Source: Saprospiraceae bacterium (lineage in GTDB: Bacteria; Bacteroidota; Bacteroidia; Chitinophagales; Saprospiraceae). From it: a stretch of 64,000 bases of DNA. This document shows, one piece after another, positions 1 to 64,000 of the stretch; position 1 is the first letter of the stretch, and each line of letters begins with the position of its first letter. The stretch covers positions 62,001 to 126,000 of the forward strand of contig JABAQQ010000023.1 in the NCBI GenBank assembly GCA_019187225.1. Direction: 5' to 3'. Under the pieces are notes generated by a model, which saw only the letters and a list, made by a program, of their open reading frames with translations, was not told where the DNA came from and searched no databases. The position numbers were made by a program, and so were the translations under genes.

Positions 1-78
1 GCCATAACTCACCCCGTCGTCGCGGAGGACGTTGCAGAAGGACCAGACGCGGGAGATGATGGAGGAGGTGTTGGACAT
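1..78 (-). CDS. hsdM: Type I restriction-modification DNA methyltransferase subunit HsdM, N-terminal fragment
   Basis: Only the first 26 codons lie in the window. The reverse strand reads MSNTSSIISRVWSFCNVL and then RDDGVSYG, the usual beginning of HsdM (the helical N-terminal domain that precedes the N6-adenine methylase domain). HsdM pairs with HsdS to recognise and methylate the target site. Identification rests on this short stretch plus the hsdS and hsdR genes upstream on the same strand. The ATG at 78 follows a good promoter element at 96-103, so hsdM appears to be transcribed separately from hsdRS. The gene is cut by the window edge, not by a mutation. Confidence 0.82.
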   Translation of the reverse strand, partial: MSNTSSIISRVWSFCNVLRDDGVSYG

Positions 79-95
79 GGGTGCGGTTTTTTCAG

Positions 96-103
96 CAAAA
101 GTA
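96..103 (-). promoter_or_regulatory. Probable -7 element of the hsdM promoter
   Basis: On the minus strand this reads TACTTTTG, an exact match to the Bacteroidota -7 consensus TAnnTTTG, 17 bases before the hsdM ATG. No clear TTG -33 box was found. The short distance to the start fits a short 5' leader. Confidence 0.5.
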
Positions 104-154
104 ATGGGTTTGTTAAGGTATTGTTTTATCGTGTTGCGCAGGTGAGCGTCGATC

Positions 155-882
155 ATATTTGTAGAAAATGTGCATCATTGGAGGGGCAGCGCCCCGACAA
201 TATTTGTAGTAGCAACGAACACAAAGCCGTAGTGGAGGGGCAGCCCCCCGACATATTTGTAGCAACGAACACAAAGCCGTAGTGGAGGGGCAGCCCCCCG
301 ACATATTTGTAGCAACGAACACAAAGCCGTGGTGGAGGGGCAGCCCCCCGACATATTTGTAGCAACGAACACAAACCCGTGATGCAGGGGCAGCCCCCCG
401 ACATATTTGTAGCAACGAACACAAAGCCGTGATGCAGGGGCAGCGCCCCGACAATATTTGTAGCAACGAACACAAACCCGTGATGCAGGGGCAGCGCCCC
501 GACAATATTTGTAGCAACGAACACAAACCCGTGATGCAGGGGCAGCGCCCCGACAATATTTGTAGATCGACGTCCCATCGTATCGTAAAGGGGCAGCGCC
601 CCGACAACATTTATAGAATTGTGCGCCCGTGTATCGCAGAGGGGCAGCGCCCCGGTAATATTTGTAGATCGACGCCCCATCGTATCGTAAAGGGGCAGCG
701 CCCCGACAACATTTGTAGAATTGTGCGCCCGTGTATCGCAGAGGGGCAGCGCCCCGACAACATTTGTAGAATTGTGCGCCCGTGTATCGCAAAGGGGCAG
801 CGCCCCGACAATATATTCCGGGGCGCTGCCCCTCCGTGACATATTGACACACGATCCTACAAATATTACCGGGGCGCTGCCC
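155..882. repeat. Array of GGGGCAGCGCCCC hairpin repeats between hsdS and hsdM
   Basis: Thirteen direct copies of a unit of about 50 bp are followed by two inverted copies near 820 and 870. Each unit has a hairpin core (GGGGCAGCGCCCC, or GGGGCAGCCCCCC in four copies), then CGACAATATTTGTAG, then a segment of 22-24 bases that occurs in three versions: CAACGAACACAAA-type, ATCGACGCCCCATCG-type and AATTGTGCGCCCGTG-type. Hairpin cores start near 183, 237, 287, 337, 387, 437, 488, 539, 590, 641, 692, 743 and 794. The last inverted copy abuts the hsdS stop codon (883-885). No gene is apparent in this 800-base stretch; long open frames here are products of the repetition. Confidence 0.9.
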
Positions 883-2094
883 CTATTTCACCAATTTCCC
901 CTCAAACGCCCGCTTCAAAATACTCTGCCGCAACGCTTCGGATTGCTGCAAGGCTTGCGTGATGGTTTCTTCGAGTTTGTCGCAGACGGACAAGCGGGAT
1001 TCGATTTCCTGGACGATGCGGTGTTGTTCCTCCAGAGACGGTATGAAAATTGGAATGCTGCTAACAATTTTCAAATTCAAATTTGTCATCGTCGTTCCCC
1101 CTGCATTTAGTTCAAGATATTTTTTACAATGGTCACTTCTTAATTGGTAGTACAGAAACGTGGAATCAACTCTTTGTCGTGGTCTAACGAATAGGCTTCC
1201 GGTACCGCAAAACCAGCCATTTTCTTTTTCTGTAACAAGGCCACATCTACCCATTTCTCCTCTTCTTCCCATTATTACATCACCTGCTTTCAATATGTAA
1301 TTGGGCAAGCTGTCTCTTTTCGAAATTGAAATTGAATATTTGAAATCGGGTAAAATCTCACCGTCTTTTAAGTGCATTGGGTTTATTAAAGGGATACCAT
1401 TTTCAATATAATCTTCCTGATGCAATTGGCTGCCAAATGGGCCTATTTGAATTTTTTCTGAAACATCTTTCAATAAATTCGTTTCATCCTCATTCCCCTC
1501 AAACGCCCACTTCAGCACCGCTTGCCGGTACACCTTGAGTTGTGCCTGGGCGGTTTTCAGTTGCGCGATGCCATTGTCCAACTGGCTGAACAAGGCTTCG
1601 ATTTTGGCGACGATGCGGTGTTGCTCGGGGAGGGGTGGTATTGGGATGTCAAGATTTTTCAAAATACCCTGACTAATATTAGGCTGTGCTCCCCCAATAC
1701 CTTGTTTAACCAGATCCGCTTTGCTGAAAAACAGAAATTGATACAAGTATTTTGGGTCAATTTTTTCGCTTTCAAATATGCCACAAACGGCTTGATTAGT
1801 TGCTGCATCTATACCGAGGAATGCAAGTTTTCCAATTGTAGCTCCGTAAAGTGCTATCAGCAAAGTGCCTTTTGGGAATATTTTCGCGCTTGAGTTTTTA
1901 ATAGCCGCTTCTGTGATTTTTTCTTCGGTATCTGTTATCAATCCCTTATCCAATTCCCCTGACTTAACCCAAGGGATATGCCCATTATAAAAGTTAGGGT
2001 CTTTTCTACTCGGTGTTCCGCCACTTGTCGTTTCACATACTTCTCCCAACTTCTTTATTTCCCACCCTTTCGGCAATTCATTTTTCTCCATCAT
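883..2094 (-). CDS. hsdS: Type I restriction-modification specificity subunit HsdS
   Basis: This 403-residue protein determines the target sequence of the type I complex. It has the classic two-fold layout: target-recognition domain 1 (about residues 1-150), a helical conserved spacer beginning LPEQHRIV (about 155), target-recognition domain 2 (about 205-345), and a second helical repeat beginning LEEQHRIV (about 353) and ending KRAFEGKLVK. Both halves are intact. I chose the ATG at 2094; a TTG at 2100 overlapping the hsdR stop is possible. The hsdR TGA is only a few bases upstream, so R and S are probably co-transcribed and translationally coupled. The stop codon lies at the edge of a hairpin repeat. 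No second hsdS or recombinase is visible that would shuffle its domains. Confidence 0.93.
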   Translation of the reverse strand: MMEKNELPKGWEIKKLGEVCETTSGGTPSRKDPNFYNGHIPWVKSGELDKGLITDTEEKITEAAIKNSSAKIFPKGTLLIALYGATIGKLAFLGIDAATNQAVCGIFESEKIDPKYLYQFLFFSKADLVKQGIGGAQPNISQGILKNLDIPIPPLPEQHRIVAKIEALFSQLDNGIAQLKTAQAQLKVYRQAVLKWAFEGNEDETNLLKDVSEKIQIGPFGSQLHQEDYIENGIPLINPMHLKDGEILPDFKYSISISKRDSLPNYILKAGDVIMGRRGEMGRCGLVTEKENGWFCGTGSLFVRPRQRVDSTFLYYQLRSDHCKKYLELNAGGTTMTNLNLKIVSSIPIFIPSLEEQHRIVQEIESRLSVCDKLEETITQALQQSEALRQSILKRAFEGKLVK

Positions 2095-2096
2095 AA

Positions 2097-4850
2097 TCAA
2101 GCAACCAATTCTTTATTTAATTCATTGATAACCAAAGTTGTTTGCCCCTCGAACAACTGCCACATTTTTCCCCTTCCACCCTTCGCATCGAACGGCGCGA
2201 AATCCAGGTCGTCTTCCGAGATGGACACCGACGCGGCGATGTGGTCGCGGATCATACGCAGCCAGTCCATTTGTTCTTCCGTGAACTTCAGGGCGCCGGC
2301 CTGTTTGCGGAAAGCCCAGTCCTGAAAGTTGCGGCGGACTTTTTCGTCCCAGGGGTCGAGCCGGGCGTCGAGGCCCAGTTCGCGCCGCAAGATCGCAACC
2401 AGGGCGATCAATTCCGATTTGGGCTGGTCTTTGGGTATATTGTCTAATTCGGCGTAGGCTTCGTAGATGCGGAAGGGCGCCAGTTGGGGCCGGTGGCGTT
2501 TGAGGTGATCGAGTATTTCCTTCACCATTTGATAAGTCCAGTGGCGCTGCTGGTAAGGCTGCTCGTAAAAGATGCGAAAAGCCGCGACTTCGTCCTTGTA
2601 GGTTTCGATGTATTCCCGGAATCCCTCGATCAGGCCGGCGCCGCGCTCGCCGCTGGAAGTGTCCCAGCCGGCGTGCCGGAGTTCGTCGAGGTTGAGGTGA
2701 TCCAGCAGTTGTTCGTGCACCCGGCGCAGGTTTTCGATGTACTCGTTCAGCGGCCCGGAAAATACACGTCCGGCGGCTTCGATCAGCGCCTCCTGCGCTT
2801 CGGCGAGTTGCGGCGCTTCGGGTTGTCGGTCGGCAGGAAGAGTGTGCATTTCCCGCGCTTTTTCTTCGATCCTGTCGGGGTCGTAGGCGGCCAGCAGGGC
2901 GGCAGCGATGTGCGAGGCGGTTTTGCCGCCGGCTTCCTGCCGGAATTCGCTGCGCTCCTGTTCGTCGAGTTGGCGGTCGAGGCGGATCAGGCGGTTGGCA
3001 AGCGAGGTGTACAGGTCCTCGTCGCGCGCGCCCATGAGCACGGCCCCCAGCAGGTCTTTGAGCGACGCGGAGGGCCGGCGCTCCAGCGGCCGGGAATCGG
3101 TTTTGAGGGTTTTGGTCACGCCCACGGCATCCACGATGACGAAATGCGTCTTGCCGCTCGCGGCGGAGGGCGTCACCTTGCGCAGATCGTCTTCACCCAG
3201 CGTGCGGGTGCCACGGCCTTTCATCTGTTCGAAATAGTTGCGGCTCTTCACGTCGCGCATAAACAGCAGGCATTCGAGCGGCTTCACATCGGTGCCGGTG
3301 GCGATCATGTCCACCGTGACGGCGATGCGCGGGTTGTATTCGTTGCGGAACTGCGCGAGCACCGATTTGGGCACTTCCTTCGACTGGTAGGTGATCTTTT
3401 TGCAAAACTCATTGCCTTCGCCAAATTCTTCCCGCACCATACGGATGATGTCTTCGGCGTGGGAATCGGTCTTGGCAAAAATGAGCGTTTTGGGTACTTC
3501 CCGGCGATGGGGAAAAATCTCGGGCAGTTTGTCGCGGAAGGTGCGGATGATCCAGCGGATCTGGCTGGGATTGACGACATCGCGGTCCAGCGCGGTGGCG
3601 GAATACGACTCGTCTTCGTCGAGCATTGCCCAGCGTTTGCGTCGCGACATTTTTTCCCGGCGTTCGATGTACTCACCGGCATTCACCGTGGCGCCTTCTT
3701 TGGTTATTTTGGTCTCAATGAGGTACACGTCGTAGCCGACATTGACGCCGTCGATGACCGCCTGTTCGTGGGTGTATTCGGAGACGACGTTTTCCTGAAA
3801 AAAACCGAACGTGCGGGCGTCGGGCGTGGCGGTGAGGCCGACGAGGAAAGCGTCGAAGTAATCGAGCACCTGTTTCCAGAGGTTGTAAATGCTCCGGTGG
3901 CACTCGTCTATGACGATAAAATCGAAAAACTCGGGCGGTATTTTTTCATTGTACACCACCGGAAGAGGTTCTTTGGGTAGCCAGCGCTCGTTGGGATTTT
4001 CCTGCTCCGCCTGCTCGTCGAGGTCTTCGTCCTTGAGGATGGAGTACAGGCGCTGGATGGTGGAAATGCACACATGGCTGCCCGGCGAGATGTACGGCGA
4101 ATTGAGCCGCTGGACGGTGTAGAGTTCGGTGAATTTGCGCTTGTCGTCGGTCGGCTCGAAAGCCATGAATTCTTGTTCGGCCTGCTCGCCTAGGTTTTTG
4201 GTGTCTACGAGGAACAGGATGCGTTTGGCGTCGGCGAATTTCAGCAGGCGGTAAATAAAAGTGATGGCCGTGAAGGTTTTGCCCGATCCGGTGGCCATCT
4301 GTATCAGGGCGCGCGGCCGCGCTGATTTAAACGACGTTTCGAGGTTATGGATGGCCTTGATCTGGCAATCGCGCAGTCCGGTGGTATCCAGCGGCGGGAG
4401 TTCCTGCAAGCGGGCGCGCAGCGACTTCGGTTGCTTCAGCCATTCGCGGAAAGTTTCCGGGCGGTGGAAGGAGAACTCCCGCCGGCTTCGTGGTTTGGGG
4501 TCGAGGTGGTCGGTGAACCAGGTCACTTCACCGTTGGACTCGTAGGCAAAAGGCAGCGGAGCGTTGTCGAGGTATTGCAATTTGGCGCTGCGGTAGCCTT
4601 GCGACTGGTCTTCCACTGTAGCCAGCGACTCGCCTTTTTCTTCGCGTTTGGCCTCGATGACGCCCACCGGCTTACGATCCACGAACAGGATATAATCCGC
4701 AGGACCTTCGGAGGTGGGGTATTCCCGCACGGCAATGCCGGCGCTTGCCGACCAATTTATCCCATTGCGGTCCTGCACAGCCCAGCCGGATTGTTGCAGG
4801 AGCATGTCAATGCGATCACGAGCGTGTTGTTCAGGCGATTTGTTGTTCAT
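2097..4850 (-). CDS. hsdR: Type I restriction endonuclease subunit HsdR (EcoEI-like)
   Basis: The 917-residue motor and nuclease subunit of the type I complex. The N-terminal nuclease domain shows the PD-(D/E)xK pattern: Asp52 in PADYILF and Glu66-x-Lys68 in VIEAKRE. The SF2 helicase domain follows, with Walker A ATGSGKT (about 187-193), a DECH box (316-319) and GLTATP further on; the last 300 residues fit the EcoEI_R_C-type domain. The ATG at 4850 (MNNKSPEQHARDR) fits the family start; an upstream in-frame extension of 40 residues has no domain character. First gene of the hsdRS unit, with a promoter element at 4880-4887. It appears intact. Confidence 0.95.
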   Translation of the reverse strand: MNNKSPEQHARDRIDMLLQQSGWAVQDRNGINWSASAGIAVREYPTSEGPADYILFVDRKPVGVIEAKREEKGESLATVEDQSQGYRSAKLQYLDNAPLPFAYESNGEVTWFTDHLDPKPRSRREFSFHRPETFREWLKQPKSLRARLQELPPLDTTGLRDCQIKAIHNLETSFKSARPRALIQMATGSGKTFTAITFIYRLLKFADAKRILFLVDTKNLGEQAEQEFMAFEPTDDKRKFTELYTVQRLNSPYISPGSHVCISTIQRLYSILKDEDLDEQAEQENPNERWLPKEPLPVVYNEKIPPEFFDFIVIDECHRSIYNLWKQVLDYFDAFLVGLTATPDARTFGFFQENVVSEYTHEQAVIDGVNVGYDVYLIETKITKEGATVNAGEYIERREKMSRRKRWAMLDEDESYSATALDRDVVNPSQIRWIIRTFRDKLPEIFPHRREVPKTLIFAKTDSHAEDIIRMVREEFGEGNEFCKKITYQSKEVPKSVLAQFRNEYNPRIAVTVDMIATGTDVKPLECLLFMRDVKSRNYFEQMKGRGTRTLGEDDLRKVTPSAASGKTHFVIVDAVGVTKTLKTDSRPLERRPSASLKDLLGAVLMGARDEDLYTSLANRLIRLDRQLDEQERSEFRQEAGGKTASHIAAALLAAYDPDRIEEKAREMHTLPADRQPEAPQLAEAQEALIEAAGRVFSGPLNEYIENLRRVHEQLLDHLNLDELRHAGWDTSSGERGAGLIEGFREYIETYKDEVAAFRIFYEQPYQQRHWTYQMVKEILDHLKRHRPQLAPFRIYEAYAELDNIPKDQPKSELIALVAILRRELGLDARLDPWDEKVRRNFQDWAFRKQAGALKFTEEQMDWLRMIRDHIAASVSISEDDLDFAPFDAKGGRGKMWQLFEGQTTLVINELNKELVA

Positions 4851-4879
4851 GTGAGTTTTCCAGATGGCGCTCCTGTGTG

Positions 4880-4887
4880 CAAATGTA
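4880..4887 (-). promoter_or_regulatory. Probable -7 element of the hsdRS promoter
   Basis: The minus strand reads TACATTTG (TAnnTTTG consensus) about 30 bases before the hsdR ATG. No convincing -33 TTG was seen at the expected spacing. Apart from this and the tlpA promoter, the 280-base gap between hsdR and tlpA shows nothing recognisable. Confidence 0.45.
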
Positions 4888-5063
4888 AGCCTCGGCGTGA
4901 TAATAGTAACACACCTTGCAGGATTTATGCCATAAATCCGGGATGACGGTGAAACGGGAAAAGGCGTCATATTTGTGAACCCACTCCGGTAAGGAACCGG
5001 AACAATGCAAAAATGGGAAACCCATCCCTCCCCCCGACGTTAAAAGGTAGTTAATCAAAAAAT

Positions 5064-5090
5064 TGGCAAATCCCTTCGTTTTACTTTTGA
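5064..5090 (+). promoter_or_regulatory. Probable promoter of the thioredoxin-like gene
   Basis: TTG at 5064-5066, 16 bases, then TACTTTTG at 5083-5090. The -7 box matches TAnnTTTG exactly; the spacing is a little short. The ATG of the downstream gene is at 5133. Confidence 0.5.
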
Positions 5091-5132
5091 GCGTTCATTC
5101 TCGCACACATTTTTCAAAATCAAATTTTGGCA

Positions 5133-5624
5133 ATGAAAAAAACACTCTTTGTGCTGGCCGCCTGTTTCCTCGCCGCAGCGGCATTCGCTCAAAACAAAAC
5201 CCTTCCACCTGCTAATGTCAAAACCCTCGAAGGCCAGTCCATGAACGTGCAGGAACTCGGCAAGAGCGGCAAGATCACGGTCATCTCCTTCTGGGCCACC
5301 TGGTGCTCGCCCTGCAAAAAAGAACTCGACGCCATCAAGGACTACTACGCCGACTGGCAAAAAGACTACAACATGGAACTTGTGGCCGTGAGCGTGGACG
5401 ATACCCGCACCGCCGCCAAAATCCCTGCGATGGTGAAGGAAAAAGGATGGGAATACCGCATCCTGCACGACAACAACAAGGAATTTCAGCAAACGGCCAA
5501 TGTCGCTTCCGTGCCGCATACGCTCCTGCTCGATGCGGCAGGCAACATCGTATACGAACACGTAGGCTATACACCGGGCGACGAACTGGAATTGGAAGAG
5601 CGGATCAAGGAGTTGAAAAAGTAG
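5133..5624 (+). CDS. TlpA/ResA-like periplasmic thiol-disulfide oxidoreductase
   Basis: 163 residues. An N-terminal signal peptide (MKKTLFVLAACFLAAAAFAQ) directs export; Cys11 lies inside the hydrophobic segment and is not a lipobox. The thioredoxin fold carries the active site WCSPC (57-61), and ASVPHT supplies the cis-proline. The family reduces or oxidises disulfides in the cell envelope (cytochrome c maturation, redox repair). The ATG at 5133 is preferred over an upstream TTG because it begins the signal peptide. It has its own promoter and no partner gene in the same direction, so the exact substrate cannot be inferred. Confidence 0.88.
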   Translation: MKKTLFVLAACFLAAAAFAQNKTLPPANVKTLEGQSMNVQELGKSGKITVISFWATWCSPCKKELDAIKDYYADWQKDYNMELVAVSVDDTRTAAKIPAMVKEKGWEYRILHDNNKEFQQTANVASVPHTLLLDAAGNIVYEHVGYTPGDELELEERIKELKK

Positions 5625-5686
5625 GGAGTGGTTTGAGGTGGTTTGATGTGGGACTGTCTACTGTGCAAGCTCTGGGGGGCTCATGA

Positions 5687-5833
5687 TTAACGCGGGTTGT
5701 GGCCTGCACACCGTAGGAACAATGGGAACGCGGATGACACGGATAGGGCGGATAAAAGCGGATTTTGAACCTCACAATATCCGCGAAAATCTGCCTGATC
5801 CGTGTCATCCGCGTTCCCATTGTTCCTACGGTG
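5687..5833. repeat. Intergenic inverted-repeat element with 36-bp perfect arms
   Basis: Arms at 5709-5744 and 5798-5833 are perfect reverse complements (beginning CACCGTAGGAACAATGGG), with a 53-base loop that holds smaller GCGGAT inverted repeats. Just upstream, 5687-5707 (TTAACGCGGGTTGTGGCCTGC) closely resembles the end of the element at 25459 (TTAACGCAAGTTGTGACCAGC). It lies between convergent genes and could form a long hairpin. It occupies most of the 258-base gap. Confidence 0.85.
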
Positions 5834-5882
5834 GGTCAGTAAGGTCGGTGCTCAACTTCGAGCCACCCCTGCCAGGAAATCA

Positions 5883-7334
5883 CTAAAACACCAAAGTCGC
5901 GATCGAATGCGGTAAACTCACCGTCTCGACCGCCTGGTCTCCGTTGTAGAGCCGGTAAGCGATGGTTTCGGCGGTCGGGTTCATCACCACCACTGCGATC
6001 TTGCCGTCGGGATTGACGAAGGCGGTGGTCAGCAATTGCGCGCGGTTGGAAGAACTGACGATGCGCTTCGCTCCCGGGCGGATGAATTTGGAGAAATGCC
6101 CGATGTAGTAGTAGGAATTCATGTAGTGCAGCGTGCCTTCCTGCGTTTTGGCGTGCACCGGCGCGAAACAGAAATTGCTGACGTGGTTGGGGCCGCCGGT
6201 CTCGTCGAGCAGGATGTTCCAGTCCGTCCACGCGACCGCGCCGTTGTTGAAGTCGTGTATCATGTTCTCGCCGTATTGCTCGCCCCAGTGCCACTCGTCG
6301 AAGGTTTGCCAGCTGAACGGATAGTTGCAGGCTTCTGTCAGCAACAGGTTTTTGCCGGGAAACGCCTCGGCCACCCGTTTCACGTTTTCGTACTGCCGCC
6401 CGCCGTTCCATATCTCGTACCAGTGGAATCCGATGCCCCAGATATATTGAGCGGCAGCGGGGTCGCTGAGCAGCGTGGAAGCGCGCTGGTAGAGCAGGTC
6501 GCGGTTGTGATCCCAGGCGATGAGTTTTTTATCGCCGAGGTTGTTCTTTTTTAAGACAGGACCGAGGTGATCCCTGATAAAACCGGTCTCTTCCTGCGCC
6601 GTGTACAGGCAGGATTCCCAGGTTTGTTTGGCCATCGGTTCGTTTTGCACGGAAAGTCCCCACACCGGCACGCCGCGTTTTTCGTATTCCCGGATAAAAC
6701 GGACGTAATAGTTCGCCCAGGCGTCGTAAAATTCGGGTTTGAGTTTGCCGCCCTGGAGCATGTTGTTGTTGTCCTTCATCCAGGCCGGCGGGCTCCAGGG
6801 GCTGACGAAGAGATCGAGCCGGCCGCCTGCCGCAGCCATTGCTTTTTTGATGAAAGGAATTTTGAATTTTTCGTCGTGCGCCACATTGAATGTCTTCAAT
6901 TCCCTGTCGTCTTCCTTTACATACGTGTACATATCGCTCGAAAAATCGCAGCTGTTGATGTTGGTGCGTCCCAGCGTGTAGCCGATGCCTTTTTCCCGGT
7001 CGAAATAGGCTTGCAGCAACTCGGTTTGTTTTGCTGCGGGCAGTTTGGCGAAGGTTTCCGCCGCAGCGTCGGTGAGGGCGCCGCCGATGCCGGCGAAGGT
7101 TTGAAACGTGTGCGCCGGGTCCACAAAAACGCAGGCCTGGTTCTCGAACGGCTGGCCGAAAGGCGCGAAAGTGAGGGTTCCGGTCGCCGCGAGGCGATGC
7201 GCCGTATTTTGGGCGGTGGTGTAAACGGTTGCGGTTCGCCCCTGGCCGGGGCTGGTACTTACCTGACCTGCTGCAGGATGCGCAAATAAAATTCCCCCCA
7301 GTAAAGTGGACATAAGAGGCAAAGAATGTTGCAT
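5883..7334 (-). CDS. Glycoside hydrolase family 30 (glucosylceramidase-like), secreted
   Basis: 483 residues with an N-terminal signal peptide (hydrophobic segment about 6-22, cleavage near AAGQ). The GH30 (beta/alpha)8 barrel carries the expected acid/base Glu232 in VQNEPM and nucleophile Glu334 in LLTEACNY; a short beta-sandwich at the C-terminus ends PHSIATLVF. Family members hydrolyse beta-glucosyl, beta-1,6-glucan or related linkages; the substrate cannot be read from the sequence. It sits beside, and divergent from, the rhamnose region, which would suit removal of other sugars from rhamnose-rich glycans (inference). Confidence 0.9.
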   Translation of the reverse strand: MQHSLPLMSTLLGGILFAHPAAGQVSTSPGQGRTATVYTTAQNTAHRLAATGTLTFAPFGQPFENQACVFVDPAHTFQTFAGIGGALTDAAAETFAKLPAAKQTELLQAYFDREKGIGYTLGRTNINSCDFSSDMYTYVKEDDRELKTFNVAHDEKFKIPFIKKAMAAAGGRLDLFVSPWSPPAWMKDNNNMLQGGKLKPEFYDAWANYYVRFIREYEKRGVPVWGLSVQNEPMAKQTWESCLYTAQEETGFIRDHLGPVLKKNNLGDKKLIAWDHNRDLLYQRASTLLSDPAAAQYIWGIGFHWYEIWNGGRQYENVKRVAEAFPGKNLLLTEACNYPFSWQTFDEWHWGEQYGENMIHDFNNGAVAWTDWNILLDETGGPNHVSNFCFAPVHAKTQEGTLHYMNSYYYIGHFSKFIRPGAKRIVSSSNRAQLLTTAFVNPDGKIAVVVMNPTAETIAYRLYNGDQAVETVSLPHSIATLVF

Positions 7335-7371
7335 AAAACGATGATGGTTTAATTAAGCGGACAAAATAAAT

Positions 7372-7456
7372 CGACATTGGACATTGGACGTTTGACCCTG
7401 ACAACCAATCATTTGGTCAAATGTCCAATGTCAAAAATCCATTGTCCATGTGCTTA
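7372..7456. repeat. Dispersed ATTGGAC/ACGTTTG repeat with 57-bp conserved tail (copy 1)
   Basis: It starts with two or three ACATTGG heptamers and ends in a 57-bp stretch (7400-7456, from GACAACCAATCATTTGG to GTGCTTA) that matches 25400-25456 at 50 of 57 positions. GACATTGGACATTTGACC-type sequence recurs in reverse at 7415-7432, so the copy is itself an imperfect hairpin. It lies in the gap between GH30 and rhaT. Confidence 0.85.
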
Positions 7457-7575
7457 AAGCGGTAAAACTACAAGAAAACCGCATCGCATAGAAAGTACGG
7501 CTGGTAAACTTTAACGCTTTTCCCCTGCTGTGCGCCGATTTACAAAAGTTCTCTCTGCACAAAGCGGGCGGCTTT

Positions 7576-7583
7576 TACATTTG
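7576..7583 (+). promoter_or_regulatory. Probable -7 element of the rhaT promoter
   Basis: TACATTTG, an exact TAnnTTTG match, 28 bases before the rhaT ATG. No clear -33 TTG, as is common for activator-dependent promoters. Confidence 0.45.
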
Positions 7584-7610
7584 CCGTGAAAACAATTTGC
7601 GAAACCAATC

Positions 7611-8669
7611 ATGGGCGTTTTCCTCGGCATCATCTTTCACTTCATCGGAGGCTTCGCTTCCGGCAGTTTTTACATCCCCTTCAAAAAGGTCAGGGACTGG
7701 GCCTGGGAAAGTTACTGGATCGTCGGCGGCTTGTTCTCCTGGCTCATCGTGCCGCCGCTGGCGGCATGGCTCACCGTGCCGGGATTTGCCGCCATCATCG
7801 GCCAAACGGACGCCGCCACCCTCGGCTGGACCTACCTCATGGGCGTGTTTTGGGGTATCGGCGGACTCACTTACGGGTTGGGCATCAGATATTTGGGGAT
7901 GTCCTTGGGCAATTCCGTCATCCTCGGATATTGTTCCGCTTTCGGGGCACTGGTACCGTCCATCTATTACAACTTTTTCCCTGCCGAAGGTAAGATCACT
8001 TTTTCCGGCATGCTCGGCAGCGATGGCGGACGGCTGGTCTTATTGGGTGTGGCGGTGTGCCTGGCGGGCATCGCCATCTGCGGGCGCGCCGGCATGATGA
8101 AGGAAAAAGACCTGCCGGAAGCGCAGAAAAAAGAGAGCGTGAAAGAGTTCAGCCTCGTGAAAGGTCTGATCGTGGCGACCGTTTCGGGTATTCTCAGCGC
8201 CTGTTTCAATTTCGGCATCGAAGCCGGCAAGCCGATGGCCGCCGAGGCCGTCGCGCAGGGTTTTAACCCGCTTTTTCAAAACAACGTGACCTACGTCGTG
8301 CTGCTTTGGGGCGGACTGACGACCAATTTTATCTGGTGCATGGCGCTGAACGCGCGGAACAAAACCTTCGGCGATTATACGAACAAGGCCACACCCCTGC
8401 TCCACAACTACACCTTTTCCGCTTTCGCCGGCACGACCTGGTTCCTCCAGTTTTTCTTTTACGGCATGGGCGAATCGAAACTCGGCAACGGCGCGAGTTC
8501 GTGGATCCTGCACATGGCGTTTATCATTCTCGTGTCGAACGGATGGGGTATCTGGCTGAAAGAATGGCGGGGCGTACAACGCAGGACGCTGGTAACGATC
8601 GCAACAGGGATTTTAACGATATTGGCGTCGGTAGTGATCGTCGGCGTGGGCAATGCGTTGCCGAAATGA
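7611..8669 (+). CDS. rhaT: L-rhamnose/proton symporter
   Basis: 352 residues, about ten hydrophobic transmembrane segments along the whole length, matching the RhaT family in size and in the start MGVFLGIIFHFIGGFASGSF. It imports L-rhamnose across the inner membrane with protons. The ATG at 7611 is the natural start, 28 bases after the promoter element. It is the first gene of the rhamnose region and is followed by the aldolase/dehydrogenase fusion after a 99-base gap. Confidence 0.92.
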   Translation: MGVFLGIIFHFIGGFASGSFYIPFKKVRDWAWESYWIVGGLFSWLIVPPLAAWLTVPGFAAIIGQTDAATLGWTYLMGVFWGIGGLTYGLGIRYLGMSLGNSVILGYCSAFGALVPSIYYNFFPAEGKITFSGMLGSDGGRLVLLGVAVCLAGIAICGRAGMMKEKDLPEAQKKESVKEFSLVKGLIVATVSGILSACFNFGIEAGKPMAAEAVAQGFNPLFQNNVTYVVLLWGGLTTNFIWCMALNARNKTFGDYTNKATPLLHNYTFSAFAGTTWFLQFFFYGMGESKLGNGASSWILHMAFIILVSNGWGIWLKEWRGVQRRTLVTIATGILTILASVVIVGVGNALPK

Positions 8670-8768
8670 TGCGCTTTACATGCTTTTCCTGAAAATCTCA
8701 CCGACTGGTATGACAAAATCGGGAATACGATTTTTGCAAAGTTAATTTTTATCAACGAAGAAAGCAAA

Positions 8769-10901
8769 ATGGCTACCCAAACCTTCCGCCACGTCTCTTA
8801 CCTCTGGGACGAAACCCGTGCCGCCGAACTCGCCGGCGACGAAGTCGGCCTGCTCGTCTACCGCTCCAACCTGCTCGGCGCCGACCTGCGGCTGACCAAT
8901 TACGGCGGCGGCAATACGTCCTGCAAGGCATGGGCAAAAGACCCGCTGACCGGCCAGGCGGTGGAAGTCATGTGGGTCAAAGGCTCGGGCGGCGACCTCG
9001 GCACCATGAAGCGCAACGGACTGGCGGCCTTGTACTTAGAGCGGCTTCGCAGCCTGAAAAACGTCTACCGCGGTCTCGAACACGAAGACGAAATGGTCGA
9101 ACTGTTCAACCACTGCATCTTTGACCTGAATTCCAAAGCACCTTCGATAGACACGCCGCTGCACGGCTTCCTGCCTTTCAAACACATAGACCACCTGCAC
9201 CCCGACGCGGCCATCGCCATTGCGGCGGCTAAGGATGGCGCATCCATTACCCGCGAGCTTTTCGGCGGCGCGGTCGGCTGGGTCGGCTGGCAGCGCCCCG
9301 GCTTCGATCTGGGTCTGAAACTACTCGCCTGTCTGGAAGAAAACGCCGCCAAAGGCATCGCGCTGCGGGGCATTATGCTCGGCTCGCACGGCCTGTTCAC
9401 CTGGGGCGATTCGGCTTACGGGAGTTATGTCAATACCCTCGAAGTTGTCGAGACCTGCGCTGAATTTCTGGAAAAAAATGAAGGAAAACGCCGTGCGGTA
9501 TTTGGCGGCGCGAACGCCCGGCTTGTCAAACCTCCGGAAAGTGCGCGCAGGCAAAAAGCCGCGGCGCTTGCCCCGGTTCTGCGGGGTTTTTGCTCCAGCC
9601 AAAACCGGATGGTCGGCCATTTTTCGGATGATGAAAAAGTGCTTCAATTCATCAATTCCAACGACCTGGAAAAACTCGCCCCGATGGGAACGAGTTGCCC
9701 CGACCATTTTTTGCGGACCAAAATCGCTCCGCTGGTGTTGGATTTGAAACCGGACGAAGATTTGACCGATGTGCCGAAAATCAGGGAACATTTATTGCCG
9801 GCATTTGATACCTATCGCAAAATGTACGCGGAATACTACGCCGCCTGCAAGCATCCCAACAGCCCGCCCATGCGCGACCCCAATCCCGTGGTGATCCTGT
9901 GGCCCGGCGTGGGTATGTTCACTTTCGCCAGGGACAAACAAACCGCCCGCGTCGCCGCCGAATTTTATACCAACGCCATCAACGTAATGCGCGGCGCGGA
10001 AGCCGTTTCGGAGTACACTTCGCTGCCCCGGCAGGAGGCGTTCAACATCGAATACTGGCTGCTGGAAGAAGCCAAACTGCAACGGATGCCCAAACCCAAA
10101 CCCCTCAGCGGGCGCGTGGCGCTGGTGACCGGCTCCAGCGGCGGCATCGGCAAGGCCATCGCCCAAAAATTCGCGGAAGAGGGCGCCTGCGTGGTGTTGA
10201 ACGACGTAAATGAAGCGCGCCTGGCGGAGGTGAGGGAAGAATTCAGGAATACCTTCGGAAAGGACAATGTCGCGGCAGTGTCGCTCGATGTCGCTGACAG
10301 CCAATCCGTTGCAAGCGCTTTCCAAGCCGCCTGCCTCGCCTTCGGCGGCGTGGACATCGTGGTGAACAACGCAGGCATCAGCATCTCGAAACCTCTGACC
10401 GAACACACGGAAGCCGATTGGGACAGGCAGTTCGACATCCTGGTGAAAGGCCAGTTCCTGGTCTCCCAAAAAGGCGTGGAAGTCATGCGCCAACAGGGAT
10501 TCGGCGGTGACATCATCAACATTGTCTCGAAAAATGCCCTCGTCGCAGGGCCGAACAACGCCGCTTACGGCTCCGCCAAGGCCGCCCAGTTGCACCTCAC
10601 GCGCCTGCTTGCCGCCGAACTCGGTCCCGACAAGATCCGCGTCAATGCCGTGAATCCCGACGCCGTCATCGCCGGCTCCAACATCTGGGCGGGCGGCTGG
10701 GCCGAGGGCCGCGCCAAAGCCTACGGCGTGACGGTGGAAGATCTGCCCGCTTTTTACGCCAAACGAACCCTGCTCGGCGAGATCATTTTGCCCGAAGACA
10801 TCGCCAACGCCTGTTTCGCCTTCGCCGGCGGATTGTTGAAAAAGTCCACGGGCAATGTGCTGAACGTGGATGGGGGCGTGGCGACGGCGTTTGTGCGGTA
10901 A
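8769..10901 (+). CDS. Bifunctional rhamnulose-1-phosphate aldolase / L-lactaldehyde dehydrogenase (RhaEW type)
   Basis: 710 residues, two enzymes in one chain. The N-terminal part (about 1-430) is a class II aldolase with the metal-binding cluster HIDHLHPD (about 139-146) and GSHGLFTWG; it splits rhamnulose 1-phosphate into DHAP and L-lactaldehyde. The C-terminal part (about 448-710) is a short-chain dehydrogenase with TGSSGGIG (about 454-461) and catalytic Tyr600-x3-Lys604 (YGSAK), which in characterised RhaEW proteins oxidises lactaldehyde to lactate. Fused forms are known from Bacillus and many Bacteroidota. The intrinsic terminator at 10982-11000 ends the rhaT-rhaEW unit. Confidence 0.93.
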   Translation: MATQTFRHVSYLWDETRAAELAGDEVGLLVYRSNLLGADLRLTNYGGGNTSCKAWAKDPLTGQAVEVMWVKGSGGDLGTMKRNGLAALYLERLRSLKNVYRGLEHEDEMVELFNHCIFDLNSKAPSIDTPLHGFLPFKHIDHLHPDAAIAIAAAKDGASITRELFGGAVGWVGWQRPGFDLGLKLLACLEENAAKGIALRGIMLGSHGLFTWGDSAYGSYVNTLEVVETCAEFLEKNEGKRRAVFGGANARLVKPPESARRQKAAALAPVLRGFCSSQNRMVGHFSDDEKVLQFINSNDLEKLAPMGTSCPDHFLRTKIAPLVLDLKPDEDLTDVPKIREHLLPAFDTYRKMYAEYYAACKHPNSPPMRDPNPVVILWPGVGMFTFARDKQTARVAAEFYTNAINVMRGAEAVSEYTSLPRQEAFNIEYWLLEEAKLQRMPKPKPLSGRVALVTGSSGGIGKAIAQKFAEEGACVVLNDVNEARLAEVREEFRNTFGKDNVAAVSLDVADSQSVASAFQAACLAFGGVDIVVNNAGISISKPLTEHTEADWDRQFDILVKGQFLVSQKGVEVMRQQGFGGDIINIVSKNALVAGPNNAAYGSAKAAQLHLTRLLAAELGPDKIRVNAVNPDAVIAGSNIWAGGWAEGRAKAYGVTVEDLPAFYAKRTLLGEIILPEDIANACFAFAGGLLKKSTGNVLNVDGGVATAFVR

Positions 10902-10909
10902 ATTCGCAT

Positions 10910-11030
10910 TTTTCCCCACCGATTTATCGGTGGGGAAAATGACATCGGCAATCCCACCGATAAATCGGTGGGCTGAATCACAAAGTCCGGAGGACTTTTT
11001 CATCTCAACCCACCGATTTATCGGGGGGGG
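10910..11030. repeat. Three CCCACCGATTTATCGGTGGG palindromes (REP-like cluster)
   Basis: Hairpins at 10910-10939 (13-bp stem, loop TTTA), 10953-10972 (8-bp stem, loop TAAA) and 11008-11030 (same core, arm degraded to a G run) lie in the gap after the aldolase gene. The core alternates between TTTA and TAAA loops, as expected when copies are inserted in either orientation. Confidence 0.85.
10982..11000 (+). terminator. Intrinsic terminator after the aldolase gene
   Basis: AAAGTCC-GGA-GGACTTTTT: a 7-bp stem with a 3-base loop and a T run, sitting between the second and third palindromes of the REP-like cluster. Confidence 0.6.
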
Positions 11031-11084
11031 AAAAATGGGATATTGAAAAAATTTTTTAACTTCATTCTTATTGACCATACCACT

Positions 11085-11750
11085 ATGCGACGACACTTGT
11101 TAGTCTTGATTCTGGCTTCGGTTTGCAACTGCCTCCTCGCGCAGTTACCGACCTTCGAAGCCGAGATACACGCCTTCGAACGGCTCGATTCCATAGAAAA
11201 ACCCGGCAAAGGCCCGATCCTGCTCTACGGCAGTTCGACCATGCGGCTCTGGAAAACGTATCAACAGGACCTGGCGGGTTACCGGGTCGTCAACCGGGGT
11301 TTTGGCGGCTCGCAAATGTCGGACGCCGTCTATTATTTCGACCGTGTGGTGCTGCCGCTTGCCCCCTCGTGGATTTTACTTTATGAGGGCGACAACGACA
11401 TCAGCAACGGCAAAAAACCGCCGGAGCAAGTACTCCGGGACTTCGAAACTTTTATGCAGTTGGTGCAGCAAAAACTGCCCGGTACCAAAGTCGCCGTGTA
11501 CAGCCTGCGCCCCAGCATCGCGCGCGAACAGCTGATGCCGCAGCAACGCCAGGTCAATAAATTTTTCAAAAAATACTGCCGGAAACACCGGAAAAAAACC
11601 TTTTTTATTGATGTTTACGACCAGTTGCTTGCGCCCAATGGAAAACCCAACCCCAACTATTTAGACCCCGACAAACTCCATCTTAATGCCAAAGGCTATG
11701 AATTGTGGGCAAAAGCGACACTCGATTTTTTGAAAAAACAAGGACTTTGA
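11085..11750 (+). CDS. Secreted SGNH/GDSL-family hydrolase
   Basis: 221 residues with an N-terminal signal peptide (MRRHLLVLILASVCNCLLAQ). The SGNH fold shows block I as ILLYGSSTMRLW (the nucleophile Ser in GSS rather than GDS), a GFGG block with the conserved Gly, EGDNDISNG supplying the Asn of block III, and the C-terminal D-x-x-H dyad in DKLHLNAKGY. Such esterases remove acetyl or other acyl groups; location beside GH78 and rhaM suggests de-acylation of rhamnose-containing glycans (inference). The ATG at 11085 begins the signal peptide. Confidence 0.88.
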   Translation: MRRHLLVLILASVCNCLLAQLPTFEAEIHAFERLDSIEKPGKGPILLYGSSTMRLWKTYQQDLAGYRVVNRGFGGSQMSDAVYYFDRVVLPLAPSWILLYEGDNDISNGKKPPEQVLRDFETFMQLVQQKLPGTKVAVYSLRPSIAREQLMPQQRQVNKFFKKYCRKHRKKTFFIDVYDQLLAPNGKPNPNYLDPDKLHLNAKGYELWAKATLDFLKKQGL

Positions 11751-11754
11751 TACG

Positions 11755-11981
11755 CTGCGCATCGCCTTTAAAATGAAACTCCATGCCGTGCAGCAAGGGG
11801 CGATACGCTTGAAAAAAGAAATGAGTTGGAAAGAATTCGCCCATTGTATTTCTTAAAAAAGATAAATACATTGGCCGGTCACATCATCACCCGGGACTGC
11901 AGAGAGGAAATACGAATAGAGGGTAAAATAATTCATGTTCAACCTGCCTGGGATTTTTTCAGACAGGAACTGCCGCACTAA
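11755..11981 (+). pseudogene. Decayed fragment: duplicated 5' end of rhaM plus a short open remnant
   Basis: Positions 11758-11788 match the beginning of the intact rhaM (11990-12020) with only four differences, and the frame reads RIAFKMKLHAVQQ against RIAFKMKLHPGQQ. After that the frame diverges and stops near 11850. A second frame then stays open to the TAA at 11979-11981 (ending AWDFFRQELPH) but has no ATG. I read this as a truncated duplication joined to a fragment of an unrecognised gene, not as a working gene. Confidence 0.5.
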
Positions 11982-11983
11982 TT

Positions 11984-12298
11984 ATGCCACGCATCGCCTT
12001 CAAAATGAAGCTCCACCCCGGGCAACAGGACGAGTACAAACGCCGCCACGACGCGCTTTGGCCGGAACTTGAAAACCTGTTGAAAGAAACCGGCATCTCC
12101 GCTTATTCCATTTTTCTGGATGAAAAAACACTCGATCTGTTCGGCGTTTTGAACATCGAAGACCCGGAGCGCCTCGACGACCTGCCCCGCCACCCGGTCA
12201 TGCAACGCTGGTGGGCTTACATGGCCGATATCATGGAAACGAACCCGGACAACTCGCCGGTGAGTGTGCCGCTGCGGGAAGTTTTTTATTTGCCGTAG
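11984..12298 (+). CDS. rhaM: L-rhamnose mutarotase
   Basis: 104 residues, the normal length of the RhaM (DUF718) family of dimeric ferredoxin-like proteins that interconvert the alpha and beta anomers of L-rhamnose. Conserved active-site residues are present at the positions known from E. coli RhaM: His22 in YKRRHDALW and Tyr41 in ISAYSIF; the RWWAYM tryptophan pair is at 76-77. Cytoplasmic, with no signal peptide. It lies between the SGNH hydrolase and the GH78 rhamnosidase. A truncated duplicate of its 5' end sits just upstream. Confidence 0.93.
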   Translation: MPRIAFKMKLHPGQQDEYKRRHDALWPELENLLKETGISAYSIFLDEKTLDLFGVLNIEDPERLDDLPRHPVMQRWWAYMADIMETNPDNSPVSVPLREVFYLP

Positions 12299-12353
12299 CA
12301 TATTTTCACCGCAAAATCGAGTCGCTTGACTACACGTTTACTAAACCTGACAG

Positions 12354-12523
12354 CTATACGAGGGTGTCTCATAAGTAAATTTGAAATTTAGAACACCGAA
12401 TTTTTATGAAACACATAGGCACATAGCGCACATAGATTTTATTATATGTCCTATATGTCTGTGTGTTGAAATTAAATTCTGTCACGTTTTTCAATATCTG
12501 ACTTATGAGACAGCCTCGTGTAG
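12354..12523. mobile_element. MITE-like element with GAGG(G/C)TGTCTCATAAGT ends (copy 1)
   Basis: A 170-bp non-coding element. The 19-bp ends at 12358-12376 and 12501-12519 are inverted repeats with one mismatch, and the match extends outwards four more bases with one further mismatch. The interior is AT-rich with CACATAG-type short repeats that pair imperfectly with each other. No transposase is encoded; the ends look like insertion-sequence termini, so it is probably moved in trans. The same ends occur at 56133-56277. Confidence 0.75.
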
Positions 12524-12559
12524 CACACTTTCCCCTTCGCCAATAATACATTGATAACC

Positions 12560-15328
12560 ATGAAAATAACATCTTTTCTCCTGCTTTTTTGCCTTGCCTT
12601 GTTCCACCTTTCCGCCCAGAATTTTACTGTCGGAAATCTCACCTGCGAACACCGCCTCAACCCCATCGGCCTGGATGCGAAACATCCGCGTTTCAGTTGG
12701 AAGATCCGGACCGAACAACGCGCCTGGCGGCAAAGCGCCTTCCAGATCCAGGTCGCGACCGACGCTGGTTTTTCCGAAAAAAGCATCGTCTGGGATTCCG
12801 GGAAAGTTGAATCCGGCGCTTCCGTTTTGCAAGCCTACAAAGGCGCTGCGCTGCATTCGGGCACGCGTTACCATTGGAGGGTCAAAGTATGGGACGAAAA
12901 AGGTCAGGAATCCGCGTGGAGCGCGACCGCTTTCTGGGACACGGCCCTGCTTTCGCACGCGGATTGGAAAGCGTCCTGGATTGAGCCGGAGCGGGAAGCG
13001 GCGCCGCCGCGTTACTCGCCCGCGTGGATGCTGCGCAAAGAGTTTGTGACGACCAAAGACGTCGCTTTCGCCCATGCCTATGTTACGGCGCACGGTCTTT
13101 ACGAACTCTACATCAACGGTCAGAAAGTAGGCGACGAGGTGCTCACACCCGGTTGGACGACTTACTACAAACGACTTCAATACCAGACTTATGATGTGAC
13201 AAAACTGCTGTGGGAAGGCCCCAACGCAGTGGGCGCCATGCTCGGCGAAGGCTGGTATCGAAGCGGCTTGGGCTGGGAAAAAAACTGGGCGTTTTACGGT
13301 AAAAAATTGGCCTTTCTCTGTCAGATACACATCCGTTATACCGACGGCACGGAGAAATGGGTGGTCACCGACGGCTCCTGGAAATGCTCCAACGAAGGGC
13401 CGGTGCGCAAAAACGAAATTTATTACGGCGAAGACTACGAGGCGTGTCGGGTGGGCGGCTGGCATCGCGCCGGATACGACGACAGCCAGTGGAAATACGC
13501 TGAAAGGGCCAATTATCCCAAATCGGATCTGATCGCAGCCTCCAGTGTGCCCGTGCGTAAAATACAGGAGATCAAACCCGTGCGAATTTTCAAAACACCG
13601 AAAGGCGAACTCGTGGCCGACATGGGACAGAATATGGTGGGCTGGATCCGGCTCAAGGTCAAAGGCAAAAGAGGCCGCACCGTCACGCTCCGCCACGCCG
13701 AAGTGCTCGATAAAAACGGCAATTTTTACACCGACAACCTGCGTTCCGCCAAACAGCAGCTCCGCTATACGTTGTGTGGCGTCAAACAGGGCGAAATCTA
13801 TGAGCCGCATTTCACTTTTATGGGATTCCGTTATGTGGCTGTCGAAGGCTACCCCGGCAAATTGACACCCGATGCGCTAACGGGCATCGTTGTGCATTCC
13901 GACATGACGCCCACGGGTACCTTCGAGTGCTCGCATCCCTTGGTCAATCAATTGCAGCACAACATTTTATGGGGTCAAAAAGGCAACTTTGTGGACATTC
14001 CGACCGACTGCCCGCAACGCGACGAGCGCATGGGCTGGACGGGCGACGCCCAGGCCTTTGCCCGCGCCGCGGCGTTCAACATGGACGTGGCGGCGTTTTT
14101 TACCAAATGGCTGCAAGACCTGGCCGCCGAACAACGGCCCGGCGGCGCGGTGCCCTTCGTCATTCCCGACGTACTGGACCGGCCCGATTCCATGAACGTG
14201 GGCGTTTCCGCCGGCTGGGGCGATGCGGCGGTTATTATTCCCTGGACGATGTACGAAGTGTACGGCGACCGGCAACTGCTCGAACGCCAGTACGCCAGCA
14301 TGAAGGCTTACGTGGATTACATCCACAAAAAATCGGGCGATTCGCTCATCTGGAAGGGCGGCAGTGTCTTCGGCGACTGGTTGTTCTACCACCCTTCGCC
14401 CGACCACCTGGACTACCACGTGCAGCCCGACGCACACACGAACCACGATTTTATCTCGACCGCATTTTTCGCGCACGGCGCCGACCTGGTGAGCCGTGCC
14501 GCGACCGTTTTGGGGAAAACAGAAGACGCTGATTTTTACAAAGACCTTTATGAAAAGATCAAAAAAACGTTTGTCCACGAGTTCATTACGCCGTCAGGTC
14601 GCACGATTTCTTCCGCTTCGCAAACATCGTACGTACTCGCTTTGCATTTCGGCCTGATGCCCGAACACCTGCGGCCTGCCGCCGTGATTTTTTTGAAACA
14701 GGATATTTTGCGCAAGAAAAAACACCTCTCGACGGGTTTTCTCGGCACGCCGTATCTCTGCCACGTTCTTTCCGAAAACGGCGAGTCCGACCTCGCCTAC
14801 GACCTTTTGTTGCAGGAAACCTACCCCTCGTGGCTCTACCCGGTGAAAATGGGCGCCACCACGATCTGGGAACGCTGGGACGGCCAAAAACCGGATTCGA
14901 CATTCCAGACGCCGGGCATGAACTCCTTCAATCACTACGCCTACGGCGCCATCGGCGACTGGATGTACCAGGCTGTTGCGGGGTTGCGACAGGGCGAACC
15001 AGGCTATAAACACATCGTCATCGAGCCGCATCTTACGGATAAACTGACGTATGCAAAAGCCTCGTATCAAAGCAGTTACGGCGAAATCGCTTCGGGCTGG
15101 GAGCGCACGGGCGACAAAGTAGCGCTGCGCGTGACCATCCCTCCGAACACAACCGCCACCATTCGGTTGCCCCGCGCCGATACCAAAGAAGTGCGCGAAA
15201 GCGGTGCGCCGCTGAGCGCCACATCGGGTATCAAAGCCGCTTCCGTCGCGGAAAAATGGATCGAACTGGAAGTTGGATCGGGTAAATATTCATTTGAATG
15301 GACTTTGAAACCTGAAAAAGGCAGATGA
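12560..15328 (+). CDS. Alpha-L-rhamnosidase, glycoside hydrolase family 78
   Basis: 922 residues with an N-terminal signal peptide (MKITSFLLLFCLALFHLSAQ). Fibronectin-like and rhamnosidase N domains (about 22-330) precede the (alpha/alpha)6 barrel and a C-terminal beta domain. The GH78 hallmark DCPQRDERMGWTGD places the conserved Asp at 483 and the general acid Glu at 489; Glu771 in TTIWERWDG is the likely general base. It releases L-rhamnose from glycans or glycosides outside the cytoplasm and so feeds RhaT. The ATG at 12560 is chosen because it begins the signal peptide. No T9SS tail is seen; it is probably periplasmic. Confidence 0.94.
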   Translation: MKITSFLLLFCLALFHLSAQNFTVGNLTCEHRLNPIGLDAKHPRFSWKIRTEQRAWRQSAFQIQVATDAGFSEKSIVWDSGKVESGASVLQAYKGAALHSGTRYHWRVKVWDEKGQESAWSATAFWDTALLSHADWKASWIEPEREAAPPRYSPAWMLRKEFVTTKDVAFAHAYVTAHGLYELYINGQKVGDEVLTPGWTTYYKRLQYQTYDVTKLLWEGPNAVGAMLGEGWYRSGLGWEKNWAFYGKKLAFLCQIHIRYTDGTEKWVVTDGSWKCSNEGPVRKNEIYYGEDYEACRVGGWHRAGYDDSQWKYAERANYPKSDLIAASSVPVRKIQEIKPVRIFKTPKGELVADMGQNMVGWIRLKVKGKRGRTVTLRHAEVLDKNGNFYTDNLRSAKQQLRYTLCGVKQGEIYEPHFTFMGFRYVAVEGYPGKLTPDALTGIVVHSDMTPTGTFECSHPLVNQLQHNILWGQKGNFVDIPTDCPQRDERMGWTGDAQAFARAAAFNMDVAAFFTKWLQDLAAEQRPGGAVPFVIPDVLDRPDSMNVGVSAGWGDAAVIIPWTMYEVYGDRQLLERQYASMKAYVDYIHKKSGDSLIWKGGSVFGDWLFYHPSPDHLDYHVQPDAHTNHDFISTAFFAHGADLVSRAATVLGKTEDADFYKDLYEKIKKTFVHEFITPSGRTISSASQTSYVLALHFGLMPEHLRPAAVIFLKQDILRKKKHLSTGFLGTPYLCHVLSENGESDLAYDLLLQETYPSWLYPVKMGATTIWERWDGQKPDSTFQTPGMNSFNHYAYGAIGDWMYQAVAGLRQGEPGYKHIVIEPHLTDKLTYAKASYQSSYGEIASGWERTGDKVALRVTIPPNTTATIRLPRADTKEVRESGAPLSATSGIKAASVAEKWIELEVGSGKYSFEWTLKPEKGR

Positions 15329-15394
15329 AATAAAACAAAGTTGCAATTTCCCTGTATTTTTTGGGTCGAAAGGTGTATAATTATTGAAATTTAT

Positions 15395-15720
15395 TACTTT
15401 TGCCGACAGGCGCAGGTATTACTGCCGCCATACATCGAACTCCCGGATATTTGATCCGATCACGGAGTTTAAAAAGCCGTCAGTTATGCCGGCTATCAGG
15501 TGCTGCAACCGGCCAACCCTTCAGCAGGGGCGAAAAAAAATTGGAGTTGGCCATCCTTTCGCCGGCACCGACCTGTTGCAAAGTTCTGACATTTCTCCCG
15601 CCCCTGCGTCAAAGAGGTGATCCCTGTATTTTACCTGTTATCAGGCTTGTGAGTGTTTTGATACACTACGGGCACAGGGTTTATTTACTCATTTTCAAAG
15701 GCCAGAATAGGGCCTTTTTT
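15395..15720 (+). ncRNA. Candidate structured leader RNA or attenuator upstream of the carbamoyltransferase operon
   Basis: This 466-base gap holds no convincing gene. It begins with a -7-like TACTTTTG (15395-15402) and ends with an intrinsic terminator (15697-15720), 75 bases before the next ATG. Pairing arms in between include GGCCAAC/GTTGGCC (15511-15517 with 15546-15552), GCAGGGGCG/CGCCCCTGC (15524-15532 with 15599-15607; this crosses the first helix, so they are alternatives or a pseudoknot), CCCTGT/ACAGGG (15622-15627 with 15674-15679) and AGTGT/ACACT within it. I do not recognise a known riboswitch, 6S, RNase P or tmRNA consensus. It could be a cis-acting attenuator or a free small RNA. 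Confidence 0.45.
15697..15720 (+). terminator. Intrinsic terminator in the leader of the FN3/symporter operon
   Basis: AAAGGCC, a 7-base loop, GGCCTTT and a run of six T. It stands upstream of the operon in the same direction, with no gene before it to terminate except the distant GH78 gene (370 bases away), which favours an attenuator or small-RNA role. Confidence 0.7.
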
Positions 15721-15794
15721 CCCCTTAACAGTATTACGTTGACCATTCGGCACAAGCCGATACGATACACTGCATCTTTAAAAATACCATTTGG

Positions 15795-16268
15795 ATGAAA
15801 AATTTGATAAAAATAATGCTTGCCTGGTTGCTCATTGCCCGCCCCGGTGCGACGGCCAGGGAACTTGCCGCGCCGGTTTTTGAAAATATGGGGGAGCAGG
15901 TGACAGAGTCAGGGTATGTCAAACTTATCTGGCGCTGGGAATTGCCCGGAAGTGGTCCGGAAGGATACGAGTTTGAATTGCAACAATCTGAAAATGAGAC
16001 TTTCAGTGAAACGAGAACCATTTATACAGGCCCGGATTACGCGACATTTTTGTCCGGCCTGAAAAACGGAAATTACTATCACCGGGTGCGGGTTATCAGC
16101 GAGAAAGACCAGACAAAAAGTGAGTGGTCCGACCCGGTTTTGGTACGGGTAGCGCATCATTCCCTGCATCTTGCCCTGGCATTGTTTGGCGTGGGCGCCA
16201 TTGTTTTTCTTTCAACCATTTTACTAGTGATGCAGGGCAATCGCAATGCAAACCGCAACCAATCGTGA
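15795..16268 (+). CDS. Membrane-anchored protein with one fibronectin type III-like domain
   Basis: 157 residues: signal peptide (about 1-21), one FN3-like beta-sandwich (about 24-118, with VKLIWRWELPG and NYYHRVRVISEKDQTKSEWS), a single transmembrane helix (about 124-147, LHLALALFGVGAIVFLSTIL) and a short cytoplasmic tail rich in Asn and Arg. The domain faces the periplasm. First gene of the tight five-gene operon, 3 bases ahead of the symporter; it may be an accessory or sensor subunit of that transporter (inference). I know of no named family for this arrangement. Confidence 0.7.
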   Translation: MKNLIKIMLAWLLIARPGATARELAAPVFENMGEQVTESGYVKLIWRWELPGSGPEGYEFELQQSENETFSETRTIYTGPDYATFLSGLKNGNYYHRVRVISEKDQTKSEWSDPVLVRVAHHSLHLALALFGVGAIVFLSTILLVMQGNRNANRNQS

Positions 16269-16271
16269 CCT

Positions 16272-17720
16272 ATGGAACATCAATCTGAAATTTTATCTCC
16301 CACAACAGGTTGGCTGCTGATGGCGATATTAAGCGCCCTTTGGATCTTGTTGGGCTTGTATTGGGGGCGGAAAGCCCAAAATATGGACGGATTCATGCTT
16401 GCAGGTCGCAACGTGGGGCTGGCATTCGGGACTGCGACAGCCATGGCTACCTGGATCACATCCAACACGACCATGCTGGCGCCTCAATTCGCCCTGCAAC
16501 TCGGTATTTGGGGTATGATCGCTTATTCCACCGCTGCTTTTGGCTTGTTCCTTTTTGCGCCGTTGGCGAAAAGAATCAAACAATTAATGCCGGCAGGGTA
16601 CACCAGCGGTGAATTTATCCGCTTGCGTTATGGGAATGCTACCTGGTACATTTTTCTTGTAATTTCTATTTTTTATGGATTTACGTGGCTTATCAGCATG
16701 GGAATGGCCGGCGGAATTCTGATGAATGCGCTGGCTGGCATCCGGTACGAAGCCGGCATGACAGTCATTCTATTCGTATGCGTCGTTTATACCGTGTTTG
16801 GTGGTCTCTATGCTGTGATCGGGACTGATTATATTCAATCGCTGATTATCATCATCGGCATTGTTGTGGTAGGCATAGCTGTGATGTCTTCAATTGATCT
16901 GAAGCAGGTTTATGTGGATTTAGAACGTGAAAAACCGATGCTGATCAACGCGCTTCTACCGGCCTCCATCATGGCGATCTTCAACAACCTGCTTTTCGGT
17001 ATTGGCGAAGTATTTCACAGCAATGTTTGGTGGAGCCGCGCCTTTTCGATGCGGGAGGGAATCGGACAGAAAGCTTTTACCATGGCCGGTTTCTTTTGGC
17101 TTCCCGTCCCCATCGCGGCGGGATTTATTGCCCTGACGAGCAATTCGCTGGGCGTGAACAACACCGCCCCTGACATGGTAGGACCGCTCATGGCAGGTCG
17201 CATTTTGGGACAGACCGGCGCCGTCATTGTGTTCATTGTATTTTTTTGCTCCCTGGCATCGAGCATTGACAGTTTGCTGGCAGCCACTTCCGACCTTATC
17301 ACCGAAGATATTTATAAGAAACTGATCAACCCGAGGGTTACGGAAAAACAGCTTCGCAAAGTGTCGGTATCGATCATTTTGGGGTTGGGGCTACTGGCCT
17401 GGTTGGTGTGCCTGCCTCGTATCGGCACCCTGGCGACGGTTTTGTTTTTTGCCGGCCCCATGGTAGCGAGCACGATTTATCCTATTGTGATGGGTTTGTT
17501 TTGGAAAACGGCAAGCGCCAAAGGCGCCATCTGGGCGATGGCGCTCGGCACCGCTGTCGGATTGACGGCTTATTTTCAATTGGGCTGGTACACGGCATCC
17601 CTTATCGGTGCGACGGTTTCGATCCTCGTCACCACCGCTTTTGCCCGATGGCAGCCCGGCAACTTTGACTGGAAAAATCTGGACGAATCTAAACTCCCCG
17701 GCAAACCGCTTCAGCGATGA
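16272..17720 (+). CDS. Sodium:solute symporter family (SSS) transporter
   Basis: 482 residues with about 13 hydrophobic segments, typical for the SSS family. Recognisable parts are the N-terminal GRKAQNMDGFMLAGRNVG and the following TATAMATWITSN, and the CSLASSIDSLLAATSDLITEDIY segment corresponding to the conserved TM8 sodium-site region. The solute is unknown; linkage to a carbamoyltransferase and an amidotransferase makes an amino acid, ureido or amide compound plausible (inference). The start follows the previous stop by three bases; its TGA overlaps the ATG of the 40-residue peptide gene. Confidence 0.88.
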   Translation: MEHQSEILSPTTGWLLMAILSALWILLGLYWGRKAQNMDGFMLAGRNVGLAFGTATAMATWITSNTTMLAPQFALQLGIWGMIAYSTAAFGLFLFAPLAKRIKQLMPAGYTSGEFIRLRYGNATWYIFLVISIFYGFTWLISMGMAGGILMNALAGIRYEAGMTVILFVCVVYTVFGGLYAVIGTDYIQSLIIIIGIVVVGIAVMSSIDLKQVYVDLEREKPMLINALLPASIMAIFNNLLFGIGEVFHSNVWWSRAFSMREGIGQKAFTMAGFFWLPVPIAAGFIALTSNSLGVNNTAPDMVGPLMAGRILGQTGAVIVFIVFFCSLASSIDSLLAATSDLITEDIYKKLINPRVTEKQLRKVSVSIILGLGLLAWLVCLPRIGTLATVLFFAGPMVASTIYPIVMGLFWKTASAKGAIWAMALGTAVGLTAYFQLGWYTASLIGATVSILVTTAFARWQPGNFDWKNLDESKLPGKPLQR

Positions 17721-17839
17721 ACTTTTCAGAATCTTTTTTCAAAATCCTTATTCTGTTTTCCCTCTTGTTCATGAGCATTGGGGCCATCGCATTGATCGCG
17801 ATGCTGATCAAGGATATTAAAAACAAGAAATTATGGTAA
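17717..17839 (+). CDS. 40-residue single-pass membrane peptide
   Basis: A short frame that starts inside the symporter stop (ATGA overlap) and ends inside the start of the carbamoyltransferase gene (ATGGTAA overlap). It encodes MNFSESFFKILILFSL, a continuous hydrophobic stretch to about residue 30, then a basic tail KDIKNKKLW. The overlap on both sides is strong evidence that it is translated. Small one-helix peptides of this kind often stabilise a transporter; here the likely partner is the symporter (inference). Too short for family assignment. Confidence 0.7.
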   Translation: MNFSESFFKILILFSLLFMSIGAIALIAMLIKDIKNKKLW

Positions 17840-18927
17840 CTTCTAAATTACAATTTGAAAAAAATCATCTCGAGGAAAACCCACTGACCTCCGAGGGATT
17901 GTATCCGGACCCGGAAAAATTGCTGGAGAACGATTCTATCCGGTTGGACATTCTCAAAAAACTGGTGGGCCAGTCTATCGTTTCCGTAGACCAATTCGAC
18001 CGCGAATTGGTGCTGGAAACGTGCAAATTTGCCGCATTGCTGGAAGCGACAGAAATCGCCTCCTGTCATCCCCTGGACGGCAAAATCGTCATAACCGCTT
18101 TTTTTGAAGCGAGCACACGCACCCGCCTTTCCTTTGAAAGCGCCGTTCTTCGCCTGGATGGAAAAATCATCAGCATTCCCACCGGAATGGTCACCGGCAT
18201 CGCCAAAGGAGAATCCCTTTCTGACATTGGCGAGATGTTCAATGCCTATGGCGATCTTGTCGTTGTCAGGCATACGGAAACTGGATCAGTGCAGGAAATC
18301 ATGCAGAACCTTCGCCTGCCGCTCATCAACGCCGGCAACGGGTCGGGGGAACATCCCACACAAGCCCTGGCCGATTGGTTTGCCATTTTAAAATGGAAAC
18401 CGAAACTAAAGGGAAACACAGTGCCTCCCAAATACCAGATCCACCTCGGTATCCTCGGCACACCCGGAAGCATGCGGGCTGTCAACAGTTTTTTGCGCAT
18501 GTCGCTGTTGTTCAAACCCGGCATTCGCAAGATTTCCATCGTCTCTGAAATGGCGGATCCGCTCGGGCCGGAATTAGAAGAACTACTGATCAATTCGGGC
18601 ATCAAATATCAGCTGACGAACGACATCAACGACGTGTTGTCCGACCTGGATGTGATTTATATGAACTCTATCGCATTTCTCGGCGATAGTTATAAAACCC
18701 TCGATTCGCGTTACAAACTCGATGCCGACAGCAATTTGAAACCGGACGCCGTCGTACTGCACCCACTCGCGCGGTTGGACGAACTCGATCCCACTTTAGA
18801 CCACACCCATCACAACCTGTACTTCACCCAAGCGCATGGAGCAGTATTCGTGCGACAAGCCCTGATGATCGCTATCCTGAACCGCTTCGACCGGTTGCCG
18901 AAAAATGACATCCCTTTGAGTAATTAA
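17833..18927 (+). CDS. Aspartate/ornithine carbamoyltransferase-family protein of unknown acceptor specificity
   Basis: 364 residues, longer than ordinary PyrB (about 305) because of an N-terminal extension of about 50. The carbamoyl-phosphate site is intact: Ser94-Thr-Arg-Thr-Arg98, HPTQ (174-177), AKGES supplying the 80s-loop lysine, and HPLAR (310-314). The second-substrate region differs: where aspartate carbamoyltransferase has TRVQKER after YM, this protein has NSIAFLG (278-284), so the arginine and glutamine that hold aspartate are missing. The Asp-Gly or SMG loop of ornithine enzymes is not evident either. I therefore call the fold and carbamoyl transfer, not the acceptor. Translationally coupled to the upstream peptide gene; asnB-like gene 14 bases downstream. 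Confidence 0.82.
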   Translation: MVTSKLQFEKNHLEENPLTSEGLYPDPEKLLENDSIRLDILKKLVGQSIVSVDQFDRELVLETCKFAALLEATEIASCHPLDGKIVITAFFEASTRTRLSFESAVLRLDGKIISIPTGMVTGIAKGESLSDIGEMFNAYGDLVVVRHTETGSVQEIMQNLRLPLINAGNGSGEHPTQALADWFAILKWKPKLKGNTVPPKYQIHLGILGTPGSMRAVNSFLRMSLLFKPGIRKISIVSEMADPLGPELEELLINSGIKYQLTNDINDVLSDLDVIYMNSIAFLGDSYKTLDSRYKLDADSNLKPDAVVLHPLARLDELDPTLDHTHHNLYFTQAHGAVFVRQALMIAILNRFDRLPKNDIPLSN

Positions 18928-18941
18928 ATCTGATATAATTT

Positions 18942-20897
18942 ATGTGTGGAATCACCGGGTTTTGGAGCCAACGACCGCTCCGAACGGACGACAATTTGCA
19001 ACTGGCCAAAATGACGGAACGCCTCCATCACCGGGGGCCCGACGGCTATGGTTATCACCTGGATCGCGAAAACGGTCTGGCTATGGGGCACGCGCGCCTT
19101 TCTATCATTGACCTTCAAACAGGCGATCAGCCGCTTTTCAGCCCTGATGCGAACCTGGTACTGACCGTCAATGGCGAGTTTTACGACTACAAACGCATTC
19201 GAACTTCCCTGCGATTGGAAGGCTTTCCCTTCAAAACCAGATCGGACAGCGAAATTGCACTGCCGCTATATCAAAAACACGGGCTCGATTTCGTTCACCA
19301 TTTGCGCGGCGAATTTGCATTCGTATTGTTCGACCAAAAGGAACAACGCCTGATCCTTGTGCGCGACCGGTTCGGTATCAAGCCCCTTTATTATTATTTC
19401 GGTACCGATGTTGTATACTATGGTTCTGAAATAAAGGCCATTTTTGCCCACCACGACGTGCCACGCCGGTTTTCAAAAGAGGGCATCCTGCATCAACTGA
19501 TGCACACGATGGTGCCGGGTACCACCGCATTTGAAAACATTTATGCTTTGAAGCCCGGACACATGCTCATCATTGAGAAAGGGAAATACGGTTTCGAGGC
19601 GAAGGAGCGGCAGTATTGGGACATGGACTTCCCACAAGACAAGGAAAGAGATGATTCCAGATCGCCGGAATATCACATCAGTCAAGTCCAGGATCAGCTC
19701 ATGGAAGCTGTTGCGCTGCGTCTCGAGGCCGATGTGCCGGTGGGTTGCTACCTTTCCGGAGGCATTGACAGTTGCTCTATGCTGGGGCTGGCCTCGTCCC
19801 TGCAACAATCGCCGGTGAAGGCTTTTACGATCAGCTTCGACCACGACGCTTACGACGAATCGGCTATCGCCCGGCAAATGGCGCAAACCACCGGCGCCGA
19901 CCAGGAAGAAATCCGCTTGTCCGCTGCAGATCTGTACGGTTTTAATTATTTCAAAACCATGTACCACGCAGAGCGCACTTTTTACAACACGCTTGGCGTG
20001 GCCAAATGGTGCATGAGTAAAAGAGTCAACAAGTGCGGTTACCGGGTAGTCGTCACCGGTGAAGGATCGGACGAGTTGTTCGGCGGTTATCCGGCATTCA
20101 AACGCGACTATTTGAAATATACCTTTGAAAATGAACCGGATCGTTTGCATCAAATGGATGCTTCCAACGCATTATTCAAAGGCGCTATATTGGCTGATGC
20201 GCCGGTGACGCATCCGGCATTGGAAGCCCTTTGCGGGTTCACTCCTTCGTGGATACAATCGTGGATACAAACCCTCGCCATTGCACGGCCGCTCCTGCAC
20301 GATGATCTGCTGTCGGAAATAAAACACTACGACCCTGTGGAAGCCATCGCAGATTCGTTCGACAAAACGCAGCTGAACGGCAGGCACGTGCTCGACCAAG
20401 CACAATATACGTGGATAAAAACCATGCTCGAATGCCAAATCCTCAATTGGGGCGGCGACCGCGTCGACATGGCGCACTCGATGGAAAGTCGCCCCGCTTT
20501 TCTCGACCACTACGTGGCGGAAATGGCCAGAAACATCCCCCCACACCTGCGCATTCACGGCAATACCGAAAAATGGGTCTTGCGCGAAGCCATGAAAAAC
20601 ATCCTGCCCGATGTGCTCTACAAGCGGGAAAAATTTGCCTTTATGGCGCCACCGGCACATACTTCCGACTATAATAAGCAAGCGCTGCAGAAGTTGGTTG
20701 ACCGTTTTTTGAGCATGGAAAAAATCAAAGAAACGGGCATCTTCGACCTCTACCGGCTTAAACATTTTCTATCGGAGTATGAGCATGACACGGATCCCGT
20801 GTCCCTGGTACGAAAAGACGCTTTATTGAATCACATCCTGGGATTACACATCCTGCACGAACAGTTTATTGAGGCCAAGGTACTTGCAGAGACATGA
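18942..20897 (+). CDS. Asparagine synthetase B-like glutamine amidotransferase
   Basis: 651 residues. The class II amidotransferase domain begins with the catalytic Cys2 (MCGITGF) and includes the HHRGPDG loop and NGEFYDY. The synthetase domain has the PP-loop LSGGIDSC (about 271-278) for ATP-dependent activation of a carboxylate, and GEGSDELFGGY. It converts a carboxylate to an amide using glutamine, classically Asp to Asn. As the last gene of the operon it may amidate the substrate or product of the neighbouring carbamoyltransferase rather than serve general asparagine synthesis (inference). AsnB paralogues in biosynthetic clusters look the same at this level. Confidence 0.88.
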   Translation: MCGITGFWSQRPLRTDDNLQLAKMTERLHHRGPDGYGYHLDRENGLAMGHARLSIIDLQTGDQPLFSPDANLVLTVNGEFYDYKRIRTSLRLEGFPFKTRSDSEIALPLYQKHGLDFVHHLRGEFAFVLFDQKEQRLILVRDRFGIKPLYYYFGTDVVYYGSEIKAIFAHHDVPRRFSKEGILHQLMHTMVPGTTAFENIYALKPGHMLIIEKGKYGFEAKERQYWDMDFPQDKERDDSRSPEYHISQVQDQLMEAVALRLEADVPVGCYLSGGIDSCSMLGLASSLQQSPVKAFTISFDHDAYDESAIARQMAQTTGADQEEIRLSAADLYGFNYFKTMYHAERTFYNTLGVAKWCMSKRVNKCGYRVVVTGEGSDELFGGYPAFKRDYLKYTFENEPDRLHQMDASNALFKGAILADAPVTHPALEALCGFTPSWIQSWIQTLAIARPLLHDDLLSEIKHYDPVEAIADSFDKTQLNGRHVLDQAQYTWIKTMLECQILNWGGDRVDMAHSMESRPAFLDHYVAEMARNIPPHLRIHGNTEKWVLREAMKNILPDVLYKREKFAFMAPPAHTSDYNKQALQKLVDRFLSMEKIKETGIFDLYRLKHFLSEYEHDTDPVSLVRKDALLNHILGLHILHEQFIEAKVLAET

Positions 20898-20936
20898 AGT
20901 TTATAAGCGGAATGATATTCCGCGTGATTCGGCGTT

Positions 20937-20963
20937 TTGGAATTGCATTCCGGAATACATTTG
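20937..20963 (+). promoter_or_regulatory. Probable rhaA promoter
   Basis: TTG at 20937-20939, 16 bases, TACATTTG at 20956-20963, 28 bases before the rhaA ATG. The same TACATTTG and the same distance to the start occur at rhaT (7576), suggesting a shared promoter type. The spacer contains the palindromic GGAATTGCATTCC, a possible operator. Confidence 0.5.
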
Positions 20964-20991
20964 CGGAAACCATTGCTTCCGGACAATTTTT

Positions 20992-22266
20992 ATGCGCATT
21001 GAACCATACCAACTCGCCGAACACAACGCATCCCACCTCTCAGCCCACCGGCGCCGCTTCGATTTTCTCGCGGCGGAAATTCCCGCCGTGGAGGAAATTC
21101 TGCAAAAACTGATTGATTTTCAAATTGCCATTCCTTCATGGGCACTCGGCACCGGCGGCACCCGCTTCGGGCGTTTTCCCGGCGGCGGCGAACCGCGCAG
21201 CCTGGAAGAAAAAATGGAAGACGTGGCGCTGCTCCATGCGCTCAACCGCTCCAGCGACGCCATTTCACTGCACATCCCCTGGGATATTCCGAAATATCCG
21301 GCAGCCATCCGCACCCTGGCGACCCAACTCGGCCTGCGTTTCGACGCGGTGAACTCCAATACGTTCCAGGACCAGCCCGGACAGGCGCTCTCCTACAAAT
21401 TCGGTTCGATGCAACACGTGGACAAAGCCGTGCGGCAGCAGGCGGTGGAACACAACATGGAGGTCATTCGCCACGGCGTGGAACTCGGCTCGAAAAGCAT
21501 CACCGTATGGCTGTCCGACGGTTCCTGTTTTCCGGGGCAGTTGAATTTCCGCCGGGCCTTTCAGAACACGCTCGAAAGTCTGCGGGATGTGTACGCAGCC
21601 CTGCCGGAGGACTGGAAAATGTACGTCGAATACAAGGCCTGCGAGCCCAATTTTTACAGCATGACCGTCGGCGATTGGGGACAATCGCTGCTCTACGCCA
21701 ACAAATTGGGCGAAAAAGCCTTCACGCTCGTCGATCTCGGCCACCACCTCCCCAACGCCAACATCGAACAAATTGTCGCCCTTCTTTTAATGGAAGGCAA
21801 ACTCGGCGGCTTCCATTTCAACGACTCCAAATACGGCGACGATGACCTCACGGTAGGCAGCATCAAGCCCTATCAGTTGTTCCTCATCTTCAACGAATTG
21901 GTGGAAGGCATGGACGCGCGCGGCATGAAACACGCGACGGACCTGGCCTGGATGATTGACGCATCGCATAACGTTAAAGATCCGCTCGAAGACCTGCTGC
22001 AATCCGTGGAAGCCATCAAGATCGCCTACGCACAAGCTTTGCTGGTAGACAAAAAAGCCCTGACCGGGGCGCAGTTGGAGAACGACACCGCCCGTTGTCA
22101 GGAAATATTGCAGTCCGCTTTCCGCACCGACGTGCGTCCGCTCGTAGCGGAGGCGCGATTGCGGGCAGGCGGGGCGATGGAACCGGTGGCGTTTTTCAGA
22201 GATTTAAACATCAGGGAAATATTGATCCGGGAACGCGGAGCAAAAACGGTAGCAACGGGTTTGTAA
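20992..22266 (+). CDS. rhaA: L-rhamnose isomerase
   Basis: 424 residues, matching the Pseudomonas stutzeri-type and Bacteroidota L-rhamnose isomerases (sugar isomerase TIM barrel). Metal-binding segments are visible: EYKACEPNFYSM, LVDLGHHLPNANIEQ and GFHFNDSKYGDDD. It converts L-rhamnose to L-rhamnulose in the cytoplasm. The ATG at 20992 is used because the family begins near here; the 41-residue upstream extension overlaps asnB and is not protein-like. It starts the second rhamnose block (rhaA-kinase-lldD), separated from the first by the unrelated operon, with its own promoter. Confidence 0.93.
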   Translation: MRIEPYQLAEHNASHLSAHRRRFDFLAAEIPAVEEILQKLIDFQIAIPSWALGTGGTRFGRFPGGGEPRSLEEKMEDVALLHALNRSSDAISLHIPWDIPKYPAAIRTLATQLGLRFDAVNSNTFQDQPGQALSYKFGSMQHVDKAVRQQAVEHNMEVIRHGVELGSKSITVWLSDGSCFPGQLNFRRAFQNTLESLRDVYAALPEDWKMYVEYKACEPNFYSMTVGDWGQSLLYANKLGEKAFTLVDLGHHLPNANIEQIVALLLMEGKLGGFHFNDSKYGDDDLTVGSIKPYQLFLIFNELVEGMDARGMKHATDLAWMIDASHNVKDPLEDLLQSVEAIKIAYAQALLVDKKALTGAQLENDTARCQEILQSAFRTDVRPLVAEARLRAGGAMEPVAFFRDLNIREILIRERGAKTVATGL

Positions 22267-22281
22267 ACGAATACCTTGATC

Positions 22282-23541
22282 ATGATACTGGTCTTCGACA
22301 TCGGCAAAACCAACAAAAAATGCTTCGTCTTCGACGCGGACTACCGCATCGTGTTTGAAAAATCGGCGCAGTTGCCCGAAACGACCGATGAGGACGGCGA
22401 CCCTTGCGAAGATGTCAACCTGCTGACAAAGTGGGTGCTGGATTCGTTCCGGGAAATTATGGAGAACCGGCAATTCTCGATTTCGGCGGTCAATTGTACG
22501 ACCTATGGGGCCAGTTTTGTCTGTATTGGGGGGGATGGGAGGCCCGTCCTGCCGCTCTACAACTATCTCAAGCCTTTTCCCGAAAAACTGCGATCGCAGT
22601 TTTTCGACACCTATGGCGGCGAGGAAAAGATATCGCTCGAAACGGCGTCGCCCGTGCTCGGCAGTCTCAACTCCGGCTTGCAATTGTACCGTTTGAAACA
22701 CCATAAACCCGATGATTTTCAAAAGGTTAAGTATGCCCTGCACCTGCCGCAATACGTGGCTTCCCTGGTCTCGGGTCAATATTTTTCCGACATCACGAGC
22801 ATCGGTTGCCATACCATGTTGTGGGATTTTCAAAAGAACGACTACCACGATTGGGTGAAAAAAGAAGGTGTTTCAGAAAAACTCGCTCCGGTCATTCCAT
22901 CCAATGCTGCGGTCGAACATCCGAAATCCGAAATCCGAAATCCGAAATTAAAAACAGGCGTCGGTTTGCACGACAGCAGCGCAGCGCTGATCCCTTATCT
23001 TGCTTGTTTTCACGAACCCTTCGCACTGATCTCTACCGGCACCTGGAATATTTCGCTGAACCCTTACAACAACCGGCCACTGACGGCCGAAGAACTGGCA
23101 CAGGATTGCCTTTGCTACCTGACTTTCCAGGGGAAACCGGTGAAGGCTTCGCGGCTTTTTGCAGGATATGAACATGAACAGGAAGTAAAAAGAATCGCGG
23201 CGCAGTTTGGCGTAGCCGAAGATTTCTATCAAAAAACAAGCTTCGGAACGGTCAATCCCGCCGGGAAAGCCTACCTGGATATGATGCGCCAATTGATTGA
23301 AGAACAGGCAGTTTCAACAAAATTGGTGTTGCATGGCACTTCCGTTCGACGCATTTTTATAGACGGCGGCTTTTCCAAAAATGAAATTTTTATGGCGCTG
23401 TTGGCGCAGGCATTTCCCGAAATGGAAATCTTTGCTTCGGAAGTCGCACAAGCGACAGCGCTTGGCGCGGCCTTGGCGATCCACCGACATTGGAATCAGA
23501 AACCTTTGCCTCAAAACCTGATCTACCTGAAAAAATACTGA
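22282..23541 (+). CDS. FGGY-family kinase, probable L-rhamnulokinase
   Basis: 419 residues, short for an FGGY kinase. Phosphate-binding FDIGKTNKKCFVFD opens the N-terminal lobe; STGTWNISLNPYN and the FIDGGFSKNEIFMALLAQ segment belong to the C-terminal ATP lobe. Position between rhaA and lldD and the absence of another kinase in the region point to rhamnulose as substrate (inference). A heptanucleotide repeat (22921-22948) runs in frame through the interlobe part, adding PKSEIRNPK at about residues 214-222. The frame is kept, so the gene appears functional. Start at ATG 22282 rather than TTG 22276. Confidence 0.85.
   Translation: MILVFDIGKTNKKCFVFDADYRIVFEKSAQLPETTDEDGDPCEDVNLLTKWVLDSFREIMENRQFSISAVNCTTYGASFVCIGGDGRPVLPLYNYLKPFPEKLRSQFFDTYGGEEKISLETASPVLGSLNSGLQLYRLKHHKPDDFQKVKYALHLPQYVASLVSGQYFSDITSIGCHTMLWDFQKNDYHDWVKKEGVSEKLAPVIPSNAAVEHPKSEIRNPKLKTGVGLHDSSAALIPYLACFHEPFALISTGTWNISLNPYNNRPLTAEELAQDCLCYLTFQGKPVKASRLFAGYEHEQEVKRIAAQFGVAEDFYQKTSFGTVNPAGKAYLDMMRQLIEEQAVSTKLVLHGTSVRRIFIDGGFSKNEIFMALLAQAFPEMEIFASEVAQATALGAALAIHRHWNQKPLPQNLIYLKKY
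22921..22948 (+). repeat. In-frame CCGAAAT heptamer repeat inside the kinase gene
   Basis: Four perfect CCGAAAT units in the coding sequence. Three units (21 bases) equal seven codons, so the reading frame can be kept. The encoded PKSEIRNPK does not look like part of a kinase fold. Confidence 0.9.
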
Positions 23542-23542
23542 T

Positions 23543-23577
23543 CCGTCCACCATCTACCGTCCACCGTCTACCGTCCG
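23543..23577. repeat. CCGTCTA/CCGTCCA heptamer repeat before lldD
   Basis: Five heptamers of the CCGTC(T/C)A type, with one CCATCTA variant, fill the 38-base gap between the kinase stop and the lldD ATG, where a ribosome binding site would normally be. Confidence 0.85.
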
Positions 23578-23579
23578 TT

Positions 23580-24716
23580 ATGTACAATCCGAACTACCCT
23601 TCCATTGAAGACCTCCGAGAACGCGCGCGGCGGCGTATCCCGCGTTTTGCCTTCGAATACCTCGACGGCGGCTGCAACGAAGACGTGAACCTGCACAAAA
23701 ATACCGCCGAACTCCGGGTGATCGAGTTGAAACCTTTTTACCTGAGCCGGCACACGGCTTCCGACACGAAAACCGAACTGTTCGGCCATGTGTACGACGC
23801 GCCCTTCGGTATAGCGCCCGTGGGTTTGCAGGGATTGATGTGGCCCGGCGCGCCGGAGATATTGGCGAAGGCCGCTCTCGAACACAATATTCCCTTTGTG
23901 CTCAGCACGGTGACGACAGCAAGCATCGAACGCATCGGCACCCTGACCGAAGGCAGATTCTGGTATCAATTGTATCATCCCGCCGACAATGCCCTGCGCG
24001 ACGACCTCCTCGACCGCGCCGAAGCCGCCGGTTGCCGGGTACTGGTGCTCCTGTGCGACGTGCCAACCTTTGGCTACCGTCCGCGCGATATCCGCAACGG
24101 CCTGGCCATGCCGCCCAAAATGACCCTGCGCAATATTTTGCAGATCATGGGAAAGCCCAATTGGGCAATCCGAACGCTGCTGCACGGTCAGCCGGATTTT
24201 GCCACCATGAAAAAATACATGCCCAAAGGGCTGGATATCAAACAGTTGGGCTTGTATATGAATCAGACTTTTTCCGGCAGGCTCAACGAAGAAAAAATCG
24301 CCCCCATCCGCGAGCGCTGGAAAGGAAAACTCGTCCTGAAGGGTGTGGCCAGCGAACAGGACACCGAAATGGCGATCCGTTTGGGGCTGGACGGCATTAT
24401 CATTTCCAATCACGGCGGCAGACAACTGGATGCCGGTCAATCTACAATAAGATCGCTGGCAGATATTGCCCCTAAGTATGCGGGACAAATAAAGATCATG
24501 ATGGACAGCGGTATCCGTTCGGGCCCCGATATTGCGCGGACGCTGGCCCGCGGTGCGGAGTTCGCTTTTCTGGGCAGGTCGTTCATGTATGGCGTGGCAG
24601 CTTTGGGCAAGGAAGGCGCTCAGCACACGATCTCTATTTTAAAAGTCCAACTGAAGCAGGTAATGGAACAGATCTGTTGCGCCAAAGTGGAAGATTTGCC
24701 AAAACACCTGATTTGA
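23580..24716 (+). CDS. lldD: FMN-dependent alpha-hydroxy-acid (L-lactate) dehydrogenase
   Basis: 378 residues, the length of LldD/glycolate-oxidase-family enzymes. FMN-binding and catalytic parts are present: the catalytic His and Arg in SNHGGRQLD, the phosphate-binding MDSGIRSGPDIART and FLGRSFMYG. It oxidises a 2-hydroxy acid, most likely L-lactate, to pyruvate. Third gene of the rhaA-kinase block, which makes sense because the RhaEW fusion turns lactaldehyde into L-lactate. The exact substrate is inferred from context. The start codon is directly preceded by heptamer repeats. Confidence 0.88.
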   Translation: MYNPNYPSIEDLRERARRRIPRFAFEYLDGGCNEDVNLHKNTAELRVIELKPFYLSRHTASDTKTELFGHVYDAPFGIAPVGLQGLMWPGAPEILAKAALEHNIPFVLSTVTTASIERIGTLTEGRFWYQLYHPADNALRDDLLDRAEAAGCRVLVLLCDVPTFGYRPRDIRNGLAMPPKMTLRNILQIMGKPNWAIRTLLHGQPDFATMKKYMPKGLDIKQLGLYMNQTFSGRLNEEKIAPIRERWKGKLVLKGVASEQDTEMAIRLGLDGIIISNHGGRQLDAGQSTIRSLADIAPKYAGQIKIMMDSGIRSGPDIARTLARGAEFAFLGRSFMYGVAALGKEGAQHTISILKVQLKQVMEQICCAKVEDLPKHLI

Positions 24717-24752
24717 ACCGTTGCCAAAAATATCTCAATATCTCAATATCCA

Positions 24753-25172
24753 ATGCAAATACAACTCGCCCGCACCGACGCCGACATTCAGAAATGCTGG
24801 CCTGTCATGCAACTCCTTCGTCCGCATTTAGCTGAAGCCGGCTTTGTCCCTTTGGTCAAAGAAATGATGGCGGAAGGTTACCACCTGGCCTTTATTGAAG
24901 AAAACGGCGTAGCGGCAGCGGCCATCGGTTTCCGTTACCAGCAAAAACTCTTCGACGGCAAACAAATATACGTGGACGATCTAACCACGCTGGAGGTGCA
25001 CCGCGGCAAAGGTTACGGCGGTAAACTGCTCGATTTCGTATTCGACCTGGCCAAACAACGCGGCTACGCCTGCGTCACGCTCGACTCCGGCCCCACCCGT
25101 CACGACGCGCACCGCTTGTATCTGAACAAAGGTTTTCTTATCAGCAGTATGCACTTCCACAAAAAATTGTAG
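24753..25172 (+). CDS. GNAT-family N-acetyltransferase
   Basis: 139 residues of a single GNAT domain. The acetyl-CoA pyrophosphate loop is HRGKGYGGKLL (motif A, about residues 88-98), followed by YACVTLDSGPTRHDAHRLYLNKGF, the usual motif B/C region in which the residue before the last strand is Tyr. The substrate is not predictable. It follows lldD after a 36-base gap that holds AATATCTC octamer repeats. Confidence 0.85.
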   Translation: MQIQLARTDADIQKCWPVMQLLRPHLAEAGFVPLVKEMMAEGYHLAFIEENGVAAAAIGFRYQQKLFDGKQIYVDDLTTLEVHRGKGYGGKLLDFVFDLAKQRGYACVTLDSGPTRHDAHRLYLNKGFLISSMHFHKKL

Positions 25173-25204
25173 GAATCACCTGCGTTAAGTATGTGGACAA
25201 AATA

Positions 25205-25456
25205 CAATGGACATTGGACATTGGGACGTTGGACGTTGGGACGTTGGACGTTGGACGTTGGACGTTGGACGTTGGGACGTTGGACGTTGGGACGTTGGAC
25301 GTTGGACATTGGGACATTGGACGTTGGACGTTGGGACATTGGACGTTGGACGTTGGGACGTTGGACGTTGGGACGTTGGACGTTGGGACGTTGGACGTTG
25401 ACAACCAATCATTTAGTCAAATGTCTAATGTCAAAAATCCAACGTCCGCATGCTTA
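25205..25456. repeat. Expanded TTGGACG/TTGGGACG tandem array with 57-bp conserved tail (copy 2)
   Basis: About 195 bases of tandem TTGGACG (7) and TTGGGACG (8) units with a few ATTGG variants, then the 57-bp tail (25400-25456) that is also present at 7400-7456. Copy 1 has only a few units, so the array has grown here. Together with the element at 25459 it fills the 460-base gap between the acetyltransferase and dacB; all open frames in it are low-complexity. Confidence 0.9.
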
Positions 25457-25458
25457 GT

Positions 25459-25635
25459 TAACGCAAGTTGTGACCAGCCCCAGAGGGGCGAAATATTTGT
25501 AGGAAAGTGATTTAAAATAGTTCGGAGCCCCTTTAGGGGCGGTTATATTTCGCCCCTAAAGGGGCTTTTGATGCGGTTTTAACCTGATCCGCTACAAATA
25601 TTTCGCCCCTCTGGGGCTGGTCACAACTTGCGTTA
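25459..25635. mobile_element. 177-bp element with 44-bp perfect terminal inverted repeats
   Basis: Ends at 25459-25502 (TAACGCAAGTTGTGACCAGC onwards) and 25592-25635 are perfect inverted repeats of 44 bases, each containing CCCCAGAGGGGCGAAATATTTGTAG. Inside are a second pair of arms (25526-25541 and 25551-25566, AGCCCCTTTAGGGGCG). The ATATTTGTAG end of each hairpin is shared with the array between hsdS and hsdM. No coding capacity. The last three bases are the dacB stop codon. Confidence 0.8.
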
Positions 25636-26958
25636 GTTACTCCAAATCACCTCCAAAATCCGCTGCATTTCCTGCTTCCAGGGCCGATTGCTTCCCACAA
25701 AATTGTTGTGCATAAAACTGAAGATCAGTGTTTTGCCGCGTTCGGTAACGACATAACCGCTCAGGCAGTGCACGCCGCTCATGCCGCCGGTTTTGGCAAA
25801 AACATATGGTTTGCCGTTTTTTCCCCTGTACCAATCCGACACGGTGCCATTCACACCGCCTGCCGGAAAAAGCGACAACAAACGATCGCGCGGTTGTTCC
25901 CGCCAGAGTTTCACCAACACCTGTGCGAGGTCGCGCGGACTGATGAGGTTGTAGCGCGAAAGGCCGGAACCGTCTACCCAGCGCGGGCGCTGTGGCAATG
26001 AAGTGAGTACGCTGTCGAGCATCCATTTTATCATTGTGTCCTGTTGCAGGATGTCGAATTTTTGCCCCGCGCATACCAGCAGCATTTGTTCGGCAATAAA
26101 ATTGTCACTTTGGTACATCATGCGGCGGAGGACGGTGTCGAAGGGGGCGGAGTAAAGAGTATTCCATTCTGAATTCAAAAACGGCCCCTCCCAGGGCATC
26201 CTGAATATTACCGTTTTGCCCAGGGTATCCTCAAGATACGGAGTAGCATACGTAAGCGTGGGAGATACCAAACTGTCGGTCAGCGTATCCACTCGGAAGG
26301 ACCAACCATTATCACATTCACCGCGGCTGATCCTTGGAGCGCCCGCATCGTTCAATGGAAGGCAATATTCCGTAAAATAGGAGGGATAGACGCTGTAACG
26401 ATTGTTATTACCTTTTTTTATGGTCACTGTATTCCCATAAGTTGGCATTTGGCTTCTCTCTGCCTGGTAATACTCGTTGTAATCGTCCCACGCCCAACCC
26501 GGGCCGAATCGCGGTATAGGCAAGTCCCTCAATATATAAAACAGCGTGTCTTTGCCGCTTCGAAGCAATGAAATGGCTGATTGCCAGTTTTGAAATTTTG
26601 CGTGGAGAAAAGTCGGGTCGCCGGTCCCCCGAAAATATATAAAGCCATCGTGTATTTGATATTCCACACCCGGCACCGAATCCCCCAGCACCTCCAGACA
26701 AGTCGCCAACGTCAGGATTTTTGTGTTCGAGGCGGGGGTAAAATATTTGTCGCCGTTCACATCGGCAAGCGTCCTACCGGTTTCCGGATCGAGCAAAGTA
26801 AAACCGGTAAAAGCCCGGCTGAAAACAGGCGAGTTTTTGACCTCCTTCTGAATTTTTCTGGAAAAACGGCGTTCGGCGTGGCGGGAGGTGGTGCAGGAAG
26901 CGAGGAGGAGAGCACCCGCAGTTGCCAGGGTTATGGAGGGTAAAAAAGAGAGACGCAT
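25633..26958 (-). CDS. dacB: D-alanyl-D-alanine carboxypeptidase/endopeptidase (PBP4, peptidase S13), lipoprotein
   Basis: 441 residues. A lipobox (LLASC, Cys22) makes it an envelope lipoprotein. Penicillin-binding motifs are in order: SxxK as Ser77-Asn-Thr-Lys80 (PASNTKI), SxN as QSDNF, and KTG in FAKTGGMSG. The family trims or cleaves peptidoglycan cross-links. The size fits DacB. Its TAA stop is the outer edge of the 177-bp inverted-repeat element, so the last codons may have been changed by that insertion. Confidence 0.9.
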   Translation of the reverse strand: MRLSFLPSITLATAGALLLASCTTSRHAERRFSRKIQKEVKNSPVFSRAFTGFTLLDPETGRTLADVNGDKYFTPASNTKILTLATCLEVLGDSVPGVEYQIHDGFIYFRGTGDPTFLHAKFQNWQSAISLLRSGKDTLFYILRDLPIPRFGPGWAWDDYNEYYQAERSQMPTYGNTVTIKKGNNNRYSVYPSYFTEYCLPLNDAGAPRISRGECDNGWSFRVDTLTDSLVSPTLTYATPYLEDTLGKTVIFRMPWEGPFLNSEWNTLYSAPFDTVLRRMMYQSDNFIAEQMLLVCAGQKFDILQQDTMIKWMLDSVLTSLPQRPRWVDGSGLSRYNLISPRDLAQVLVKLWREQPRDRLLSLFPAGGVNGTVSDWYRGKNGKPYVFAKTGGMSGVHCLSGYVVTERGKTLIFSFMHNNFVGSNRPWKQEMQRILEVIWSN

Positions 26959-27054
26959 CGTTCGTTTTTGAGGCGAAAGATAGGGGACATCTTTGTGGCG
27001 CGACTTCGAGCAGTAGCAGCCATGAAACGAGAGTAACGAAAAGGTGGAAACAAA

Positions 27055-27062
27055 TACCTTTG
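27055..27062 (+). promoter_or_regulatory. Probable -7 element of the haloperoxidase-like gene
   Basis: TACCTTTG (TAnnTTTG) 51 bases before the ATG at 27114; no clear -33 TTG. Confidence 0.35.
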
Positions 27063-27113
27063 AGCCGGTTCAGTCATTTTGTTTTAAATCACAACCAGGA
27101 ATGCCATTGAAAC

Positions 27114-29267
27114 ATGTGCCACTTGCCTAAAATACGACTCGCCGCACTCCTTTTTTTTGCACTTAAAATCCAAAGTCTTGCTGCCCAGCACTCCGTCGCG
27201 CGCGAATGGAGCGAAGCTCTGCTTCAAACAATGCGGGAGGACCTTGCGCGGCCTGCTGTGCAGGCTCGCAATATTTATCATTTTTCATTGGCTTTGTATG
27301 ATGCCTGGGCGGCTTACGACGATGAAGCCCGTACCTACCTGCTCGGCAAAACCGCAGAGGGATTCGATTGTCCGTGCAGCGGCGTGCCTCTGCCTGGCGA
27401 TAAAGAGGCAGCCCGAAAGGAAGCCATGAGTTTTGCCGCCTACCGGCTGCTGACCACCCGTTTTACGCATTCTCCGGAAGGCACCGGTGCCGTGTACCGG
27501 TTTCGGGAACTCATGCAAAAACACGGGTATGATTTCCGCAACCATTCCTATGACTATTCCTCCGGCTCGCCGGCTGCTCTCGGCAACTATATTGCGCATT
27601 GTATCCTGAAAATGGGGCAGTTGGATGGGGCAAACGAAGCGAACAACTATTTGGGTCAAGACTACCCACCCATGAACCCGCCCTTAGAGGTGATCGCACC
27701 TGGTCCGGGAAAATTACAGGACCCCAACCACTGGCAGCCCCTTCAATTGAATTATCCAATTGACCTCGACGGGTATCCCATGACAGATTGCAAATGCGGA
27801 GGGCGACCGCTTTCAACCCTGATTGGCTCCGTTGACGGACGCGGTCGCAAGATCACAAATATCCAAACCTTGCAAGTCCCTACGTGGGGGCAGGTGAAAC
27901 CATTTGCCCTGAAGATGCACGATCTGAAAGTCTATCGCCTCGAAGGGCGCGAATACCGGCTCTATTACGACCCTGGCAACGATTATTTCCCGCGCCTCGA
28001 TACGGCCAAAGGCGGTGGCACTTCGCAGGACTATATGTGGAATTTTGCCTTAGTAGCCGCCTGGTCGGCCTTTCTTGACCCCAACGACGGCACACTGTGG
28101 GAAGTATCCCCACGAAGTATGGGTAATGTGCAACGCTATCCCCGCAACCTGGCGGAACTACGTGATTTTTACGACCTTAAAACCGGTCGTGACCCCGGTG
28201 CCGGACACGAGATCAATCCGCGTACCAGCCAGCCATACGCACCACAAACGGTGCCGCGCGGCGATTTTATCCGCGTGGTGGTGCAATATTGGGCCGAAGG
28301 CCCGGCCAAAGAAACACCGCCCGGGCATTGGTTGACCCTGTTGAACTACGTCAGCGACCAACCCGGTCTGGTTAAAAAATTCAACGGCAAAGGCCGTGTT
28401 ATGAGCGACCTGGAGTGGGATGTCAAAGCGTATTTCCTGCTCGGTGGCGCCCTGCACGATGCGGCTATTGCAGCGTGGGGGATCAAAGGTTTGTACGACG
28501 GGGTGCGCCCCATCACGGCTCTGCGATACATGGCCACCCTCGGCCAAAGCACCGACCCCAAACAGCCGTCGTACCACCCGGCGGGCATTCCGCTCCTCCC
28601 TGGCCGCATTGAATTGGTGAAAAAGGGCGACCCTTTAGCCGGCGCTAAAAACGAACACCTCGGCAAGATCAGGTTGTACGCCTGGAAAGGCCCTTTCGCA
28701 GTGAAGGATTCGACGGCCGATATAGCGGGCGTGGGCTGGACATTGGCTGAAAACTGGTACCCTTACCAGCCTAAATCTTTCATCACCCCGCCGTATCCCG
28801 GCTTCGTTTCCGGACACGCCGCTTTTTCCCATTCGGCAGCGGAGGCGCTGACTTTGCTAACCGGAGATGCGTATTTCCCCGGCGGGCTGGGTGAGTTTAC
28901 GGTAAAAGCCAACAGCCGTTTACTGCGCTTCGAAAAAGGCCCCGGCATGGATGTTACTTTGCAATGGGCCACTTACCGCGATGCCGCCGACCAGGCGAGC
29001 CTTTCCCGCGTCTGGGGCGGCTCGAATGCTCCTTTCGACGATATACCTGGCCGGATGATTGGCGCCAGGGTAGGCGCGGAGGCTTTCCATTTGGCCAAAA
29101 GTTACTTTTACAAAGACAGCGATGGGGACGGCTACCTGAGCAACGAAGATTGCGACGACAACAACCCCGCTATGTATCCCGGCGCAGAGGAACGCTGCGA
29201 TGGGGTGGATAATGACTGCAACGGGAAAGCAGATGATGCGGCGCCGTGCGGTGGGGCGAGGCAGTGA
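27114..29267 (+). CDS. PAP2/vanadium-haloperoxidase-like secreted protein with MopE-type metal-binding tail
   Basis: 717 residues with a signal peptide (about 1-23, ending SLAAQ). A long helical domain of the vanadium haloperoxidase/PAP2 class shows GVRPITALRY (RP motif) and FVSGHAAFSHS (His568 in SGH). The third motif, normally SR-x5-H-x3-D, reads SRVWGGSNAPFD: Ser631-Arg632, then Asn638 where the catalytic, vanadate-binding His is expected. The C-terminal 45 residues (SDGDGYLSNEDCDD onwards, NPAMYPGAEERCDG, VDNDCNGKAD) form one MopE-type calcium/metal-binding repeat. Such proteins are exported. Activity is doubtful if the Asn is real. Confidence 0.82.
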   Translation: MCHLPKIRLAALLFFALKIQSLAAQHSVAREWSEALLQTMREDLARPAVQARNIYHFSLALYDAWAAYDDEARTYLLGKTAEGFDCPCSGVPLPGDKEAARKEAMSFAAYRLLTTRFTHSPEGTGAVYRFRELMQKHGYDFRNHSYDYSSGSPAALGNYIAHCILKMGQLDGANEANNYLGQDYPPMNPPLEVIAPGPGKLQDPNHWQPLQLNYPIDLDGYPMTDCKCGGRPLSTLIGSVDGRGRKITNIQTLQVPTWGQVKPFALKMHDLKVYRLEGREYRLYYDPGNDYFPRLDTAKGGGTSQDYMWNFALVAAWSAFLDPNDGTLWEVSPRSMGNVQRYPRNLAELRDFYDLKTGRDPGAGHEINPRTSQPYAPQTVPRGDFIRVVVQYWAEGPAKETPPGHWLTLLNYVSDQPGLVKKFNGKGRVMSDLEWDVKAYFLLGGALHDAAIAAWGIKGLYDGVRPITALRYMATLGQSTDPKQPSYHPAGIPLLPGRIELVKKGDPLAGAKNEHLGKIRLYAWKGPFAVKDSTADIAGVGWTLAENWYPYQPKSFITPPYPGFVSGHAAFSHSAAEALTLLTGDAYFPGGLGEFTVKANSRLLRFEKGPGMDVTLQWATYRDAADQASLSRVWGGSNAPFDDIPGRMIGARVGAEAFHLAKSYFYKDSDGDGYLSNEDCDDNNPAMYPGAEERCDGVDNDCNGKADDAAPCGGARQ

Positions 29268-29341
29268 TTTTATTTGTTCAGGTTGTCTTCCTTGATGCGA
29301 GAGACGGGCTTTGTACCAGGTCTGGAGGTCGCGATAAATCT

Positions 29342-30298
29342 TTATCGCTGAAAAAGCGACTCCACAAATGCTCTTTTATTGAAGATCTGCAATTTATCAA
29401 TGCTCTCCCCCACCCCGATGTATTTGATGGGAATTTTGAACTGGTCGCTGATGCTGATGGCCACGCCGCCTTTGGCTGTGCCGTCGAGCTTGGTGAGGGC
29501 CAGGCAGGTGATGGGCGCCACTTCGGTGAATTGTTTGGCTTGTTCCTGTGCGTTCTGGCCGGTGGAAGCATCGAGCACGAGCAACACGTCGTGCGGCGCG
29601 CCGGGCAGTTTTTTCTCGATGGAGCGGTGTATTTTGCCCAATTCCTGCATGAGGTGGGTTTTGTTGTGCAGGCGTCCCGCCGTATCAATAATGGCCACAT
29701 CGCAGCCATTTTCCACAGCGTAATTCGTGGTTTCGTAGGCTACTGCGGCGGGGTCGGCGTTCATGCCTTTGGAATAAAAATCGCAGCCCACGCGGTCGGC
29801 CCAGATCTTGAGTTGATCCACCGCCGCGGCGCGGAAAGTGTCGGCAGCGCCGAGCACCACTTTGTAGCCCTGTTGTTTGAATTGGTACGCCAGTTTACCG
29901 ATCGTGGTCGTTTTGCCCACGCCGTTGACGCCGATGACGAGCAGGACGTATGGTTTTTTGCCGGTGGGAATATCGAAGTCTTCGGTATCTTCCGTGTTGT
30001 TTTCCGAAAGCAATTGTACGATCTCGTCGCGCAGTATCTCGTTGAGTTCCGCCGTGTTCAGGTATTTGTCGCGCGCCACCCGCTGTTCGATGCGCTCGAT
30101 GATCTTGATGGCGGTATCTAAGCCGACGTCGCTGGAGATCAGCACGTTTTCCAGTTCGTCCAACACTTCGATGTCCACTTCACTTTTGCCCGCTACGGCG
30201 CGGGAGAGTTTGTCGAAGAAGCCTTCCTTCGTTTTTTCAAGCCCCTTGTCGAGGTCTTCTTTTTTTTCGCGGTTGAAGAATTTGTCGAAAAAGCCCAT
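29342..30298 (-). CDS. ftsY: Signal recognition particle receptor FtsY
   Basis: 318 residues, the compact Bacteroidota form lacking the long acidic A domain. The helical N domain (about 1-100) is followed by the GTPase NG domain: P-loop GVNGVGKTTTIGKL, DTFRAAA, DTAGR, TKLDGTAKGG and the closing YIGVGE. It docks ribosome-SRP complexes at the membrane for co-translational insertion. I use the ATG at 30298 (MGFFDKFF); MNVYLQ-extended starts lie within the arm of the palindrome upstream. The stop codon lies in a CGATAAAGATTTATCG hairpin. Confidence 0.95.
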   Translation of the reverse strand: MGFFDKFFNREKKEDLDKGLEKTKEGFFDKLSRAVAGKSEVDIEVLDELENVLISSDVGLDTAIKIIERIEQRVARDKYLNTAELNEILRDEIVQLLSENNTEDTEDFDIPTGKKPYVLLVIGVNGVGKTTTIGKLAYQFKQQGYKVVLGAADTFRAAAVDQLKIWADRVGCDFYSKGMNADPAAVAYETTNYAVENGCDVAIIDTAGRLHNKTHLMQELGKIHRSIEKKLPGAPHDVLLVLDASTGQNAQEQAKQFTEVAPITCLALTKLDGTAKGGVAISISDQFKIPIKYIGVGESIDKLQIFNKRAFVESLFQR

Positions 30299-30307
30299 TT
30301 GAAGGTA

Positions 30308-30389
30308 AACGTTCATTTGCAGGAGGGGAGGCAATGGTTGAATTTTTGCAAAAATTCAACCATTGCCTCCCCTCCTGCAAATGAACGTT
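30308..30389. repeat. 82-bp perfect palindrome upstream of ftsY
   Basis: Two 41-base arms with no spacer (beginning AACGTTCATTTGCAGGAGGG, centre TTTTTGCAAAAA) are exact reverse complements. It ends 10 bases before the ftsY ATG, in the gap after the LytTR gene. In RNA it would form a 39-40-bp hairpin over the ribosome binding region. Confidence 0.95.
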
Positions 30390-30465
30390 GTGTTTAAAAG
30401 TTCAAAAACAGATGAGATCACCTACCGTTAAAAAGCGTTTCTTTTGCTCGAGGGAATAACAATAA

Positions 30466-31236
30466 TTAAATTTCCCCCTGCGTTCGGCGTACGGTATCAA
30501 TCAGCGATGATTTTTTACGACGCGACACTTCCACTGTTTCGCCGGTTTCGAGCACGAGGTAGCCGCCTTCGCCTTTAATGTAGGTTTTCATAAAGTTCAT
30601 GTTGACGATGTGCTTTTTGTGCACGCGTACGAAGCCGAGCGAAGCCAGGGTGTCCTCGAATGCTTTGATCGTGCGACTCGCAGTGATGCGTTCGCCGTTT
30701 TTGAGCAAGAAGTGGGTATAGTTGTCTTCCGCTTCGAGGCGGATGATGTCGCGCAGGCGGACGAAGTGAATGCCATCGAGACCGGAGATGCCGATTTTTT
30801 CGAAAGCATTCGGGGCGTTGGGGTTGTAATTCTGTTGCAACACATCCACGCGTTGTTTGGTGGCGGCGTTGCGGCGACGGATGCGGCTCACAGCTTTGAT
30901 CAGTTCTTCGCCTTCGATGGGTTTGACCACATAATGGATGGCGGAGAACTCGAACGCCCGGAGCGCGTATTTATCGAAGGCTGTGACAAAAATGATGTCG
31001 AAAGGGATTTCGTCGAACTGTTGCAAAGCCTGGAAAACGAGGCCGTCGGGCAGGTTGATGTCGAGAAACGCCACGTCGTATTTACCTTCGTTCTCTTCGG
31101 AGGCCAGCCGCAGCAGATCGGCATTGGAGCCGCCGGTGGCAACGACTTCCACGTCAGGGCAATATTTGGCGAGTTGGTTTTGGAGGTTTTCCAACCCTTC
31201 CGGTTCGTCTTCGATCAGAAGTGCGCGTGTTGTCAT
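30466..31236 (-). CDS. LytTR-family response regulator
   Basis: 256 residues. Receiver domain (about 5-120): acidic pair ED at 9-10, phospho-acceptor Asp59 in AFLDINLPDG, Thr/Ala in FVTAFDKYA with the conserved Lys. LytTR DNA-binding domain (about 155-254): DIIRLEAEDNYTHFLL and FVRVHKKHIVNMNF. It binds direct repeats near promoters when phosphorylated. No histidine kinase lies next to it, so the partner is unknown. The ATG at 31236 (MTTRALLIEDE) is the natural start. Confidence 0.92.
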   Translation of the reverse strand: MTTRALLIEDEPEGLENLQNQLAKYCPDVEVVATGGSNADLLRLASEENEGKYDVAFLDINLPDGLVFQALQQFDEIPFDIIFVTAFDKYALRAFEFSAIHYVVKPIEGEELIKAVSRIRRRNAATKQRVDVLQQNYNPNAPNAFEKIGISGLDGIHFVRLRDIIRLEAEDNYTHFLLKNGERITASRTIKAFEDTLASLGFVRVHKKHIVNMNFMKTYIKGEGGYLVLETGETVEVSRRKKSSLIDTVRRTQGEI

Positions 31237-31415
31237 AATGGATTTCCCTTTTTGATCAATGAGGTGCAAAAGTCCGATTATTATTCAGGAAATTCATATT
31301 TTGTTGCAACGTGTTTTGATTGCCCGGACAAAAAAATAAGGTTCGGGGCGTCATTGCCTCAAACCTTATTTTTCAACGGTTGGCCCCTCCGGCTTCTCAC
31401 TTTCGCCTGGGCTTG

Positions 31416-31479
31416 TACCGTCTACCGTCCACCGTCCACCGTCCACCGTCTACCGTCTACCGTCTACCGTCCACCGTCC
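31416..31479. repeat. CCGTCTA/CCGTCCA heptamer array abutting the transglycosylase stop
   Basis: About nine heptamers of CCGTC(T/C)A. The array ends exactly where the stop codon of the next gene begins (31480-31482). Confidence 0.9.
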
Positions 31480-32976
31480 TTAATACTCCCTGATCTTCAG
31501 GCGCATGCCGACTTTCAGGTTGTCCACTCCATTCAATTTAAGGATACTTTCGGCACTGGTGGCGTATTGACGCGCAATATCCCCGAGCGATTCGTTGCGT
31601 TGAACGGTATGGTACTGAAATTCCCCTTTGCGCGGTGAATCCTGTGGTTTGATTATTAATGGCGGAGCAGCCGATTGTCCGGAAGAATTTTTTACGGGTA
31701 CGGCTGCGGGTTGCGTTTCGTTCTTCTTCGGCCTGGACGAAGTGTTCTGCGCCGGCGCTTCGATCCGAAGGGGAGAGTGTTTTTGCACGTATACGGGGTG
31801 CATGATCTTCAAATTCTGGCCTGAATTGACGTAGTTGGTAGCAAGTTTGTTCCAGGCTTTCAGGTGGTCGGCGTTGCACCCCACTTTTTGGGCTACGGTT
31901 TCAATGTGCTCGGGTTGCTGCACGTTGACCAGACTGTGCCAGTAACGGCCGTCGCCGAGATCGGGGTTGACAAAGTCGTTGTTGTTCTCCAGCGTATACG
32001 TACGGCTGCCGAGTGAATTCAGGTAACGGAGAAAAGCCGGCATGACCCGTTCGGGCAGAATGACAAAGTGGCCGGAAGCGGTCGGCGGCACATAATCGCG
32101 CCGAAAACCGGGATTCAGTGTTTTTACCACCTGATAGTCAATACCCGTCGCATCCGCAATATCGCGGAACGACATGCCTTCGAATACCTTGATATAACTG
32201 GTCAGTTGCTCGTCGAAGTCCGGGTCGTAAGGAATCAGACCGTGCGAAGTGTAGTAGTTGCAGATGTAAGTGGCAGCGATAAATGCCGGCACGTAGTTGC
32301 GGGTTTCCTTCGGGAGATAACGCTGTATGGACCAGAAATCACGACTGTGCGCGCGTTTAATGGCGGCATTGACGCGACCGGCGCCGCTGTTATAGGCGGC
32401 GAGGGCCAGCGCCCAGTCATTGTACATGTTGAAGAGGTCTTTGAGGTGGCGCGCGGCGGCATCGGTACTCTTAACCGGGTCGCTGCGGTCTTCCACAACG
32501 CTGGTCGTGCGCAGACCATATTCGGCGCCGGTAGCCGGCATAAACTGCCAGAGGCCCGTGGCGCCCACGCGTGAAACAGCTTTGGGGTTCAGCGCCGATT
32601 CCACGACGGAAAGGTATTTCAAATCCGTAGGCAGGCCGTATTCTTTCAATTTTTGCTCGAAAAGCGGGAAATACGTGAGGCGTTTGCCCAGCATGGTACG
32701 TGATTTATCGGTTTTCAACTGGACATAGGTCCGGATATAACCTTTTACTACCGGATGGGTTTTCAACTCCACGCAACTGGAAAGATAGGAAAGGCGCTCT
32801 TTCAATTCTGCATCGGTGGGCATCGGCAAACCGCCCTTGGCAACGAGTGTACCGGTGGTATCCGGTTCGGGTAAGTCCGCATCTTGCAGGACGCCTTCAT
32901 TTTGGGAGAAAAGGGGAGCGGCAAAAAGGGTCAAAAACAGGGTTAACCAGCAGAAAACAGGGTTTCTCAACTGCAT
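31480..32976 (-). CDS. MltD-like membrane-bound lytic murein transglycosylase with LysM repeats
   Basis: 498 residues with a signal peptide (cleavage near APLFSQ). The SLT domain (about 105-250) has the catalytic Glu in VVESALNPKA and the conserved GATGLWQFMPATG and LALAAYNSGAGRV. Two LysM domains follow: one around HIETVAQKVGCNADHL and one at the C-terminus around YHTVQRNESLGDIARQY. It cleaves glycan strands of peptidoglycan to allow wall growth or insertion of envelope machines. Single gene, with a heptamer array against its stop codon. Confidence 0.93.
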   Translation of the reverse strand: MQLRNPVFCWLTLFLTLFAAPLFSQNEGVLQDADLPEPDTTGTLVAKGGLPMPTDAELKERLSYLSSCVELKTHPVVKGYIRTYVQLKTDKSRTMLGKRLTYFPLFEQKLKEYGLPTDLKYLSVVESALNPKAVSRVGATGLWQFMPATGAEYGLRTTSVVEDRSDPVKSTDAAARHLKDLFNMYNDWALALAAYNSGAGRVNAAIKRAHSRDFWSIQRYLPKETRNYVPAFIAATYICNYYTSHGLIPYDPDFDEQLTSYIKVFEGMSFRDIADATGIDYQVVKTLNPGFRRDYVPPTASGHFVILPERVMPAFLRYLNSLGSRTYTLENNNDFVNPDLGDGRYWHSLVNVQQPEHIETVAQKVGCNADHLKAWNKLATNYVNSGQNLKIMHPVYVQKHSPLRIEAPAQNTSSRPKKNETQPAAVPVKNSSGQSAAPPLIIKPQDSPRKGEFQYHTVQRNESLGDIARQYATSAESILKLNGVDNLKVGMRLKIREY

Positions 32977-34990
<2,014 letters not shown>

Positions 34991-34992
34991 AC

Positions 34993-35080
34993 GTTCAATT
35001 TCCCTTCTCAAAAATCTCCCTTTTGACATCTCAGCTAACAATGGTTCGGAAAAGGAGATTTTTGAGAAGGGAAATTGAAC
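34993..35080. repeat. Inverted repeat with 27-bp perfect arms between atpD and atpC
   Basis: Arms 34993-35019 (GTTCAATTTCCCTTCTCAAA onwards) and 35054-35080 are perfect inverted repeats with a 34-base loop. Its outer sequence (ACGTTCAATTT ... AAATTGAACCTTGTG) resembles the ends of the ftsY palindrome (AACGTTCATTT ... AAATGAACGTTGTG). Confidence 0.9.
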
Positions 35081-35144
35081 CTTGTGATTTATTAATTCAG
35101 GCAAATGGAATGACGCATTGACAAATATTCAAATTGGTATCTTG

Positions 35145-35242
35145 CCGTCTACCGTCAACCGTCTACCGTCAACCGTCAACCGTCTACCGTCTACCGTCTA
35201 CCGTCTACCGTCAACCGTCAACCGTCTACCATCTACCGTAAA
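35145..35242. repeat. Fourteen-unit CCGTCTA/CCGTCAA heptamer array before atpC
   Basis: Fourteen consecutive 7-base units of CCGTC(T/A)A type (two end units vary) end one base before the atpC ATG. They occupy the place of the ribosome binding site. Confidence 0.95.
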
Positions 35243-35243
35243 T

Positions 35244-35501
35244 ATGAACCTGGTAATTTTAAGTCCTGAAAAGGAAATATTCTCCGGCGCGGTGAAGTCG
35301 GTGAAAGTGCCTGGCAGCGCCGGGCAATTCGAGATGCTGGAAAACCACGCGCCCATCGTCTCTTCGCTGGCTAAAGGCGAAGTGCGCGTGCTGAAAGCCA
35401 ACGGCGAAAAAATGATCTTCAAAGTCGAAGGTGGCTTTGTCGAAATGCTGAACAACGAGGTGTCGCTGCTGGTGTCGGGTTTATCCGCCGAAGTTGCGTA
35501 G
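35244..35501 (+). CDS. atpC: ATP synthase F1 subunit epsilon (short form)
   Basis: 85 residues: only the N-terminal beta-sandwich domain (LVILSPEKEIFSG, GQFEMLENHAPIVSSL, FKVEGGFVEM), without the C-terminal helical hairpin that inhibits the enzyme in other bacteria. This short form is normal in Bacteroidota. It links the rotor to the catalytic head. Transcribed with atpD unless the hairpin between them stops transcription. No Shine-Dalgarno; heptamers lead straight into the ATG. Confidence 0.93.
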   Translation: MNLVILSPEKEIFSGAVKSVKVPGSAGQFEMLENHAPIVSSLAKGEVRVLKANGEKMIFKVEGGFVEMLNNEVSLLVSGLSAEVA

Positions 35502-35534
35502 TTTGTATTCAAAACGAACTCGCTTCAGCGGACT

Positions 35535-35565
35535 AAAAAAGCCGGCAATCCATCGGACTGCCGGC
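35535..35565 (-). terminator. Intrinsic terminator of the large surface-protein gene
   Basis: On the minus strand GCCGGCAGTCC-GAT-GGATTGCCGGC (11-bp stem, one mismatch) is followed by six T. It lies between the convergent atpC and the T9SS protein gene and may also work for atpC. Confidence 0.7.
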
Positions 35566-35620
35566 CATTGTAGTAGTAATTCAAACGTTTATCTGCAAAG
35601 GTTAAAGGGGGCAATTCCAG

Positions 35621-38404
35621 TTATTGCTTCAAAATTACTTTTCCCGAAAAATTCCCGCCGCTGCCGGACGTGATCCGGAAGAAATACACTCCCGGCGGCA
35701 GTTGTCCTTTTTCAAAACGGAACGTCTTTCCCGAAAAATCTGTTACCATCACTGTTTTTCCATGATTATCTGTCAATTGGAAGCGGTTGTTCGGTGCGGC
35801 TTCCGGAATTTCAAAAAATACTGTTCCTGCAGTAGGATTAGGATAAACCCGCAATGCTTCATTCCCCGGCTCATCGGTTTTCACGACGATAAAATGGTCG
35901 CCAATGGTGTGGAAAGTCGTGTTGGTCAGCACCGGATCGTTGAAGTCGAAGTAAATGGCAGCGCGGTTTTCGATGCGTGTCCCGTCCGGGTTATCGCTGT
36001 TTTGCGCGACGCGGAATTTGACAAAACCGTGTGAGGCCTTTTCGTTCACGTTGCTGTCGGGCAGTAAAATATGGTCGAAACGGAAGCGCAGCACGTTTCC
36101 TTCGAGCACCGCGAAGTTGTATTCATGGCTGGACGCTCCGGGGCGCACAGTGGTTGCATCCAGATGTTGCGAGAGAGTATCCAGTACAACCACCGTAAAG
36201 GCCGTATCGGTACCGGTATTTTGAAAACGAATGTGGTATTCGAGATCGGTATTCGCCTCGACAAAGTGTTCCGCGCCGTAACCTTTCGGGTAAGCCCGTT
36301 TGTCGTTCGGATCAAAAGAGCCCACATTTTCCTGACAATCAATGGCTTCAAACGGATCGGGCGTATTGAAGGAAAACAAGGTCACCAACCCTGTTTGATT
36401 CAACCCGCCGCAACCTTCCACCGCTTTGGCCTCTACCCCACCCCAGGGATGATAGGGCACTTCTTCCGTTTCCAGTCGCCAGGTAGCGCCGTTGGCTGCC
36501 ATCGCGAGTTCCACGCTTTCGCCGCTGTTGAGTTGAAAAGGCGAGGTGGTATACATGACCACGTCCTCGACGACGACAAAATCCTGCGCCTCAGCCATGT
36601 CGCCTGATCCGATGTTGGCAATTGTAAGGCGGACGCTGTCGGCGTCGCAGAAGCCGGTCACCTTTAGGTCTGCACCGCTCCAGTTGGCCGGCACATTACA
36701 AACCGTATCGGGGAAAATGTGCGCTTCTGTACAGTGTGTGTAGCCAATTGGCGCGGCACAATCCACGTCGAAGAAAATCTGGAACGAGGTGCATTCGCCG
36801 GCTTCCAGGTCACCGAGATCGAACGACCAGGTATTGTTGCCAAGCGCATTACCGGGAATAGAACTGTTATTGAACTCGAGATATGAATCCAGCGCGACCT
36901 CGGTGTAAACGCCCGCGACGGAGGCATTGCTGAGGTTGCAGGCTTGCACCGTGTAGGTATTGGCAAAACAACGGCGCAGGAATGGCGCGGAAATATCCAC
37001 CGACAGCAAGGGACAGTCGGACGCCAGTTTTACGGCAATGTCCTGCCCGGTCGTTTGACCGGAGGCGACGTTCAGGGTATGTACAGACGGGCAATTTTGA
37101 CCGAAATTGAAGGGCACAGCGAGGGTGACCTCCACCAGCGTATCTGCCGCGTCAAACTCTTTGGAGTATTCGCCAAGGCTGTTGGTGAGCGTCTCATATT
37201 CCAAACCCGTTACCAAACCGGTGATTTTGACAGGCCAATTCGCCAGGGCCGGCTCGCCTGTATTGTAAAGGCAGTTGTCGAGCGTATCCTGAAATACTTT
37301 GCCCGATACAGTGGCAGGATCCGGCAGCATAATTTTGATGATCTGTTTATACTCATAACCATTGGCGTTGGGGGCATAAAATGTCGAGTAGTCCGTAGCT
37401 GGCTGACCCGGCAGAATGCTCGCCACTGTGGGCGCCCAGGGTGCCGGCGTCCCGGCGGAAGACACGACAGGACCTGGCAGGTTTGCCGGGTCGTTGGGTG
37501 CGGCTTCTGGTTGGGGGTTGGGCACGTTGATAAATTGCCCGAACGGATCGAATCCGCACCAGCTAATGATTGACCAGGTGCGTTCGATTTTCAGATCGGC
37601 GTCGGGGACATTCGTAAATACGTGATCCGAAAAAGCGACGCCCATTTGTTCACAATCAATACCGAAAAATTCCGGTTCGCCGTAGTCCGTCGAGCCGTCG
37701 GTGACGATCAGATCGTCGGGAAAACGGATGAAATAATCCTGTTCGTAATTGACCTCGATGCGTTGGGTGCATTGGGCCGAGTTGCCGCTGCAGTCGGAAG
37801 CCACAAAAATCCGGGTGATGGTTCCCTTAGTGCATACTGTATCGAACTGGCTGTAATTCACTGACTTTGTGATGGTGTCGAGACAGCAATTGTCCGGAGC
37901 AGTGGCAACGCCATAGGATACCAGGGATGGATCGAAATTTTCGCAGGAAACCGTCACATTGGGCGGACATTCAGGGGCCGGTTTGATCTTGTCTTCCACT
38001 ATAACCTGCAACCAGCAATCGCTGAAATTCCCGGAGCAGTCGGTTGCCCTGACAACAATGACGACATCCGTCCCGATATCGGCACAACAAAAAACGACTG
38101 TCGAATCAAAATTGTCCGGCAAATTGTCGGCGTCGCACGGACCGTCCGCGAAGCGCCGCGCCTTCACTCCTTCTAAGCAACAAGCGTCTACGGAGCCGGC
38201 ATCAAACACCGATACGTTCACTTCGGCCTGTCCATTTTGATCGAGCGATACAAACACCTCGGCATTGCAAACGGCTATCGGGGCGGTTACATCGGGGTTG
38301 CAGTTTTGCGCACGAAGATCGTTTTGCATCAGGAACAGCAACAACAAAAGCGCTGGCGGGAAAAGTCCTTTTGGTTTCAAGCAGGAGAGAATAGAACTCG
38401 TCAT
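35621..38404 (-). CDS. Large secreted surface protein with T9SS C-terminal sorting domain
   Basis: 927 residues. A signal peptide (hydrophobic 15-29, LRAQ cleavage) is followed by HYR-like beta-sandwich segments with paired cysteines (about 30-240), a carboxypeptidase-regulatory-like segment (VSGKVFQDTLDNCLYNTGEP), a region of DUF11/DUF7619 type (FDPNDKRAYPKGYG onwards, IYFDFNDPVLTNTTFH) and an 80-residue C-terminal sorting domain starting ALRVYPNPTAG and ending SGKVILKQ. The tail sends it through the type IX system to the cell surface. Function is probably adhesive or structural; no catalytic motif seen. The ATG at 38404 is placed at the signal peptide. Confidence 0.85.
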   Translation of the reverse strand: MTSSILSCLKPKGLFPPALLLLLFLMQNDLRAQNCNPDVTAPIAVCNAEVFVSLDQNGQAEVNVSVFDAGSVDACCLEGVKARRFADGPCDADNLPDNFDSTVVFCCADIGTDVVIVVRATDCSGNFSDCWLQVIVEDKIKPAPECPPNVTVSCENFDPSLVSYGVATAPDNCCLDTITKSVNYSQFDTVCTKGTITRIFVASDCSGNSAQCTQRIEVNYEQDYFIRFPDDLIVTDGSTDYGEPEFFGIDCEQMGVAFSDHVFTNVPDADLKIERTWSIISWCGFDPFGQFINVPNPQPEAAPNDPANLPGPVVSSAGTPAPWAPTVASILPGQPATDYSTFYAPNANGYEYKQIIKIMLPDPATVSGKVFQDTLDNCLYNTGEPALANWPVKITGLVTGLEYETLTNSLGEYSKEFDAADTLVEVTLAVPFNFGQNCPSVHTLNVASGQTTGQDIAVKLASDCPLLSVDISAPFLRRCFANTYTVQACNLSNASVAGVYTEVALDSYLEFNNSSIPGNALGNNTWSFDLGDLEAGECTSFQIFFDVDCAAPIGYTHCTEAHIFPDTVCNVPANWSGADLKVTGFCDADSVRLTIANIGSGDMAEAQDFVVVEDVVMYTTSPFQLNSGESVELAMAANGATWRLETEEVPYHPWGGVEAKAVEGCGGLNQTGLVTLFSFNTPDPFEAIDCQENVGSFDPNDKRAYPKGYGAEHFVEANTDLEYHIRFQNTGTDTAFTVVVLDTLSQHLDATTVRPGASSHEYNFAVLEGNVLRFRFDHILLPDSNVNEKASHGFVKFRVAQNSDNPDGTRIENRAAIYFDFNDPVLTNTTFHTIGDHFIVVKTDEPGNEALRVYPNPTAGTVFFEIPEAAPNNRFQLTDNHGKTVMVTDFSGKTFRFEKGQLPPGVYFFRITSGSGGNFSGKVILKQ

Positions 38405-38668
38405 AGGATTAGCGTTTTTTAAAGTGAAAATTTTGTTCCATTGGCACAGCCGGGAGGATGGATTATGATACGTTGGCAGCCAACTACTTTTTGACAGTAC
38501 AAAAGTCTGCCCACGATTGTAGGTCTCCAAAATCAAAATTCAGATTTTGTAGAGTATTTTTTGAAGTTTTTTTGTTTTAAATTATTGGTTTTCAATTTTA
38601 TAATTTTATCGTAATTGAATATAGAAAAGAATTTTCACAATTTTGCCGGTATTATTTTTTAAATCGCC

Positions 38669-40060
38669 ATGGAAAAAAGCACCCTTGTCCGGCTCGTTCG
38701 CTCGTTTTCGCCGGTCGAATTGCGGGACGTACGCAAATTCCTTAACTCGCCTTTTTTCAACCAGCGGCAGGATTTGATCGGGTTGTTCGAGCAAATAGCG
38801 GGAGATAAGGAACCGGAAAAAGAATCTTTAATGCGGAAGATGTCGGCGTTGACCGTCCCGCTCGACGACCAGAAACTCCGCCTCCTGATGAGTTATTTGC
38901 ACGGCTTGCTGGAACAATATCTGGCGGTGAAGGAAATGACAGCTGACAAACTGAGCACCCAACTGCATTTAGCGGTGGCCTACCGAAAGCGCCGGATGTC
39001 CGATGCTTTCGAGCGGACGAAAAAAAACCTGGAAAAGGCCCTCGAAGCGCAGCCGCTGCGGAATACGTCTTACTACGATTTTCAATATAAAATTCAGTGG
39101 GAGGCACACCAATTGAACTATGTGCAAAATCCGACCAATGTGTCGGGTTTGCGCGAGCTTTCGCGCAATGCCGACATCATTAATCTGGCTCAAAAACTCC
39201 GGTTGGTTTGTTTGCTTGCAGCGCATCAGACAGTTTATCAATCAGATATGGACGCTGGCCGGGAGGAAGAACTTATTGCCTTTGCCGAACGCCCCGAATT
39301 TGCCGCGATGCCGGTCATTTCCGTATACCTTCATTGTTACCGCATGCTTCGGTTTCCATCGGAAGAAGCACATTTTCAGGGTTTTAAATCTTTATTGCTC
39401 GACCAGTCGGGACGTTTTTCAGAAGAAGAGATGCACGGGTTGTTCATCCTCGCCATCAACTATTGCATCCGGCGGCTAAATGCCGGCGGCGACCGGTACT
39501 TCCGCGAGGCGTTCGACCTGTACCGGGAAGGTTTGAATAAGGAGTACCTGTTCGAGGATGGAATGCTGACGCGCTTTACTTATCACAACATCGTCGCCAT
39601 CGGCCTGCGGCTTGGCGAACTGGAGTGGGTGCGCTTTTTCATCGGCGAATACAAAAACCGGCTGGAAAAATCCTACCGCGAGAGCGCCTTCAGTTACAAC
39701 CTGGCACGCTTAGAATACGAAAGCGGTCACTACGGCTATGTGCTCGAATTGCTGCAAAAAGCCAATTACCGCGACCCCCTGCTCAATCTCGCCGCCAAAA
39801 CCCTGCTGCTCAAGACGTATTACGACCTCGGCGAATACGACCTGCTTCAATCGCACCTCGATGCCATGCGCAATTACATCCATCGCAAGCGCGTGATCGG
39901 GTACCACCGCACCAACTATCTGAATATCATTCGTTTTATGGAAAAGATCATGCGCCTCAATACCCTCGACAAAGCGGCGGCAGAGGCATTGCGACAAGCC
40001 GTCGAGCAGGAAGAGGCGCTCCCGGAAAAGGCGTTTTTTCTGAAAATACTCGACTGTTGA
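38669..40060 (+). CDS. Conserved Bacteroidota protein with helical (TPR-like) repeats, unknown function
   Basis: 463 residues, no signal peptide. It begins MEKSTLVRLVRSFSPVELRDVRKFLNSPFFNQR-like sequence and is helical throughout, with TPR-like stretches such as AFSYNLARLEYESGHYGYVLELLQKANY and LLKTYYDLGEYDLLQSHLDAM (alternating small and aromatic residues). I know this type only as hypothetical proteins from Saprospirales and relatives. Probably a cytoplasmic scaffold. Preceded by a weak CAATTTTG promoter-like element near 38642. Convergent with the DciA-like gene, with three bases between them. Confidence 0.7.
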   Translation: MEKSTLVRLVRSFSPVELRDVRKFLNSPFFNQRQDLIGLFEQIAGDKEPEKESLMRKMSALTVPLDDQKLRLLMSYLHGLLEQYLAVKEMTADKLSTQLHLAVAYRKRRMSDAFERTKKNLEKALEAQPLRNTSYYDFQYKIQWEAHQLNYVQNPTNVSGLRELSRNADIINLAQKLRLVCLLAAHQTVYQSDMDAGREEELIAFAERPEFAAMPVISVYLHCYRMLRFPSEEAHFQGFKSLLLDQSGRFSEEEMHGLFILAINYCIRRLNAGGDRYFREAFDLYREGLNKEYLFEDGMLTRFTYHNIVAIGLRLGELEWVRFFIGEYKNRLEKSYRESAFSYNLARLEYESGHYGYVLELLQKANYRDPLLNLAAKTLLLKTYYDLGEYDLLQSHLDAMRNYIHRKRVIGYHRTNYLNIIRFMEKIMRLNTLDKAAAEALRQAVEQEEALPEKAFFLKILDC

Positions 40061-40063
40061 GCA

Positions 40064-40354
40064 TCAGCGGATCACCACGTCTTTGATGTACTCTTCGCCC
40101 ATTTCCTCGTTGAGGCGCGTTTTTATTTTATCTTTTGCAAAGGAAAGTTCGTGCTTCAACGGCGCGGAAAGGATAGTGAGATACAGCACATTTTTTCGCA
40201 CGGCGATGTTCGAAGTATAAGTCGCTATCGTCTTGCCCATGATCTTTTCCCACAGCGATTTTACCCGCGTTTCGTCGTACTGCGGTTTCAGACGATATTC
40301 GCGAAGCATTTCTGACATCGCTTCCTGGAGTGTGTTATCGTTTTTTTTCTTCAT
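40064..40354 (-). CDS. DUF721/DciA-family protein
   Basis: 96 residues of a single DUF721 domain (WEKIMGKTIATYTSNI, VLYLTILSAPLKHELSF). DciA-type proteins load or assist the replicative helicase DnaB; the short Bacteroidota forms are assigned by similarity only. The start at 40354 (MKKKNDN) fits the usual length. The recF neighbour common in the phylum is not here. Next to a membrane barrel-like gene on the same strand, probably without functional link. Confidence 0.8.
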   Translation of the reverse strand: MKKKNDNTLQEAMSEMLREYRLKPQYDETRVKSLWEKIMGKTIATYTSNIAVRKNVLYLTILSAPLKHELSFAKDKIKTRLNEEMGEEYIKDVVIR

Positions 40355-40379
40355 GCGAAGCAAATATGGTCATGCTTTC

Positions 40380-40976
40380 TCAAAAAGAAAACGAAGTTCT
40401 GACTCCCGGATTGATGTACGGGTAAAAACTTTCATCTTCGACCGAAAGGTAAAGGTTCGCCATTAAAACCGCGCCCAAACCCAGGCGTTTGGTGAGCATC
40501 CATTCGATATTCGTCGCAGTGGCGAAACCGAGCAGAAATTCCGCATCGGTGTGCCAACGGGAAAAGTATTCCTCCTGTCTTATTAAATCTTCTGCTGTCA
40601 TGCCGGTGCCACAGAACCCTCCACCAGTCTGAGGTGGAGTCCGTTCAATGATGCCAAGGCCGGAGATACCTGCTTCCACAAAACAACGCACTTTGGACTT
40701 CTTCGACAATTGCCAGCGGTTGACGATATCCAAATTAACGACGTGGGTACGAATATCCTCCCGATCCTCCACTCCCAACGCATCGGTATTCCAGTTGGTT
40801 TTCAAGCCGAGGGCATGCCGTTCGGTGGTGGAGCGGTAATAATTGACGGCTCCGCCGGCCACGATCTCGCCGCACACCGGTAAATAGCGCAGATCGAGCG
40901 CCACCGTATTTTTTTGAGCAAAAATGCCGAAGGGAAAGGTCAGGACTGACAGCAACAGCGGGTAGAATTGTCTCAT
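40380..40976 (-). CDS. Outer-membrane beta-barrel-like protein, unknown function
   Basis: 198 residues with a signal peptide (MRQFYPLLLSVLTFPFGIFAQ) and alternating beta-strand pattern (VALDLRYLPVCGEIVAGGAVNYY, WMLTKRLGLGAVLMANLYLSV), ending in the aromatic SFSF typical of outer-membrane barrels. No family recognised. It has its own well-formed promoter (41004-41033) between it and hemF. Confidence 0.65.
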   Translation of the reverse strand: MRQFYPLLLSVLTFPFGIFAQKNTVALDLRYLPVCGEIVAGGAVNYYRSTTERHALGLKTNWNTDALGVEDREDIRTHVVNLDIVNRWQLSKKSKVRCFVEAGISGLGIIERTPPQTGGGFCGTGMTAEDLIRQEEYFSRWHTDAEFLLGFATATNIEWMLTKRLGLGAVLMANLYLSVEDESFYPYINPGVRTSFSF

Positions 40977-41003
40977 TTGCGGATGATTTAAAAATAAGGT
41001 GGG

Positions 41004-41033
41004 CAAATCTACAAGATAAATGCAAAATCCCAA
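41004..41033 (-). promoter_or_regulatory. Promoter of the barrel-like gene
   Basis: On the minus strand TTG (41033-41031), 19 bases, TAGATTTG (41011-41004): near-ideal boxes and spacing, 28 bases before the ATG at 40976. Confidence 0.65.
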
Positions 41034-41038
41034 ATATT

Positions 41039-41941
41039 CTAACGCTCCGGCGCCAACCAGTCCACTCCCTTTCGCAACCACGCCTGCGTTTCCGCTTCCG
41101 GGCTGCCCGCTTCAGGCTGAAAGTTGTAGACCCATTGCGCTGTCGGCGGCATGCTCATCAGGATGGACTCGACGCGGCCATTGGTTTCGAGGCCGAATTT
41201 GGTGCCCCTGTCCCATACGAGATTGAACTCTACGTAGCGGCCCCGCCGGAGCATTTGCCAGCGTTTTTCGCGTTCGCCCCAGGGACGGCGTTGCGCGCGG
41301 AGCAACAATTCGGCATACGTCGGCGCGAACGTTTCTCCCACCGCAATGGCGAATTCGAAGAGTTTTTCCTGCGAAAGGCCGCATTTTTCGTCGAGGTAGT
41401 CGTAAAAAATACCGCCGATGCCGCGCGTCTCCTGCCGGTGCCGCAGAAAGAAATAGTCGTCGGCCTGCCTTTTAAAATCGGAGTAAAAATCCGGGTGAAA
41501 ACGGTCGCAGGTATTTTTCAACTGTTCGTGAAAAAACCGCGCATCGTCCGGCACGACGTAGTGCGGCGTCAGGTCAATGCCGCCGCCGAACCACCAGCGC
41601 CCTGTGCCAGTCTCGAAATAACGCACGTTCATGTGGATGATGGGCGCCATCGGGCTGTGCGGATGCAGGACGATGCTCACGCCGGTGGCGAAAAAATCGG
41701 TGGGCGGCAATTGCATGTTTTTAGCCACCGGTTCCGGCAGGGGACCGTGCACGGCGCTGAACATAACGCCGCCTTTTTCGATGACCGCCCCCTCGATGAC
41801 ACGGCTGCGCCCTCCCCCACCCTCCGGACGTATCCAGTTGTCTTCCAGGAATTTGCCACTGCCGTCGGCTATTTCAAGTCGGCGGCAGATGTCGTCCTGG
41901 AGGGTGCGGAAGCGGTCGGCGATCTGTTCTTTTTTCAACAT
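41039..41941 (-). CDS. hemF: Oxygen-dependent coproporphyrinogen III oxidase
   Basis: 300 residues, the family length. Signature stretches are present: GGGGRSRVIEGAVIEKGGVMFS, FFATGVSIVLHPHSPMAPIIHMNVRYFE (with the conserved His-Met-Asn), WWFGGGIDLTPHY and WDRGTKFGL with ESILMSMPP near the end. It decarboxylates coproporphyrinogen III to protoporphyrinogen IX in haem synthesis and needs O2, so the organism is at least microaerobic. Single gene. Confidence 0.96.
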   Translation of the reverse strand: MLKKEQIADRFRTLQDDICRRLEIADGSGKFLEDNWIRPEGGGGRSRVIEGAVIEKGGVMFSAVHGPLPEPVAKNMQLPPTDFFATGVSIVLHPHSPMAPIIHMNVRYFETGTGRWWFGGGIDLTPHYVVPDDARFFHEQLKNTCDRFHPDFYSDFKRQADDYFFLRHRQETRGIGGIFYDYLDEKCGLSQEKLFEFAIAVGETFAPTYAELLLRAQRRPWGEREKRWQMLRRGRYVEFNLVWDRGTKFGLETNGRVESILMSMPPTAQWVYNFQPEAGSPEAETQAWLRKGVDWLAPER

Positions 41942-42191
41942 GGTTACATTGATAGCGCAAAGATCATTTTCCTTTTTTATTTGAAAAAGTAAAAATCAGT
42001 AAAGAAAATTTTGACTGAGACGAATTAATCCCTTGATCGGCAATAACTTGTGCAAAGCCAAATGTTAAAATTCAAAAAATCATATTTAGGGTAAAAAGTG
42101 AGGTGTATTTTCGGTTTGTCAAATTTTTTAATCCCTCATCGAAACAAATTCTTCACTCAATATTTTTCACCAAATTCAATCCTTCCAATTT

Positions 42192-44054
42192 ATGAAAAAC
42201 ACACTTTGTCCCCCCCCCCGAAATTTTAAACTCATCGTGTTAGCAACTTTGCTATCGCTGCAATTTTTCAGCACATTGACAGCCCAAACAACCCTCTTCC
42301 AAGTGTCTAACCTGACGAAAACAGATTTGACTGGCAGCAAGTTGGCTTCGTTTGAGAAATTGGAATCTGGCGACTACACCGCTGCTCTATGGATTGTCGA
42401 AGGAGTAAATTTCACCCAACAAGCCGATGATGGCTACCTGGAAATCAGCGTCCCCGGCAATGACACCGTCCGTTCTTACAAAGCAAAATTTGTGGAAGCC
42501 GAACCCAACGGTAACATGACCTGGTTTGGCGAATCTCTTGTCTCACCTGACCATTGGGGTTATGGCTACGCCTCTTTTATAATTCACAATGGAGACCTGT
42601 TGGGGCACTTTACAACTGAAACAGGCGCATACTCTTTGCACTCGATTGACGATGGCAAGTACGTTTTGGTGGAATACGACGATGATGGATTGATGCCTAT
42701 CTGCGGGATGCAGGTGCCTGGGGGCGATGATGAATACAACAACCAATTCGACATGCCTCATCTAACGCAAGGCCGGGGCAGTAATTGCGATGTGAAAGTC
42801 TTAATACTTTACACCAGCGCGGCCCTTGCAAAAGCGGAGGATATAAGTCTTGGCGTAAACAACTTTATCGCACAAGCCAACCAGATTTTATCAAATAGCG
42901 CCGTTTACCCTTCTCAACTCAGGTTTTTTCTGGCAGGTCACGAGCTTTTATCGGGATTTACTGAGACTGGCGATATAGGAGATGATCTTGACGCCTTAAC
43001 TGGCCCTACTTCTTTGGCCCATGCAAGACGTGATGCGTTGAACGCCGACTGCGTGGTGTTATTAACTGCCGGAGATTATGACAACGCTTTGGGACTCACG
43101 CCCTCTTGTGGACCTACAGAAAACGGCGCTTTTTCCATCGTGCAAATAGACGCCGCCGGCCCATGGAAAACCTTTACGCACGAATTAGGGCATCAGTTTG
43201 GTTGCAAGCACAGTGTAGGCAACAACAATGGCAACTGCGAGCCTGTTACCGAACAGCCGCATTGGTTCAGATGCGGTGGCAGGGATAGATATACTGTTAT
43301 GGAGGCAGGCATTCCCAAAGCCAAGGACAGAATCCCTCATTTTTCAAATCCAAACATAAAATACCATGATCACGACACAGGCACCGCTACTCGCGACAAT
43401 GCAGCCTGGCTTCGTTCTACGGCATGCACGGTATCGGGCTACCGGATATCAGAAGATATGAATGCCTATATTTCTGGTGAGAGTCAGGTCTGCATATCAA
43501 AAACTTCAGATCCCGCTGGATTCGTAGCGGTAGCAAGCGGCGGCGGACCCGGTCCTTATTCTTACGCATGGCAGGTAGCCATCAATGGCTACACTTACGG
43601 CCCGGTTTTGAGTACTACGGATGTGCTAACGCTCGATCTTTCTGCCAAACAACCGGGCGACGTGGTATTCATTCGGGTTACAGTTACATCTGCCTATCAA
43701 CAGGTAGTATACGCTTATTTCTCAGTGTTTATAATAGAAGATACCCCGGAGTGTCTGTATACCAAGCCGCTTGAAACGCATGAGACGTTGAAAGACGTTT
43801 TTTCATTCCAGGTACAGCCAAATCCTGCTGACAGAGAGGTAATTGTCTTGCTAAATGCTAAAGAAAACAGTCTGGCAACTATTGAATTACTCAGTTCGTT
43901 CGGTCAGGTTTTCAACAGCACTTTTCAAAAAATAAAATCTAATGAGAGTGTTGAAGTCCCTATACAAACATCCGGTTTACCAACCGGCACTTACTTGCTT
44001 AGAGTGACCTCGGGAGACAATACCGAGGTAAAAAAAGTAACCATCGTTCACTAA
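42192..44054 (+). CDS. Secreted reprolysin-like (M12B-type) zinc metallopeptidase with T9SS tail
   Basis: 620 residues. Signal peptide (hydrophobic about 14-32, STLTAQ) preceded by a run of prolines coded by ten consecutive C. Propeptide about 35-190; catalytic domain about 195-400 with the zinc site THELGHQFGCKH (HExxHxxGxxH) and the Met-turn YTVMEAG. A PKD/Ig-like domain (about 425-515) and an 80-residue sorting domain (FQVQPNPADREVIVLL to EVKKVTIVH) follow. Secreted by the type IX system; degrades extracellular protein. The lipoprotein gene 14 bases downstream probably belongs to the same transcript. Confidence 0.9.
   Translation: MKNTLCPPPRNFKLIVLATLLSLQFFSTLTAQTTLFQVSNLTKTDLTGSKLASFEKLESGDYTAALWIVEGVNFTQQADDGYLEISVPGNDTVRSYKAKFVEAEPNGNMTWFGESLVSPDHWGYGYASFIIHNGDLLGHFTTETGAYSLHSIDDGKYVLVEYDDDGLMPICGMQVPGGDDEYNNQFDMPHLTQGRGSNCDVKVLILYTSAALAKAEDISLGVNNFIAQANQILSNSAVYPSQLRFFLAGHELLSGFTETGDIGDDLDALTGPTSLAHARRDALNADCVVLLTAGDYDNALGLTPSCGPTENGAFSIVQIDAAGPWKTFTHELGHQFGCKHSVGNNNGNCEPVTEQPHWFRCGGRDRYTVMEAGIPKAKDRIPHFSNPNIKYHDHDTGTATRDNAAWLRSTACTVSGYRISEDMNAYISGESQVCISKTSDPAGFVAVASGGGPGPYSYAWQVAINGYTYGPVLSTTDVLTLDLSAKQPGDVVFIRVTVTSAYQQVVYAYFSVFIIEDTPECLYTKPLETHETLKDVFSFQVQPNPADREVIVLLNAKENSLATIELLSSFGQVFNSTFQKIKSNESVEVPIQTSGLPTGTYLLRVTSGDNTEVKKVTIVH
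42210..42219 (+). repeat. C10 homopolymer in the protease signal-peptide coding region
   Basis: Ten consecutive C at codons 7-10. Gain or loss of one base would shift the frame after nine codons. Confidence 0.95.
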
Positions 44055-44068
44055 ACCCCGGTAAAGTC

Positions 44069-44602
44069 ATGTCACACACAAAAATTTATACCGCTTTTCT
44101 CATGGTTACTCTCGCATTCCTTTCTTGCGATAAAGAAGAGGAAAGTCTGTACTGGGGCGAAACAGCGGCTCTAAAAAACGGCAGTAATTGGAATGGAAAA
44201 ATTCGAGCGATTTCTAACAATTTCGCTGAGAAAAAAATTGACATCGCAATAAGAAACTACGATAGTGACGGAATATGGCTCGAAACCTTAAGTTTCGTCA
44301 AAATACCTTTGAAAATAGGTGAGCATCCTCTATCGTATACTTTCAATCAGCCACCTGACGATTCTTTATCTGGCGCTCTCTACACAAACGGCTACGACGA
44401 CGAGGTTTACGATTTTTACAAAATTGCCGAAAACGACTCGACCAGTTACTTGGAAATAACCGACTACAATGAGCAGAAAGCAGAAATAAAGGGCAACTTC
44501 AGCCTGATCCTTTGGCGCCGCAAGGATTTACCGGGCGCCTGGAATGCTCCCGACAGCATCGTTTTTTCGAACGGCGTTTTTCACACGCGCATCAGCAATT
44601 GA
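44069..44602 (+). CDS. Small lipoprotein, unknown function
   Basis: 177 residues with a lipoprotein signal (VTLAFLSC, Cys near 20) and a beta-rich body (AALKNGSNWNGKIRAI, YLEITDYNEQKAEIKGNFSLIL), the pattern of DUF6252-like Bacteroidota lipoproteins, though I cannot confirm the family. It lies 14 bases after the protease and before a strong terminator, so the two form one unit. It could hold or inhibit the protease at the surface (inference). Confidence 0.65.
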   Translation: MSHTKIYTAFLMVTLAFLSCDKEEESLYWGETAALKNGSNWNGKIRAISNNFAEKKIDIAIRNYDSDGIWLETLSFVKIPLKIGEHPLSYTFNQPPDDSLSGALYTNGYDDEVYDFYKIAENDSTSYLEITDYNEQKAEIKGNFSLILWRRKDLPGAWNAPDSIVFSNGVFHTRISN

Positions 44603-44628
44603 TAATCAGAATAAAATAACCGCATGAT

Positions 44629-44660
44629 GGCTGGAGGGCTTCTCTCCAGCCGTTTTTATT
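44629..44660 (+). terminator. Intrinsic terminator after the protease-lipoprotein unit
   Basis: GGCTGGAG, a 7-base loop, CTCCAGCC, then GTTTTTATTTT. Confidence 0.8.
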
Positions 44661-44680
44661 TTGCGGCGTATATTTAGGGC

Positions 44681-45550
44681 ATGAAATCCTCCGAACTCAT
44701 TCTCAACCGCGACGGCAGCATTTACCATCTCAACCTGCACCCCGAACAAGTGGCGCCCCTTATCATCACCGTCGGCGACCCGGATCGCGTGGCGAAGGTG
44801 AGCCGGTATTTCGACCGGGTGGAACACCGTTTGCGCAAACGCGAATTCGTGACGCACACGGGCTGGTTGGGCAAACAACGGCTTTCTGTCATTTCTACGG
44901 GAATTGGAACGGACAACGTGGACATTGTGCTGAACGAACTGGACGCCTTGTTCAACATTGATCTTAAAACACGCCAGGTCAAAACGAAGCTTGTTGCGCT
45001 GACGATCATCCGGATCGGCACAGCAGGCTGTTTGCAAAAAGAAATAGATGTGGACGAATTCGTCGCCTCTTCGGGCGGAATCGGTATGGACGGCTTACTG
45101 CAATTTTACCACGCCGTCGGGCAACAAAACCACCCCATGCTGGCGGCATTGCGCGAGCACACGACCGAACAATGGGATTTCCCCGTCAGTCCTTATTATG
45201 CCGAAGGCGATGTAGGATTGCTGCGCCTTTTCTCCGATAATTTCCATCACGGGCTCACGGCGACCAATTCCGGCTTTTACGGCCCCCAGGGACGGCGTTT
45301 GCGCGCGCCGGTCCGCTTGCCTGAGTACCTGGACTTGTTGCAGTCCTTCGAATTTCAGGGAAAAAAGATTGTCAACTTAGAAATGGAAACCGCTGCCATT
45401 TACGGTTTGGCAAACTTATTGGGACACAGGGCTGTCTCGCTCAGCGCGATCCTGGCCAACCGGCCTGCGGGCACTTTCAGCCGCGACCCGCACAAAGCCG
45501 AGCGCCGCCTGATAGAAACGGCATTAGAAAAAATTTCGGGTGGCATTTGA
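44681..45550 (+). CDS. Nucleoside phosphorylase (uridine phosphorylase-like)
   Basis: 289 residues, NP-I family. Phosphate-binding ITVGDPDRV, STGIGTDNVDIVLNEL, the IRIGTAGCLQ core and the nucleoside-binding NLEMETAAIYGLA are recognisable. It reversibly splits nucleosides to base and ribose 1-phosphate for salvage. The NLEMETA motif and size suit uridine phosphorylase, but purine-specific relatives are possible. Single gene after a terminator. Confidence 0.87.
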   Translation: MKSSELILNRDGSIYHLNLHPEQVAPLIITVGDPDRVAKVSRYFDRVEHRLRKREFVTHTGWLGKQRLSVISTGIGTDNVDIVLNELDALFNIDLKTRQVKTKLVALTIIRIGTAGCLQKEIDVDEFVASSGGIGMDGLLQFYHAVGQQNHPMLAALREHTTEQWDFPVSPYYAEGDVGLLRLFSDNFHHGLTATNSGFYGPQGRRLRAPVRLPEYLDLLQSFEFQGKKIVNLEMETAAIYGLANLLGHRAVSLSAILANRPAGTFSRDPHKAERRLIETALEKISGGI

Positions 45551-45612
45551 GTAAAACACTCTACTTTCACCTGCGATTTCAGAACTACATTCACAATTCA
45601 AAAACTCTGATT

Positions 45613-46047
45613 ATGAGAACTTTCCTTCGCTCCTTAAAGCCCAATGCACTGCTGCTTTCCCTCGGTCTCGTTTTGTTCAGCGTGACCAGTACGATGCAGT
45701 CCTGCTCGCCCAGATTCGACCAGGCAGGTCTCGACAATGTAACTAACCTGGGGGGCCAAATGACGCAACTCATGGGCAAAGCCGTGGAGCCTTTCGGCAA
45801 ACACTCCGATGCCGTGACCAAATTACTGGAAGACCTGAGCGGCGCCGCTACCCATGCCGCCGATCAAAAACGCAATAAAGAGATCGCTCAATCCTGGAAA
45901 ATCCTGAACGACGAACTGGCTACGCCGTTTTTCAACCGCTGGAAAGAAAAAGGCATTCTCGACAAAGATTATGTAAAAGAAGCTGTTGGCCAGGTGGGCA
46001 AAAGCCTCGACGCCATCAAAAAAGCGGAAATGGCCAAAAGAAAATAA
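45613..46047 (+). CDS. Small lipoprotein, helical, unknown function
   Basis: 144 residues. Signal with a lipobox-like TMQSC (Cys near 31), then a helical, charged body (QMTQLMGKAVEPFGKHSDAV, AMKKAEMAKRK-like C-terminus rich in Lys). No family recognised. I place the start at the ATG at 45613, not the upstream frame extension. Followed after 32 bases by a small helical cytoplasmic protein. Confidence 0.6.
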   Translation: MRTFLRSLKPNALLLSLGLVLFSVTSTMQSCSPRFDQAGLDNVTNLGGQMTQLMGKAVEPFGKHSDAVTKLLEDLSGAATHAADQKRNKEIAQSWKILNDELATPFFNRWKEKGILDKDYVKEAVGQVGKSLDAIKKAEMAKRK

Positions 46048-46079
46048 GCATTCAGTTTCACTCATCAACTTTACAACCA

Positions 46080-46415
46080 ATGCCTGATAAAGCAAAAATC
46101 ATACAGGACACACTCGACGGCTTAGACGACCAGGTGGTGGGTTTGGTCAGCAATTTTGTCAAACGCCGCCGCCAACACTACGAAGAAGCCGCCGCCAAGC
46201 TCCACAAAAACCTTAAAAAAGACGCCAAGCGCTACGCGGAAATGCTCGCCGACAAAAAGATCAAACAAGAAGACTTCGAGTTTTTAATGAAGGGAAGATG
46301 GGCGCAGTTGAAAATTGAATTGCTCTCCGAACTTTCCATTTCAAAGGCAAAATTCGAGGACATCGCGGGCGAAGTATTGAAACTGACCATTAAAACGCTG
46401 CTGGTGGTGATCTGA
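46080..46415 (+). CDS. Small helical charged protein, unknown function
   Basis: 111 residues, no signal peptide, predicted as long helices with coiled-coil character (NFVKRRRQHYEEAAAKLHK, KRYAEMLADKKIKQEDFEFL), ending in a hydrophobic LKLTIKTLLVVI. Close downstream of the lipoprotein gene, likely co-transcribed. No family recognised. Confidence 0.6.
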   Translation: MPDKAKIIQDTLDGLDDQVVGLVSNFVKRRRQHYEEAAAKLHKNLKKDAKRYAEMLADKKIKQEDFEFLMKGRWAQLKIELLSELSISKAKFEDIAGEVLKLTIKTLLVVI

Positions 46416-46470
46416 AAATAACGATATAGCTGTCATAGGACATGAGTCATGTTTTGTTAAGCAACTGATC

Positions 46471-47469
46471 ATGAAATACTTTCCTGTTATTCTTGCGCTG
46501 ATTTACCCCTTTTTCCCGGCATCTGCCCAAGATACGTTTTCGATCGTCGCGGTAGATTCGATCACAGGCGAGATCGGCAGCGCCGGTGCCAGTTGTTTGA
46601 ACAACATTTCATTTCCGGGCAGCAATGGCGCCATTATCATCAGCGATATCCTGCCCGGCAAAGGCGCCATCCACACCCAGTCGTTCTGGCTTGCCGCCAA
46701 CCAGGCCAATGCGCGACTTAAAATGGAAGAAGGATTGAGCCCGGAAGACATCCTGCTCTGGCTCAAACAAAATGATGCCGAAGGCACCTTGAATGCGCAA
46801 AGACGCCAGTATGGCATCGTGGATTTCGATCCGCAGGGACATCCCCGCTCGGCGGCATTTACAGGTACTTTGTGTTTCGACTGGAAAGGCCACAAAACCG
46901 GGCCTGGTTACGCCATTCAGGGGAACATATTGCTCGGGCCGGAGATACTCGACAGTATGGAAGCGCGCTTTCTGGCGACTTCCGGCACCCTGGCCGACCG
47001 GCTCATGGCCGCCCTGCAAGGAGCCAATGTAGTGGGGGCGGATACGCGTTGTGCCGACGACGGCACTTCTTCCCTTTCGGCATTTCTCCGTGTGGCTAAG
47101 CCCGGCGACACCGACGACAGCCTCTACCTCGACCTCAATGTGCCCTCGCTTCCGGCCGGTATGGAACCGATTGATTCCCTGCAAAGACTGTACGACCAAT
47201 GGTTGCTCAGCTCCGCACCGGAACTACCCGAAATAAAAGTGCAGGTTTTTCCCAATCCGGCCCACGGGTATATCACCATCCTCGGCAGTGAGCGGGAAAA
47301 TATTGTTGAACTATACAACGCGAATGGGATAAAAGTCTATTCCACAGTTGTGTATGGGCAGGCAAACACCCTCGAGCCCAAACTTCCCAATGGTCTGTAT
47401 TTTGTCAGGATCAGCCGGGAAGGAAAAATCCTGTTGTCGCAAAGGCTGATCTGGACAGGCGGGCATTGA
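46471..47469 (+). CDS. DUF1028 (Ntn-hydrolase-like) secreted protein with T9SS tail
   Basis: 332 residues: signal peptide (FFPASAQ), DUF1028 domain (about 20-240) starting DTFSIVAVDSITGEIGSAGAS with GYAIQGNILLGPEIL and the GADTRCADDGTSS signature, then a sorting domain (VQVFPNPAHGYITILG to LSQRLIW). DUF1028 resembles the Ntn-hydrolase fold; its activity is unknown. The type IX tail indicates a cell-surface or released protein. It is converging on rpoD, with a shared terminator between. Confidence 0.87.
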   Translation: MKYFPVILALIYPFFPASAQDTFSIVAVDSITGEIGSAGASCLNNISFPGSNGAIIISDILPGKGAIHTQSFWLAANQANARLKMEEGLSPEDILLWLKQNDAEGTLNAQRRQYGIVDFDPQGHPRSAAFTGTLCFDWKGHKTGPGYAIQGNILLGPEILDSMEARFLATSGTLADRLMAALQGANVVGADTRCADDGTSSLSAFLRVAKPGDTDDSLYLDLNVPSLPAGMEPIDSLQRLYDQWLLSSAPELPEIKVQVFPNPAHGYITILGSERENIVELYNANGIKVYSTVVYGQANTLEPKLPNGLYFVRISREGKILLSQRLIWTGGH

Positions 47470-47503
47470 ACAGTGTTGAAGAAAAAAAATCCGTCGTAGA
47501 TAA

Positions 47504-47548
47504 TAAAAAAACAGGAGCCACCCCGGTCAGGGATGGCTCCTGTTTTAA
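47504..47548. terminator. Bidirectional intrinsic terminator between the DUF1028 gene and rpoD
   Basis: AACAGGAGCCA/TGGCTCCTGTT (11-bp perfect stem, 13-base loop) with T runs on either strand. Confidence 0.8.
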
Positions 47549-47582
47549 AATATCTTCGTCCCGGGCGCGAATACGTTCGTGT

Positions 47583-48452
47583 TTATGCACCCAAGTAGGT
47601 TTTCAGCAATTTGCTCCGGCTGGTTGCCCGCAATTTGTTGATGGCCTTGTCCTTGATCTGGCGGACGCGTTCGCGGGTAAGACCGAACTTATCGCCGATA
47701 TCCTCCAGCGACATGGGGTGTTCGACACCGATGCCGAAGTACAGCTTGATCACGTCGCACTGGCGGTCGGTCAGCGTTCCGAGCGAGCGTTCGATCTCGC
47801 GGCGCAGCGAATCGGCGTATTCGAGGTGGGCATCGGTGCCGGGCATGGTGCTGTTCTCCAGCACGTCGAGCAGCGAATTGTCTTCACCTTCCACGAACGG
47901 CGCGTCCATGGAAACGTGACGGGCTGCCACGCCGAGCGTCGTTTCCACTTCGTCCGTCGTGATCTCCAACAATTCGGCCAGTTCTTCCGGGCTGGGTTCG
48001 CGCTCGAATGTTTGTTCGAGTTCGGAAAAAGCCTTGTTGATCTTGTTGAGCGAGCCCACCTTGTTCAGAGGCAGTCGCACGATACGGCTTTGTTCAGCCA
48101 GGGCCTGCAGGATGCTCTGGCGGATCCACCAAACGGCGTAGGAGATGAATTTAAAACCGCGTGTTTCGTCAAAGCGCTGTGCTGCTTTGATAAGCCCCAG
48201 GTTGCCTTCGTTGATGAGGTCAGAAAGGCTAAGTCCCTGATTCTGATATTGTTTAGCGACGGAGACAACAAAGCGAAGGTTGGCTTTCGTGAGTTTTTCG
48301 AGGGCTATCTGGTCACCTTGTTTGATGCGTTTGGCAAGGTCTACTTCTTCTTCCGGGGTAAGGAGGTCCACTTTACCAATTTCCTGGAGATATTTTTCGA
48401 GCGATTGGCTTTCGCGGTTGGTAATGGACTTCGTAATTTTTAGTTGCCTCAT
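47583..48452 (-). CDS. rpoD: Primary RNA polymerase sigma factor (RpoD/SigA)
   Basis: 289 residues, the short primary sigma factor of Bacteroidota lacking the long region 1.1. Region 1.2 ([19 protein letters not shown]), region 2 with the -10 recognition and melting segment ([19 protein letters not shown]), region 3, and region 4 with the helix-turn-helix [20 protein letters not shown]. It recognises the TTG/TAnnTTTG promoters listed here. It has its own promoter at 48485-48516. Confidence 0.96.
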
Positions 48453-48484
48453 GTGCAGATACTATATTGAAATTTTTTCGGCTG

Positions 48485-48516
48485 CAAAGTTATGATTTTC
48501 CACCCGCCGATGTCAA
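48485..48516 (-). promoter_or_regulatory. Promoter of rpoD
   Basis: Minus strand: TTG (48516-48514), 21 bases, TAACTTTG (48492-48485), 33 bases before the rpoD ATG. Confidence 0.6.
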
Positions 48517-48663
48517 GTTTTTTTCAACTTAGACGCAGGTAAAGGAATTTGGTTGCAAAAATTTTCAGGAAAAGGACAGTAAAACGTTCAAATTTAAATT
48601 TTGTTTCGGATGTAAAGGTAAGGCAGGTTGTAAAATAATATTTTTCACCGCTGCAGGGTGACG

Positions 48664-48703
48664 GGGTTACAAGGTTGCCACAAACCATCAAACCTTATAA
48701 CCC
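48664..48703. repeat. Hairpin downstream of the deiminase gene
   Basis: GGGTTACAAGGTT (48664-48676) pairs with AACCTTATAACCC (48691-48703), 12 of 13 bases. It lies just after the stop codon of the minus-strand deiminase gene and could end its transcript, though it has no T run. Confidence 0.5.
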
Positions 48704-48721
48704 TTCAACCTTCAAACCATC

Positions 48722-50530
48722 TCACCGCACCACCAACTTCTTCAGTGAGTTTTGCCCGCCGGTCTGTAACTCCACAAAATAAGTCCCCGGCGCGAAACGG
48801 CTGGCATCAACAAAATGGTTGGATTGACCTGCGGGCAACTCACCGCTGAATACCGTTCCAACCAATTGTCCCAGCGCATTAAAAATGCGGATGCTGCCGG
48901 ATGTTTTGGCCGTAGTGCTGACCGGGATCACCGTAACAGATGAAGCGGGATTCGGATAAATGTCGAGCAAACGGCCGGAGGAAATTTCAGCGGTACCGAC
49001 CGTTTCTTTCGTACAAAAGCTCCACCAGCCTTCCGGAGCGGTGAGCGGACGGGAGATCGTTTTACCGCTGTTGGCCACGCCTTCGATGTAATAGTACACC
49101 GTGCTGCCGTCGGGTTGTAAGGGGATATAACCCTTGTGTGTCCAGGTCGTATCATCGAGCGGATAAAAGGGCAGATCCGCCGTTTGCCAGGGGCCATCCG
49201 GATCGGTGGAGTAACGAATAGTAGCCGAAGCGATGCCGCTCCGGTGCTGGATCGTCGCCCAAACGGGATATCCCAACGACCAATCCGCATTGTCCATACA
49301 GGAAGGCAGTTCCTGGTGCACGATGCGAAGCGGGTCCGAAACACCGATTTCTTTGGTAATACAATGCACGGCGCCGCCATAGCCAATTATGGAGCGGCAA
49401 TCCACCGGAACAACCTTGTACCCCGGCATATATTTTTGAAAAGTATCCACGGCAGCACCGTCCATTGTGTGGTCGTAAACCGGCAAAATGACGGTTTTAT
49501 TTACAAAAAGGGCATTGGCATAAGTTGGATACAAGGCAGGTTCGCCGGGATAGGGAGGATATTGGCCGTCTTCATAAAATTCCGGCATGGGAATTCTGAC
49601 TACTTTAAAAGGCGTACCGAACGAAGTCTTAAAATTATCCAGTACGTAAGTCAGATTGGCTTCGATTTGTGGCCCGTCCGAAATTCCTTCGGGGTACTTT
49701 CCTACCAGAAGCGTCTCTTCGTCGAGCAATTTCATGTGCATATCAATGTGGTGAATGCCGTCGTAGGGCAGCGTTTCCATTTTGATATATCGCTGAATCC
49801 CCATGAAATCGTTCAGGATATCGTCAATCTGGCTCTCTGTTTTAGGACTTACGTTATAGGGATTGTTCGATTTATTTTCGTTAATTATCAATTTGGAGGC
49901 AAAGGCTGTCCCCATGCCATCGGACATAAAATTGCCGCCGGTATTGACCAGGTCGGTCGGGGACAGCAGGGTTCTATACAGAGGGACGTTAAAATATGGC
50001 GCAATCGTCGTTGCCAGCGAATCGTCTCTCTTGCGTGTGGGGCGGTTATAAATCCAGTCTACGAAATACAGAGAGTCAATATCGTTGGCATAGATACAAT
50101 TGGGGCCGTAGTCCCGGACCCAGATCGAGTTGTTCGGCACCACTACAAATTCTACATTCGAAGAGATATTCACGCCTTCTTCAATCAATTTATTTTGAGC
50201 GGCCAAAACCGTATCCTGGTTGCCGCAACTAACTATCACGCGGCACTCTTCCCGCGCAGCCCTGACAATTTCCACCAGAATATTCAACCATCCTGCCTGT
50301 CCGTTCCAGGTAACGAGCACCGCCTGCAATTCTTCCCATTCGGCCATGGTACGCACCGGGACGGAAGGCGGCGTGGTAATTCCGCTTTGTGGCGCTTCGT
50401 TTACTGCAGAAGAAAGTCGCAACAGTTTTTTTTCTTCATCCGTCATGTAACGCGGAAGGGGTTGTTCCGTTTGGGCCAGCAACTGCCCGCCGAACAACAG
50501 GCAGCAAAAGAGTGTAAAGCGAAAGGTCAT
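48722..50530 (-). CDS. Secreted peptidylarginine-deiminase/agmatine-deiminase-family protein with T9SS tail
   Basis: 602 residues: signal peptide (LLFGGQLLAQ), a deiminase domain (about 50-390) of the Porphyromonas PAD/agmatine deiminase class, an Ig/FN3-like domain (about 400-500) and a T9SS sorting domain (LLDIYPNPASSVTVI to NSLKKLVVR). Catalytic residues are in place: Asp in WVRDYGPN, His and Asp in IHHIDMHMK, Cys in YGGAVHCITKE. The fold hydrolyses guanidino groups, turning arginine in peptides to citrulline in PPAD or agmatine to carbamoylputrescine in AguA. Export and domain order match PPAD better than cytoplasmic AguA; the substrate is an inference. The ATG at 50530 begins the signal peptide. 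Confidence 0.88.
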   Translation of the reverse strand: MTFRFTLFCCLLFGGQLLAQTEQPLPRYMTDEEKKLLRLSSAVNEAPQSGITTPPSVPVRTMAEWEELQAVLVTWNGQAGWLNILVEIVRAAREECRVIVSCGNQDTVLAAQNKLIEEGVNISSNVEFVVVPNNSIWVRDYGPNCIYANDIDSLYFVDWIYNRPTRKRDDSLATTIAPYFNVPLYRTLLSPTDLVNTGGNFMSDGMGTAFASKLIINENKSNNPYNVSPKTESQIDDILNDFMGIQRYIKMETLPYDGIHHIDMHMKLLDEETLLVGKYPEGISDGPQIEANLTYVLDNFKTSFGTPFKVVRIPMPEFYEDGQYPPYPGEPALYPTYANALFVNKTVILPVYDHTMDGAAVDTFQKYMPGYKVVPVDCRSIIGYGGAVHCITKEIGVSDPLRIVHQELPSCMDNADWSLGYPVWATIQHRSGIASATIRYSTDPDGPWQTADLPFYPLDDTTWTHKGYIPLQPDGSTVYYYIEGVANSGKTISRPLTAPEGWWSFCTKETVGTAEISSGRLLDIYPNPASSVTVIPVSTTAKTSGSIRIFNALGQLVGTVFSGELPAGQSNHFVDASRFAPGTYFVELQTGGQNSLKKLVVR

Positions 50531-50665
50531 AGGAATAAAAATTTGGCAGAATAAGAGACTTGATCGAAAAGAGTGCAAAATTCCGATTTCCCCCGAAAGT
50601 TTTTGCGTTTTTTTTACATTATGCCCAAAATCAACCGAACCCCGCCACATTAGAAATAGCAGCAC

Positions 50666-50696
50666 AAAAAAAGCGGCGCGCCATTGCGCACCGCTT
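50666..50696 (-). terminator. Intrinsic terminator after the Crp-family gene
   Basis: Minus strand AAGCGGTGCGC-AATG-GCGCGCCGCTT (11-bp stem, one mismatch) followed by seven T. A second imperfect hairpin, CATTAAAGT ... ACTTTAATG, lies nearer the gene (50777-50808) after short GGGGGCATT repeats. Confidence 0.7.
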
Positions 50697-50814
50697 GAAC
50701 AAAACCCATTCTATCGTATGAAGCAAAACTGTTAACCAGAGTTGGGGTCATTGGGGGGCATTGAAGTAATTGGGGGCATTAAAGTAATTTTTAAAAATGA
50801 CTTTAATGACTTTC

Positions 50815-51501
50815 TCAAACTACCGCGGGCAATGCATTCAAATCGCGGAACAATATCTTTTTCCGGTTGAAATACAGCACATTGGAGCGTTTGAGTTGGT
50901 TGAGTACGGCGGTCACCATCTGGCGGCTCGTGCCGGTGAGGTCGGCAATATCCTGGTGGGTCATATTGTGTTTCACCAGTGTTTCGAAGCCGACTTGTCT
51001 TCCCTGTTCCACACCCATCTGGTGTAAATATTCGAGGATGCGGCTCTTCGAATCTTTCAAAACCACTTTTTCCAATTGTGTTTCCGTGTAACGAAGGCGT
51101 TCGCCGAGGAAATGGAGCAGCGATTGAGCGAAAGCGAAATTGTTTTTCATTACAGCCAGGAGCGTGTTTGAGTCAAATTCGAGCACCTCTACCTGGTCGT
51201 CCATGGCATAGGCAAAATCGCGCCGTTGGGCTTCGCCCGTGAGGCAGGATTCCCCGAAAAGATTGCCGGCCCGCACTACATATTTAATTATGTCTTTTTT
51301 CTCCGCGTGCACCGCTACTTTTACCACGCCTTTCAGAAGGAAATATACTTTGTTAGCGGCTTGCCCCGGTTTGTAAAGAACCTGATGTTTTCCATAAGGT
51401 ACGATCGTGGCAGCGCGTTGCAGGATCATCCGTTCTTCAGGGGTCAGTACTGCAAAAAGCGGGTTGTTCTCCAAAACAGGTAAAGTAACTTTCGTGTCCA
51501 T
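50815..51501 (-). CDS. Crp/Fnr-family transcriptional regulator
   Basis: 228 residues: cyclic-nucleotide-binding-like domain (about 18-125, LYKPGQAANKVYFLLKG, NLFGESCLTG), linker helix, and Crp-type winged helix (THQDIADLTGTSRQMVTAVL). No cysteine cluster as in Fnr, so not an iron-sulfur oxygen sensor; the GES...RRD ligand region suggests it might bind a nucleotide. Start at 51501 (MDTKVTLPV). Targets unknown; divergent from the ECF sigma gene. Confidence 0.9.
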   Translation of the reverse strand: MDTKVTLPVLENNPLFAVLTPEERMILQRAATIVPYGKHQVLYKPGQAANKVYFLLKGVVKVAVHAEKKDIIKYVVRAGNLFGESCLTGEAQRRDFAYAMDDQVEVLEFDSNTLLAVMKNNFAFAQSLLHFLGERLRYTETQLEKVVLKDSKSRILEYLHQMGVEQGRQVGFETLVKHNMTHQDIADLTGTSRQMVTAVLNQLKRSNVLYFNRKKILFRDLNALPAVV

Positions 51502-51654
51502 GTTCAGCAGTTGTGTTAAGTTCGGTCGCGTTTCTGACAATAGGACAACAGTTGCGATGAAACCCCCTACCCTTTCGGAAAAAAATATTTTTTGTCCGGC
51601 GTGTTCCAAATGGCCAAATTGGAGAAAAAGACCATCAATTCAAAACAAATAAAA

Positions 51655-51662
51655 TATTTTTG
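51655..51662 (+). promoter_or_regulatory. Probable -7 element of the ECF sigma gene
   Basis: TATTTTTG (TAnnTTTG) 69 bases before the GTG start; the surrounding sequence is very AT-rich. Confidence 0.35.
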
Positions 51663-51730
51663 CAACGCACTTAAAACTTTATTTCTTTTAAAAAGCTTTT
51701 TTTTAACCAATTCAGAATAATAATTTTTTT

Positions 51731-52336
51731 GTGAATCCCCACGACGACACGAAAGAGCAACAATGGCTGGCCGGGCTCCGGGCCGGGGATGAAAGCGCCC
51801 TGCGCCATATTTTCGACCATTATTATACCAACTTGTTGGGCGATATCTACCGCATTGTGCCCGATGAGGATACATGCCAGGACATTGCCCAGGAAGTATT
51901 TGTAGAACTCTGGCGCAAGCGCTCTGAACTCGACATCCATACCTCTCTGCGCGCCTATCTCCGCCGTGCTGCCGTCAACCGCGCGCTCAACCATTTGAAA
52001 ACCAGCAGGCGTTTTGTCCTGGACGAATCCGAACACCTTATCAGTTCGGCTGATACTTCCTCCCGCGACATCCGCAACAAAGAAGAACAGCAGACACTCG
52101 AAGATGCCTTGCACGCTGCCATCCGAACTTTACCGGAAAAATGCCGGCTGGTTTTTTCGCTCAGCCGTTTCGAGCAAATGAGTCACCGTGAAATCTCGGA
52201 ACAGCTCGGAATTTCCATCAAAACCATTGAAAATCAGATCACCAAAGCCATGAAAGTCCTCCGTGAAACCCTCGTGCGACATTCGGATTTGTCGCCGGCT
52301 GTCATTTGGGCACTAAATTACTGGTGGGGGGCGTAG
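51731..52336 (+). CDS. ECF sigma factor (FecI-like, sigma-70 family)
   Basis: 201 residues: sigma region 2 (FDHYYTNLLGDIYRIV, DIAQEVFVELWRKR) and region 4 (LPEKCRLVFSLSRFEQMSHR, ISEQLGISIKTIENQITKA). Bacteroidota FecI-like factors are activated through the FecR anti-sigma and an STN-domain TonB receptor, both of which follow here. The start is a GTG at 51731. It probably transcribes the receptor operon. Confidence 0.9.
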   Translation: MNPHDDTKEQQWLAGLRAGDESALRHIFDHYYTNLLGDIYRIVPDEDTCQDIAQEVFVELWRKRSELDIHTSLRAYLRRAAVNRALNHLKTSRRFVLDESEHLISSADTSSRDIRNKEEQQTLEDALHAAIRTLPEKCRLVFSLSRFEQMSHREISEQLGISIKTIENQITKAMKVLRETLVRHSDLSPAVIWALNYWWGA

Positions 52337-52401
52337 GGGGTGCACACTGCCGCGTTGTCTTTAAAACAACTATAACCAACAACCGCGAAAAACGAGAACC
52401 A

Positions 52402-53400
52402 ATGCAAGCGAACGACGACTACATCCTCCTGCTCAGCAAACAATTCTCCGGAGACATCTCTGCGGGAGAATCTTCTGCGCTGCGCAAATGGCTGGCTCAA
52501 TCGCCCGAAAACGAACTGCTCGCCGCTGAATTGCGCCAGGTGTGGGAAAAATCGGGCGATTATGGGAAAGTCTTTTCACCTGACCTCGATGCAGCTTTCC
52601 GGCAAGTGCAAACCAGGATCAATTCCGGAGCGCGGCCCCGCATGAAAGCCATCCCGGTCGCTCAGCGACTGATGCGTATCGCTGCTGCGCTTGCTTTGTT
52701 GCTATCCGCCGTGTGGGCTTACCGCGAATTTTCTACTCCGCCTTCCAACACCGTTTTTTCCGCGGGAGCGGACAAACAACTCGTTGGCCTGCCCGACGGA
52801 TCGCAGGTATGGTTGCGCAAAAACGGAAACATAGAATATCCCACCCGTTTTTCCGGTGATGAACGGCACGTAAAATTGAAAGGAGAAGCGTATTTTGAAG
52901 TCGTACACGACCCAGCTCATCCCTTTTTCGTGGATATGTCTAACGGAGATGTCGTGAAGGTACTCGGCACTGAGTTCGGCGTCCGCATGTCGTCCAGCGA
53001 GTTGCAAACAGATGTGTTCGTACGCTCCGGCAAAGTGCTTTTTTCTCCGAAAATGCAACCCGGCGGTGTTGTCCTGACAGGCCGCCAAAAAGCCAGTTAT
53101 GACCGCGCATCCACCCGCTTGCTCGTAGACAAAAGCGCGACGCTCAACGAACTGGCCTGGCAAACCGGGGGACTCGAATTTGAAAGCACTCCCATGGAAG
53201 AAGTAATTGCCGATCTCGAAACCCATTATAAAGTTAAAATAACACTCCGGAACGCCTCCATGCGATCTTGCCCGCACACCGCGCTGCACACCACACAGCC
53301 GATCGAAAAAGTGCTGGAAAGCCTCGCCCTAACCCACCAATTCCGGGTTTCTAACCCGGCGCCGGGCCAGTACGAACTGACCGGCGGCACTTGCCAATAA
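52402..53400 (+). CDS. FecR-family anti-sigma factor
   Basis: 332 residues: cytoplasmic N-terminal part that binds the sigma factor (about 1-78), one transmembrane helix (LMRIAAALALLLSAVWAY, about 84-103), FecR domain in the periplasm (about 115-215, LPDGSQVWLRKNGNIEYP, GEAYFEVVHDPAHPF) and the DUF4974 C-terminal domain (about 255-325). It passes the substrate-bound state of the receptor's STN domain to the ECF sigma. The ATG at 52402 is preferred to the upstream frame that overlaps the sigma gene. Confidence 0.92.
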   Translation: MQANDDYILLLSKQFSGDISAGESSALRKWLAQSPENELLAAELRQVWEKSGDYGKVFSPDLDAAFRQVQTRINSGARPRMKAIPVAQRLMRIAAALALLLSAVWAYREFSTPPSNTVFSAGADKQLVGLPDGSQVWLRKNGNIEYPTRFSGDERHVKLKGEAYFEVVHDPAHPFFVDMSNGDVVKVLGTEFGVRMSSSELQTDVFVRSGKVLFSPKMQPGGVVLTGRQKASYDRASTRLLVDKSATLNELAWQTGGLEFESTPMEEVIADLETHYKVKITLRNASMRSCPHTALHTTQPIEKVLESLALTHQFRVSNPAPGQYELTGGTCQ

Positions 53401-53460
53401 AGCCGGAATCTGTTTTTCGGCCTGAGCGCCTTAACTTGCGCCATTGTTTTTCTGAAAAAC

Positions 53461-56115
53461 ATGGTTGCACGAGTTAAGGCGTTTTTTTTTATCATCTTTT
53501 TTGGGACGATCCATCCATCCTTTGCGCAGCAAACATTTCCGCAAACGATTGATTTTGAGTGCATTGCTTGTTCTCCAGCGGAAGCCTTGGTAAAACTCAG
53601 CCGCCAAACCGGGATAAATATTGTGTTCAGCGACCGTTTTTTCAGCCCGTGCGAGCGGCAGAACTTCCGGATGCAGGGCGAGCCCTTTTTGTCTGCAATT
53701 GAAAAAATAAGCGCCTGCGCCAAAGTTTCGTTCAAGGTTGCGGACAATCAGGTAATTTTTTTTCGGAAAACGCCCAGGTACACCCTCAGCGGCTATATTC
53801 AGGATGCTGAGACCGGCGAAAGGCTGATGGGAGCGAGCATCAGGGCCGTTTCTGAAAAAGGGGTGGGCGCTGTCAGCAATGAGTTCGGCTATTTCAGCCT
53901 GAAGATGGAAGAAGGCGAGCAAAAGATCACAGTTTCTCTCATTGGTTACCGCAATCAAACGCTCCACGTGCTGCTTACCGGCGACCGGTTCTCTACCGTC
54001 AGGTTGCGTCCAAATATTTCGCTGCCGGAAGTGGTGATATCTTCCCTGCCCATGGCTGAAGATGGCATGCATAATGTGGAAAGTCAATACCATTTGCCCG
54101 TGAACGGGATGCGGTCGCTTCCCATGCCCGGCGGTGAAGCCGACCTCCTGCGCATGGCAACCCTTCAACCCGGTATCCAAACCGGCGTGGACGGGGTGGG
54201 AGGCATGCATGTGCGCGGCGGCAATGCAGATCAAAACCTCATCCTGCTCGACGACGTGCCGGTATACAACCCGGGCCATGCCCTGGGCCTGTTTTCTATT
54301 TTTAATCCCTCCACGGTGAGCAATGCGCGGATGTGGAAAGGCGACTTCCCGGCGCGGTACGGTGGCCGGGCTTCTTCGGTGGTGGATGTGCGCACCCGCG
54401 ACGGCGACCTTCAGCAATACCATGTTGGCGCTTCGGCGGGTTTGTTCGCCTCATCTCTGACCGCCGAAGGACCGATCGTGCCCGACCGCAGCGCATTCCT
54501 GATGGCCGCCCGGATCACATATCTTGAACCCTGGATCCGTTTTTTCAGCAAGCGGGGAAACCTGATCACTTTTTCGGGCGACAATGCGGGCTATCGCTTT
54601 TATGATCTGAATACAAAACTGAATTTTGTATTGAACGACCACAACCGGCTGTATTTCAGTTATTACCACGGCGGGGATCTTTTCCAGAACCAGTTTGAGC
54701 AGTATTACAACGACCCCGACGGGTTGCAAACCGACCGGTACTTGCTGGATACCGACTGGGGCAACCAAATTGCCGCCTTGCGATGGAATCATGTGCTGGG
54801 CAAAAATATGTTTGTCAACAGCACGCTTCGATACAGCCGTTTTACTTATCAAAGCCAACTGGGCTACAATTCCACTTTCCTGTTTGCCAATGGAAAGCGA
54901 AACATATTGGCGGACTACGGCTTGTTGTATCAAACTTTTATCCGGGACTGGTCGGGGAAGGCCGATTTTACTTATTATCCCGATGAACAGTTGACACTGC
55001 GCTGGGGCGGATCTTTCACGTTGCACGATTTCCGTCCGGGCGCCATTTCGGTCAACTTTCTGCAACCGGGACAATCACCGATCGCTATTGATTCGCTTGC
55101 CAACCTGTTAGACAACAACGAGCGACTCGGCGCCGACGAAGCGGAAATATACCTGGACGCAGAGATCACACCGGTCAAAAACTGGCGCATCGAAATGGGA
55201 TTGAATGCTTCCGCGTTCTCGGTGAAAAACACCAATTACGAAGCGTTGCTTCCCCGTTTTCGCGTGCAACGCAACGGACGGCGCGGTTGGCGTCAATGGG
55301 CTGGCTACCACCGCGCCACGCAATACCTGCATCAAATCGGATCATTCAATATTAGCCTGCCATTCGAATTGTGGGTGCCTTCCACCCGAAAGGTACCGCC
55401 CGAACAAGTGTGGCAACTCTCTACCGGTATCGGTTGGCGCCGGCACGGCTGGGGATGGCAAGCAGAAGGCTATTACAAACGCCTCGACCGGGTACTGACT
55501 TTCCTGACCTCCAACGATGCCCTCGTAACCGGGGGCGCGGAAGACGCAAGCGGGTGGGAAGACCGCATCGCGGTAGGCACTGGTGAAAGTCGCGGCGTGG
55601 AATTGACTCTTGAAAAAACATCAGGTAACACCACAGGCTCCATTGCCTATACGCTTTCGGAAACCACGCGGCAATTTCCCGAGATCAATTCCGGAAAAAC
55701 GTTCCCTTTCCGCTACGACCGGCGGCACGATCTGAAAATAACTTTACACCAGCGAATCAATTCCTGGCTCGACGCAGATATAGTATGGGCCTACGCATCC
55801 GGCAACCCTATCACCTTGTCGGGGGTAAAATACACCCACCAGTCGCCGGACAACGAAATAGAACGGGAAGTTTTCGTTTTTACGGAAGTCAACGGTTATC
55901 GCCTGCCCGACTATCACCGCCTCGATCTCGCGCTGAACGCACATTTTACTACAGGCGGTGTGCGAAACGGCATACAACTGGGAGTGTACAACGTGTACAA
56001 CCGGTACAATCCCTTCTATTTGTATGTAGATGCCCGCAGCGGTGTGCAAGGCCGGGCGATCCAATATACCCTGCTGCCAATCTTACCATCCTTCAGATAT
56101 GAAGCCAGATTTTAA
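53461..56115 (+). CDS. TonB-dependent outer-membrane receptor with STN signalling domain
   Basis: 884 residues: signal peptide (IHPSFAQ), STN domain (about 24-98, IDFECIACSPAEALVKLSRQ), carboxypeptidase-regulatory-like domain (about 102-190, YTLSGYIQDAETGERLMGAS), plug (about 205-320, MHVRGGNADQNLILLDDVPV) and 22-strand barrel ending YEARF. The STN domain and the adjacent FecR and ECF genes define a cell-surface signalling receptor. No SusD partner follows; instead a DUF4249 lipoprotein does, so the ligand is more likely a metal chelate or other small molecule than a glycan (inference). Confidence 0.92.
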   Translation: MVARVKAFFFIIFFGTIHPSFAQQTFPQTIDFECIACSPAEALVKLSRQTGINIVFSDRFFSPCERQNFRMQGEPFLSAIEKISACAKVSFKVADNQVIFFRKTPRYTLSGYIQDAETGERLMGASIRAVSEKGVGAVSNEFGYFSLKMEEGEQKITVSLIGYRNQTLHVLLTGDRFSTVRLRPNISLPEVVISSLPMAEDGMHNVESQYHLPVNGMRSLPMPGGEADLLRMATLQPGIQTGVDGVGGMHVRGGNADQNLILLDDVPVYNPGHALGLFSIFNPSTVSNARMWKGDFPARYGGRASSVVDVRTRDGDLQQYHVGASAGLFASSLTAEGPIVPDRSAFLMAARITYLEPWIRFFSKRGNLITFSGDNAGYRFYDLNTKLNFVLNDHNRLYFSYYHGGDLFQNQFEQYYNDPDGLQTDRYLLDTDWGNQIAALRWNHVLGKNMFVNSTLRYSRFTYQSQLGYNSTFLFANGKRNILADYGLLYQTFIRDWSGKADFTYYPDEQLTLRWGGSFTLHDFRPGAISVNFLQPGQSPIAIDSLANLLDNNERLGADEAEIYLDAEITPVKNWRIEMGLNASAFSVKNTNYEALLPRFRVQRNGRRGWRQWAGYHRATQYLHQIGSFNISLPFELWVPSTRKVPPEQVWQLSTGIGWRRHGWGWQAEGYYKRLDRVLTFLTSNDALVTGGAEDASGWEDRIAVGTGESRGVELTLEKTSGNTTGSIAYTLSETTRQFPEINSGKTFPFRYDRRHDLKITLHQRINSWLDADIVWAYASGNPITLSGVKYTHQSPDNEIEREVFVFTEVNGYRLPDYHRLDLALNAHFTTGGVRNGIQLGVYNVYNRYNPFYLYVDARSGVQGRAIQYTLLPILPSFRYEARF

Positions 56116-56132
56116 GGGGGATAGGATTACAG

Positions 56133-56277
56133 GAGGCTGTCTCATAAGTCTGTTTATTTGTTTAATTGTGGATTTGGTTATCTTGTTACACCCACATCAT
56201 GAGCGCCGCTTTCACATAAACAAATAACCACATAAACAAATCACCACATAAACAAATCACCGACTTATGAGATACCC
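56133..56277. mobile_element. MITE-like element with GAGGCTGTCTCATAAGT ends (copy 2)
   Basis: 145 bp between the receptor and DUF4249 genes. The left end (56133-56149) matches the right end of copy 1 at 12501-12519; the right end (56262-56277, GACTTATGAGATACCC) is a degenerate inverted copy. The interior differs from copy 1 and holds three CACATAAACAAATCAC-type direct repeats. It interrupts an otherwise probable receptor-DUF4249 operon. Confidence 0.7.
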
Positions 56278-56364
56278 ACATGCAACCTTAAAACCTGAAA
56301 TCCTGAAATAATTCCCGCTTTTTTTTTAAAAAAACCGCACCTTTGAACCGCAAAACGGTACACC

Positions 56365-57273
56365 TTGAACCTTCGCTTCGTATCCATTTTGATGTCGGTT
56401 TCGTGGCTCTTCGCGCAGTGCGCGCGCGAGGTGATGATTGATTTGCCCGAGGAGGAAAGCAGGGTTGTGGCTATTTGCCATTTTACCACAGGCCAGGTGT
56501 TTAAAGTAAGGGTGGTACTGAGCCAACCAGTCTATGATACCCGCGATCCGGTCGTTCCGGAAAAGGCGGAGGTGACGGTTGCCAGGGAGGGTACTTTCCT
56601 CGATAAATTGTTCCGGACAACCGACGACTACGGCAATGTTTATTGGGAAAGCCGCGATCTGGCAGAAACAGGAGTACCTTATTCGATCAGTGTGCGAGTC
56701 GACGGCTTGCCGGCAGCCGATGCCGGGAGCTCAATACCTGTTTTTTCCCCTATCGAGCCTGTTGATATTCACCCCGCTGACATCACCGAATCCCCTTTAA
56801 GCGATGGACGCAGGCTGATGAACATCCCGCTTGTCCTGCATCTGAAAAACGTTCCTGCAGAAAAACGCTATTTTGCTTTTTACCTCAAACACGACATCGA
56901 ACTGACCGACGGCGCGGTCTATGAGGGTTTGTCCACCAACTATACCGCCGACGGGCGCACGCTCTCATTATTACACGATATTGCAGAACCTGCCGTACTG
57001 ATCAATGAAAAATTCTGGAGCGACAACCGCGATTCCCTGCTGCTCAATGCCGTCATCGCCTACAATCCGGCTGAAAACGAAAAACCCCGCCGGCTCTACG
57101 TAGAATGGCGCACCCTTTCGGAGGAATTTTATAAATATCACCTCTCGATAGACCGTCAGGGCAGCAATCTGCCATTGAGCGATCCGGATGCGATTTACAA
57201 CAATGTATCGGGCGGCTATGGCAATTTTTCGGGCTATTCGGTACGGGTAGATACGATCGAATTGCCTTTTTGA
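56365..57273 (+). CDS. DUF4249-family lipoprotein
   Basis: 302 residues. A lipobox-like LFAQC (Cys near 19) is followed by the DUF4249 pattern: VVAICHFTTGQVFKVRVVLS, an early domain with AEVTVAREG, and a C-terminal part with YVEWRTLSEEFYKYHLSI and NVSGGYGNFSGYSV, the usual closing motif. The start is TTG at 56365, which gives a full signal peptide; an ATG at 56392 would truncate it. These proteins accompany TonB receptors of the carboxypeptidase-regulatory type and are thought to act at the outer membrane with them. Confidence 0.85.
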   Translation: MNLRFVSILMSVSWLFAQCAREVMIDLPEEESRVVAICHFTTGQVFKVRVVLSQPVYDTRDPVVPEKAEVTVAREGTFLDKLFRTTDDYGNVYWESRDLAETGVPYSISVRVDGLPAADAGSSIPVFSPIEPVDIHPADITESPLSDGRRLMNIPLVLHLKNVPAEKRYFAFYLKHDIELTDGAVYEGLSTNYTADGRTLSLLHDIAEPAVLINEKFWSDNRDSLLLNAVIAYNPAENEKPRRLYVEWRTLSEEFYKYHLSIDRQGSNLPLSDPDAIYNNVSGGYGNFSGYSVRVDTIELPF

Positions 57274-57328
57274 TTTCAATTGGCAATTTTGAAGCGTCTC
57301 ATACCAACTCCCGCCACAAACTTTTCCC

Positions 57329-57336
57329 TACTTTTG
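57329..57336 (+). promoter_or_regulatory. Probable -7 element of mdh
   Basis: TACTTTTG (TAnnTTTG), 45 bases before the mdh ATG; no -33 TTG at the expected distance. Confidence 0.45.
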
Positions 57337-57381
57337 CCCGCCGAAAAACAACCATTTATAAAAATTTCAAAGCCTTAACGA

Positions 57382-58317
57382 ATGAGTAAAATTACTGTCG
57401 TTGGCGCCGGCAACGTAGGCGCTACCTGCGCGAATGTGCTCGCCCACGAAGACATTGTGAACGAAGTCGTATTGATTGACATTCAGGGAAATATGGCCAA
57501 AGGCAAAGCCCTCGATATGTGGCAGCAAGCGCCGGTGGACGGTTACTCCACCCGGGTCGCCGGCGGTGACGATTACGCGCTGACTGCCAACTCCGACATT
57601 GTCATCATTACCGCGGGCATTCCCCGTAAACCAGGTATGAGCCGCGATGACCTGATCTCCACCAATGCCAAAATCGTGGTATCGGTCACCCAAAACATCC
57701 TCAAATACACCAAAAACCCCATCATTATCGTTGTTTCCAACCCACTCGACGTGATGACTTATGCCTGCTGGAAAGCTTCGGGGCTCTCCGACAAACGCGT
57801 GATAGGAATGGCCGGCGTACTCGATACCGCACGCTATCGCGCGTTCCTCGCCGAGGAGTTGGATGTATCGCCCAAAGATATCCAGGCTATGCTCATGGGA
57901 GGTCACGGCGACACCATGGTGCCGCTGCCCCGCTACACCACCGTGAGTGGTATCCCGGTGACGGAAATCATTAAAAAAGAAAAGTTGGACGCCATCATCG
58001 AACGCACCAAATTCGGTGGCGGCGAACTTGTGAATCTCATGGGCACCTCCGCCTGGTATGCGCCCGGCGCCGCCGCGGCACAAATGGCCGTTTCGATCCT
58101 GAAAGATGAAAAACGCATTTATCCTTGTTGTGTGCGGCTCAACGGCCAGTACAAACTGAGAGATATATTTGTAGGCGCTCCGGTGAAGCTCGGGCGCAAA
58201 GGTGTGCTGGAGGTCATCAAACTCCGCCTGAAAAAAGATGAACAGGAATTGCTCCAAAAATCCGCTGCCGCCGTGAAAGAAGTGGCGGACGCTCTGGATG
58301 CGATGAAACTTATTTAG
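57382..58317 (+). CDS. mdh: Malate dehydrogenase
   Basis: 311 residues, NAD-dependent LDH/MDH family of the type common in Bacteroidota. The nucleotide-binding VGAGNVGATCAN, substrate-binding arginines in RKPGMSRDDL, VSNPLDVMTY and the catalytic His in MGGHGDTMVPL are present. It interconverts malate and oxaloacetate in the citric acid cycle. The Arg-rich loop (IPRKPGMSR) is that of malate rather than lactate enzymes. Confidence 0.96.
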   Translation: MSKITVVGAGNVGATCANVLAHEDIVNEVVLIDIQGNMAKGKALDMWQQAPVDGYSTRVAGGDDYALTANSDIVIITAGIPRKPGMSRDDLISTNAKIVVSVTQNILKYTKNPIIIVVSNPLDVMTYACWKASGLSDKRVIGMAGVLDTARYRAFLAEELDVSPKDIQAMLMGGHGDTMVPLPRYTTVSGIPVTEIIKKEKLDAIIERTKFGGGELVNLMGTSAWYAPGAAAAQMAVSILKDEKRIYPCCVRLNGQYKLRDIFVGAPVKLGRKGVLEVIKLRLKKDEQELLQKSAAAVKEVADALDAMKLI

Positions 58318-58335
58318 GTATCAGGTTTCAGGGGT

Positions 58336-58490
58336 CAACATGAGTCATGCGAATCAGGGATTAAAATGCAAATGGCTGCTGACTATCAGGGCGTTAGATG
58401 CAACATTCACGAAACTTTTTAAGTTTCGTAAACGTAAACACCTGAAAATCAAAAGCGAGTTTTAACCCTTAGTTCGCATGACTCATGTTG
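58336..58490. mobile_element. MITE-like element with CAACATGAGTCATGCGAA ends
   Basis: 155 bp with perfect 18-bp terminal inverted repeats (58336-58353, 58473-58490), and similarity continuing inwards (GGG(A/T)TTAAAA). It contains an ACGAAACTT/AAGTTTCGT hairpin and no gene. An ACATGAGTCATG half is also seen near 46440. Confidence 0.7.
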
Positions 58491-58539
58491 AATCCTGGTA
58501 AAACACTGCAACCGCTTTAACCCTGCAACCTTCAAAGTT

Positions 58540-59085
58540 ATGTCCGAAATACCCACCCTTCCACCACCCACTTTCTGGGGCGAAATGGTGACCCTCAACA
58601 GTGGCGAAACGGTGGCCCAAATAGCAGATGAACAGCCGGTATTGCTCGTTTTTTTGCGCTTTTTCGGTTGCTCTTTTTGCCGGGAGGCCATCAGTGACAT
58701 TACCAGGCGGCGCAAAAAATTAGAAGCCCGCGGCCTGCGCATCATATTGGTGCACATGGCTCCCCGGCAGGAAACGGCCGAAAAGTTTTTTAAGAAATAC
58801 AAGCTCTTTCCGATTGACCACATTTCCGATCCGGAAAAGCGCTTTTACAGGGCCTTTGGCCTGGGGCGCGGCACACCACAGCAATTGTTCGGTTTGATGA
58901 ACTGGATCCGCGGTTTTCAAGCCGCCGTGATCGAAGGTCACGGAGCCAGTTATCAAAACGAAGAACTCGGCGACGGATTTCAGATGCCGGGAGTATTCGT
59001 GTTGTACAAAGGCGAAATCCGCAACTCTTTCATACACCGTTACGCCCACGACCGTCTGGATTATGAAGAGATCTGTCAGTTATAG
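58540..59085 (+). CDS. Peroxiredoxin-like (AhpC/TSA_2) protein
   Basis: 181 residues with a thioredoxin-like fold. The motif FFGCSFCREAISD gives a CxxC at the position of the peroxiredoxin active site, and the C-terminal part (MPGVFVLYKGEIRNSFIHRY) matches the AhpC/TSA_2 group related to SelL/PRXL2. No signal peptide. Likely reduces peroxides or disulfides in the cytoplasm; the reductant is unknown. Confidence 0.82.
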   Translation: MSEIPTLPPPTFWGEMVTLNSGETVAQIADEQPVLLVFLRFFGCSFCREAISDITRRRKKLEARGLRIILVHMAPRQETAEKFFKKYKLFPIDHISDPEKRFYRAFGLGRGTPQQLFGLMNWIRGFQAAVIEGHGASYQNEELGDGFQMPGVFVLYKGEIRNSFIHRYAHDRLDYEEICQL

Positions 59086-59142
59086 TGGTTGTTGGTTGTT
59101 GGAGCAATTTTCTATTGCCTGGCGGGTTCGAACAACAAATCG

Positions 59143-59844
59143 TTATTTTTTCACGAAAGGCGAGTTTTTTAACCAAAACCGCCAGGGCCAGGCGGCGCAT
59201 TCTCCGGCATAGTCCACGCCAATCCGTTTCCCAGCCATGATTTCATCTTCCGGAATATTCATTCCCCGGTACTCTATCCAAACAGGTGTTTCCGGTGCGA
59301 AGAAACTTTGCCCCGTCCATCTGGTCGTCAAACCGAGTGCCTGCGACATCGCCCCCGGACCAGTGGTCAGGTTTACCGGTACTGGAAAACCGGCGCCTGA
59401 TACTCCCGGGATCGTTCGTTTTCCGGTTCTACCGGCCTCATTTTTAAACAGATTTCGCCGGCGCATCATCAGTTCCACACCTTCCAGGGGTTCGATTGCC
59501 CGGATGAGTACGGCATGTGCCGTCTCCGCCGGCGCTGTGACCACATTGAATAGGTGATGAATTCCATAACAGAGGTAAACATAAGCCCGGCCACCCTCCT
59601 GAAACATCACCTCCGTCCGGGTTGTGCGGCGGTTGCCGAAAGCATGGCAGGCGCGGTCATCGGGAGCCCGGTACGCTTCCGTTTCCGTTATAAGGCCTGC
59701 GGTGCGTTGACCGTCGAAATGCGTCACTATGACTTTCCCGAGTAATTCACGCGCAACCTGCACGACATCTGCCCGCGTATAAAAATCCGGTGTCAGGTGT
59801 TCCCCCACCTGTATTTTTGTCGGTTCAAAAACTAAATTTGACAT
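59143..59844 (-). CDS. DNA-3-methyladenine glycosylase (MPG/AAG family)
   Basis: 233 residues, the family length. Catalytic Glu in ITETEAYRAPDDRACHA, base-flipping region AYVYLCYGIHHLFNVV and the RAIEPLEG and NLTTGPGAMSQALG stretches are conserved. It excises alkylated purines to start base-excision repair. Its ATG (59844-59842) shares two bases with the ATG of the divergent cupin gene. Confidence 0.94.
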   Translation of the reverse strand: MSNLVFEPTKIQVGEHLTPDFYTRADVVQVARELLGKVIVTHFDGQRTAGLITETEAYRAPDDRACHAFGNRRTTRTEVMFQEGGRAYVYLCYGIHHLFNVVTAPAETAHAVLIRAIEPLEGVELMMRRRNLFKNEAGRTGKRTIPGVSGAGFPVPVNLTTGPGAMSQALGLTTRWTGQSFFAPETPVWIEYRGMNIPEDEIMAGKRIGVDYAGECAAWPWRFWLKNSPFVKK

Positions 59845-60142
59845 GAAAATCAGTGTCGGAGAAGCGCTCAGCGCGCTGCACGCCCACGAAGGTAAAACCT
59901 TTCTCGAACTCTACCGCCATGGCTCAGTATCGGTGGAAATTTATCAGCCGGTCGGACAAGACTTGCAGCAGCCGCACCTGCAGGACGAGATTTACTTCGT
60001 CATCAGCGGGTACGGAATTTTTCAAAACGGCGAAGCACAATATCCTTTCCAGCCGGGCGACCTGATCTTCGTGCCAGCAGGAAGAGAACACCGTTTCCTC
60101 GAATTTACCGGGGATTTTAAGACCTGGGTTATCTTTTTTTAA
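59843..60142 (+). CDS. Small cupin-domain protein
   Basis: 99 residues forming one cupin barrel: HLQDEIYFVISGYGIF (motif 1, with a single His and Glu) and FQPGDLIFVPAGREHRFLEF (motif 2). The metal site is plausible but the substrate is unknown. It starts inside the start codon of the divergent glycosylase gene. Confidence 0.85.
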   Translation: MKISVGEALSALHAHEGKTFLELYRHGSVSVEIYQPVGQDLQQPHLQDEIYFVISGYGIFQNGEAQYPFQPGDLIFVPAGREHRFLEFTGDFKTWVIFF

Positions 60143-60149
60143 AACTAAC

Positions 60150-60500
60150 TCACGCTGCCATGGGACGCGCCAAAACGCTGCTCCGGTACTTGTACCAGGG
60201 AGCGTATGCGCCCATGCGCATTTCGTGGCGGCCACTGCGCGCTTCATCGCCCGTGACGTACTTCGCCAGTATGGCGAGCGTCGCATTGCAGGGGTTGATG
60301 GCATGCGGATCGTTAGAAAGCACCGCATCAACATAATTCCCGAGCGTTTTGTAACTCAGCAACTCGCCCGTGGCTTCGTGGATAAGCCAGCAGAGGGTTT
60401 GGGCTTTGCCGTGCGGGAGTTTGGAAATCGGTTCGCCGAATGCTTTGGTATGGACATCGGCCAGGAGGGACCGGAACACAGTAAATTCCTTTGCTTCCAT
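60150..60500 (-). CDS. Conserved Bacteroidota protein of unknown function
   Basis: 116 residues, no signal or membrane segment. The central part (FGEPISKLPHGKAQTLCWLI, SYKTLGNYVDAVL, INPCNATLAILAKYV) resembles a small helical domain seen at the N-terminus of many larger Saprospirales proteins; here it stands alone, followed by a short basic tail. It converges closely on the cupin gene. Possibly the leftover of a larger gene, but the frame is clean and has a normal start. Confidence 0.6.
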   Translation of the reverse strand: MEAKEFTVFRSLLADVHTKAFGEPISKLPHGKAQTLCWLIHEATGELLSYKTLGNYVDAVLSNDPHAINPCNATLAILAKYVTGDEARSGRHEMRMGAYAPWYKYRSSVLARPMAA

Positions 60501-60678
60501 TGGTGGTGGGTGGGTTTAGCGGTTAATATTTTTTGGATGGTGCAAAAATGGCGCAGTTTCCCCGGAATTTCCAAAAGATTTCCACACCAATTCCAATCTG
60601 TTTAGTGGTTTTAACCAAAAATTTGTGAACAATTTTCAAACACTTTTTTCAAAACCATTTCCAAAACACTTGAAAACA

Positions 60679-61953
60679 ATGAGAAAACTGTTCTTTTTCA
60701 CACTTTTCCTTGCCCTTACGGCATTGCAGCCCGGCTTTATTTATTCCCAATCAGGCGGTCAGAATCCCACCCTGCTGATGTACCGCTGGAACGGAGGCGG
60801 CATTTCCCCGCAACCGGTCGTTCAGGGCAATGTATTGGGTACCGTCCGTTGGGATGGTCTAACGGCCATCGGCAGCATCCGCACCGGCGCTTCCATTTAT
60901 TCCAATGTGACCAATCCGGTTGCGCCCGGCTTTCTGCAAGCCAACATGATCTTCCGCACCAGCGGCGGCGCCGGCCTGACCGACCGAATGATCATCACAC
61001 AAAATGGCCTTGTCGGTATCGGCGAAATGAATCCTGCATACCATCTCCACGTCCTGGGTAACACCCATACGACGGGCGATTTTTTCGGACGCATCCACTT
61101 CGACAACAATGCCGCGACGAACGACGCGCCCAATACCTATATTGATGAGGCATATTTTGAACTGAAAAATCGCGCCGTGCTTACAGGCGGACTGGCGCTC
61201 CCGGCCAGCGCAGGCGTCCAGGGCGGTGTACTTTCCCTCGCTCCCGGCGGCACGAGCCTCGACCATCAACTCTATTTCGGCGACGACGGCATCTGGACCC
61301 GCCGCAGGACGGGCAACGCCGCCGACTGGACCGGCGCCGATTGGTACAAGGTGCTGACCGGCGAACAGATCATGGGCACGCCGAACAGACTTGCCAAGTT
61401 CACCGCTCCCAATTCGCTGGGCGACAGCCGTTTGTTTGACGACGGCGTGCGCGTAGGCATCAATAACTTCGCCCCCGCTTTCGACCTCGATATTTCAGGC
61501 ACGACCCGCATCAGCGCCAATGCGCTCGTAGACGGCAGCCTCGGTGTCGGCACGACCACTCCGGCCCATAAACTGCACCTGGTTGGCGATGGATACGTCA
61601 ACGGTCGTGTAGCCATCGGACCGACCGACCATTTTGCCTCAGGTTATGCGCTCAGCGTGAACGGCAAGGTTATTACGGACGAAGTGCGTGTAATGCTGGA
61701 ACCTGCCTGGCCCGACTATGTTTTCGATGAAAATTATCCTTTACCCGACCTGAAAGAGTGGGAACGGTTCATCCGGACCAACAAACACCTTCCGGGCATC
61801 CCTTCCGCCAGCGAAGTCCGTGAAAATGGCATTGAACTGGGCGAAAACCAGCGATTGCTGCTGGAAAAAATCGAACAATTGACGCTCCTGCTCATCGCGC
61901 AGCAAAAGCAAATTGATTCCTTAAAAAAAGAACTGCAAAACGTCAGACGCTGA
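60679..61953 (+). CDS. Secreted tail-fibre-like protein with C-terminal coiled coil
   Basis: 424 residues with a signal peptide (PGFIYSQ). The body has repeated GVGTTTPAHKLHLVGD / GIGEMNPAYHLHVLGN-type segments, found in phage-tail-fibre-like and trimeric surface proteins of Bacteroidota. The C-terminal 60 residues (ERFIRTNKHLPGIPSASEV, then a heptad-rich LLEKIEQLTLLLIAQQKQI) match the peptidase S74/chaperone-like tail in position and form a coiled coil. It is likely a trimeric surface fibre (inference). No T9SS tail. Start at ATG 60679. Confidence 0.8.
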   Translation: MRKLFFFTLFLALTALQPGFIYSQSGGQNPTLLMYRWNGGGISPQPVVQGNVLGTVRWDGLTAIGSIRTGASIYSNVTNPVAPGFLQANMIFRTSGGAGLTDRMIITQNGLVGIGEMNPAYHLHVLGNTHTTGDFFGRIHFDNNAATNDAPNTYIDEAYFELKNRAVLTGGLALPASAGVQGGVLSLAPGGTSLDHQLYFGDDGIWTRRRTGNAADWTGADWYKVLTGEQIMGTPNRLAKFTAPNSLGDSRLFDDGVRVGINNFAPAFDLDISGTTRISANALVDGSLGVGTTTPAHKLHLVGDGYVNGRVAIGPTDHFASGYALSVNGKVITDEVRVMLEPAWPDYVFDENYPLPDLKEWERFIRTNKHLPGIPSASEVRENGIELGENQRLLLEKIEQLTLLLIAQQKQIDSLKKELQNVRR

Positions 61954-62046
61954 TTCTTCCCCCACTAGGAAAGACGGATTCGATCCAGTATAACTTCTTC
62001 GAAAAGAAGGTCATTGTTCGTCTCACCGCTTAAAAATCAAATCCAT

Positions 62047-64000
62047 ATGAAAAAGAAAACAACCGACATACTCGGTCTCCTGCTATTGGGCGTGCTCGCA
62101 GCGGTGGCAATCGGGATCGGAATAAAAACAGACCATTCATCTGAAGGCAGGGAGGAAAAAGAAGAAGCGGCAACACTTCGCGGGCGCGTCGCCGGGCGCT
62201 ATGCCCAGGAGTTCCTGATGACACGCGACCTGGCGACCAATACCATCCCACGCGAACGGCTCTTGAAAGCGTACGCCAAAGCCCAGGAAAAACGCGCCGA
62301 AATGGCCATGAAAGACAGTGCCATTCCGGTTTACTGGGAGGAACGGGGCCCAACCAATGTGGGCGGACGCACCCGCGGATTGCTCATTGATGCCAACGAC
62401 GCCACGGGCCGAACTGTCTGGGCGGCAGGCGTGGCCGGCGGTCTCTGGCGCACGACAAACATTGACGCCGGTATTCCCACCTGGACGAATGTGGATGATT
62501 TTTTCGACAACCTGGCCATCACTACCATCGCTCAGGACCCCTCGAACGCGAACATGCTATATTTCGGCACCGGTGAACGGGGTTTTGGCAACGCCGACGG
62601 TGTCCGGGGCCTGGGAATCTGGCGTTCTTTGGATGGCGGCGCCAACTGGGAATTTGTGCCTGCCACCAACGCTCCCGCCTTCCAGATCGTCAATAAGATC
62701 GTGATAGACAACACGGGGCGCATCTATGCCGCTACTGCCAGCGGTTTGTTCCGTTCGTCGGACGGCGGCATCACCTGGCCGCAAATCCTCGGCACCGGAT
62801 TTTCAGCCGTCGGCAACAACGTGCAGGATTTTGAGATTGCCGCCAACGGTGATCTTTTTGCCGCTATCAACAGCGATGGCATTTACCGCTCGCAAGGCGG
62901 CGGCCCCTGGACCCTGCTCTCGACCAACCTTCCCGCTACCGGCACCTATGGCCGCATCGAACTGGCCTGTGCTCCCAACAACGCCAACGTCGTGTATGCC
63001 GCCTTTGAAGACGTTACGCAGACGAACAACACCAATCCCTGCCTGACCATCCGGCATTCGACCAATGGCGGCAATACCTGGACGGTGCGCACCGTACCCA
63101 ATCTCGGTATTTTCTGCTGGTATGCATTTATCATGGCCGTGGACCCGAACAATTCCAACCGGGTATGGGCCGGTGACCAGAGTTTGTTCGTATCTGCTGA
63201 TGCGGGCATCAACTGGACGGGAGTCGGCGGGGTGCATGTGGATCACCATGCCATTGTGTACCGCTCCGGCAATTCGGATGATATGGTGTTTGGCAACGAC
63301 GGCGGCGTATACCGCTCTACCAACGGTTCGGCAGCCAATCCGACATTGACCCAAAAGAACAACAGTTACAATGTGACACAATTCTACGCCAATGCCCTGC
63401 ACCCGGCGAGCGGCTCCAACTACTTCCTCGGCGGCACACAGGACAATGGCACTCAGCGATTTACGTTGCCCGGCATCGGCGCTACGGACGAGCCTACCGG
63501 CAACGACGGCGCCTTTTGTTTCATTGACCAGAACGAGCCGGATACCCAGATCACGGGGTCGCAAAACCGGTTGTTTTTTATTTCAACCGACGGCGGCGCC
63601 AGTTTCGGCAATCTGATCGGCGGGAAGAATGGAACGCTGTTCATCACGCCTGCCGATTACGACGACACAAACAACATATTTTATTTTTCGGACGGACGGG
63701 ATACATTGGGCAGGATCACGGATGTCGGTGGCGCGAACACGACCACTTTCGAGACCGTCGTTGCTTTGAACAACAGCAGGATCAGTGCCTTCGCCGTTTC
63801 TCCCAATACGGCAAACCGCTTGTTTGTCGCCAGCGAAACCGGCAGGTTGCTGCGTATAGACAACGCCCACCAATCCGGGGCAGTCACCGTGACAACACTT
63901 ACATCGCCGGTGAATGCTTATATCTCCTGCATCATCGTGGAACCCGGCAACGACAATCGCCTCATCGCCACCTGCTCGAACTACGGCCAGAACAGCGTCC
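62047..64000 (+). CDS. Large surface protein with BNR/sortilin-like beta-propeller repeats, C-terminus beyond the window
   Basis: The frame is open from the ATG at 62047 to the window end (651 codons). An N-terminal hydrophobic signal or anchor (DILGLLLLGVLAAVAIGIGI) is followed by the sequence WEERGPTNVGGRTRGLL and repeated blades (WRTTN..., IWRSLDGGANWEFV, LFRSSDGGITWPQI, RHSTNGGNTWTVR), the Asp-box BNR / VPS10 pattern. Such Bacteroidota proteins usually end in a T9SS tail, which would lie outside this window. It may bind or degrade surface polymers; no catalytic residues can be assigned. Confidence 0.87.
   Translation, partial: MKKKTTDILGLLLLGVLAAVAIGIGIKTDHSSEGREEKEEAATLRGRVAGRYAQEFLMTRDLATNTIPRERLLKAYAKAQEKRAEMAMKDSAIPVYWEERGPTNVGGRTRGLLIDANDATGRTVWAAGVAGGLWRTTNIDAGIPTWTNVDDFFDNLAITTIAQDPSNANMLYFGTGERGFGNADGVRGLGIWRSLDGGANWEFVPATNAPAFQIVNKIVIDNTGRIYAATASGLFRSSDGGITWPQILGTGFSAVGNNVQDFEIAANGDLFAAINSDGIYRSQGGGPWTLLSTNLPATGTYGRIELACAPNNANVVYAAFEDVTQTNNTNPCLTIRHSTNGGNTWTVRTVPNLGIFCWYAFIMAVDPNNSNRVWAGDQSLFVSADAGINWTGVGGVHVDHHAIVYRSGNSDDMVFGNDGGVYRSTNGSAANPTLTQKNNSYNVTQFYANALHPASGSNYFLGGTQDNGTQRFTLPGIGATDEPTGNDGAFCFIDQNEPDTQITGSQNRLFFISTDGGASFGNLIGGKNGTLFITPADYDDTNNIFYFSDGRDTLGRITDVGGANTTTFETVVALNNSRISAFAVSPNTANRLFVASETGRLLRIDNAHQSGAVTVTTLTSPVNAYISCIIVEPGNDNRLIATCSNYGQNSV

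Follow-up and report, generated by a model that had tools for sequence, protein, structure and literature searches.

Carbamoyl-glutamine amide (CGA) has been described as an osmolyte (PMC1224877, PMC7824335, PMC3857566). Knowledge of it goes back to 1991 (Galinski and Oren, cited in PMC1224877). In E. marismortui it is called a minor solute; Raman spectra of extracts gave no CGA signal, the compound lying outside the spectral library (PMC3857566). No genes for CGA or for the cassette described here are named in the portions of the open-access literature covered by our search. A comparable solute with a known operon is N-acetylglutaminylglutamine amide (NAGGN; asnO/ngg, PA3459-PA3461), an osmoprotective, blocked glutamine derivative whose terminal glutamine is amidated by an AsnB-type enzyme; a MarR-type regulator, PA3458, lies beside the operon (PMC8070244, in the sections on this operon). 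Here we describe five genes from a Saprospiraceae bacterium, found in the 64,000-nucleotide stretch of DNA that was analysed (the window), which probably make and import a small salt-protectant, possibly CGA.

Layout of the cassette and its leader

The cassette consists of five ORFs, all open and each with an ATG start and a stop codon (Table 1). In gene order, they are spaced by a 3 nt gap, a 4 nt overlap, a 7 nt overlap and a 14 nt gap, in agreement with a preliminary description of this DNA in which the genes overlapped or lay 3-14 bases apart. Both flanks are rhamnose genes. An Rfam scan of the window gave no match.

Table 1. Features of the cassette and its flanks (window coordinates)
Feature	Position	Strand	Basis
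rhaM, upstream flank	11984-12298		domain search
rhamnosidase, upstream flank	12551-15328		domain search
Leader with terminator-like hairpin (15697-15717)	15400-15794	+	folding and hairpin script
FN3/TM protein, FN3-like, 157 aa	15795-16268	+	weak fn3 match; homologs by tblastn and ORF scan
Symporter, SSS family (SSF), 482 aa	16272-17720	+	Pfam; present at 80/80 loci
Hydrophobic peptide, 40 aa, Trp at end	17717-17839	+	tblastn and ORF scan
Carbamoyltransferase (CT), PyrB fold, changed substrate pocket, 364 aa	17833-18927	+	Pfam, NCBIfam, alignment, tree, Foldseek
AsnB-type amidotransferase, glutamine-dependent, 651 aa	18942-20897	+	Pfam, NCBIfam, residue alignment
rhaI, downstream flank	20992-22266		domain search
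FGGY kinase, downstream flank	22276-23541		domain search

The leader had been described as structured and terminator-bearing. Its structure was borne out by folding, which was better than that of shuffled sequences (z -3.03; 0/100 shuffles equally good). The terminator-like hairpin was detected with a purpose-written script and was not listed by a consensus terminator scan of the region, which counted 11 terminator-like sites versus 7.2 (sd 2.6) in shuffles. A blastn search of the loci of 80 relatives at E 1 found nothing similar to the leader, and a hairpin of this kind was absent from the 61 upstream regions of relatives tested. With neither similarity nor a like hairpin in these relatives, a riboswitch or attenuator common to the cassettes was rejected; the structured leader is, judging from these comparisons, a local trait and not a cassette feature.

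The gene order is shared by at least four phyla

A genome-contig scan listed 80 of 97 relatives, and the known CGA producer Ectothiorhodospira was not among the record titles of these 80. At all 80 loci fetched, the order and strand of the detected cassette genes were identical, and the AsnB-type partner was present at 79 of them. By the titles of their records, the loci belong to at least four phyla, including Bacteroidota, Verrucomicrobiota, Planctomycetota and Myxococcota. Among the holders are Reichenbachiella agariperforans DSM 26134 and Flavilitoribacter nigricans DSM 23189, whereas 3/14 Rhodopirellula-genus genomes gave no CT match. A shared order at 80/80 loci cannot be chance, by judgement rather than by a computed expectation. 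The proposal that the five genes form one unit is upheld by this conservation, which reaches beyond Bacteroidota to at least three more phyla.

Within the genus of the window, a CT ortholog was found in one of the 36 other genomes searched, and the flanks of the cassette in that genome differ from those in the window. At 2/22 same-genus rhaI loci, rhamnosidase, rhaM and rhaI follow one another directly without the cassette. Since rhaM and the rhamnosidase stand there in a different order from that in the window, neither locus is a clean empty site. Acquisition as a unit, as suggested in the preliminary description, is plausible from the rarity of the CT, the differing flanks and the cassette-free loci, although a clean empty site was not seen. 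A plasmid search with the CT returned a single Aeromonas match at 37%, which is not an ortholog. In IMG/VR, 11 stretches matched the search pattern and one of them encodes a relative, at 32% and not an ortholog; there was therefore no sign of a viral carrier.

The compact layout and the sporadic occurrence in the genus would also suit a specialised metabolite, such as a cyclised ureido amino acid, with a signalling or antagonistic role. We consider this very unlikely, since the order is held across phyla together with a symporter and since genes for betaine synthesis and uptake adjoin some loci. Moreover, the nameable neighbour families found at five or more loci include no exporter or tailoring enzyme beyond the genes described here; one such family had no Pfam match.

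The carbamoyltransferase has lost the aspartate side-chain residues

The CT matches the Pfam OTCace_N and OTCace families at 118 and 46 bits (PF02729, 117.6 versus a cut-off of 29.9) and has the carbamoyl-phosphate site of the aspartate/ornithine carbamoyltransferase superfamily. In an alignment, S52, T53, R54, T55, K84, R105, H134 and R167 were kept in 81/81 CTs and Q137 in 80/81, with R229 replaced by S in 80/81 and Q231 by A in 77/81. From the residue roles in work on ATCase with PALA, we take R229 and Q231 to be the aspartate side-chain residues. The CTs thus preserve the carbamoyl-phosphate site and the arginine for the alpha-carboxylate, and in nearly all of them the two side-chain residues are replaced, a pattern that fits an alpha-amino acid acceptor with a neutral side chain.

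The CT falls below the ATCase equivalog cut-offs (TIGR00670, 168.1 versus 236.95; PRK00856, 167.2 versus 263), whereas the genome's own PyrB, encoded on another contig, exceeds both (309.9 and 394, respectively). In the tree, the CTs form a clade of their own with 100/100 support. The view of the enzyme as atypical was thus confirmed, and it is not the cell's PyrB. We propose that it is a glutamine carbamoyltransferase, glutamine being suggested by the loss of the side-chain residues and by the known solute rather than by a recognised motif. The same logic could apply to another acceptor, giving a compound so far not known as a solute, the N-carbamoyl amide of asparagine or of another neutral amino acid. 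All that the altered pocket shows is that the enzyme probably does not recognise acidic side chains any more, and no glutamine-specific motif was identified in the CT. Such a product is nonetheless unlikely, no N-carbamoyl amino-acid amide other than CGA being named as an osmolyte in the parts of the literature searched.

The AsnB-type protein matches Asn_synthase at 273 bits and passes TIGR01536 (421.6 versus 267.1). It has the features of a glutamine-dependent asparagine synthase, with the glutaminase Cys1 in 69/73 sequences, a complete GEGxDE in 73 and K449 in 72/73; together with the SGG(x)DS pyrophosphate loop, these occur in 69-73 of 73. It fails the equivalog model for the NAGGN amidotransferase AsnO (TIGR03104, 283.6 versus 570.1). 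A Sinorhizobium meliloti pSymB protein, taken as an AsnO reference, also missed TIGR03104 (360 versus 570) and may not be AsnO. We propose that the cassette enzyme amidates the alpha-carboxyl group of N-carbamoylglutamine.

Both enzymes are PyrB- or AsnB-like in fold and sequence, and the amidotransferase passes TIGR01536, as would extra copies of an ordinary aspartate carbamoyltransferase and asparagine synthase. This explanation is extremely improbable: the aspartate-binding residues are lost in nearly all CT orthologs, the CT lies under the ATCase cut-offs, and the genome holds a true PyrB and, elsewhere, a second AsnB over the cut-off. Tentatively, we suggest that one cassette travelling through these four or more phyla may combine a dedicated symporter with two new kinds of enzyme, a glutamine carbamoyltransferase family and an AsnB-type amidotransferase.

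Membrane components

The symporter matches SSF (PF00474) at 103.2 bits versus a cut-off of 22.8 and reaches none of the cut-offs for the NCBIfam models listed, including that of the sss superfamily model TIGR00813 (148.8 versus 184). Homologs of the 40-residue peptide were detected by tblastn at 42/80 loci, and an ORF scan gave a Trp-ending candidate at the other 38; it is a probable symporter subunit. The FN3/TM protein scores 17.7 bits against fn3, under the Pfam cut-off of 25, with homologs at 64/80 loci by tblastn and at six more by ORF scan. It is probably an exported protein with a C-terminal hydrophobic segment.

Neighbouring genes and the direction of the pathway

An M20-type enzyme, of the N-carbamoyl-amino-acid-hydrolase type, is encoded at 47/80 loci and an isochorismatase-type amidase at 41/80. 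The M20 enzyme exceeds the hydantoinase/carbamoylase model TIGR01879 (352 versus 204), and its closest solved relative is an N-carbamoyl-L-amino-acid hydrolase. The N and R of its substrate motif are conserved in 90% or more of the 43 sequences aligned, as is the C-terminal His motif; regular expressions matched these in 19/43 and 10/43, respectively, and the alignment figures are preferred. Counting against the CGA reading proposed below, the M20 enzyme also exceeds the allantoate amidohydrolase subfamily model NF006771 (512.6 versus 399), while its score for the N-carbamyl-L-glutamate amidohydrolase equivalog is too low (350.9 versus 520); it may therefore act on another substrate. Also to be counted against that reading are the loci at which the M20 enzyme (33/80) or the amidase (39/80) was not seen, some of them on short contigs. 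Neither was found in the genome of the window, the M20 search having had no positive control.

These hydrolases could instead point to scavenging, in which the symporter would import a ureido compound, the hydrolases would degrade it, and the CT would run in reverse to yield carbamoyl phosphate, a YgeW-like logic in the direction of the preliminary description. The frequency of the hydrolases and the best match of the symporter among solved structures, to urea symporters, would agree with this. We nevertheless consider it quite unlikely: the near-universal partner (79/80) is an ATP-consuming amidotransferase, the hydrolases are unseen at many loci and in the window's genome, and E. coli YqeA (carbamate-kinase-like), HyuA and YgeY had no match in the 80 loci at E 1e-3. 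Little weight can be placed on these single-query comparisons, since YgeY, itself an M20-type protein, did not pick up the 47 M20 hydrolases either.

Upstream of the cassette, 20/80 loci carry a MarR gene. In some Planctomycetota, the cassette is adjoined by glycine-betaine synthesis genes: GSMT (492.7 versus a cut-off of 350) and SDMT-like genes occur together with a BCCT transporter gene near 7/80 loci, and BCCT itself at 9/80, as raw counts. This set is upstream on the same strand at 6/7 loci; the seventh (L118) has it on the opposite strand. Linkage of this kind would favour an osmolyte; that GSMT and SDMT adjoin only 7/80 loci counts against one.

A proposed route to an osmolyte

On balance, we favour the reading that the cassette makes and takes up an osmolyte, for which we propose CGA. 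The CT would move the carbamoyl group from carbamoyl phosphate onto the alpha-amino group of glutamine, and the AsnB-type enzyme would adenylate the free alpha-carboxyl group and replace it with an amide from glutamine. Import of the solute would fall to the symporter together with the 40-residue peptide and, probably, the FN3/TM protein. The match of the symporter to urea symporters among solved structures and the lack of a YqeA match in the 80 loci also count for this reading. Where present, the amidase and the M20 enzyme would break it down again and the MarR protein would regulate the unit. Of the earlier suggestion of uptake, carbamoylation and amidation as one pathway, the pairing of carbamoylation with amidation is retained, but synthesis and uptake of an osmolyte reads better than processing of an imported nutrient.

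Some observations count against this reading. The holders Chitinophaga and Sphingobacterium are not salt-habitat organisms. CGA is called a minor solute even in E. marismortui, and Raman spectra gave no signal for it there. The cassette occurs in a Rhodopirellula baltica record (BR-MGV, L109). The main solutes reported for R. baltica by NMR are sucrose, glutamate, trehalose and MGG, with CGA not among them (PMC3694870), and the main text of a salt-shock array study of strain SH1 does not contain 'asparagine', 'carbamoyl' or 'symporter' (PMC2754498).

If true, the proposal would mean that a nitrogen-rich osmolyte, seldom looked for routinely, is widespread in marine and soda-lake bacteria. Genes would be assigned to an osmolyte known since 1991, its producers would become predictable and a long-open question directly testable. 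The gains would also include a new acceptor for a carbamoyltransferase and a compact module that might be tried for salt or desiccation tolerance. Database names such as PyrB and AsnB, likely for these proteins, would be hiding the pathway.

Comparison with known systems

The cassette would resemble the NAGGN system in yielding a blocked glutamine derivative amidated by an AsnB-type enzyme for osmoprotection, and at some loci in its MarR gene. In NAGGN, however, Ngg acetylates the amino end and forms a peptide bond, in place of carbamoylation; the operon genes named include no carbamoyltransferase or symporter; and the cassette AsnB lies below the TIGR03104 cut-off. The CT shares with PyrB its fold (the best Foldseek matches are E. 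coli ATCase), the carbamoyl-phosphate site and the alpha-carboxylate Arg, but differs in the replaced R229 and Q231, a loop three columns shorter, its own clade and a weakly conserved N-terminal extension of ~45 residues. The symporter belongs with DUR3, the urea symporter, to Pfam SSF, and DUR3 is its best solved relative by sequence; in contrast to DUR3 and other SSS proteins, it is partnered with a 40-residue peptide and an FN3/TM protein. Similarly, the cassette-associated M20 enzyme passes the models for hydantoinase/carbamoylase and allantoate amidohydrolase, but is distinguished from these enzymes by its linkage to a carbamoyltransferase and an amidotransferase.

Conservation of the cassette across phyla

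The preliminary description had proposed looking for the same five-gene order in other Bacteroidota genomes. Relatives were collected by a profile scan of genome contigs, using as query an alignment of the window's carbamoyltransferase (CT) and its single same-genus ortholog, and the best 80 of the 97 relatives obtained were retained as loci. At all 80 loci, the detected cassette genes were in identical order and on the same strand. The SSS symporter and CT were present at 80/80 loci and the AsnB-type amidotransferase at 79/80; the sole miss was on a 3.2 kb contig (L125) where the CT match stops 91 bases short of the contig end. The FN3 gene was matched by tblastn at 64 loci, and at the other 16 the contig ends too early (6), a similar ORF is present (6) or nothing was found (4). 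The hydrophobic 40-residue peptide was matched by tblastn at 42/80 loci. At the remaining 38, an ORF scan run without a shuffle control gave at least one hydrophobic, Trp-ending candidate between symporter and CT, a few of which need an upstream-extended or non-ATG reading. By tblastn alone, all five genes were found at 33/80 loci. Record titles and tree labels place the loci in Bacteroidota, Verrucomicrobiota, Planctomycetota and Myxococcota.

The tight packing described earlier was seen across all five ORFs of the window. The structured, terminator-bearing leader stood in part: the leader folds better than shuffled sequence (z -3.03) and contains a script-called hairpin, which was absent from the output of a consensus terminator scan. 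The relatives tested showed no similarity to the leader sequence and no comparable hairpin, making the hairpin local to the window's genome among the compared loci. The first cassette protein is small and FN3-like (fn3 score below the Pfam cut-off) with a C-terminal hydrophobic segment, and is probably exported.

Features of the cassette (window coordinates) and of relatives' cassette loci (L handles)
Feature	Coordinates	Strand	Size	Remarks
Five-ORF cassette	15795-20897	+		neighbours overlapping or 3-14 bases apart
SSS symporter gene	16272-17720			cassette gene
Terminator-like hairpin (intrinsic type)	15697-15717			inside leader, 77 bases 5' of first gene; custom script
Protein with M20-carbamoylase-like part and long N-terminal extension	L052:9113-12010		965 aa	between CT and amidotransferase
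Protein with M20-carbamoylase-like part and long N-terminal extension	L068:9286-12012		908 aa	between CT and amidotransferase
Member of recurring family	L089:3709-4641		~330 aa	near cassette
Member of recurring family	L091:12170-13168		~330 aa	near cassette

The cassette enzymes and transporter

CT, earlier called atypical, is not the only PyrB-like protein of its genome. PF02729 members number two there, CT and a separate PyrB on contig 25, with no ornithine or succinylornithine carbamoyltransferase seen among them; the PyrB exceeds two ATCase cut-offs and CT exceeds none. A second, PyrB-like match was found in all five other holder genomes searched. A tree against known carbamoyltransferases had also been suggested. 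In a 48-row tree including 20 CTs (the window's and 19 hand-picked from the 80 loci) and 24 PyrB-type ORFs drawn from the 44 loci L004-L047, the CTs formed their own clade (support 100/100), with a long-branch warning under which the placement of ArgI and YgeW and the PyrB group nearest the CTs are uncertain. An AlphaFold2 model of CT, using 29 of 81 sequences, had a pLDDT of 85, and the top-ranked Foldseek structure was E. coli ATCase. In E. coli ATCase numbering, S52, T53, R54, T55, K84, R105, H134 and R167 are retained in 81/81 CTs and Q137 in 80/81, while R229 is replaced by Ser in 80/81 and Q231 by Ala in 77/81. In ATCase structures, we take the alpha-carboxylate to be bound by R167 and the side-chain carboxylate by R229/Q231. 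With R167 retained and R229/Q231 replaced, the most likely acceptor is an alpha-amino acid whose side chain is neutral, and we infer glutamine.

The AsnB-type proteins were aligned from the window and 72 of the 78 loci matching at E 1e-20, each covering >560 residues. The pyrophosphate-loop S and D and the GEGxDE motif are present in 73/73, K449 in 72/73 and the glutaminase Cys1 in 69/73, with Ser at that column in 4, which may reflect either the alignment or an ammonia-dependent form of the enzyme. The cassette enzyme scores above the cut-off of the broad TIGR01536 model and fails the NAGGN, XrtA and AsnB-B equivalogs; the window's genome has a further AsnB above cut-off.

Among proteins of known structure, DUR3 urea symporters match the symporter best by sequence, for both the window protein and a Rhodopirellula homolog; a solute bearing a ureido end group would fit with this. 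SSS transporters with small membrane subunits are known, and the 40-residue peptide may be such a subunit. Separately, an excerpt of a 2023 paper reports planctomycete-myxobacterium transfer, in hypersaline mats, of opuE, called a proline transporter (PMC10742547); this may or may not be the cassette symporter.

Neighbouring genes

Neighbouring genes were counted by tblastn at E 1e-10. An M20 hydantoinase/carbamoylase-type hydrolase was found at 47 of the 80 loci, an isochorismatase-type amidase at 41, a MarR protein at 20, a BCCT transporter at 9 and the glycine betaine synthesis pair GSMT and SDMT at 7. M20 scored above its cut-off (352 vs 204) and above that of a model labelled as allantoate amidohydrolase (512.6 vs 399), and its metal and substrate motifs are kept in at least 90% of 43. 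Amidase motifs were detected by regex (Asp and Cys 33/33, Lys 31/33). Neither enzyme was found in the window's genome, in searches with positive controls for the amidase and none for M20. E. coli YqeA (carbamate-kinase-like), HyuA and YgeY had no match in the 80 loci, a search of small reach in which YgeY missed the M20 hydrolases too. The M20 match of L068 is probably the fused protein lying between CT and the amidotransferase, and the N-terminal extension of the similar L052 protein had no Pfam match. A further protein family recurs near the cassette at seven loci; two members scanned gave no Pfam match.

GSMT scored above its cut-off (492.7 vs 350) and the SDMT-like protein below (374 vs 550); BCCT failed the betaine equivalog (505 vs 650) and passed the BCCT subfamily model. 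The loci with GSMT/SDMT and BCCT belong to Planctomycetota (L103, L104, L105, L106, L110, L111 and L118). These genes lie upstream on the same strand at six loci (partial matches only in L104) but on the opposite strand in L118, indicating at least two arrangements.

Distribution and possible acquisition of the cassette

A CT ortholog was found in one of 36 other genomes of the window's genus (G029, 84%). The window's own CT was the only ortholog in a 395-genome phylum sample, the next match by E-value being 36% identical. For the genus to which one Rhodopirellula holder belongs, CT was found in 11 of 14 genomes. Judging by name, we presume many holders to be marine or soda-lake organisms, with Chitinophaga and Sphingobacterium as exceptions. 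Two of the 22 rhaI loci inspected within the genus have rhamnosidase, rhaM and rhaI as a contiguous block that lacks the cassette, and the G029 cassette is flanked by a MarR gene on one side and a sigma-factor gene on the other. These cassette-free loci and differing flanks support the earlier proposal that the cassette arrived as one unit, although the cassette-free loci do not provide a clean empty site.

A putative osmolyte product

In the proposed pathway, an alpha-amino group would be carbamoylated and the carboxyl amidated, with enzymes able to reverse both steps. Together with the symporter and, in some Planctomycetota, nearby genes for making and importing betaine, these predicted activities suggest that the putative product is an osmolyte, an uncharged N-carbamoyl amino-acid amide, possibly carbamoyl-glutamine amide (CGA). 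Against this reading, GSMT/SDMT linkage is confined to 7/80 loci, excerpts of R. baltica NMR and array papers carry no mention of the compound or enzymes (PMC3694870, PMC2754498), and an excerpt of PMC3857566 describes CGA as a minor solute of Ectothiorhodospira, the organism known to produce it. No genes for CGA were found in the portions of open-access literature searched. The nearest working parallel to the cassette is NAGGN synthesis, in which, according to an excerpt of the source, a glutamine derivative is amidated by an AsnB-type enzyme and the operon is repressed by a MarR protein (PMC8070244).
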